Assembly: GCA_027031935.1 (NCBI GenBank)
Contig: JALVPF010000346.1
Span: 1-33,182 of the forward strand
DNA: 33,182 nucleotides
Source of the DNA: Myxococcales bacterium
GTDB lineage: Bacteria; Myxococcota; B64-G9
Direction of reading: 5' to 3'
A program made the position numbers and the translations under genes. The notes under the pieces were generated by a model, which was given only the letters and a program-made list of their open reading frames with translations, made no database searches and was not told the DNA's origin. Below are positions 1 to 33,182 of the stretch, piece after piece (the first letter of the stretch is position 1; every line of letters begins with the position of its first letter).

Positions 1-2
1 GC

Positions 3-149
3 TCGGTACCGTGGAGCGATATCGCTGGAATGCGTGACAAGCTTGTCCATCACTACTTTGGGGTGGATGTAGGAATGGTTTGGGTAACAACCAAGGAGGA
101 TTTGCCGGAATTGCGGGACCAAGTATCGGAAATTCTGGAGAATCTTTAG
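3..149 (+). CDS. HepT-like (DUF86/HEPN) toxin ribonuclease, C-terminal fragment truncated by window start
   Basis: Frame 3 translation ...SVPWSDIAGMRDKLVHHYFGVDVGMVWVTTKEDLPELRDQVSEILENL*, with the HEPN RX4HXY motif (RDKLVHHY) and DUF86-like 'DIAGMRxxLVHxYFxVD..W'. Absent from the ORF track because the 5' end is cut. Confidence 0.8.
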   Translation, partial: SVPWSDIAGMRDKLVHHYFGVDVGMVWVTTKEDLPELRDQVSEILENL

Positions 150-249
150 GGCATTTATAACGAACGCTTGCACCTGCCAAGCGCTTGAATTGACCATTGG
201 GGGAGTTTCTTCTATCCTGTTTGGTATACACTGAAATCCAGGAGCGGAC

Positions 250-894
250 ATGCCATATGCCTTTCAAGTTGGAGCCCATGCATCCATAGATCGCCTGGAG
301 CGTCTCATAGCCCAACGCCTTGAGCCTGGTTCTGACAAGCAGAAGATCGATCAGAAAATTTGGGATTTGTTTGGAGAAAAACTGGCAGTGATGTTTACGG
401 ATCTCTCCGGGTTTTCCCGTGGGGTGGCCGAATTCGGTATCATTCATTTTCTCCAGATCATCTATGAATCCCAGAGGATACTGATCCCGTGTATCGATGA
501 TCACGAGGGGATTCTGCTTAAGTTGGAAGGCGACAGTATGCTGATTACTTTCCGGTCTGTCACAAAAGCCATGGAATGTGCCATCGCCATGCAGCGAACG
601 CTGAAAAAGTTCAACAAGGATCGGGATGATAAAGACAAGGTGCTGTTGTGCCTGGGATTGGGTTATGGACCCATGCTTCGAATCGGTGATGATGATGTTT
701 TTGGAGCTCAGGTAAACGCTGCAAGCAAATTGGGAGAGGATGTGGCCGGGCCAGAGGAGATCCTGGTCACGGAGAGTGTTCGCAATTCTCTGGATGATTT
801 TTCTGGACTGCAGTACCTTGCTTTGGATGAAGTTCCGCCCGGAGCAAAGGCAGCCTACCGGGTGGATTATTCCTCCTTGTTGCAAGGAGATTAG
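250..894 (+). CDS. Class III adenylate/guanylate cyclase catalytic-domain protein
   Basis: FTDLSGFS and LLKLEGDSMLITF metal/substrate motifs; DVFGAQVNAASKL segment; no TM or obvious sensor domain. Confidence 0.8.
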   Translation: MPYAFQVGAHASIDRLERLIAQRLEPGSDKQKIDQKIWDLFGEKLAVMFTDLSGFSRGVAEFGIIHFLQIIYESQRILIPCIDDHEGILLKLEGDSMLITFRSVTKAMECAIAMQRTLKKFNKDRDDKDKVLLCLGLGYGPMLRIGDDDVFGAQVNAASKLGEDVAGPEEILVTESVRNSLDDFSGLQYLALDEVPPGAKAAYRVDYSSLLQGD

Positions 895-896
895 AA

Positions 897-1139
897 TTGC
901 CGGAAAAACCCATGCATGCTCAGTTGCAGGAGCGTCTGAGTGCTTTTTTAGGTGAAAACACAGCACGGGTGGCTGTGAGTACTTTTGCCAAAAAGGCTGT
1001 GAACAAAACCCCTGAGGAACTCACGCGAGACGATATTCCTGCCGTACTCGATGCTCTTGGTCCAATGCTCAGAACCCTGTTGGGGGAGGCATCGGCTAAA
1101 AGCTTGCTCGAATCCATTGGCAAGGAGGTTCTGGGATGA
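897..1139 (+). CDS. Small hypothetical protein (80 aa; TTG 897 or ATG 912 start)
   Basis: Tightly packed between flanking genes; stop overlaps the next start (ATGA at 1136). Confidence 0.55.
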   Translation: MPEKPMHAQLQERLSAFLGENTARVAVSTFAKKAVNKTPEELTRDDIPAVLDALGPMLRTLLGEASAKSLLESIGKEVLG

Positions 1140-1945
1140 AGCTCAAGGCCTTGGCAGTTCTCCCCTTGCTTTGGGGCTTGGTTTTTTGGGGGGTCGCTCT
1201 TGTGTTGCGTGACAGTTCCTCTCTGGAGACTTTTAGAATTTGGGAAATGGAAACGGCCAAGGCCCTGTTCGTCGCAGGTGGACTGATCGCCGGGTTTTCG
1301 TTCAAATGTGGTGAGTACATGCGCAGGGCGTGGCTGATTTACGTAAGTGCCATGGCCTTGTTGCTGTTGAGGGACGCCCTGTTGGGTTATGATATTTTTG
1401 TCAATGACTACTGGCGAGGTATTTACAAGGGCGGATTTACACTAGTCGCCAATATTTTGGGTGTCATAGGAACGTGGATGCTCGCTTCGACCTGGAAGGT
1501 TGCAGGAATACAATTGCCGGGTTCCGGAAAAGCAAAGGCCGTGGTATTGGGGGCCGCTTTAATTTTAGCCCTGGCCTTTGCAGGACCCAGCATAGTTATA
1601 AACATTCCTTTGCTCATGGATGGCAACACAACCTCGCTGATTTGGATTTTTTCCGGTCTTGGGGACGTTATCATGCTTTTCATGATCGCACCCATTTTAC
1701 TTACGGCCCTGGCTTTGCGTGGAGGCCTGTTGGGTTGGCCATGGGGATTGCTGACCGCCAGTGTGCTGACCTGGCTGGTATTTGACGCTGTGGTCGCCTT
1801 GCTGCCTGCACTCCATGCTGACAACTATACCGTGATGGTCGCCATGGAAACTCTTCGTGCTGTTGCCTGCCTGTATGTCTTTTCGTCTGGTGTGGCCCAA
1901 GCACTGGTCATGAAGCATACTACCAAGGCAGCAGCGGCAAAGTAG
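1136..1945 (+). CDS. Multi-pass membrane protein, unknown function
   Basis: 269 aa with repeated hydrophobic segments; ATGA overlap with upstream ORF. Confidence 0.65.
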   Translation: MKLKALAVLPLLWGLVFWGVALVLRDSSSLETFRIWEMETAKALFVAGGLIAGFSFKCGEYMRRAWLIYVSAMALLLLRDALLGYDIFVNDYWRGIYKGGFTLVANILGVIGTWMLASTWKVAGIQLPGSGKAKAVVLGAALILALAFAGPSIVINIPLLMDGNTTSLIWIFSGLGDVIMLFMIAPILLTALALRGGLLGWPWGLLTASVLTWLVFDAVVALLPALHADNYTVMVAMETLRAVACLYVFSSGVAQALVMKHTTKAAAAK

Positions 1946-1961
1946 TGGTAGGAGATTTTAG

Positions 1962-2617
1962 ATGATTCGATATCTTGTGACAGTTTCCGCTTTCTTGACT
2001 GCTTTGTTCCTTTGTGTGCCTGCTCGTGCAGACTCCGATTTCAAGGTCCGGCCGGCATCGTCTTGCCCTGCTCTTTTTGGTACTGCCGGGTCCAGGGCTG
2101 AAAATGTCAAGGACAGAACCCGATACCTGGAGTTGGTGGAACCCATAGAAGACGTCATAAACCTGACCTACTCTGGCCCCTGGCGAGAACCCATACCTGT
2201 CAGATTCAAGGGCATCACAATGACGGCCTCCCTGGGTATAGGGGGCGATAGTCCCTCTGCAATCCTGGAAATATCGGACATGCCTCCGGGAGTTTCTTGT
2301 GAACCAGGACTGTACGAGATACACGTGGATGATTCACTGGGTTCCGATGCACATGTGCTGGCCATCGTGAAGAATGCAGTCTTGTTCGAACGGGATGGGC
2401 AATTGTTTTACCTGACGGCCCGCATGGCACAGGAGCCAATATTCAGGATGATCTGGCGCTCGACCTGGACCATATCAGGAGAGCAGCAGAAATCCAACTC
2501 AGCCATGAGACCTTCTTCCAACAGGAACTATCACAGGCCAAAACCCATAAAGCACTCGTCATCCCCAGCTCGACCAGGGCTGAAGTCAACTATCAGGAGA
2601 TAAGCCTGATTCAATAG
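1962..2617 (+). pseudogene. Secreted hypothetical protein with apparent frameshift near 2430-2440
   Basis: Signal peptide MIRYLVTVSAFLTALFLCVPARA. ORF 1962..2603 ends in a low-complexity R/S/P tail, while the -1 frame gives a protein-like continuation (ANIQDDLALDLDHIRRAAEIQLSHETFFQQELSQAKTHKALVIPSSTRAEVNYQEISLIQ*) to 2617. Confidence 0.5.
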
Positions 2618-2646
2618 TGTGGAAGATTTGCGATTTCCGTCGTCAA

Positions 2647-2889
2647 CAGGGCCGTACCACAGTGATCTTTAGTAGGCCCGCGGCAGGCGCAGCTGCCCGT
2701 AGCTTCGAGCTTGCCGAGAAGCCAAGGGTAGCTAGCCGTAGACAGGGCCGTACCACAGTGATCTTTAGTAGGCCCGCGGCAGGCGTGGCTGCCCGTAGCT
2801 TCGAGCTTGTCGAGAAGCCAAGGGTAGCTAGCCGTAGACAGGGCCGTACCATAGTGATCTTTAGTAGGCCCGCGGCAGGCGTGGCTGCC
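2647..2889 (+). repeat. Intergenic tandem repeat, 96-bp unit, ~2.5 copies
   Basis: 'cagggccgtaccacagtgatctttagtaggcccgcggcaggc...' begins at 2647, 2743 and 2839; units nearly identical. The opposite-strand form occurs again at ~14711-14802. Confidence 0.9.
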
Positions 2890-2964
2890 TATGGTTTGTT
2901 TTTGTTTTGTCACTGAGTATATACGACCGGGAGGAGGAATGGATCTATTGATAGTATCCAAAAA

Positions 2965-5880
2965 TCACTGGCAAATTGCGGTATATGATACCTGCAGAGT
3001 CGAGTTGGGAGGGGGGATATAGCTGTCTCCCAGGAATATGCTGTTGTCTCCTATACGATAGGTCCATCCATCCGAACAGTTGTTGCATGAAGCCTCCGGG
3101 ATATAGAGGTTGTCCTCATAGACAACGATGGATGACGGTTCAGGCCTTGCGGAAAGGGTAAAAGACTGAATGGGCCTGAAAGATGCTTCACCTATTGCCT
3201 CCATGGTGGAACATCCCATATCACAGATGGAATGGAAGCTTCCCCCTGTTGCCTGCTGCGCAGCTATGTATCTCTCGCCTGCTTCTGCGTCTACGCCGTT
3301 GTAAGAACATCCATTGGGCAAGTCACCGCAGATTGTGTGGAGAGAAACCAGATCATCATTTGCTTTCAGCGCATGGAAGTAGTTTACGTAGAAGTCCGCA
3401 GATGCAGGTGACTGGTCCTCTTCGTTGCTGAAGTATATGATGTTCAGCCGTGCGTCGTCACGCAGGAAACCGGAATTTTCCCCTGAAAGCAGAGGTTCGC
3501 TCAGTGCCATGTATGATGCCCGCAGGCCTGCTTCCTGCTCGTCGGAACAACAGTCACCTATGTTCACGTTGTCTGAGAATGCATCGAAGATGTCTGGTGT
3601 GGACGGTGTCAGGTATTTTGGCCGACTGTCGGGATGAACCAGCACGCCAGGTATGACATCCCTGGGGGGGGTTCCCAGGTCAGTCTCGGCTTCGTTGATC
3701 TCCGTAGAGATGACTCCAATATGAAAATCGTAGTCCCCTTCAAGGCCGATGTCCAAGAAACATTCGAAATAATCGGCAAGTTCTTGTTGGATTTCAGCCA
3801 TGGAACCGGAGTTGTCCACCACAAACAGAATGTCCACCGGTGTATTGTTACGGATTGGAAATTCGTCTATTACAGACGCCTGGCTGGATGACTGTCCTGA
3901 GATGGGCACCTCGAGACTCGTTGTTCCGTAGGACACCAGCAGTGTATTGCTGAAGGTTCCGGAACCCTGAGGATTGAAGTTTATCCTGACATCCATGTCT
4001 CCATCGCTCAGTAATTCAATCGGGAAAGAGGGAAGATTTGGCAACCCGAAGGCACTGTTTGAATTTTCAAGGCTGATGTCGTTGATGGCAACATCAGAAC
4101 CGATGTTGTACAAGGTTACGCTTGTTGTTACATCTCCGCAGTCGCTCCTTATTTTCCCAAAGTCCACCTGAGGGGGAATTGCAACCAGTTCCTGTCTCGC
4201 GCCTTCTCCCTGGACAATTATACAAGCCTGTCCAACTTGTGGCGGCGTGGGCCACGAGCAAAGCTGCTCATCGGCCCCTATGAGCAGGTCTGGATCGTCA
4301 GATGTTATCCACAGCAGCGCACCGCTGCTTTTTTCCTCCACAGGTGAAAACTCTATGACAACATCAAATACCGAACCGCTCTGTCCTGTTGGCTGCAATA
4401 CCAGTGAAGATGGAATGTGTGAGACTATCTCCATGCGGGATGGCCACAGCGGATTTTCCATAAGCTCAACCTGGGAGATGTTACATTCCGATAAACCGGC
4501 ATTTGACAGAGTTACCGTCAACTGAACTGACTGGCCTATGCTAACAGACCCAAAGTCCAGGGGGCCTTCCGGTGATATCTGCAAGTCACATTCCTGGGCC
4601 GGTGCCTGGCAATGACCATTGACGCAGACGGCGTTGTCCGCGCAGTCTTCGTTTCCAAAACACTCAGGAGCACACTGGTGATCCAAGCACCTGGGCTTGT
4701 CCGGATCAATGCAATCATCATTGATGTTGCACTCTACACATGTGCCATGTTCTCCAATCTGCGGGGCACAGTTTTGCCCGGCAGGACAATCACGATCCAC
4801 CTCACAGCCAGGAGTGCAAAAATTGTCTATGCACAAGTTGCCGAGGGGACAGTCTCCCTTGTCTTCACACTCTACACACTGGTGGGTGTTCTGGTCACAA
4901 ACTCCCTGGTTGCAGTCAATATCCGTTCGGCAACCTTCAATACATGATCCTGACAGGCAGATTTCTCCCTGGAGACAATCGGCATCATGGGTGCAGGTGA
5001 ATACGCAGGAGTTGTCCAGGCAGCTTTGGCCCTGAGCGCAGTCCTCATCGTTACGACAACCATCCTGGCACGAACCATCTATACATATCTTTCCGGTTGA
5101 ACAGTCGCTGTCCTGACGACAGCCATCCTGGCATAAATCCGATTCACAGATTTGTCCCCTGGGGCAGTCTCTGTCTTTCCTGCATCCTTGCTGACAGGAC
5201 TGTTGTTCACAGATGAATCCCATCTCACACTGGTCATCGCTGACACATTCCACACAAAGGTTGCTCTGGGTGTCACAGAAGCCCTGAGCACAATCCTGAT
5301 CACTGGAGCAAAACTCTCTGCAGGAAAACTCTACACACTTTTTGCCATCACTGCAGTCTGTGTCTTCGATGCACTCTACGCACATTCCATGATCACCTTC
5401 ATCGGGTAGACAAATAGTACCAGCCGGGCAGTCTCGCTGGCTCTTACAGCCTGTGGTACACTGGCCCTGGATGCAGATTTGTCCTGGATCACAATCATCA
5501 TCGGATTTGCAACCGGAGCCTGCACACTCGTTGTTCACGCATGTGTATCCATCAGGACAATCCTGGTCCTTCTTGCATTCAACCTGTTGGCACAGACCCT
5601 TGCTGCAGATTTCATCCTGTAAACAGTCTGATTCCTGTATGCAACTGACTTGGGCCTCGCACTTGTAGTCACGGCAATACTGGTTCGCATCACAATCGGA
5701 TTCATCCTTGCACTGCACTTGTGAGCAGGAGCCGTCAAGGCATGCCTGCAGGTCAGGGCAATCAGCATCCGTGTCACAGGGTTCAAGACGGCTGGATGGA
5801 GAACATGCAGATGCTGTCAGAGCCATGGTGATCATGATTGCAAAAAAAACTATTGTTTTTTCCCAGATTGCTTTTTTCAT
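2965..5880 (-). CDS. Large Cys-rich surface lipoprotein: EGF/Dickkopf-like CxxDxDCxxGxxC repeats, Ig-like (choice-of-anchor/ASH-like) region, VWA-like MIDAS domain
   Basis: Lipobox LTASAC; many 'DxDCxxGxxCxxGxC' repeats; 'VSIGQSVQLTVTLSNAG' and 'PQVDFGKIRSDCGDVTTSVTLYNIGS' Ig-like stretches; 'DILFVVDNSGSM' DxSxS motif; RBS aaggag upstream. Confidence 0.8.
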   Translation of the reverse strand: MKKAIWEKTIVFFAIMITMALTASACSPSSRLEPCDTDADCPDLQACLDGSCSQVQCKDESDCDANQYCRDYKCEAQVSCIQESDCLQDEICSKGLCQQVECKKDQDCPDGYTCVNNECAGSGCKSDDDCDPGQICIQGQCTTGCKSQRDCPAGTICLPDEGDHGMCVECIEDTDCSDGKKCVEFSCREFCSSDQDCAQGFCDTQSNLCVECVSDDQCEMGFICEQQSCQQGCRKDRDCPRGQICESDLCQDGCRQDSDCSTGKICIDGSCQDGCRNDEDCAQGQSCLDNSCVFTCTHDADCLQGEICLSGSCIEGCRTDIDCNQGVCDQNTHQCVECEDKGDCPLGNLCIDNFCTPGCEVDRDCPAGQNCAPQIGEHGTCVECNINDDCIDPDKPRCLDHQCAPECFGNEDCADNAVCVNGHCQAPAQECDLQISPEGPLDFGSVSIGQSVQLTVTLSNAGLSECNISQVELMENPLWPSRMEIVSHIPSSLVLQPTGQSGSVFDVVIEFSPVEEKSSGALLWITSDDPDLLIGADEQLCSWPTPPQVGQACIIVQGEGARQELVAIPPQVDFGKIRSDCGDVTTSVTLYNIGSDVAINDISLENSNSAFGLPNLPSFPIELLSDGDMDVRINFNPQGSGTFSNTLLVSYGTTSLEVPISGQSSSQASVIDEFPIRNNTPVDILFVVDNSGSMAEIQQELADYFECFLDIGLEGDYDFHIGVISTEINEAETDLGTPPRDVIPGVLVHPDSRPKYLTPSTPDIFDAFSDNVNIGDCCSDEQEAGLRASYMALSEPLLSGENSGFLRDDARLNIIYFSNEEDQSPASADFYVNYFHALKANDDLVSLHTICGDLPNGCSYNGVDAEAGERYIAAQQATGGSFHSICDMGCSTMEAIGEASFRPIQSFTLSARPEPSSIVVYEDNLYIPEASCNNCSDGWTYRIGDNSIFLGDSYIPPPNSTLQVSYTAICQ

Positions 5881-5962
5881 GGTTCAGCTCCTTGCTAGAT
5901 CTTCTGAACTTGTATATAAAGTTCTACGGCAAATTGTTTGGTTTTGTTGTATGATTCTTCGC

Positions 5963-6550
5963 ATGAAATCCATCTTTTTTGCAATAGTTGGTGCAATTGT
6001 GATCTTTGGGTCAGCTTGCAGCAGGCATGAAGTTCATGGCACGCTGCCTGCTCCTGCAGAGCGACCCGGCAAAACAGAGCATGTCCCGCCTGGGCCTGAG
6101 AAAAAATTTCCCGATTACCGACCGAAGACCTCGCCCGATGTGGTGACCGATTATCGTCCGGAGATCGCCGGGCAATTGTCTTCTTTGCCAGGGTTTCAAC
6201 TGAAGAATCTCGCAAAATTGCTCTCGGAGTTTCACCGCTGGAACGACAGGGCCAAAAAGGAACCGGGACATTTTCAGGAGGGCAACATGATCCTTGGAGC
6301 ACCTCCGAAGGAATATAGGCCCTCGGACGCCGAGCTGCTTGCAGCTTATCTCGGTGACGGCTTGAAAAAACTCGTGAAAGCCTCTCCGGCCGGGGCCCTC
6401 GTCAAGCTCATGAGTGAGCAGGGTATCACGGGTGTGGATGCTACTTTCCGGCATTTTGATTTCAATCATGTGGACGTCATGGGATCTGGACGATTTTTCT
6501 ACAGCTCTGAACCCATAGAGACCAAATTGACCTTTCCCACTGTTCAATAG
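5963..6550 (+). CDS. Putative lipoprotein, unknown function
   Basis: Internal start of ORF 5708..6550: MKSIFFAIVGAIVIFGSAC, signal peptide with lipobox. The upstream extension is antisense to the 2965..5880 gene and unlikely. Confidence 0.65.
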   Translation: MKSIFFAIVGAIVIFGSACSRHEVHGTLPAPAERPGKTEHVPPGPEKKFPDYRPKTSPDVVTDYRPEIAGQLSSLPGFQLKNLAKLLSEFHRWNDRAKKEPGHFQEGNMILGAPPKEYRPSDAELLAAYLGDGLKKLVKASPAGALVKLMSEQGITGVDATFRHFDFNHVDVMGSGRFFYSSEPIETKLTFPTVQ

Positions 6551-6563
6551 GATTATAACATCC

Positions 6564-7535
6564 ATGATGAAAAAAAATTTCTTTGGCAAGATCCTCGTTT
6601 GTGTGGTGTTTGCCTCCGGCCTTTTCGGCAGTGGCAGGGTTGCTGCCAGTCCAGAGGTTCCGTGGACCGTTCATAAAAACGCTGTAGCCGCCACCATAAG
6701 GGACTACGACTCCAGGCTGCAGGCCTTGCTCGATGCCAAGCTCAGGCAGTGGTCTGATGGGTTTGTCAAAAGACGGGCCCTGGAGGTTGAATCAGCTGCA
6801 AAGCTCCTGGCTCGTCGGGCTTCGGAGATACGCGACCAAAAGGAGATAAGTTGGGCTTCGGTGGGAAGGGATGATGACTTTCGACGTGAGGCTCAGGGCG
6901 TGGTAGACAAACTCCTGGACCCATCGCGTATCCGAAAGGAGCTGAAGCAGTGGGCCAAATCGGTAGAGGATGACACTAGGCGGGAGATGATGTCTTGCCT
7001 CGCCCAAATCATTGCATGGGATCTGGGTATGAAATTCGATGAAAAGCTCAGGGGAAAGGTCCAGGCAGCGGTCAGGTCCATAGCAGTCGAGCAGCTCGTG
7101 GCAGACGATGTCAGCCGGGAAAAATTGCTGGCTGCCATACAAGAGGGCCTTCCTGGAGTCGTGCTGACCGACGAACAGAAGGATGCCATATCTGCCGCGG
7201 CCGGTGAGCTGGCCAGACGGGGAGCTCGGTGGCTTGCCCAGACCCAGTTGCAGCTGCCGCAGGACTGGACCGAGTTGCTCTCCGGCCTGGCTGCCATGGG
7301 TGGGGGGTGGGCGGCTAAAAAGGGTGCCGAATGGCTGGATCGAACCTTGACCGGTGAACCCGATGCAACTCGTTTGAAAAAGGCCATGGATACGGCCTTG
7401 AGTTCATGGAATCACGGGCAGCTTACCGGAAAGCTGAGAAAGATTCTTCGCTCGTACAGGTATCAGGTCATTGATTTCGTCAAGTCCGAGGGTGACAAGG
7501 CCTTCAAGGGCATAGAGATAGGTCCCAGGCCATGA
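6564..7535 (+). CDS. Secreted hypothetical protein
   Basis: Signal peptide MMKKNFFGKILVCVVFASGLFGSGRVAAS; stop overlaps next start (ATGA). Confidence 0.65.
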   Translation: MMKKNFFGKILVCVVFASGLFGSGRVAASPEVPWTVHKNAVAATIRDYDSRLQALLDAKLRQWSDGFVKRRALEVESAAKLLARRASEIRDQKEISWASVGRDDDFRREAQGVVDKLLDPSRIRKELKQWAKSVEDDTRREMMSCLAQIIAWDLGMKFDEKLRGKVQAAVRSIAVEQLVADDVSREKLLAAIQEGLPGVVLTDEQKDAISAAAGELARRGARWLAQTQLQLPQDWTELLSGLAAMGGGWAAKKGAEWLDRTLTGEPDATRLKKAMDTALSSWNHGQLTGKLRKILRSYRYQVIDFVKSEGDKAFKGIEIGPRP

Positions 7536-8860
7536 GCGCTGGTGGCTTGAGATTACCTCTTTGGATCGCGTGGACGCTGTTGGCTTGTGCTTTGGGTGCC
7601 GCTGGGTTCTTGTGGATGCTTCAGACTAAAACAGAGTCGTCGAGGGATGCCGCAGTTGATGATTTGGCGCTTTGCTCAGCTTCGCTGTCGAGACTGAAAC
7701 TACAGGCAGCAGCGACATCGGAGAAACTGCAAAAATGCCTCTTGCAGGTGAAGTCCCTTGAAGAGCAAAGAGATGGCCTCTATGAAAATCTGTCAGTTGA
7801 AAGGGCCATGCCGAGGGGAAGCCTGGGAGAGATTTTTTTACGGTATGAAAAATTTGCTTCTTCCTTGCGCTTTTCGGTCACTGTGCAGATGGAGTATCAG
7901 GTCAGGTGGAAGCTGGAGCAGGAACTGGATGATGATTCTGGTGATGGGACAGCTTCGGATGCCAGTCATATAGTTAAAAGCGCCATGGGCAAGAGAAGCT
8001 TGCTCCAGGGAGTTTATCTGGGCAGAAGATCGAACTTTGCCTTCGGACTGGTTGCCATTGCTGATAGCGACGTTTGCCTGAGGGTTCCGTCGAGCCAGAA
8101 GGCTTTTAGCCCACCGGCTGCCAAGGTGATAAAACGCAAGATGTGGCTGGACAAGGAAGTCAGGTATGTACCTGATGAGCCGCATATCAGGCGCCTGTTG
8201 CATGTATCCATTGTCCTCATGGGACAAGGGATACATGCTTCTTCTATTGCGGCAAAGGTTGTCAGGGTCTGGCGGGAGCCTAAAAAGGGATTTTTTGTTC
8301 TGGTCATAGGATCCAACGAAGCTCCGGACGGCATCGACCCTGGACCTGCCTATATTTCCGAACAGGCATGGCTTGGTTCACTGGACGAGCTGGGTCTGTT
8401 TCCCATGACCTCGGCAAATGGCGGACTCGTATTGTACAAGGAGCGGCTGTCTGTTGCCTATACCAAGGACAGACGAGAGCATCCTGAACTCAACAGGTCC
8501 GTAGACTATTATCGGAATGGATGGTTGCGCTCGGACTGGGACACCATCCCTGGAAGGCTGGAGTTGCTTTTTGCCCCCTTGGCTTCTGGAAAGCAGGACT
8601 CCTTGGTCCCAAAAATTCACTCCCTGGTTTTTCCCATGGCCGAACGAAAAGCCTGGTGGCTTCCTTTCTGGTCTCTTCGTGAGAGCCTGCTGGCTCCCGG
8701 GAAATCGGATCCGAGCATTCTGCCTGCAATAGACCTGGAATCACAGCTTCTTCCCCTGGTCCTGTCGTCTTTGCCTACCACTCAAGGGGGACAATGGGAT
8801 GAATCGGCTTTTCAAAGCGCACTGTATGATCTTCTCAAACGTAAGCCTGCCATAAAATGA
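7532..8860 (+). CDS. Hypothetical protein with N-terminal TM and coiled-coil-like segment
   Basis: 442 aa; N-terminal TM (LWIAWTLLACALGAAGFLWML) then heptad-like region; translationally coupled to previous gene. Confidence 0.65.
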   Translation: MSAGGLRLPLWIAWTLLACALGAAGFLWMLQTKTESSRDAAVDDLALCSASLSRLKLQAAATSEKLQKCLLQVKSLEEQRDGLYENLSVERAMPRGSLGEIFLRYEKFASSLRFSVTVQMEYQVRWKLEQELDDDSGDGTASDASHIVKSAMGKRSLLQGVYLGRRSNFAFGLVAIADSDVCLRVPSSQKAFSPPAAKVIKRKMWLDKEVRYVPDEPHIRRLLHVSIVLMGQGIHASSIAAKVVRVWREPKKGFFVLVIGSNEAPDGIDPGPAYISEQAWLGSLDELGLFPMTSANGGLVLYKERLSVAYTKDRREHPELNRSVDYYRNGWLRSDWDTIPGRLELLFAPLASGKQDSLVPKIHSLVFPMAERKAWWLPFWSLRESLLAPGKSDPSILPAIDLESQLLPLVLSSLPTTQGGQWDESAFQSALYDLLKRKPAIK

Positions 8861-8884
8861 TGTGCGTGCTGTATCGGCAAAAAT

Positions 8885-10276
8885 TCACTGCAAGTCCATG
8901 CAGCATCTGGTGCCTAAGTCTGCGGAAGTAAGATCCTTTCGATAGTTTTCAAAATCTTTCACGATGTTCGGGTTGCAGTTGGTGGATCGATCTATGAAAA
9001 ATGGATCCAAGCCCCTGGGACATGTCGTGCAATCCAGTCCGTCATCGCAAATGAGGCATGCATAGGATCCGCCACCTACCTGAGCGCTGATAGGTCCGAA
9101 CTTTCCATCGTTTACCAGCCATTCGTTCAGGTTTCCACTCATGTCGTAACATCCATAGTCATTGACACAGCTTTCATAAGATCCGGTAGGCGCAACCTCT
9201 GATGGTTCGAGCCAGCCCTCGTTGCATATTCCCGGTATGAAGTTGGTTCCATATGGATATGCGGTCAGAGCCGCACCGGAACATGCGGCCTGAAATTCTT
9301 CGGCTGTGCACAGCCGCTTGCCCTGTGCTTCACAGGCCCACTGGGCCCGGTACCAGCTCATGAAACCGGATGGAATGATTCCCGGCAAGGAGCATGCATA
9401 GAGTTCTACGGTGTGCGTTCCCTGCCCTGGAAAGCCTGCTGGATAGTCGTCCTGATGCTCACCAAACCTGGTTCCTGTGCAATCTGGGTTTTCAAAAACA
9501 GTAGTCTCGTAGGCGTCTATGGCAAAGTAGGTGCCATCATGCATTTGTGCCTTAACCATTATTCCGCCCGGTTCGTCTACGACTCCGCTGCAGTTATTGT
9601 CCACGCCGTCATTGGCATGGTCGCCTGACTCTCCAATGGGTACCACATGGGCATCTTCATCCGTAAGTCCATCACAGTCTTCGTCCTGTTGATCGCACTT
9701 TTCATCCTTGTCTTTTCTGTACGATGGCCCATAGTCACATTCGGTCCATTGTCCGTTTTTGCATGTCTGCACCGAGCCTTCACAGACTCCCTGTGTGAGG
9801 GGACATGGCCGTTGCTGTGCATCTTCATCGGTCTGCCCGTCGCAATCGTCATCCATGTTGTCACAGGTGCTGTCATCTTCCGAGGGCATCATCCCATTGC
9901 AAAGCACATGCGTTCCGTCATCAGAGCAGATGAAGATTCCTGCCGGACATTGACCGTTTGAACACTCCTGGCCGAGGTCCGGGAAGTCTTCGTCGGTGCT
10001 ACCATCACAGTCGTTGTCCACACCATCGCATGCCTCTACTCCACCATTTGTCTTGGCACATCCCCTTTCGCATTTACCCCTGGTGGTGCAGTGGAAACCT
10101 TCAGGGCATTGACTGTCATAAGTACAATCGAAGATGCACTTACCCTTCAGACAGTATCGACCATTGGGACATTGGGCATCGTTTGAGCATTCAGGCGCTT
10201 CTTCGCCGGAGCAGGCAGCAAGCCCTGGTAAAATGATTGCCATGAAAACAAGCGATAAACGAAAAACTCTTAGCAT
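8885..10276 (-). CDS. Cys-rich lipoprotein with MopE-like metal-binding repeats and a formylglycine-generating-enzyme/sulfatase-modifying (SUMF1-like) C-terminal domain
   Basis: Lipobox LAAC; 'CDGVDNDCDGSTDED', 'CDNMDDDCDGQTDED', 'CDQQDEDCDGLTDED' repeats; 'YRAQWACEAQGKRLCTAEEFQAAC...YDMSGNLNEWL...GGSYAC...GTRCC'. Start chosen at MLRVFRLSL (RBS GGAGATGAC). Confidence 0.8.
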   Translation of the reverse strand: MLRVFRLSLVFMAIILPGLAACSGEEAPECSNDAQCPNGRYCLKGKCIFDCTYDSQCPEGFHCTTRGKCERGCAKTNGGVEACDGVDNDCDGSTDEDFPDLGQECSNGQCPAGIFICSDDGTHVLCNGMMPSEDDSTCDNMDDDCDGQTDEDAQQRPCPLTQGVCEGSVQTCKNGQWTECDYGPSYRKDKDEKCDQQDEDCDGLTDEDAHVVPIGESGDHANDGVDNNCSGVVDEPGGIMVKAQMHDGTYFAIDAYETTVFENPDCTGTRFGEHQDDYPAGFPGQGTHTVELYACSLPGIIPSGFMSWYRAQWACEAQGKRLCTAEEFQAACSGAALTAYPYGTNFIPGICNEGWLEPSEVAPTGSYESCVNDYGCYDMSGNLNEWLVNDGKFGPISAQVGGGSYACLICDDGLDCTTCPRGLDPFFIDRSTNCNPNIVKDFENYRKDLTSADLGTRCCMDLQ

Positions 10277-10432
10277 GTCATCTCCAAGCTTTTTGGGATA
10301 TTTTGGCATAAAATTGCCAAAAGGTCTAAGGGGGAGAATAATCGCGAACTTTTTCCGCTTGAGTCTAAAAGCCTGTTTTAGTTTCGTACGATTTATGTTA
10401 AAAATAATATATTTGATAACCCTTATAAAAAA

Positions 10433-10822
10433 ATGGTGAGAAAAATGCCGAATGATGTGTCAGACGAGATTTTGTTTTACGAAGAACATGCATCGGCCCA
10501 ATCATTGAAAAGCACCTGGACACGACTGGCAAGCACATATGGGTGCATTGAAGTGACTTTGACCAAGCAGAGATTGATCATAAAGGCTCACTGGTATGCA
10601 AAGTGGTTGATAAACCTCTTGGCGCTGGATCAATGTCATGAGGTACCCCTTTCCAGAATCAGGGACATCAAGGTAAAGGGAAAATGGCACGCCGGGATTG
10701 GCATCGTGGATGTGCATTTTACAACACCAGAGGGAGATGACCGTATCTTGTCCCTCTATCTCAGAAAGCACACGAAGTTTGCAGACGCGGCAAAAGCATT
10801 GTTGTCTGAGCATTCAGCTTAG
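10433..10822 (+). CDS. Hypothetical protein, possibly PH-like (bPH) fold
   Basis: 129 aa with 'IEVTLTKQRLIIKAHWYAKWL...PLSRIRDIKVKGKW' pattern reminiscent of bacterial PH domains. Confidence 0.5.
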   Translation: MVRKMPNDVSDEILFYEEHASAQSLKSTWTRLASTYGCIEVTLTKQRLIIKAHWYAKWLINLLALDQCHEVPLSRIRDIKVKGKWHAGIGIVDVHFTTPEGDDRILSLYLRKHTKFADAAKALLSEHSA

Positions 10823-11021
10823 GATTAAAGGTACCCTTCAATCCCTGGTTTCTCACCCCGTTTGCCATCTCTGTAGCTATGCTGAGGAAACTTTTTCGGT
10901 GAGTTGAGGCCTCGGCGTGGTGAATCCACGACTGAGGACGATTCCTTGCATCTCCCTGATCTCACAAGTGATCTGGAAAATATGATTCCAGGGCTTGGGA
11001 GACTTGGTTTGGCGTTAAGTA

Positions 11022-11050
11022 TTGACAATATGACCAAGTGCTCATAAATA
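11022..11050 (+). promoter_or_regulatory. Putative promoter with overlapping dyad upstream of the ArsR gene
   Basis: TTGACA (11022-11027), 17-nt spacer, weak -10 TAAATA; imperfect inverted repeat AATATGA-N8-TCATAaA overlaps it. Confidence 0.4.
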
Positions 11051-11056
11051 TGAAGC

Positions 11057-11359
11057 ATGACAATGGATGAAAAAACACGTCGGGTTTTCAAGAAGCAGGC
11101 CAGGGTGCTCAAGGCCTTGGCCAACGAATCACGTCTCATGATCATCGACAGGTTGTCGTTGGGCGAGTGTTCGGTCGGGCAGTTGACCGAGTTGGTGGGT
11201 TCGGATCAATCGACTGTGTCCAAGCATCTGGCCGTGTTGAGATCCAATGGACTGGTGGAAGATCGTAGAGATGGCAACACGGTCTATTACAAGCTGCTGA
11301 CACCATGCGTGCTGAACTTCTTTTCATGTGCAAGCCAGGTGATCGAAGAAAGAAGTTAA
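11057..11359 (+). CDS. ArsR/SmtB-family winged-helix transcriptional regulator
   Basis: 'VLKALANESRLMIIDRLSLGECSVGQLTELVGSDQSTVSKHLAVLRSNGLVEDRRDGNTVYYKL' is a typical ArsR-family wHTH. Confidence 0.9.
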   Translation: MTMDEKTRRVFKKQARVLKALANESRLMIIDRLSLGECSVGQLTELVGSDQSTVSKHLAVLRSNGLVEDRRDGNTVYYKLLTPCVLNFFSCASQVIEERS

Positions 11360-11406
11360 ATTCCGGTCTTGCAATCTGCCGCCTTTGCTCTTCAAAAGTA
11401 TTTTTC

Positions 11407-12735
11407 CTATTTCCGAAAATAATTATCGGCGCTTAACAGGAACTGTGGCAGTGGAATGGTGGGTATACCCTCGATTTGCCCAGGCTTCATCTGCCTTCCT
11501 GTGATCAGGGAGTTGGAGTATTTCTTGATTTGCTTCAGGTCTCGTCTTCTGATCTGGCTTGTCCATTTGACCTCTACGGGGACGAACTCACGGCCCTTGA
11601 CCACTACCAGATCCACCTCGCCATTTGCCTTGATATAATAGACGGGATACCGTCTTGCCAGGTTGGCAGCAACGACTGATTCAACCAAGGCTGCTTTATT
11701 CTGTAGTTTGTGAATGTATCTTTCGCGATACAACCAAGTGCTTACTACTCCCGCAATAAAGGGATCTGCAAAATGGATTTTTCTGGCTTTCCGTGGAAAG
11801 CCTCTCATTTTGTTTTGATCGAAAGCCTCCAAAATGATTATTATATTCATGCGCTGGAGCATGCTACAATAGTCGATGAGGGTATCAGTAGAAATTCCGC
11901 TTGTCCTTTGTGCAAGACGGGTAAATGTTATCTGCGAAGTGACAGTCTCGTTCAAAGCTGCCAGGACTTCTTGGAGATACCTGGTGTTTTTACCTCGTTT
12001 TTCAAAATCCCCTCTAATCCACTGTTCAAAGGTTTGGACGGTAGCATGATCCAGTGAACCTTTTGAGGCAAGATCGTTTATTGCTTTGAGGTATCCTCCA
12101 CAAACGAGATAGCGGTCAAATGCCTGGAAAAGTTTTTCCATGTTGATCTGTTCTGTATTTGTCAACTCCGGAGAGGTCAGTTTGACATACTCTGCAAATG
12201 AAAGAGGATAGATTTCGAAATCGGTTTTTTTTGCATGGCCTCTCCTGCCAGGGAATCTTGCTGATGCCTCCTTCAGGATGACGCTGTCTGAACCTGTCAG
12301 TATGCAAAATCCCTTTCGAAATTTTCCTTCATCTGCCAGCGCTTTTATGGCCCTATCCCATCCACGCACAAAGGTGATTTCATCCAGTATGAGCAAGAAA
12401 ACTTCAGAAGTGGTTTTTTCCAGAAAAGCACGAATTTTGTTTGCAAGTCCATGGTAATCATCAATCATGTCGCAGGGAAGATAGAATACATTTTGTGGGC
12501 TAAATAGCTGTTCTTGCAACAAATGCTTGATAAGCAGTTTTGTGGAAGTACTCTTTCCTATCTGTCTACCCCCGGTCAAAATATATATGCCGGGTGTCGT
12601 CCAATGGATTTCCCGCCACCAGTCAAGAGGATGGACGAACTTGAGATCCTGCAGTTGGCTTAGATGGGGATCCAAGTGAAAATAGGCGGAAACATCTTTC
12701 CAGAATAGATTATGAATTGTATATTCTTCTAACAT
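11407..12735 (-). CDS. AAA-type ATPase of the AAA_14/DUF4143 type
   Basis: Walker A GGRQIGKST, Walker B-like LLILDEI, C-terminal nuclease-like 'ANGEVDLVVVKGREFVPVEVKW' typical of DUF4143 proteins. Confidence 0.85.
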   Translation of the reverse strand: MLEEYTIHNLFWKDVSAYFHLDPHLSQLQDLKFVHPLDWWREIHWTTPGIYILTGGRQIGKSTSTKLLIKHLLQEQLFSPQNVFYLPCDMIDDYHGLANKIRAFLEKTTSEVFLLILDEITFVRGWDRAIKALADEGKFRKGFCILTGSDSVILKEASARFPGRRGHAKKTDFEIYPLSFAEYVKLTSPELTNTEQINMEKLFQAFDRYLVCGGYLKAINDLASKGSLDHATVQTFEQWIRGDFEKRGKNTRYLQEVLAALNETVTSQITFTRLAQRTSGISTDTLIDYCSMLQRMNIIIILEAFDQNKMRGFPRKARKIHFADPFIAGVVSTWLYRERYIHKLQNKAALVESVVAANLARRYPVYYIKANGEVDLVVVKGREFVPVEVKWTSQIRRRDLKQIKKYSNSLITGRQMKPGQIEGIPTIPLPQFLLSADNYFRK

Positions 12736-12753
12736 ATCAAGAAGATATCATGA

Positions 12754-12771
12754 TTAGACAAATTTGTCTAA
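12754..12771. promoter_or_regulatory. Perfect 18-bp palindrome TTAGACAAATTTGTCTAA upstream of the DUF4143 ATPase gene
   Basis: Sequence equals its own reverse complement; lies 19 bp before the minus-strand start codon. Confidence 0.7.
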
Positions 12772-12776
12772 CTGCA

Positions 12777-12796
12777 ATTCGATAAATTTATCGAAT
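12777..12796. promoter_or_regulatory. Perfect 20-bp palindrome ATTCGATAAATTTATCGAAT upstream of the DUF4143 ATPase gene
   Basis: Sequence equals its own reverse complement; centre 24 bp from the previous palindrome; shared GAnAAATTTnTC core. Confidence 0.7.
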
Positions 12797-12814
12797 AGGA
12801 AGAGCCTGAGGCGA

Positions 12815-13609
12815 TTACAGGAGTGATATCTGTCCCAGGGGGGGAAAGCGTTCTGGCTTGTGCTGCTCGATGACTGTCAGTCCGGCACCCAGACCCAACT
12901 CGTCCAGGCCATGTCGAAGTGCTGCCCTGGCCTTGGCTGGAGTGTTGTTTGTGCGCGAAAGATGCATGGCAAAGAGGTGTTTCAGCCTTCCGTTGCCGAT
13001 GTCCCCAAGAAGCTCCACCGTGGCTTCATTGGACATGTGCCCTTGATCCGAAAGGATTCGCTGCTTGAGGTACCAGGGATAGGGTCCATTTTTCAACATG
13101 GTGACATCGTGGTTGGCTTCTATGGCCAAAAATTCGCAATTTTTCAAAGCGGCCTTTGCTTCACTGCTGGCGCAACCAGTGTCGGTCATCACCCCTAATC
13201 TTGTACCGTCAGGGAGGCAAAAGACGAAGCCCACCGGGTCTCGTGCGTCGTGAGAGGTTCTGAACGAGCTTATATTTATCTCTCCCAGCTCGTACCTGTT
13301 TCCAGGATCCATAAATATTTTTTCAGCCTTTGGTCTCTTGCCGAAGTATATGGCTCTGGAAGTCTGTTCCGTGCAAAAGATTTTTCTTTGCTCCTGCCTT
13401 GCTATACCGGCCAGACCCCGAACGTGGTCCTGGTGCTCATGGCTTATTAGCACGTATTCGACCAGGGAGAGATCAAGACCCAGGGATGCAGCCCGCCTGC
13501 CGATCTCCTTTCCGCTGAATCCGCAGTCCAAAAGAATGGCGGTACGGTTCCATTTGATGATGGTGGCATTACCACTCGAACCTGAGCCAAGAAAAAACAG
13601 TTCAAGCAT
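12815..13609 (-). CDS. MBL-fold metallo-hydrolase (YycJ/WalJ-like)
   Basis: MLELFFLGSGSSGNATIIKWNRTAILLDCGFSGKEI ... SHEHQDHVRGL (HxHxDH) ... TDTGCAS ... EANHD. Confidence 0.85.
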   Translation of the reverse strand: MLELFFLGSGSSGNATIIKWNRTAILLDCGFSGKEIGRRAASLGLDLSLVEYVLISHEHQDHVRGLAGIARQEQRKIFCTEQTSRAIYFGKRPKAEKIFMDPGNRYELGEINISSFRTSHDARDPVGFVFCLPDGTRLGVMTDTGCASSEAKAALKNCEFLAIEANHDVTMLKNGPYPWYLKQRILSDQGHMSNEATVELLGDIGNGRLKHLFAMHLSRTNNTPAKARAALRHGLDELGLGAGLTVIEQHKPERFPPLGQISLL

Positions 13610-13743
13610 CGTGTCTCCTGTCTTGCTACAGACCGATTCATGGTTTATGGAAGCCAGGTGCTGTTGTCAATGTACAAAAAGCTTGAGTACGAATCACGGG
13701 CGTTTTTGTTTATTCTCAGGACAGGGTATGGTAGGGAAAATCC

Positions 13744-14655
13744 ATGAGACACTCCTTTCTTTTCGTGGTGTTTTCTTGCGTGTGGCTCCTTGCTGCGAAG
13801 GATATTTTTGCCAAGGAACAATCCGGGTATAAGCAGGATTCCCGCCTCCATGGTGTCAATGCAAGTCCCTATGACGTGGACTTGGGACTGGATTTGGGCT
13901 TGACCATCGGGGCCATTACAATACTGGGTCTGCCTGACATCATTGGCCATGAGATCATACGCCCCTGGTGTGGGCTGGACTGTGACAAGAACGATATAAA
14001 TTCCATGGATCGACGGGTGGTGGGCAATACCTCGAAATTTGCTGACGTGTTTTCCGATGTGGGGCTGGGGGTCAGCGATGCACTTCCTTTTGTCCTTGGT
14101 ACCTTGGACGTTTTGATTTCACATCCTCCTGACGCCTGGTCCGGCTGGGCAAAGGACACAATGGTGTTGGCAGAGACATTGAGCCTTACACTGGCTTCTA
14201 CAAACCTCATCAAATACGTGGTCAGACGACCCAGGCCGTTTGTATACAGCGATCAAGTGGATGACCAAATCCGCCTGGCACCGGATTCGTCCCTGAGCTT
14301 TCCATCAGGGCATACCTCCAGCTCCTTTGCCATGGCAACGGCATACAGTTTCACCTTCATGCATCGTCACCCCAATACCCCTCTGGTCATACCCGTGTGG
14401 ATCGGTACTCTGGGGCTGGCTGCAGCGGTGGGTGTGGCCCGCACGCAAGCCGGCGAACATTTTTATACAGACGTCATCGCCGGCGCGGTTCTTGGCGCTG
14501 GCATGGGATTGCTGGTTCCATACCTGCATCTGCGCGAAGCGAATTCTTCCGAAAAACAAGGCGATAATGGAAACACAGCTGATAACGGGCCGAAACTTAC
14601 GCTCCTGCCCTTGATTACATCATCAGGTGGTGGGCTAGTCGTTTCTTTTCATTGA
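13744..14655 (+). CDS. PAP2-family phosphatase, signal peptide-bearing
   Basis: KYVVRRPRP ... SFPSGHTSSS ... GVARTQAGEHFYTDVIAG: the three PAP2 motifs. Confidence 0.9.
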   Translation: MRHSFLFVVFSCVWLLAAKDIFAKEQSGYKQDSRLHGVNASPYDVDLGLDLGLTIGAITILGLPDIIGHEIIRPWCGLDCDKNDINSMDRRVVGNTSKFADVFSDVGLGVSDALPFVLGTLDVLISHPPDAWSGWAKDTMVLAETLSLTLASTNLIKYVVRRPRPFVYSDQVDDQIRLAPDSSLSFPSGHTSSSFAMATAYSFTFMHRHPNTPLVIPVWIGTLGLAAAVGVARTQAGEHFYTDVIAGAVLGAGMGLLVPYLHLREANSSEKQGDNGNTADNGPKLTLLPLITSSGGGLVVSFH

Positions 14656-14662
14656 GTCGTCA

Positions 14663-14679
14663 TGACGCCTTTGGCGTCA
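14663..14679 (+). terminator. Stem-loop TGACGCC-ttt-GGCGTCA just downstream of PAP2 gene (no U-tract)
   Basis: Perfect 7-bp arms with 3-nt loop starting 8 nt after the stop codon; no following T-run, so terminator status is uncertain. Confidence 0.4.
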
Positions 14680-14710
14680 CCCGCAGATGATGAAAATCAC
14701 CCTGTAGCGT

Positions 14711-14802
14711 GTGGTACGGCCCTGTCTACGGCTGGCTACCCTTGGCTTCTCGGCAAGCTCGAAGCTACGGGCGGCTACGCCTGCCGCGGGCCTGCGAAGA
14801 TG
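14711..14802 (-). repeat. Single copy of the ~96-bp dispersed repeat, inverted relative to the 2647-2889 array
   Basis: 'gtggtacggccctgtctacggctggctacccttggcttctcggcaagctcgaagctacgggcggctacgcctgccgcgggcct' is the near-exact reverse complement of the 2647-2889 unit. Confidence 0.85.
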
Positions 14803-14954
14803 CTGCAATTTCAAAAATTTTTGTTGAGTTTTTTCATTGATTTCCTTTGGTCTCAAATTCGTTGATCGTTTGTCGACAATGTGGCAGAGTCTCCCACATT
14901 AGAATGTCTAGGGTATTTTTAGATGAACGAGTCATCAAAGGAGAGGGAGACGAA

Positions 14955-17900
14955 ATGAAAAAAATGTTTAATTTGTTTGGGGTGCTGATAGCTGTGGCAG
15001 CCATTGGTGCTACAGGGTGTTCAGGCAGCACTGTAGACTGTTCCGGTGTTGAAAACACCTGCGAGACTGCTGGAGCGACCCAGTGTTCCACTGACAATCT
15101 CGCTGTCGAGACCTGTGCGCCAAATGCTGATGGGTGCCTGGTGTGGTCCACCGAAGCATGTGGTTCAGGCATGGTATGTGACGCTTCCGGTGATGCTCCA
15201 GGCTGCGTTGTGGGATGTGAACATGAGTGCGATCCCAATGCTTTTCCTGCTTGCAGCTCTGATGGCTCGGCCATAGAGATATGCGTTTTGCAGGAAGATG
15301 GATGTTACGACCTTGTGAGCAATGCCTGCGATGCCGGTCTTGCCTGCGATGACTCGGGTGATGAGCCTGTTTGCTCATGTACCAACGAGTGCGATCCCGT
15401 TGATTATCCTGCTTGCAGCGACAATACCGAGGTGCCGGCCATAGAGACTTGCGAACAGGGTGACGATGGATGTTTTGACCTGGTGGTCACCAACTGCGGT
15501 GAAAACATGGATTGCGACGACTCGGGTGATGAACCAGTGTGCGTCTTGCAATGCGAGAACCAATGCGATCCGGCGGACTACCCGGCGTGCTCGGTTTCCG
15601 GTTTTGCCATCGACACATGCGTGATGGCCGAGAGCGGTTGCTACGAGCTGGTGTCTACCGATTGTGATAGTGGTCAGGCCTGCAATCCTGATACGACAGC
15701 ATGTGAAGCTTCTGGTTGCACCGATGACTGTGATCCTCTGAACTTCCCCGCGTGCAGTGCTGACAGTCTTGCAGTAGAAACCTGCGAACGGCAGGCCGAT
15801 GGTTGCTTCGACCTGGTAACCGCCGCTTGTGAGCACGGGCAGGCCTGTGCTCCTGAGACTGCAACTTGTGAATCCACCGGGTGTAACGATGATTGTGCTC
15901 CAGATGATTACCCTGTGTGCAGCGAAGATAACCTGGCTGTTGTAAGCTGTCAGATGCAGGCAGACGGCTGCTATGATGTGGTGAGCACAGCCTGCGATGC
16001 AAACTATGCATGCGATGCCGATTCGGTCACATGCGAGCTTACTTGCACCGACGATTGTGATCCTGCCGACTACCCTGCGTGCAGCGCCGATGGCTCTGCA
16101 GTGGAAAGCTGCGAGATGCAGGCTGACGGCTGCTATGATGTGCTAAGCGCCCCTTGTGATGCAAACTACTCATGCAACGCCGATTCGGTCACATGCGAGC
16201 CTACTTGCACCGACGACTGTGATCCTGCCGACTACCCTGCGTGCAGCGCAGATAACTCCGCGGTGGAAAGCTGCGAGATACAGGCTGACGGCTGCTATGA
16301 TGTGCTAAGCGCCCCTTGTGATGCAAACTACTCATGCAACGCCGATTCGGTCACATGCGAGCCTACTTGCACCGACGATTGTGATCCTGCCGATTACCCT
16401 GTGTGCAGTGCCGATAACCTGGCAGTGGAGACCTGTGAAGCGCAGGCTGACGGCTGCTACGATGTGATCTCCAGTAGCTGCGATTTTGCCCAGGTTTGTG
16501 ATGATGCCTCTTCTGCCTGTGTTGATGATTCCAGTTGTGAGGATAGAGTTTCTGATGGATCCTTTGAGGGCGGGACCCCTAACGCTGATTGGAATGAGGC
16601 CTCCACTAATTTCGGAACTCCCATTTGCACCGAGGCCGATTGTGGCAATGCAGGTGGAACCATGTTGCCCCGTACCGGGACTTACTATGTCTGGATGGGT
16701 GGAACCGATCAGATTGAGGATGCTCTGGTCAGCCAGGGAGTCCGAATCGCCAATGGTGCCCAGGCCCACCTGAACTTCTATCTGCACATTCCAGCAACAA
16801 TCAGCTCGGACCAGGAAGTGTTCGAGGTCTTGATGGACTCGGATGTGCTTTTTTCCATCAATGGAACCGAGACGGATGCTTATGCCGCCGACTACGTACT
16901 CGTGGATGTGGATGTGAGCAGCTATGCTGACGCGTCTTCCCACCTGTTGACCTTCCACGCCTCGACAATAGGAGCTGTAAACAACGTTGTGACCAATATC
17001 GCTTTGGATGATGTCTCCATCGTGTCCTGCGGCGGCACTTGTGTCAACGAGTGCGACACTCTTGACGAGCTGGCATGCAGTGATGACTTGACCTTGCTCA
17101 ATGTTTGTCAATTGAACAATTCAGACGGTTGCAACGACTGGGTTCTCGATACCAACTGTGCTGCCAATGCTCAGACTTGCGATGACAGCGTCGACCCGGC
17201 TGTCTGCGTTGCCTGCCAGGATGAATGCGCAAGTGATGGTCTGACCAGGTGCAATGGAGCATGGATCGAGACATGTACTGTCGGTGCTGACACCTGTCTC
17301 GATTGGGTGCAGACCACCGACTGTACCGATGTGGGCTACTGTGATGGGTCCAATGACCCTGCGGTCTGTGCACCTTACAACTCCATGGCACCCGGCGACA
17401 ACTGTGATGACGCAGCTTTGTTACCTCTGGATGTTCCCGCATCTCTTCCTGCACAGGATCTGTCCCAGACCACCTGCGGAAGGGGTAATGACTATTCCGA
17501 TACCTGTATGGGGAACTATGATGGCGGTGAGGATATCATTTACCAACTGAATGTAACAGAGCCAGTCGCGATAAATATTTTTATTGATCCCAAAGGTACG
17601 ACATATACGGGCATTGGCGTTGGGCTTGGTTGCCCACTGAGTTCGGACGACTGTGTGTTGGCTGGAGGAGTGAGTTCGTCTTCAGAGCCATACATGACCG
17701 GTTGTTTCCATCTGGAAACCGGGCTGTATAGCGTAATGATCGACACTTGGGCAGCCCCGGATTGCATTCCTGATTTTGATATTGCAGTAGAGCAATGCGA
17801 ATGCGCCGCAGGTGAAACACAGTGCATAGACGGTATGACCGCTGCTGTCTGCAGCCCTACCGGTCAATGGGAAAATACCGCGTGTGACGATGGATGTGCT

Positions 17901-18965
17901 CAGTTGCCCAGCGGTGACTTTGGATGCTTTTACAGGCCAAAGGTAGAAGGTGATCTGGTCATCACCGAGATCATGCAGAACCCGGCCGCTGTAAGTGATT
18001 CTGCGGGTGAGTGGTTCGAGGTTATAAACAAAAGCGGACACTTGGCAAACCTCAATGGACTCACCGTCAAGGACGATGGAAGCAATTCGTTCACCATTGA
18101 TTCCGACGTGTTTGTCGCAGATGGAGCTTATGCCGTACTCGGAAACAACTCCGATGTGTCGACAAACGGTGGGGTCGTGGAAGACTACAGCTATGCCGCT
18201 TCTGACATGAGCCTGGGCAATGGCAGTGACGAGATCGAGATTTTGAATGGCGATATACAGATTGACAAAGTCGCCTGGGACGGTGGACCTGCCTTCCCTG
18301 ATCCTAGTGGTGCATCCATGTCCTTGGATCCTCAGTATTTCAATACCACGGACAACGACTCAGGGAGCAACTGGTGTGTAGGCCAGACAGCCTATGGTGA
18401 TGGCGACATGGGAACCCCTGGTTCAGGCAACCTGCCGTGTGGACTTGTATTCATTGAGAATCTGGACGCGGATCCAGGTCTTACCATGACAGGTGAATGG
18501 CAATGGGGTGTACCTGATTTTGTAAACTATCCTGCCGGTCCTGCAGGCTGTGCCAATGACAGCGCAGGTTGCTTGGGAACAAATCTGGCTGGTGCCTATA
18601 GCAACAATTTGGCATTTGATTCCGACTATGTGCAGGTGGGGCCCATAGATCTCTCCGCGCAAAGTGGCGCCATGCTGTATTTCAGCATGTGGCTCAATAC
18701 CGAGAGCAATTGGGATGGTGCCAGGGTAGAGGTTTCCACAGATGGCAGTACCTTTGAAATGCTTCCTGTGCAGAGCCCGGCATACAACTGGCCCGATACT
18801 CTTGATTCTTGGACAGGTGATTTTGGTACGGAGTGGCTTCCAGTGGCAGCCGATTTGACCGACTGGGTGGGAGGAGATGTTTACCTCCGCTTCTCCCTTT
18901 CGTCGGATGTGTCTGGTACTCTACCTGGCATGTATGTGGACGATATCATGGTTGGTGGCAACTAG
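14955..18965 (+). CDS. Giant Cys-rich surface lipoprotein with ~54-aa repeats, lamin-tail-like domain and MAM/choice-of-anchor-type C-terminus
   Basis: Start MKKMFNLFGVLIAVAAIGATGC (lipobox); repeats 'CTDDCDPADYPACSADxSAVESCExQADGCYDVLSAPCDANYSCNADSVTCEPT'; LTD-like 'GDLVITEIMQNPAAVSDSAGEWFEVINKSG'; C-terminal 'AMLYFSMWLNTESNWDGARVEVSTDGSTF'. Confidence 0.8.
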   Translation: MKKMFNLFGVLIAVAAIGATGCSGSTVDCSGVENTCETAGATQCSTDNLAVETCAPNADGCLVWSTEACGSGMVCDASGDAPGCVVGCEHECDPNAFPACSSDGSAIEICVLQEDGCYDLVSNACDAGLACDDSGDEPVCSCTNECDPVDYPACSDNTEVPAIETCEQGDDGCFDLVVTNCGENMDCDDSGDEPVCVLQCENQCDPADYPACSVSGFAIDTCVMAESGCYELVSTDCDSGQACNPDTTACEASGCTDDCDPLNFPACSADSLAVETCERQADGCFDLVTAACEHGQACAPETATCESTGCNDDCAPDDYPVCSEDNLAVVSCQMQADGCYDVVSTACDANYACDADSVTCELTCTDDCDPADYPACSADGSAVESCEMQADGCYDVLSAPCDANYSCNADSVTCEPTCTDDCDPADYPACSADNSAVESCEIQADGCYDVLSAPCDANYSCNADSVTCEPTCTDDCDPADYPVCSADNLAVETCEAQADGCYDVISSSCDFAQVCDDASSACVDDSSCEDRVSDGSFEGGTPNADWNEASTNFGTPICTEADCGNAGGTMLPRTGTYYVWMGGTDQIEDALVSQGVRIANGAQAHLNFYLHIPATISSDQEVFEVLMDSDVLFSINGTETDAYAADYVLVDVDVSSYADASSHLLTFHASTIGAVNNVVTNIALDDVSIVSCGGTCVNECDTLDELACSDDLTLLNVCQLNNSDGCNDWVLDTNCAANAQTCDDSVDPAVCVACQDECASDGLTRCNGAWIETCTVGADTCLDWVQTTDCTDVGYCDGSNDPAVCAPYNSMAPGDNCDDAALLPLDVPASLPAQDLSQTTCGRGNDYSDTCMGNYDGGEDIIYQLNVTEPVAINIFIDPKGTTYTGIGVGLGCPLSSDDCVLAGGVSSSSEPYMTGCFHLETGLYSVMIDTWAAPDCIPDFDIAVEQCECAAGETQCIDGMTAAVCSPTGQWENTACDDGCAQLPSGDFGCFYRPKVEGDLVITEIMQNPAAVSDSAGEWFEVINKSGHLANLNGLTVKDDGSNSFTIDSDVFVADGAYAVLGNNSDVSTNGGVVEDYSYAASDMSLGNGSDEIEILNGDIQIDKVAWDGGPAFPDPSGASMSLDPQYFNTTDNDSGSNWCVGQTAYGDGDMGTPGSGNLPCGLVFIENLDADPGLTMTGEWQWGVPDFVNYPAGPAGCANDSAGCLGTNLAGAYSNNLAFDSDYVQVGPIDLSAQSGAMLYFSMWLNTESNWDGARVEVSTDGSTFEMLPVQSPAYNWPDTLDSWTGDFGTEWLPVAADLTDWVGGDVYLRFSLSSDVSGTLPGMYVDDIMVGGN
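16042..16390 (+). repeat. Near-identical 162-bp (54-codon) in-frame tandem repeats inside the giant lipoprotein gene
   Basis: 'acttgcaccgacga(t/c)tgtgatcctgcc' recurs at exactly 162-bp spacing (16041, 16203, 16365); the first two units are almost identical, flanking units more diverged. Confidence 0.85.
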
Positions 18966-18991
18966 GCATAAGCTGTTTTGCTGAAAAATTA

Positions 18992-19021
18992 GCCTGCTCC
19001 GTTTCAGGAGCGGGCTTTTTT
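18992..19021 (+). terminator. Rho-independent terminator
   Basis: GCCTGCTCC-gtttca-GGAGCGGGC followed by TTTTTT, 27 nt after the stop codon. Confidence 0.85.
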
Positions 19022-19113
19022 ATGCGCAATCTGTTGCCTGGCAGGAAGTGATATCGTACTATGTAGCGGATTTGGAGTTTGTACCATGCGAATACAGACC
19101 AATGGGGTTAGTC

Positions 19114-19362
19114 ATGTCCGATGAAAACAAGTCCAACACACAAGAGACATTCGAGCTTGGAGATACCATAGAAATCCCTGCTCAGTTCATGAAAGCGCTG
19201 GCAAACGATGAATCTGCCAACAGCGCATTCGACAAGTTGTCCACTGCCGCTCAACGCAAGTTCATAGACTGGGTGGCAGAGGCAAAGGAGTCTGAGGAGC
19301 GGACACAGCGGTCGAAGCAGGCCATTGAAAAGTTGAAAAGTGGCGATCCTCTGAACGATTGA
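19114..19362 (+). CDS. YdeI/OmdA-type C-terminal domain small protein
   Basis: 'IPAQFMKALANDESANSAFDKLSTAAQRKFIDWVAEAKESEERTQRSKQAIEKLKSG' resembles the OmdA/YdeI C-terminal domain; start taken at internal MSDENKSN. Confidence 0.65.
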   Translation: MSDENKSNTQETFELGDTIEIPAQFMKALANDESANSAFDKLSTAAQRKFIDWVAEAKESEERTQRSKQAIEKLKSGDPLND

Positions 19363-19389
19363 TGGTGTGCTTGATTCCCGGGCCGGTCA

Positions 19390-20958
19390 ATGGACATGAA
19401 AGACAGCAATACCGGTCGTTCTGCTGGTCTCGCTCTGTTTTCAAAGGGTGACCTGAGCGCGTTTTGGGCTCTGTTCGCAGACAACCTTGCCAATCTCATT
19501 CTGATCATGGGTGTAAGCCTTGGGGTTTTGAAGATTCCGGCGCAGGTGGTCTTTGGAAGAATGCTTCCTGGACTGGGCATGGCCCTAGTGGTCGGACTGA
19601 GTTCTTATGCCTATATGGCTCACCGCCTGGCCCGCAAGCAAAAACGACTGGATGTAACAGCCCTGCCATACGGGATCAGTACGCCCATCATGTTCGTGTA
19701 TCTCTTTGGCATAATGGGGCCGGTGTACTGGAAAACACACGATGGCACTCTTGCTTGGCAGGTAGGGCTCGCTGCCGCTTTCATCGGTGGATTGATCGAG
19801 ATATCGGGCTCCCTGCTTGGTCCATGGCTCAAACGTAACCTGCCAAGGGCGGGCATGCTGGGCACTCTGGCGGGAATCGCCCTGGTCTTCATCGCTTCGG
19901 TACCCTTGGCTGAGGTCTTCGAACATCCCATCATTGGCTTGCCGTGTCTGGTCGTGGTTTTGGTTGGCCTGGTGGCCGGGGTTCGTTTTCCCCTGGGAAT
20001 ACCAGCCGGGCTTCTGGCGATCATTCTGGGGGTGTTGTTGGGAACCATGACCGGCCAGGTGTCGCTGAATGCGGAGGGAATAGGCTTTTATCCGCCCATT
20101 CCCGTGGCAGGTGATCTTTGGGCTGGATTGCGGGCCCTGTGGACAGATTCGTGGATCTTTGCCGTCGTGATACCAGCCGAGATTTACAATTTCATAGAGA
20201 CCATGAACAACGTTGAATCAGCGCAGGCGGCAGGTGACGAATATCTTGTTGCTAGCTGTCAGATCATCGATGGAGTGGGCACCCTGGTCGGCTCCTTGTT
20301 CGGGTCAGCTTTTCCCACCACCGTGTACATTGGTCATCCCGGTTACAAGCGAATGGGAGGCAGAGCGGGTTATGCCATGGCAGTGGGAGTTGTCTTGTTG
20401 CTCGCTTCTCTTTTCGGCCTGTTGTCCGTCATCCATGGACTCGTGCCCATGGCAGCGGTTGCACCTATTCTTGTTTTCATCGGGCTGGTGATAACTGCCC
20501 AGGCATTCAGTGCGAGCCCAAGCAAACATTCCATGGCTGTAACCTTGGCCATGTTACCACATCTGTCCAACCTGCTCATGGTCAAGTGGGGAGCCCTCAG
20601 GGTGTCGGCTGAAAAACTCCTTGGCGGATCTCTGCCGAAGATGACAGAGCCTGAAATGCTCTCTGCCATGCTGCTCCAGGGGGCTCATGTTGCAGGCCAC
20701 GCGACCCTTTCTGCAGGAGCCATAATGGTGGGAATGGCCTGGGGGGCTGCCGCAGCCTTCATCATAGACAGATCATGGATCAGGGCTTCAGTAGTGCTTG
20801 CTGTCTCGTCAGCCTTGGCCTTTTTTGGGGTGATCCACTCATCTGGCTTGGGCCTGTATCCAGGAGTTCTTCCTGCTACCTATCTCGCCCTGTCTATGAC
20901 GATGTTGCTCTTGTGGTATTTCAAAGACCAACTGGGATCCGTACACGAAAATGATTGA
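19390..20958 (+). CDS. NCS2-like (xanthine/uracil-type) membrane permease
   Basis: ~12 hydrophobic segments; 'LFADNLANLILIMGVSLGVL', 'TALPYGISTPIMFVY', 'FPTTVYIGHPGYKRMGGRAGYA' match the NCS2 architecture. Confidence 0.75.
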   Translation: MDMKDSNTGRSAGLALFSKGDLSAFWALFADNLANLILIMGVSLGVLKIPAQVVFGRMLPGLGMALVVGLSSYAYMAHRLARKQKRLDVTALPYGISTPIMFVYLFGIMGPVYWKTHDGTLAWQVGLAAAFIGGLIEISGSLLGPWLKRNLPRAGMLGTLAGIALVFIASVPLAEVFEHPIIGLPCLVVVLVGLVAGVRFPLGIPAGLLAIILGVLLGTMTGQVSLNAEGIGFYPPIPVAGDLWAGLRALWTDSWIFAVVIPAEIYNFIETMNNVESAQAAGDEYLVASCQIIDGVGTLVGSLFGSAFPTTVYIGHPGYKRMGGRAGYAMAVGVVLLLASLFGLLSVIHGLVPMAAVAPILVFIGLVITAQAFSASPSKHSMAVTLAMLPHLSNLLMVKWGALRVSAEKLLGGSLPKMTEPEMLSAMLLQGAHVAGHATLSAGAIMVGMAWGAAAAFIIDRSWIRASVVLAVSSALAFFGVIHSSGLGLYPGVLPATYLALSMTMLLLWYFKDQLGSVHEND

Positions 20959-21011
20959 GTCTGGCATGTGCCTTCTATTCTAGTGCGCAATCGAACATGT
21001 GCGGGAACAGG

Positions 21012-21027
21012 GTGTGTAGATACACAC
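21012..21027. promoter_or_regulatory. Perfect inverted repeat GTGTGTA-GA-TACACAC upstream of mvaS
   Basis: 7-bp arms, 2-nt spacer; intergenic, ~150 bp before the mvaS start. Confidence 0.45.
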
Positions 21028-21174
21028 GCTTTGGTTTTCGAAAGACAAAAAAGCCTGTTCTTTCAGGCAGATTTGGAGCTTTTCTCCGTGGCATTGATTT
21101 TGCTTAAAACCTATATGCTTCTACGCATGGAGTTTTTGCAGCTAGTTCTTCATGCTTGATAAGGGAGGATCATC

Positions 21175-22449
21175 TTGCACCACATTGATACGACAGTCGG
21201 AATCGAAGCCATTGCAGTACATATTCCCCGGTACTACCTGGATCTGAGAACCCTTGCCAAGGCAAATGCAGTTGATCCTGCAAAGTACCTCAAGGGACTA
21301 GGCGGGAGACGCTTTGCCGTGGCTGCTCCCAGCGAAGATCCCGTTACTCTCGCTTTTGATGCAGCGCAATCTCTCATGGAGAGATATTCCTTGGACCCAT
21401 CGGACATAGGGCTGCTGGTGGTGGGCACCGAGAGTGGAGTGGACGGCGCAAAACCCATCGCATCTTACCTCCATGGCCTGCTGGGCCTGCCAGCGGATTG
21501 TAGAACTTTTGACACGAAGCACGCTTGTTACTCCGGCACCGCTGCCATTCGCATGGCCTCTGACTGGTGCCTTGCCAGGTCAGGCAGAAACAAGCGAAAG
21601 GCCCTGGTGGTTGCAACCGATATCGCTCGATACAGTGTTGGCGCTGCCGGTGAGCCTACCCAGGGCGCATCCGCGGTAGCCATGATCGTCAGTGATGAAC
21701 CAAGGTGCCTGGCATTCGAACCCTTTCAGGACGCGGTTTATTCTGAGGAGGTAATGGACTTTTGGAGACCCCATTATCGATCCACTGCCATGGTCGACGG
21801 CAAAACCTCCATAAACGCCTATCTGAAGGGTTTGAGGCACACGTGGGAATACTACAAGAGCGGGAGTGGACTGGACTGGGATGATTTCGAGTACATGCTG
21901 TTTCATGTACCATTCCCCAAGATGGCATATAAAGGATTCAAGTCCTTGTACGAGATGACCAAGCTGGATCAGGATAAACTCGACGAGGAATTCGATTCCC
22001 GCACGGCTTGTGCTCTGTGGGCAAACCGTGAGTTGGGCAACTGCTACTCCGCTTCACTGTATCTCAGTTTAGCTGCCTTGTTGGAACGTGGCGATCAAAG
22101 CGTGACAGGCGCCAGGGTCGGCATGTATTCATATGGTTCCGGCAGTTGCTCTGAATATTTCTCGGGCAGGATCGGACCTGATGCCTCAGCCTGGAAGGAT
22201 CGTATAGGTATAGCACCCGGGCTAATGCGCAGGGAGGAACTTTCCTACGACCGGTATCTCTCCATGCGGGCAGCTTGTGAAGATCTCTCCCTCGAGGGAT
22301 CCTGCGTCGAGCACGATACCCCACCTGTTCCTGGCCAAAGAATTTCCTTTCAGGGGATAAAAGACCACCAGCGTGTCTATTCCAGAGTGCTTGCTCTAAG
22401 GTCCGTCGCTTCCCGATCCCATTCCGCCAGGGCCCATATGGGAAAATAA
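21175..22449 (+). CDS. mvaS: Hydroxymethylglutaryl-CoA synthase (TTG start)
   Basis: VGIEAIAVHIPRYYLDL; 'GTESGVDGAKPIASYLHGLLGL'; 'FDTKHACYSGTAAIRMA' catalytic Cys; 'FHVPFPKMAYKGF'; 'YSYGSGSCSEYFSGRI'; RBS aagggagga. Confidence 0.93.
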   Translation: MHHIDTTVGIEAIAVHIPRYYLDLRTLAKANAVDPAKYLKGLGGRRFAVAAPSEDPVTLAFDAAQSLMERYSLDPSDIGLLVVGTESGVDGAKPIASYLHGLLGLPADCRTFDTKHACYSGTAAIRMASDWCLARSGRNKRKALVVATDIARYSVGAAGEPTQGASAVAMIVSDEPRCLAFEPFQDAVYSEEVMDFWRPHYRSTAMVDGKTSINAYLKGLRHTWEYYKSGSGLDWDDFEYMLFHVPFPKMAYKGFKSLYEMTKLDQDKLDEEFDSRTACALWANRELGNCYSASLYLSLAALLERGDQSVTGARVGMYSYGSGSCSEYFSGRIGPDASAWKDRIGIAPGLMRREELSYDRYLSMRAACEDLSLEGSCVEHDTPPVPGQRISFQGIKDHQRVYSRVLALRSVASRSHSARAHMGK

Positions 22450-24347
22450 CGTCTGTAATTTTCATAGTCGATGAGGGTGGTCTTGTTGAACACCCCAACG
22501 AGAGGTTCTTCCGGCCAGTCTCCATCCTCTTGTTGCCGCCTCATGAGAAAAGTCGCGCCCCGTTTTGCAGCAGCCGTATTGGCAAGGCCGCACCGGACCA
22601 GGGATGAAAGAGCCCATGCTGTTTGCACTGCGGTGCTCCCGGACTTTACCCATCGCTGCTCGGTACACGAACTGAAGTGTTCGCCCCATCCTCCGTCCGG
22701 GTTTTGGTGCGCTACCAGAAAGCCGCATGCATTCTGCAGAGCATGGTCACTGTTTTTGGCTCCCGCAGCAAGCAGGGCGGTGGTTGCAAACCATGTGCCG
22801 TAAGTGAAACAAACCGCCCAGGATCCATACCAGGAACCATCGGCGCGTTGTGTCTTTCGTACGAATGCGTTCGCCCTGGACATGGCCCGTTTGATCTTCC
22901 GGTCCATGTCTGTACCGAACATGCCTCTGGCCTTTGACAAGGCTTGCATGCACGCAGACGAGCATTCCACGTAGGAGTGATCCACCATTATGGCTGAAAA
23001 GACTTGAGAGGGGTTGAGGTGCTCGAGCCAATCCCCACCGCGTTTTTTTTCGTAAGAGGCCCAGCCTCCATCTGGATTTTGCATGGACAGAATGAGTTCA
23101 ATTGCCATCCTAAGCCTGCTGCTTTCCATGGGCTGTTTTACCCATGGTGACAGCTCCTTGGCTGCCTTGAAGCCCTCTGCCGTGCAATCCGTAATAGGCC
23201 ATCCGTGCTCTACGTCCGAAAAGGGCCAGCCTCCCTTTGACCTGTGTCGGTAATGAAGACTGGCTTGGGGAACATCTTCCAGTACCTGATTCTTGTTTAT
23301 GTAATCAAATGCATTTTGCAGGCTGTGCCTGAACTCATGCACGAATGGGGTAGAGAGTATGGCCTGGGTGGTAAAGGCGGTATCCCACAGGGCGGTGTTA
23401 TTGTATCCGTTGAACTTGGTGCCCTCCGGAGTGTTGACCAGGTACCTGTCAAGTGCGGCAAAGCTCTTGTTCTCCTCTGGACCTCCCGGTGAATGAAAGT
23501 GATGTACCAGGGTGTTGAGAACGCTGTTGACCGGTCCTATGTCTATAAAATGCGTAGCCTGATCTTCGAAGGATATCTGCTTGTAGACCTCGTCCAGTGC
23601 TTTTTCGCGCAGAGTGCCCCCAGCACGTCGCTCATAGGTCTGGAGCAATTTGCTGGCTGCTTTGTAAAATGGGCTCAGGGGATAGATGTTGTCGCATGGA
23701 CAGATGGTGTCTTTGTGCTTGCTGAAGTCTATGCTTTCGTAGTCCGCGTCGTAAAGCTCCTGCCTCAATTCCAGTGTCAATTCGTCGGCTGGAGCCTGAG
23801 CCCGTTTTCCATATAGCCATGACATGGGCAGGTACACCATTCGGCTGTGGCACCAGAACCTGCCGGGATGAAATGGTACGGAATAGGGCAGAAGCCACAT
23901 CTCCGGGGTAATGGGATGGAGTCCATCATAGGAATACAAATTCAGCACGGCCAGGATGAACTTCCCCCAGGACGCTGCGCCCAGCGCCGTGCCATTATCA
24001 TGCATCCATTTTCGCATGGCCGCAGCCTGCGTGTCTTTCTTTTCTACACCCAACATGCGGAGGGCAACATAGCCCAAGGCAGTGGTGAACATGCAAGCTG
24101 AATCCTCTTCATGCAGGCCCAGGCTCCCGTCAGGATTCTGGTAGTGCTTGAGGAACCGTATCATGGATTCTTTTTGGCCCTGTTTGATAGAACGCTTGGC
24201 TATGTGACATGCGGCCACATACATGGGCAAGAGAAACTGTGGCCCTCCGTATTCACCACGCCAGGAACCATCTTTTCCCTGTAGCCCGGTGAAAAAAAGA
24301 AGACCTTTGTGAATGGTGTCTTTTACGTCAGCTGAGGTCTTGTTCAT
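22377..24347 (-). CDS. Oxidosqualene cyclase-type triterpene cyclase (cycloartenol/lanosterol synthase family)
   Basis: 'GGWPFSDVEHGWPITDCTAEGFKA' (DCTAE, not the SHC DxDD); 'FHPGRFWCHSRMVYLPMSWLYGKR'; 'YVECSSACMQAL'; 'QRADGSWYGSWAVCFTYGTWF'; 'DGGWGEHFSSCTEQRW'; 'GVFNKTTLIDYENYRRYFPIWAL'. Confidence 0.9.
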   Translation of the reverse strand: MNKTSADVKDTIHKGLLFFTGLQGKDGSWRGEYGGPQFLLPMYVAACHIAKRSIKQGQKESMIRFLKHYQNPDGSLGLHEEDSACMFTTALGYVALRMLGVEKKDTQAAAMRKWMHDNGTALGAASWGKFILAVLNLYSYDGLHPITPEMWLLPYSVPFHPGRFWCHSRMVYLPMSWLYGKRAQAPADELTLELRQELYDADYESIDFSKHKDTICPCDNIYPLSPFYKAASKLLQTYERRAGGTLREKALDEVYKQISFEDQATHFIDIGPVNSVLNTLVHHFHSPGGPEENKSFAALDRYLVNTPEGTKFNGYNNTALWDTAFTTQAILSTPFVHEFRHSLQNAFDYINKNQVLEDVPQASLHYRHRSKGGWPFSDVEHGWPITDCTAEGFKAAKELSPWVKQPMESSRLRMAIELILSMQNPDGGWASYEKKRGGDWLEHLNPSQVFSAIMVDHSYVECSSACMQALSKARGMFGTDMDRKIKRAMSRANAFVRKTQRADGSWYGSWAVCFTYGTWFATTALLAAGAKNSDHALQNACGFLVAHQNPDGGWGEHFSSCTEQRWVKSGSTAVQTAWALSSLVRCGLANTAAAKRGATFLMRRQQEDGDWPEEPLVGVFNKTTLIDYENYRRYFPIWALAEWDREATDLRASTLE

Positions 24348-24385
24348 GGTGATCCTGACCTGGTCTGCAAAGACCTGTGATGGGT

Positions 24386-25675
24386 TCAGGCGCTGCCGGT
24401 GATTTTGCTTGTGAACTTGGTGGCCATGTGCTTTGCGGTTTTCCAGTATGGTTCCCAGAATGCGCCCGAGTCCATATCATCGAGCAATCCGTCGTAAATG
24501 CCCTCCATGCGCTGCCGCCACTGTGGATCGATTTTTACCACCCTGTCTGCCCACTCGTGGCAGTAGCGACATTTGTCGCAGTCCACCGCGCGGCAGGAGT
24601 GGGTCTTGAAGAAGTCGATGAAACCATCGAGTTCCCTGTTGTCTATCTGTATGGGGTTGGGCCCCTTTCTCGGATAGAGCACTCCAGCGTGTTGTCCAAA
24701 TTCTACCACCTTGGTAAATTTCAGCAGGTTTACCATGTGCGGTTTTATAAAATACTTGAGCATGCGTTTATACGAGTAGGCGTCCTTGGCTTTTTCGCCA
24801 AAGGACTCCTCGGGATATGCGTAGTTCTGGATCAGATCCATGAGGTTGCCCTCATAGCGCCTTTCCGAATATGCCTTAGCACGCTGAATGAGTATGGGAG
24901 TAGGGGTGTTTCGTTCGACAATCTTGAAATTGTGGAAGCCCATTTCCTCGTACAAGGGAAGATCTTCCGGACGTATCCAGTTGGCCCTGAGTATGTTCAC
25001 CGGGTCGTTTACCCGAATGCGGTTGCAGACCACGGAACAGTAGTCCAGGGGGAAGCCCTTGGAGCCACGCTGAGATGCGTTGGACAGGGCAACTGCGTGG
25101 TTGCCTGCTATGGCGCATTCCTGGCGACACCAGTTGTTGACGATGAGCTGAAGCTCGACCCCCGCATCCTGTGCTGCTTCGTTCATGGTGCGGAGGAGAT
25201 CGAATTCGCGATGTATGCTCACCTCGTTGACAACTATGTAGTCCGCACCGTTTTCCGCCCAGAAGCGCACCTTTCGTGGAGAGTCGGTAAACCGGTGTGA
25301 GCTGACCCGTACTTTCAGTCGTGGATGGCGTCGCTTGATCAATCTGAGGAAGAAAATGTTTGCCACGGTAACCGAGTCCACGCCGATTTCATCGAGCCAA
25401 CCAAGCATATGGTTCATGGCTCGCTGGCCTTCCTTGGAATATTCCAGGTTGTCCATGGCAGATGCGTTGAGAAGGTAGTTGAACTCGATACCGGCATTGT
25501 GTGTCTTTCTGACGTAGCTTTCCAACTCGGTCTTGTCTATTTCAGGAAGATAGAACGAGGGCCTTCCCCCTCCGAAAAAGTCCGAAGTCAATTTGCCAAA
25601 AATTTCATACACCGGGTACTCGCGGAGTCCCTCTATTAGTTCGTCTTCAAAGGTACAGGCAACTGATAATTTCAT
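24386..25675 (-). CDS. U32 peptidase-family protein (UbiU/UbiV/TrhP superfamily), probable Fe-S protein
   Basis: 'MKLSVACTFEDELIEGL', 'FYLPEIDKTELESYVRKTHNAGIEFNYLLN', 'VRVSSHRFTDSPRKVRFWAENGADYIVVNEVSIHREFDLL', Cys pairs NNWCRQEC and DYCSVVC, plus C-terminal CRAVDCDKCRYC; ATGA overlap with upstream gene. Confidence 0.75.
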   Translation of the reverse strand: MKLSVACTFEDELIEGLREYPVYEIFGKLTSDFFGGGRPSFYLPEIDKTELESYVRKTHNAGIEFNYLLNASAMDNLEYSKEGQRAMNHMLGWLDEIGVDSVTVANIFFLRLIKRRHPRLKVRVSSHRFTDSPRKVRFWAENGADYIVVNEVSIHREFDLLRTMNEAAQDAGVELQLIVNNWCRQECAIAGNHAVALSNASQRGSKGFPLDYCSVVCNRIRVNDPVNILRANWIRPEDLPLYEEMGFHNFKIVERNTPTPILIQRAKAYSERRYEGNLMDLIQNYAYPEESFGEKAKDAYSYKRMLKYFIKPHMVNLLKFTKVVEFGQHAGVLYPRKGPNPIQIDNRELDGFIDFFKTHSCRAVDCDKCRYCHEWADRVVKIDPQWRQRMEGIYDGLLDDMDSGAFWEPYWKTAKHMATKFTSKITGSA

Positions 25676-26769
25676 TTCACTCCTCCACTCTTTCTTTTCT
25701 TCAGGCTTTTTTGCTCAAGACCTGAGTCGGAAAGGAATTTTTTGAATTCCTCTATGTCCAGCTGTTGTTGACTGTCAGACCTGGCTACCGATGGAAATGG
25801 GTGGACTTCCACCATTATTCCATCAGCACCTGCCGCCATGGAGGCCCTGGCCAGGGCGGCGAGTATGTCCTTGCGTCCTGCAGCGTGGCTTACGTCGGCG
25901 ATTACCGGAAGGTAGGTCTTGGCCTTGAGCAGCGCAACAGCAGATATGTCCAGGGTATTGCGCGTTTGGGTCTCGAAGGTTCTTATTCCCCGTTCACACA
26001 GGATGATATTGTCGTTTCCTTCTGATGCGATGTACTCCGCAGCCCACAGAAATTCGTCTATGGTTGCCGAGAGTCCGCGTTTGAGCAGTACGGGTTTTTC
26101 ACACCGTCCCACCTCCCTGAGCAGGGAGTAATTGTGCATGTTACGGGCGCCAATTTGAAGAATGTCCGCGTAGTTGGCAACCAGTTCCACTGCCCTGGTG
26201 TCCATGACCTCTGTTACGGTGGCCATGTGATGGTCCTCACCCGCTTTTCTGAGGATCTTCAGGCCCGGCTCACCCATGCCCTGAAACGAGTATGGCGATG
26301 AGCGGGGCTTGAAGGTTCCGCCTCTCAGGATACCAATACCCAGGTCCGCCAGCTCAGAGGCGATCTGTTCCATTTGCGCTTCGCTCTCTACGGCGCATGG
26401 GCCTGCTATGACGATGGGCTTGTCACCAATTACCACCCGTCCCACCTCAATCCGTTTGGAGTCGGGAGATTTGGCCCTGCTGATCTGGAGCTGGCGGTGC
26501 GAATCCGTCTCCTGAAGTTGTGCACATGCTCTGAAAATCTCCTTGAAGAGGTGGGAGATTGTCTTGTCGGAAAAGGGCCCACGATTTTCACCAAGGATCT
26601 CGCTGAGCATTTGTTGTTCACGCTCTGGAACATATGCTGGTATTCCGTCGCGGGTTTTGATCCTGTGGGCATGCTCAACCACTTTTGCTCTTTTGTTCAG
26701 GAGGTTGAGGATGGCCAAGTTCATGTCTTGCAGCTCTTTGCGCAGTTGATCCAGGTTTTGCTCTGACAT
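25672..26769 (-). CDS. aroA(G)-like: Bifunctional chorismate mutase (AroQ-type) / 3-deoxy-7-phosphoheptulonate synthase
   Basis: N-terminal 'LRKELQDMNLAILNLLNKRAKVVEHAHRIK' chorismate mutase; C-terminal 'IAGPCAVESEAQ...LRGGTFKPRSSPYSFQG...QIGARNMHNYSLL...KPVLLKRG...GIRTFETQTRNTLDISAV...ADVSHAAGRKD...GIMVEVHPFP'. Confidence 0.92.
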   Translation of the reverse strand: MSEQNLDQLRKELQDMNLAILNLLNKRAKVVEHAHRIKTRDGIPAYVPEREQQMLSEILGENRGPFSDKTISHLFKEIFRACAQLQETDSHRQLQISRAKSPDSKRIEVGRVVIGDKPIVIAGPCAVESEAQMEQIASELADLGIGILRGGTFKPRSSPYSFQGMGEPGLKILRKAGEDHHMATVTEVMDTRAVELVANYADILQIGARNMHNYSLLREVGRCEKPVLLKRGLSATIDEFLWAAEYIASEGNDNIILCERGIRTFETQTRNTLDISAVALLKAKTYLPVIADVSHAAGRKDILAALARASMAAGADGIMVEVHPFPSVARSDSQQQLDIEEFKKFLSDSGLEQKSLKKRKSGGVK

Positions 26770-26771
26770 TA

Positions 26772-26801
26772 TTTTCTCCTCGCCGAGTTCAGGAGAGAAA
26801 A
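26772..26801 (-). promoter_or_regulatory. Potential hairpin sequestering the Shine-Dalgarno of the DAHP synthase/chorismate mutase gene
   Basis: Minus strand 5'-TTTTCTCTCCT-gaactcggcg-AGGAGAAAA-taATG: the SD-containing arm pairs with the upstream pyrimidine arm (9 bp with a 2-nt bulge). Confidence 0.35.
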
Positions 26802-26944
26802 GACAAGCAAAGTTCGGGCCATCTGGGCAAACTAATAATAAAAAGAATAATCAGGCTTATTGTCCTGTGGATCTTCCTGTGGACTGTTGTTTGTGCCCCT
26901 GGGGGCGTGCGAATTCGAACGATGTGTGCGGCTGTAAGTGCGAT

Positions 26945-27826
26945 TCAGTTCTCGATGCTGGATTGAATGAACCTGGCCAGATCCACCAGGACATGGGCTC
27001 TGTGTCCAAAGCAGTCAACTGATTCCACGGCCTTGTTCACAAGGGATTTTGCATAATCTTTTGCCTGGGGCAGCCCCATGAGAGCGGGATAGGTCTGTTT
27101 GCCCTGGGATTCGTCCTTGCCTGCCGTCTTTCCAAGTTGAGATTTTTTTCCGATTATGTCCAGGATGTCGTCCGCCACCTGGAAGGCGAGCCCCAGTGAC
27201 TCACCATAGACAGTAAGTGCTTGAATATCCTCCATGTTTGCTTCTGCAAGCAAGGCACCACACCTTACGGATGCCAGGATTAGGGCTCCTGTCTTCATGC
27301 TATGTATTTTTTCCACACTCTGTTTGTCCGGTGTTCCGCCTTCACCATCCAGGTCCAGCACCTGGCCTCCCACCATTCCCTTTGAGCCTGCAGCGCTTGC
27401 AATTTCTTCGAGGATTTTCATGCCCACCGAAGAACTCGTGGTGGCATATCCCCTGGCAATCAGCCCAAATGCTTCAGTCAGAAGGGCGTCACCTGCCAGG
27501 ATGGCCATGGCCTCACCAAATTCCTTGTGGCTCGTGGCTTTTCCCCTTCGAAGATCGTCATCATCCATGGCTGGCAGGTCGTCGTGGATAAGCGAGTAAG
27601 TGTGTATGAATTCGAGGGCGCATGCTGCTGGCATGGGGTCCAGACTGTGGTCGTAGAGTTCGCTGGTGGCCACGGTCAAAACAGGTCTTATGCGTTTTCC
27701 CCCTGCAAACAGGGAGTAGGACATGGCTTGCATGAGGTGTCGAGGTCCTTGGCATGCACTGAACTGTTCCCTGAGTGCATTTTCCACCCTGTCTCGGATG
27801 GCTATGAGTGTGCTGGGATACTGCAT
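26945..27826 (-). CDS. ispA: Polyprenyl (farnesyl/geranylgeranyl) diphosphate synthase, IspA-type
   Basis: FARM 'SLIHDDLPAMDDDDLRRGKATSHKEFGEA'; SARM 'FQVADDILDIIGKKSQLGKTAGKDESQGKQTYP'; ATG at 27826 preceded by GGAGAG. Confidence 0.9.
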   Translation of the reverse strand: MQYPSTLIAIRDRVENALREQFSACQGPRHLMQAMSYSLFAGGKRIRPVLTVATSELYDHSLDPMPAACALEFIHTYSLIHDDLPAMDDDDLRRGKATSHKEFGEAMAILAGDALLTEAFGLIARGYATTSSSVGMKILEEIASAAGSKGMVGGQVLDLDGEGGTPDKQSVEKIHSMKTGALILASVRCGALLAEANMEDIQALTVYGESLGLAFQVADDILDIIGKKSQLGKTAGKDESQGKQTYPALMGLPQAKDYAKSLVNKAVESVDCFGHRAHVLVDLARFIQSSIEN

Positions 27827-28125
27827 GGTCTCTCCTGTCAAACGAATTTGTTCCCGGACAAACCCAAAGACGGTCCTTGTCCTTGAAGCTTGTCCTGAGC
27901 CAAGCCGGGTTCTTCGTGCTTTCTATGCAAGTCTTTTGCCAGTTTTCATGTCAGCGTCTGTGCGAAAATGCACATTGCTGGGTTCATGGTATTATACCTC
28001 CTGGGAGGATAGTTCGTGATTTCCTTTCAGGTCAAAGGATTCTGAATAAATACATGCTTTCTGGCACAGTTCGTGCTTTGAATGTTGACGTTTGAATGGG
28101 AGTTGTTTCCTGCAGGAGAGAGCCC

Positions 28126-29211
28126 ATGGCTGAAGAGATTACCCGGAACGAATCAGTGGAGCAGCGAAAAAAGGATCATCTGAAGCCTTTTCGCCAAGGA
28201 GGGGTGAATGCCAGGGACGCAAGCACATGGCTCGAGCATGTGCATCTGCTTCATGACGCCTTGCCGGAGATCAGCAAGGATGAAATTGACACCAGCGCTG
28301 AGTTTTGTGGAAGAAGGTTTTCATCCCCCTTGTTTATCACTGGAATGACGGGTGGAACCAAAGAAGCTCAAACCATAAATCGGCAGTTGGCACAGGTGGC
28401 ACAGGAACTGGACCTGGGTTTTGGTCTTGGAAGCGGCCGCGCCATGCTCGACCATGAGGAACTGACCGAGACATATATGGTCAGGGATGTGGCCCCTGAC
28501 ATTTTTCTGGCGTGGAACCTTGGCGGTGTTCAGCTTTTGCACACGGAAGTGACGAAAATTTCCAAGGCAATGGATGAGTTGAAAGCTGATGCTCTGTGTG
28601 TCCACCTGAATCCTGCCCAGGAGTTGGTTCAACCTGAAGGTGACAGGGATTTCAGGGGGGTGTTGGACGCCATATCCAGGCTGGTCAAAGGCTTTGATTG
28701 GCCCATTATCGTCAAGGAGACGGGGGCTGGTATCTCGAAGAAGGTTGCGGGCATGCTCGTGGATGTGGGAGTGGAGTGGTTGGACGTAGCTGGCTGTGGT
28801 GGTACCTCATGGCCCGGGGTCGAGCTGCTCAGGAGCGGCAAGGAAGATGATCCCAACGCACAGGCTCTCTGGGACTGGGGGATACCAACGGCGGCGGCTA
28901 TCGCAGAGACAAGAAAACAGGCCAAGGGGATTATCGCTTCAGGAGGTATTCGCACCGGTTTGGATGCTGCAAGGGCATTGGCCCTCGGGGCGGACATGGC
29001 AGGAGTCGCTTCTCCTGTCTTACAGGCATGGTTTTCTGCGGGTAAAAAGGGAGCCCATGACTATCTTTCAGGTCTGAAGGATGGTTTGGTCAATTCAATG
29101 TTGCTTGCCGGCTGCAAGGACATCCCTCAGCTTCAGGATGCTCCAAGGGTTGTGACCGGGCCCTTGTTGCTCTGGATCCAACAGCGAAATCTTGAACAGA
29201 CCGGTGTCTGA
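28126..29211 (+). CDS. fni: Type 2 (FMN-dependent) isopentenyl-diphosphate delta-isomerase
   Basis: 'RKKDHLKP...FSSPLFITGMTGGTKEAQTINRQLAQVAQELDLGFGLGSGRAML...VHLNPAQELVQPEGDRDF...VKETGAGISKK...GVEWLDVAGCGGTSWPGVE'; RBS caggagaga. Confidence 0.94.
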   Translation: MAEEITRNESVEQRKKDHLKPFRQGGVNARDASTWLEHVHLLHDALPEISKDEIDTSAEFCGRRFSSPLFITGMTGGTKEAQTINRQLAQVAQELDLGFGLGSGRAMLDHEELTETYMVRDVAPDIFLAWNLGGVQLLHTEVTKISKAMDELKADALCVHLNPAQELVQPEGDRDFRGVLDAISRLVKGFDWPIIVKETGAGISKKVAGMLVDVGVEWLDVAGCGGTSWPGVELLRSGKEDDPNAQALWDWGIPTAAAIAETRKQAKGIIASGGIRTGLDAARALALGADMAGVASPVLQAWFSAGKKGAHDYLSGLKDGLVNSMLLAGCKDIPQLQDAPRVVTGPLLLWIQQRNLEQTGV

Positions 29212-29230
29212 ATTGGACAGGGCAAAGGAA

Positions 29231-30235
29231 ATGAGATCATTGACCGGTGATTTTTCAACGGACGTTTTGCCTCGCCTTGGTTCATATTCCAAGGTTATCC
29301 TCTTCGGGGAGCATGCGGCGGTATATGGACATCCTGCCCTGGCCATGGGCCTGGCTGATGGAATGGTGGTACAGCAACTTGCACCCAGGGAAAAAGGAGT
29401 TCACCTGGTGGTGCAGCCGTGGGGGCTTGATGTAAGCGAACAGTCTCCACAGCAGCTTGGCGAGGTGCTACGGATTTTGCTGCAGCAGGTGCCAGGGGGG
29501 CCTGCGGGCATGGATGTGGCCCTGAAGGCATCTGTGCCTCCGGGTGCAGGTCTGGGTAGCTCGGCATCCCTGAGTGTGTCCTTGGTCAAGTGCCTGGCTT
29601 GGACAAGAGGTGTTTTTGTGAGTGATGAAGATGTCAGGGACATGGCTCATGGGCTGGAGAGGATTTTCCACGGAAACCCCTCCGGGCTGGATGATACGGT
29701 CGCGACCTTTGGTGGAATGTGCCTGTTTGAAAAAGATGGCATCGATTCAGCAATCAGCCCGGGTTCCCATCGTCTCAGTGAGCAGTGCATACAGTTGCCC
29801 TTCGCCATTCCCGGTCTGGTACTGGGTGACACTGGGGTCAAGCGTTCAACCGCTGCCATGGTGGATTCGGTCAGGAGACAGAGGCAGAGTGACAGGGTAC
29901 GGGTGGATGGGATGTTTTCCCAGGTGGACTCATGCCTGAACGAAGGTCTGCAGGCCATGGAAAAAAGGGACTGGTCAACGCTCGGCCAGGCCATGAGCCG
30001 CAACCACCAATTGCTTTGCCAACTGGATTTGTCCTGTCCGGAAATCGAGGACATGCTGGGCCTGGCCATGGAGCATGGCGCTTTGGGAGGCAAGTTGACC
30101 GGAGCAGGTGGCGGAGGCGCGGTCGTGGTCCTGGCTCCGGGCTTCGAGAGGGAGATTGCCAGGGCATGGAAGGATGCTGGTTTTTTTGCCTGGTCTGCTG
30201 CTGCCTCTGAGGATACTGGAGGCAGTAATGACTAA
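29231..30235 (+). CDS. mvk: Mevalonate kinase (GHMP family)
   Basis: 'SKVILFGEHAAVYGHPALAMGL', 'SVPPGAGLGSSASLSVSLVKCLA', 'HGNPSGLDDTVATFGG', 'GKLTGAGGGGAVVVLA'. Confidence 0.92.
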   Translation: MRSLTGDFSTDVLPRLGSYSKVILFGEHAAVYGHPALAMGLADGMVVQQLAPREKGVHLVVQPWGLDVSEQSPQQLGEVLRILLQQVPGGPAGMDVALKASVPPGAGLGSSASLSVSLVKCLAWTRGVFVSDEDVRDMAHGLERIFHGNPSGLDDTVATFGGMCLFEKDGIDSAISPGSHRLSEQCIQLPFAIPGLVLGDTGVKRSTAAMVDSVRRQRQSDRVRVDGMFSQVDSCLNEGLQAMEKRDWSTLGQAMSRNHQLLCQLDLSCPEIEDMLGLAMEHGALGGKLTGAGGGGAVVVLAPGFEREIARAWKDAGFFAWSAAASEDTGGSND

Positions 30236-31211
30236 CAGCGCCTTGGCTACAGCTCATACCAATGTTGCCTTGGTCAAGTACTGGGGCAAGCAGGATTTGG
30301 AAAAAAATATTCCGGCCACCTCCAGCCTTTCCATGACCCTGGATGGCCTGTGGACCCGAACAAGGGTCACTTTTGACGAATCCCTTGAATCAGACCTGGT
30401 GCTTCTCAATGGACAAAGGGCTGAAGAAAAGGTCTCTTTGAGGGTCAGCGGATTTGTGGACATGGTTCGGGTCATGGCGAAAACCAACTGCCGGGTGTCA
30501 GTGGAGACAGAGAACAATTTTCCCACCGCTGGAGGGCTTGCCTCATCCGCTTCCGGCTTTGCGGCTTTGTGTGCAGCAAGCACAGCAGCAGCCGGCCTGG
30601 ATCTGGATCTTCAACAATTGGCCTCCTTGGCTCGGCAAGGTTCCGGTTCTGCACCTAGAAGCCTTTTGGGTGGATTTGTCGCCCTAAACCTGAAAAAAGC
30701 TGAATCAGGTCAAGACTGCGTAGTTCAACAGGTGGCTGCTGCCGGGCATTGGGATGTTTGCATGGTCATAGCCCTTTGTGCTGATGGTCCCAAGAAAGTG
30801 GGTTCCACGGCAGGAATGGAGAGATCCAAGCGGACTTCGCCTTATTACCAGGGATGGCTGGACTCTCATGATCTCGACATGCAAGAGGCCCGGTCTGCCC
30901 TGGAAAGGCGTGACCTCGATGCACTTGGTCGAGTGGCTGAAAGATCGTGTTTCAAGATGCATGCTCTGGCCATGAGTTCCGATCCTCCACTGATATATTT
31001 CAAAGGCGCGACCCTCAATGCCATAGAGCGGGTTTGGCAGTTGAGGGAGGACGGCTTGGCAGGATGGGTGACCATAGATGCCGGACCTCATGTGAAAGTC
31101 TTTTGCGAAGCCGAAAATGCCAAGGATTTTGCAGAACAACTCGCCAAGGTGCCAGGGGTTCAGAAGGTAATGATCGCCCCTGTAGGCCCCGGCGTAAAGG
31201 TCGGCCAATGA
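30228..31211 (+). CDS. mvaD: Diphosphomevalonate decarboxylase
   Basis: Start MTNSALATAHTNVALVKYWGKQD; 'NNFPTAGGLASSASGFAAL'; 'ARQGSGSAPRSLLGGFV'; 'TIDAGPHVKV'; overlaps mvk end by 8 nt. Confidence 0.93.
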   Translation: MTNSALATAHTNVALVKYWGKQDLEKNIPATSSLSMTLDGLWTRTRVTFDESLESDLVLLNGQRAEEKVSLRVSGFVDMVRVMAKTNCRVSVETENNFPTAGGLASSASGFAALCAASTAAAGLDLDLQQLASLARQGSGSAPRSLLGGFVALNLKKAESGQDCVVQQVAAAGHWDVCMVIALCADGPKKVGSTAGMERSKRTSPYYQGWLDSHDLDMQEARSALERRDLDALGRVAERSCFKMHALAMSSDPPLIYFKGATLNAIERVWQLREDGLAGWVTIDAGPHVKVFCEAENAKDFAEQLAKVPGVQKVMIAPVGPGVKVGQ

Positions 31212-32170
31212 GGTATGATAACTTGAAAATATTCGCGCCGGGCAAGCTAATCCTCATGGGAGAGTATGCAGTCCGCCATGATGGCCCAGGTGTGGTGATG
31301 GCGATCGATCGTCTTGCAAGTTTGCGGTGGCTTTCTTCTTCCGGCGATGGACGCGATGATCTGGTCTCCCAGGCACGTTCACACACAGCGCCCTTGCTGG
31401 GTGTGGGCAAGCTCGGTCCTTGCGCAGTTGATTCGTCCGGATTTTATCATGAAGGACAAAAACTTGGACTTGGAAGCAGCGCTGCTGTGACAGCTGCTTC
31501 CGTCGCCTCGGTCTTTGTGGAAGCGGGTCGTGATATCTCCTCAGCCATCGAACGCCAGGAAATGTGGGATATCGCCATGGACGTGCACGATCGTTTCCAG
31601 GCAGTGCATGGAAGCGGCCTGGACCTGGCAGCGTCCATATTTGGCGGTTTCGTGATGATGGACAAAAGTTGTGATGATGTTCCTTTGAAAAGCTGGAAAC
31701 TTCCTAAAGGGATTGACCTGCTTTTTTGTTGGACCCACTCTCCTGCTTCCACCTCGTCCATGGTGGATGCGATTGACCGGTGGAGCGTCGCACATGAGAC
31801 AAAGTATGCAGGCATCATGTCCGAGATGACAGACCTTGCGGGTACATTCTGCCATGCTGATCCTGACGTGGGGCAAACCATCGCGCTCATAGACAGGTAC
31901 GGGATGTTGATGGACCGGCTGGGAAGGGACTCGGGCGTGCCTGTTGTTACAGACATGATGAGAGAGCTTTTTTCCTTGGCCAGGGACATGGGTGGAGCGG
32001 CGAAGCCATCAGGTGCAGGGGGGGGAGATTTTTTCATGGCCGCATTCGGCGACCTCGACGCACGTGACAGGTTTGAGGCTGCAGCCAGCGAGCTGGGCGC
32101 TTTGCCCGTACATTTCAATATTTGCGACAAAGGGGTCTACGCTCATGACGGAGACCACCATAGTGGATGA
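31208..32170 (+). CDS. Phosphomevalonate kinase (GHMP family)
   Basis: ATGA overlap with mvaD; 'IFAPGKLILMGEYAVRHDGPGVVMAIDR', 'KLGLGSSAAVTAASVASVF', 'VHGSGLDLAASIFGGFV', 'AKPSGAGGGDFFMAAF'; operon context. Confidence 0.82.
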   Translation: MRYDNLKIFAPGKLILMGEYAVRHDGPGVVMAIDRLASLRWLSSSGDGRDDLVSQARSHTAPLLGVGKLGPCAVDSSGFYHEGQKLGLGSSAAVTAASVASVFVEAGRDISSAIERQEMWDIAMDVHDRFQAVHGSGLDLAASIFGGFVMMDKSCDDVPLKSWKLPKGIDLLFCWTHSPASTSSMVDAIDRWSVAHETKYAGIMSEMTDLAGTFCHADPDVGQTIALIDRYGMLMDRLGRDSGVPVVTDMMRELFSLARDMGGAAKPSGAGGGDFFMAAFGDLDARDRFEAAASELGALPVHFNICDKGVYAHDGDHHSG

Positions 32171-32183
32171 AGGGAGAAGGAGT

Positions 32184-33182
32184 ATGCAGGATACGAAGGG
32201 CAGCTCTCGTTTGAGCGGTTTTCACAAACTTTCACCGGAGCAACGGAGAAAGCAGGTAGCCAAATGGTTGGATGATGACTCCATGGCCTCTGCCATGGCA
32301 AACCTGGACTCTGGCGGACTCGATACAGCCGGTGCGCAGTTGCTGGTGGAAAATGTAATAGGCTTGCATGCCATGCCCTTTTCCGTTGCCCCCAATTTCA
32401 TGATCAACGGACACAACGTGTTGATGCCCATGGTGGTTGAAGAACCCTCCGTGGTGGCAGCCGCATCAAATGCAGCCAGGCTGGTAAGACAAGGTGGAGG
32501 CTTCTTTTCCACCGCCCCTGAGCCCATAATGATTTGTCAGGTCCAGCTGCATGTGAATGACACAGAGCAGGCAAGAGCCGCCATTTTGAAAGAGTCGGAC
32601 AAGCTGCTTTCGCTTGCGGGAAAAGTCGACCCGGTGCTGGAGAAACTGGGGGGTGGTCCAAAGGGCCTGGAGGTTCGTGTTCTTGAACCGGAAGGGCAGG
32701 ACCCTGCCATGTTGGTGATTCATCTTCTTGTGGATGTGCGGGATGCCATGGGCGCCAACGCTGTAAACACCATGGGAGAGGCCATAGCACCGGAACTGGA
32801 GAAGCTTACCGGTGGTCATGTGGGTCTGCGTATACTTTCCAACCTTGCCGAAAGGCGTTTGGTGAAGGTCTGGTGCAAGGTGCCCTTGGCGGCTTTAGAG
32901 ATGGACGGTTACCCTGCCGAGACGGTCAGAGACGGTATCGTTGCAGCTTCGCGATTCGCAGAAAGAGACCCATACAGGGCCGCCACTCACAACAAGGGAA
33001 TAATGAATGGCGTGGATGCCGTGCTTTTGGCCACAGGAAATGATTGGCGTGCCGTGGAGGCAGGTGCTCATGCTTTTGCATGTCGCACAGGAAAATATTC
33101 CCCCCTGGCCATATGGACCACAGACGACAATGGTGATTTGAACGGAAGGCTCGAGATGCCAATGGCTGTCGGAGTCGTAGGA
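32184..33182 (+). CDS. mvaA: Class II hydroxymethylglutaryl-CoA reductase, 3' truncated by window end (alternative in-frame ATG at 32145)
   Basis: Open frame to window end: MQDTKGSSRLSGFHKLSPEQRRKQVAKWL...ENVIGLHAMPFSVAPNFMINGHNVLMPMVVEEPSVVAAASNAARL...DAMGANAVNTMGEAIAPEL...RDPYRAATHNKGIMNGVDAVLLATGNDWRAVEAGAHAFA. Confidence 0.93.
   Translation, partial: MQDTKGSSRLSGFHKLSPEQRRKQVAKWLDDDSMASAMANLDSGGLDTAGAQLLVENVIGLHAMPFSVAPNFMINGHNVLMPMVVEEPSVVAAASNAARLVRQGGGFFSTAPEPIMICQVQLHVNDTEQARAAILKESDKLLSLAGKVDPVLEKLGGGPKGLEVRVLEPEGQDPAMLVIHLLVDVRDAMGANAVNTMGEAIAPELEKLTGGHVGLRILSNLAERRLVKVWCKVPLAALEMDGYPAETVRDGIVAASRFAERDPYRAATHNKGIMNGVDAVLLATGNDWRAVEAGAHAFACRTGKYSPLAIWTTDDNGDLNGRLEMPMAVGVVG

Follow-up and report, generated by a model that had tools for sequence, protein, structure and literature searches.

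A Myxococcota gene cluster joining an oxidosqualene cyclase to a U32-family protein and prephenate-making genes as a candidate for oxygen-independent sterol synthesis

The window, i.e., the whole stretch of 33,182 nucleotides that was analysed, contains most of one gene cluster, in which an oxidosqualene cyclase (OSC), a U32-family protein and a bifunctional DAHP synthase/chorismate mutase (DAHPS/CM) are encoded together with enzymes of the mevalonate pathway (Table 1). Sterol synthesis independent of O2 is a candidate function of this cluster, which combines two known kinds of system and comes from a little-known branch of the Myxococcota. We consider it moderately likely that it directs the formation of a protosterol without O2, with a prephenate-fed U32 protein substituting for squalene epoxidase (SE) and supplying the OSC. 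Only slightly do we lean toward the statement that anaerobic Myxococcota make true sterols without any O2, whereby the hydroxyl of prephenate, supplied through in-cluster shikimate genes, would serve the U32 Fe-S protein as the oxygen source for squalene epoxidation and the OSC would close the rings. The original prediction had placed the cyclase in the frame of ordinary bacterial sterol synthesis, which overlooks the central finding, namely an OSC clade without SE that is linked to the U32 gene and to prephenate-making genes.

Table 1. Genes and sigma-54-like sites of the cluster in the window
Feature	Position	Strand	Basis and remarks
Sigma-54-like site TGGCATTGATTTTGC	21089..21103	+	upstream of HMG-CoA synthase
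HMG-CoA synthase	21175..22449	+	TIGR01835, 363.7 bits (cut-off 360.35)
Oxidosqualene cyclase (OSC)	22377..24347	-	656 aa; profiles, PDB relatives, catalytic residues, phylogeny
U32-family protein	24386..25675	-	429 aa; PF01136, alignments, predicted fold, profile search (6.7e-12)
Bifunctional DAHP synthase/chorismate mutase (DAHPS/CM)	25672..26769	-	NCBIfam PRK12595, 512 bits (cut-off 279)
Sigma-54-like -24/-12 site TGGCCCGAACTTTGC	26807..26821	-	upstream of the DAHPS/CM-U32-OSC unit
Farnesyl diphosphate (FPP) synthase	26945..27841	-	NCBIfam NF045485, 354 bits (cut-off 275)
Sigma-54-like site TGGCAAAAGACTTGC	27927..27941	-	upstream of FPP synthase
Sigma-54-like site TGGCACAGTTCGTGC	28062..28076	+	upstream of IDI2 and the mevalonate operon
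Type 2 isopentenyl-diphosphate isomerase (IDI2)	28096..29211	+	TIGR02151, 373.7 bits (above cut-off)
Mevalonate kinase	29192..30235	+	TIGR00549, 209.9 bits (above cut-off)
Diphosphomevalonate decarboxylase	30108..31211	+	TIGR01240, 280.7 bits (above cut-off); ORF start uncertain, overlaps both neighbours
Phosphomevalonate kinase-like GHMP kinase	30947..32170	+	TIGR01220, 109.7 bits (below cut-off 165.7); syntenic in G005
HMG-CoA reductase (HMGR), truncated by contig end	31992..33182	+	TIGR00532, 285.7 bits

The OSC reading frame, which occupies exactly the interval given in Table 1, was intact, with an ATG start and no internal stop codons. Its product matched the Pfam models SQHop_cyclase_C and SQHop_cyclase_N at 3.9e-61 and 2e-42, and it scored 724 bits with the 2,3-oxidosqualene cyclase model TIGR03463 compared with 252 bits for the squalene-hopene cyclase (SHC) model TIGR01507. 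The top PDB relative was human lanosterol synthase (1w6k, E 5.7e-172), while an SHC reached only 2e-44. The acid motif DCTAE was located at residues 387-391 (window 23175-23189), and the protein also contained WCHSRMVYLPMS, YVECSSA, GSWAVCFTYGTWF and GVFNKTTLIDYENYRRYFPIWAL, so that all motifs quoted in the original prediction were found in the reading frame. The residues D455, C456, C533, H232 and F696 (human numbering) were kept. In an IQ-TREE phylogeny with OSC and SHC references, the two families were separated with a support of 100/100, and the window cyclase was placed among the OSCs, away from the SHCs. An SHC identity was ruled out by the profile scores, the missing DxDD motif and this tree position. 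By sequence comparison the enzyme is therefore an OSC, as had been predicted at the outset, and the tree, catalytic residues, profiles and PDB comparisons agreed on this point.

TIGR03463 was the best model, yet its score remained below the curated cut-off of 851, which is a narrow subfamily threshold and no functional feature. Labelling by annotation pipelines as 'squalene-hopene cyclase' or 'prenyltransferase/squalene oxidase repeat' had been considered possible; since the TIGR03463 cut-off was missed, the likelier name would come from TIGR01787, 'squalene/oxidosqualene cyclases', which the protein matched with 607 bits (above the cut-off of 322.7). Within the phylum, an OSC was present in 56 of 195 genomes. 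The sterols of Myxococcota are well studied (PMC12004948), and the window OSC, taken by itself, adds one more member to a known family and is unsurprising for its phylum.

Together with the OSCs of three further genomes (G001, G005 and G020), to which it was 55-57% identical, the OSC of G000, the genome that contains the window (5.5 Mb in 613 contigs, 92% complete), formed a separate clade (support 100/98) with 13 other Myxococcota OSCs as its sister, in a tree computed without Eudoraea, whose very long branch had fallen inside the four-genome clade. No other PF13243 cyclase was found in G000. C456, C533 and the DCTAE motif were kept in all four OSCs of the clade (DCTSE in G005), and none contained DxDD. 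The cycloartenol-type triad Y381/H449/I453 (human numbering) was present in G000, G001 and G005, and the corresponding residues were Y/N/T in G020. I453 tracks cycloartenol production among bacteria (PMC4919349). A cycloartenol-like product is thus predicted for G000, G001 and G005, with G020 deviating. The cycloartenol-type OSCs of Stigmatella and Cystobacter (TIGR03463) have the same fold, the same catalytic residues and the same type of triad at about 50% identity, and they belong to one OSC clade with the window enzyme. However, they are accompanied by SE in aerobes, whereas the OSCs of the window clade occur without SE and with U32, DAHPS/CM and shikimate genes.

SE (PF08491), an O2-dependent flavoprotein unrelated to U32, fills the step from squalene to 2,3-oxidosqualene before the OSC in Methylococcus, Gemmata, Stigmatella and eukaryotes. 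It was not found in G000 (92% complete), G001 (98%), G005 (100%) or G020 (94%); metagenome-assembled genomes (MAGs) can miss genes, and this absence rests on four genomes with a completeness of 92-100%. Of the 36 other OSC-bearing genomes tested in the phylum, 35 contained SE, mostly beside the OSC, and SE was also present in the Methylothermaceae and Eudoraea loci. The one exception, G184, was too weak to serve as a further SE-less case, being an 86% complete MAG with a U32 fragment at a contig edge and an OSC of another clade. Model searches of the same four genomes returned no P450 and no PF04116 oxygenase of the fatty-acid-hydroxylase type, the type to which the alternative squalene epoxidase belongs.

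The terminal oxidases gave a graded picture. No heme-copper oxidase COX1 was found in G001, G005 or G020, and G000 yielded one atypical COX1 match far under the cytochrome oxidase cut-off. Cytochrome bd was found in G000, G001 and G020 and not in the 100% complete G005, which has none of the O2-using enzymes sought. G000, G001 and G020 may therefore have some O2 tolerance, and we infer an anaerobic life for G000. The atypical match in G000 (L167, 4295-6520 on contig C322) is a heme-copper-oxidase-like subunit preceded by a COX2-like protein; a PDB sequence search with it returned no relative, and it could be an NO reductase or an unusual oxidase.

Within the cluster, the DAHPS/CM and U32 genes share 4 bp, and the U32 gene lies 38 bp upstream of the OSC gene in the same unit. 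The order DAHPS/CM, U32, (C-24 reductase homolog), OSC was observed in all four genomes of the clade. The HMG-CoA synthase gene is convergent with the OSC gene and overlaps it by 73 bp, a neighbourhood kept in G001 and G020. At the other end, the C-terminus of HMGR opens another contig of G000 (C92), followed by HpnC, HpnD, a sigma-54 response regulator, aroB, aroD and aroE/aroK, and the same gene order after HMGR was seen in G001; the window end and C92 share no exact sequence overlap, so that their join is deduced from the split HMGR gene and synteny. Mevalonate and squalene genes were present in all four clusters. The shikimate route to prephenate (DAHPS/CM, aroB, D, E/K, A and C) was complete in the G020 and G001 clusters and partial, up to the contig ends, in that of G000. 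The clusters of G005 and G020 additionally carry HpnE, a histidine kinase and a GGR-family gene; no HpnE was found in the part of the cluster seen for G000. G000, G001 and G005 belong to one family and G020 to another. Just outside the cluster, the window encodes a 522-aa multi-spanning membrane protein (19390-20958) with no Pfam or NCBIfam match, which resembles a transporter of the xanthine/uracil-permease type. Elsewhere in G000, a second squalene/phytoene synthase-like protein of 411 aa (L039, 7827-9062 on contig C493), unlinked to the cluster, matched several squalene synthase models weakly.

A sigma-54-like site with at most one mismatch was located closely upstream of each of the four transcription units in the window, and matching sites were present at unit starts in G001, G002, G005 and G020. 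Because a looser scan of the whole window showed no enrichment over shuffled sequences, these sites were treated as supporting evidence only. The sigma-54 response regulator on C92 is itself encoded in the cluster.

The U32 protein was matched by PF01136 at 1.2e-9. Its AlphaFold model (pLDDT 80.9, pTM 0.84) matched the solved U32 structure 5d88 in Foldseek with an E-value of 3.1e-11. Cys183, 187, 213 and 217 were invariant across 12 U32 homologs and aligned with the cysteines that bind the [4Fe-4S] cluster in UbiU, UbiV, RlhA and TrhP of E. coli, and a second set of cysteines (361/366/369/372) was located in the C-terminus. The protein would accordingly be expected, judging from these alignments, to hold an Fe-S cluster. 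The spacing CX3CX25CX3C differed from the CX6CX15CX3/4C pattern, from which UbiU and UbiV also deviate (PMC6747719). The identity to E. coli U32 proteins was 14-20%. The UbiU-UbiV-UbiT system of E. coli and other proteobacteria likewise relies on U32 proteins with four Fe-S cysteines, which replace O2-dependent flavin monooxygenases with prephenate as the donor (PMC6747719, PMC11574389). Unlike the two partners UbiU and UbiV, the present system has one U32 protein with two sets of cysteines, another spacing, squalene as the presumed substrate and its own prephenate genes in the cluster.

At a threshold of at least 57% identity, the U32 protein was found in 12 of 195 genomes of the phylum. An OSC was present in 11 of these 12 genomes and in 45 of the 183 others (Fisher p 4.8e-6, kinship ignored); in the twelfth, G002, no OSC was found and the contig stops inside the U32 gene. 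The U32 gene adjoined DAHPS/CM in every genome with a readable flank. Two types could be distinguished by a C-terminal extension, which is missing in group A and present in group B. Group A occurred in all four SE-less genomes of the clade and in none of 35 SE-bearing genomes (Fisher p 1.2e-5, kinship ignored). Group B occurred in six genomes that also have SE, where the DAHPS/CM-U32 pair was not linked to the OSC; these stand-alone pairs with an extended U32 (L076, L077, L078, L079, L080 and L081), in OSC- and SE-bearing Myxococcota, had unrelated neighbours. By analogy, and not as evidence, this coexistence resembles the situation in facultative anaerobes in which UbiIHF and UbiUV are retained side by side. 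A distant U32 paralog with 35% identity (L083, 7234-10870, in G093) was flanked by a B12-binding radical SAM protein on one side and a methyltransferase on the other, with no DAHPS/CM beside it, and may possibly belong to another U32 pathway.

Where a GGR-family gene separates U32 from OSC (G005 and G020), its product has the YxWxFP motif and the Cys known from the characterised sterol C-24 reductase. Bsr is a GGR-family sterol C-24 reductase of Myxococcota (PMC12004948). This homolog beside the OSC indicates a real sterol product; no such gene was found in the window operon or in the G001 operon. C-24 reduction needs no O2. The GGR-like flavoprotein was rejected as the main epoxidase candidate because it belongs to the C-24 reductase family, also lies beside the OSC where SE is present (L037, L169 and L181) and is missing from the window and G001 operons.

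In the proposed pathway, acetyl-CoA would be converted to FPP via the mevalonate pathway, and HpnC/HpnD(/HpnE) would form squalene. In parallel, DAHPS/CM, which opens the shikimate pathway, and the clustered shikimate genes would provide prephenate, the product of chorismate mutase. The U32 Fe-S protein, with prephenate as its oxygen donor, would then convert squalene into 2,3-oxidosqualene in place of the O2-dependent SE, and the OSC would cyclise this epoxide to a 3-hydroxy protosterol, probably cycloartenol. We infer the activity of U32 on squalene, its donor, the epoxide and the final product because the OSC is intact, no epoxidase family sought was found, and the U32 gene and a prephenate route lie directly upstream and in the cluster, respectively. 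Since the catalytic residues of the OSC are intact, the enzyme is retained despite the absence of the epoxidase that would normally feed it. Oxygen insertion by U32 hydroxylases does not depend on O2, and the RNA-modifying members need prephenate (PMC11574389, PMC10470549): mutations in prephenate synthesis abolish the RNA hydroxylations by RlhA and TrhP (PMC11574389). Prephenate is the reported oxygen donor of UbiUV according to PMC11574389, which cites PNAS 2024 e2321242121.

Several observations count against this proposal. The linkage was seen in four genomes of one OSC clade and may represent one evolutionary event, and the six SE-bearing genomes with the pair away from the OSC may point to another substrate for the module. 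Known U32 hydroxylases target aromatic or pyrimidine carbons, not alkenes, and UbiU requires its partner UbiV, whereas a single U32 protein is encoded here. The deviating cysteine spacing, the lack of HpnE in the part of the G000 cluster seen, the genes that MAGs can miss, and the cytochrome bd and the heme-copper-oxidase-like protein of G000 also weigh against it.

The strongest competing explanation, which we regard as unlikely, is that oxidosqualene comes from an epoxidase, O2-dependent or of another kind, which escaped recognition and is encoded elsewhere in the genome, while U32-DAHPS/CM acts on RNA, a quinone, a later sterol step or another substrate. The unlinked pairs in SE-bearing genomes fit this explanation, as does the cytochrome bd of three clade genomes, by which some O2 is presumably met; however, the SE, P450 and fatty-acid-hydroxylase models all failed to match in the four genomes, U32 and OSC share one transcription unit in each of them and shikimate genes are clustered with it, and the association of U32 with OSC across the phylum stands against it as well. 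Distinctly less probable is a direct cyclisation of squalene to a 3-deoxy tetracycle, whose product U32 would hydroxylate or which would stay free of oxygen. Squalene should be available via HpnC/D with SE not found, and anaerobes do cyclise squalene directly with SHC-type enzymes, but the four cyclases branch inside the OSCs and keep the epoxide-type acid motif, C456 and C533. That the shikimate, mevalonate and squalene genes are co-regulated housekeeping genes, e.g., for quinone synthesis, with a mechanistically meaningless OSC linkage, is very improbable, for although quinones draw on both chorismate and isoprenoids and a sigma-54 regulator and sites at several units are at hand, no quinone genes were recognised among the annotated cluster genes, chorismate mutase diverts from chorismate-derived quinones, and U32 adjoins DAHPS/CM wherever this could be read.

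Since squalene epoxidation requires O2, sterols and steranes are taken as evidence of O2, and sterol synthesis without O2 is thought not to occur. A literature search, with preprints and most subscription papers outside its scope, found no prior account of sterol synthesis without O2 or of a U32 protein together with oxidosqualene. In a 2016 survey, none of the anaerobes had an OSC, and the authors allowed that a different route might still come to light (PMC4919349); the cluster described here is a concrete candidate for that anaerobic pathway. If the prephenate-dependent epoxidation by U32 is true, it would undercut the rule that sterols need oxygen and would bear on the sterane record and on the sequence of the first appearances of oxygen and of sterols, and the U32 hydroxylases would gain a lipid substrate and a new chemistry, the epoxidation of an alkene without O2.
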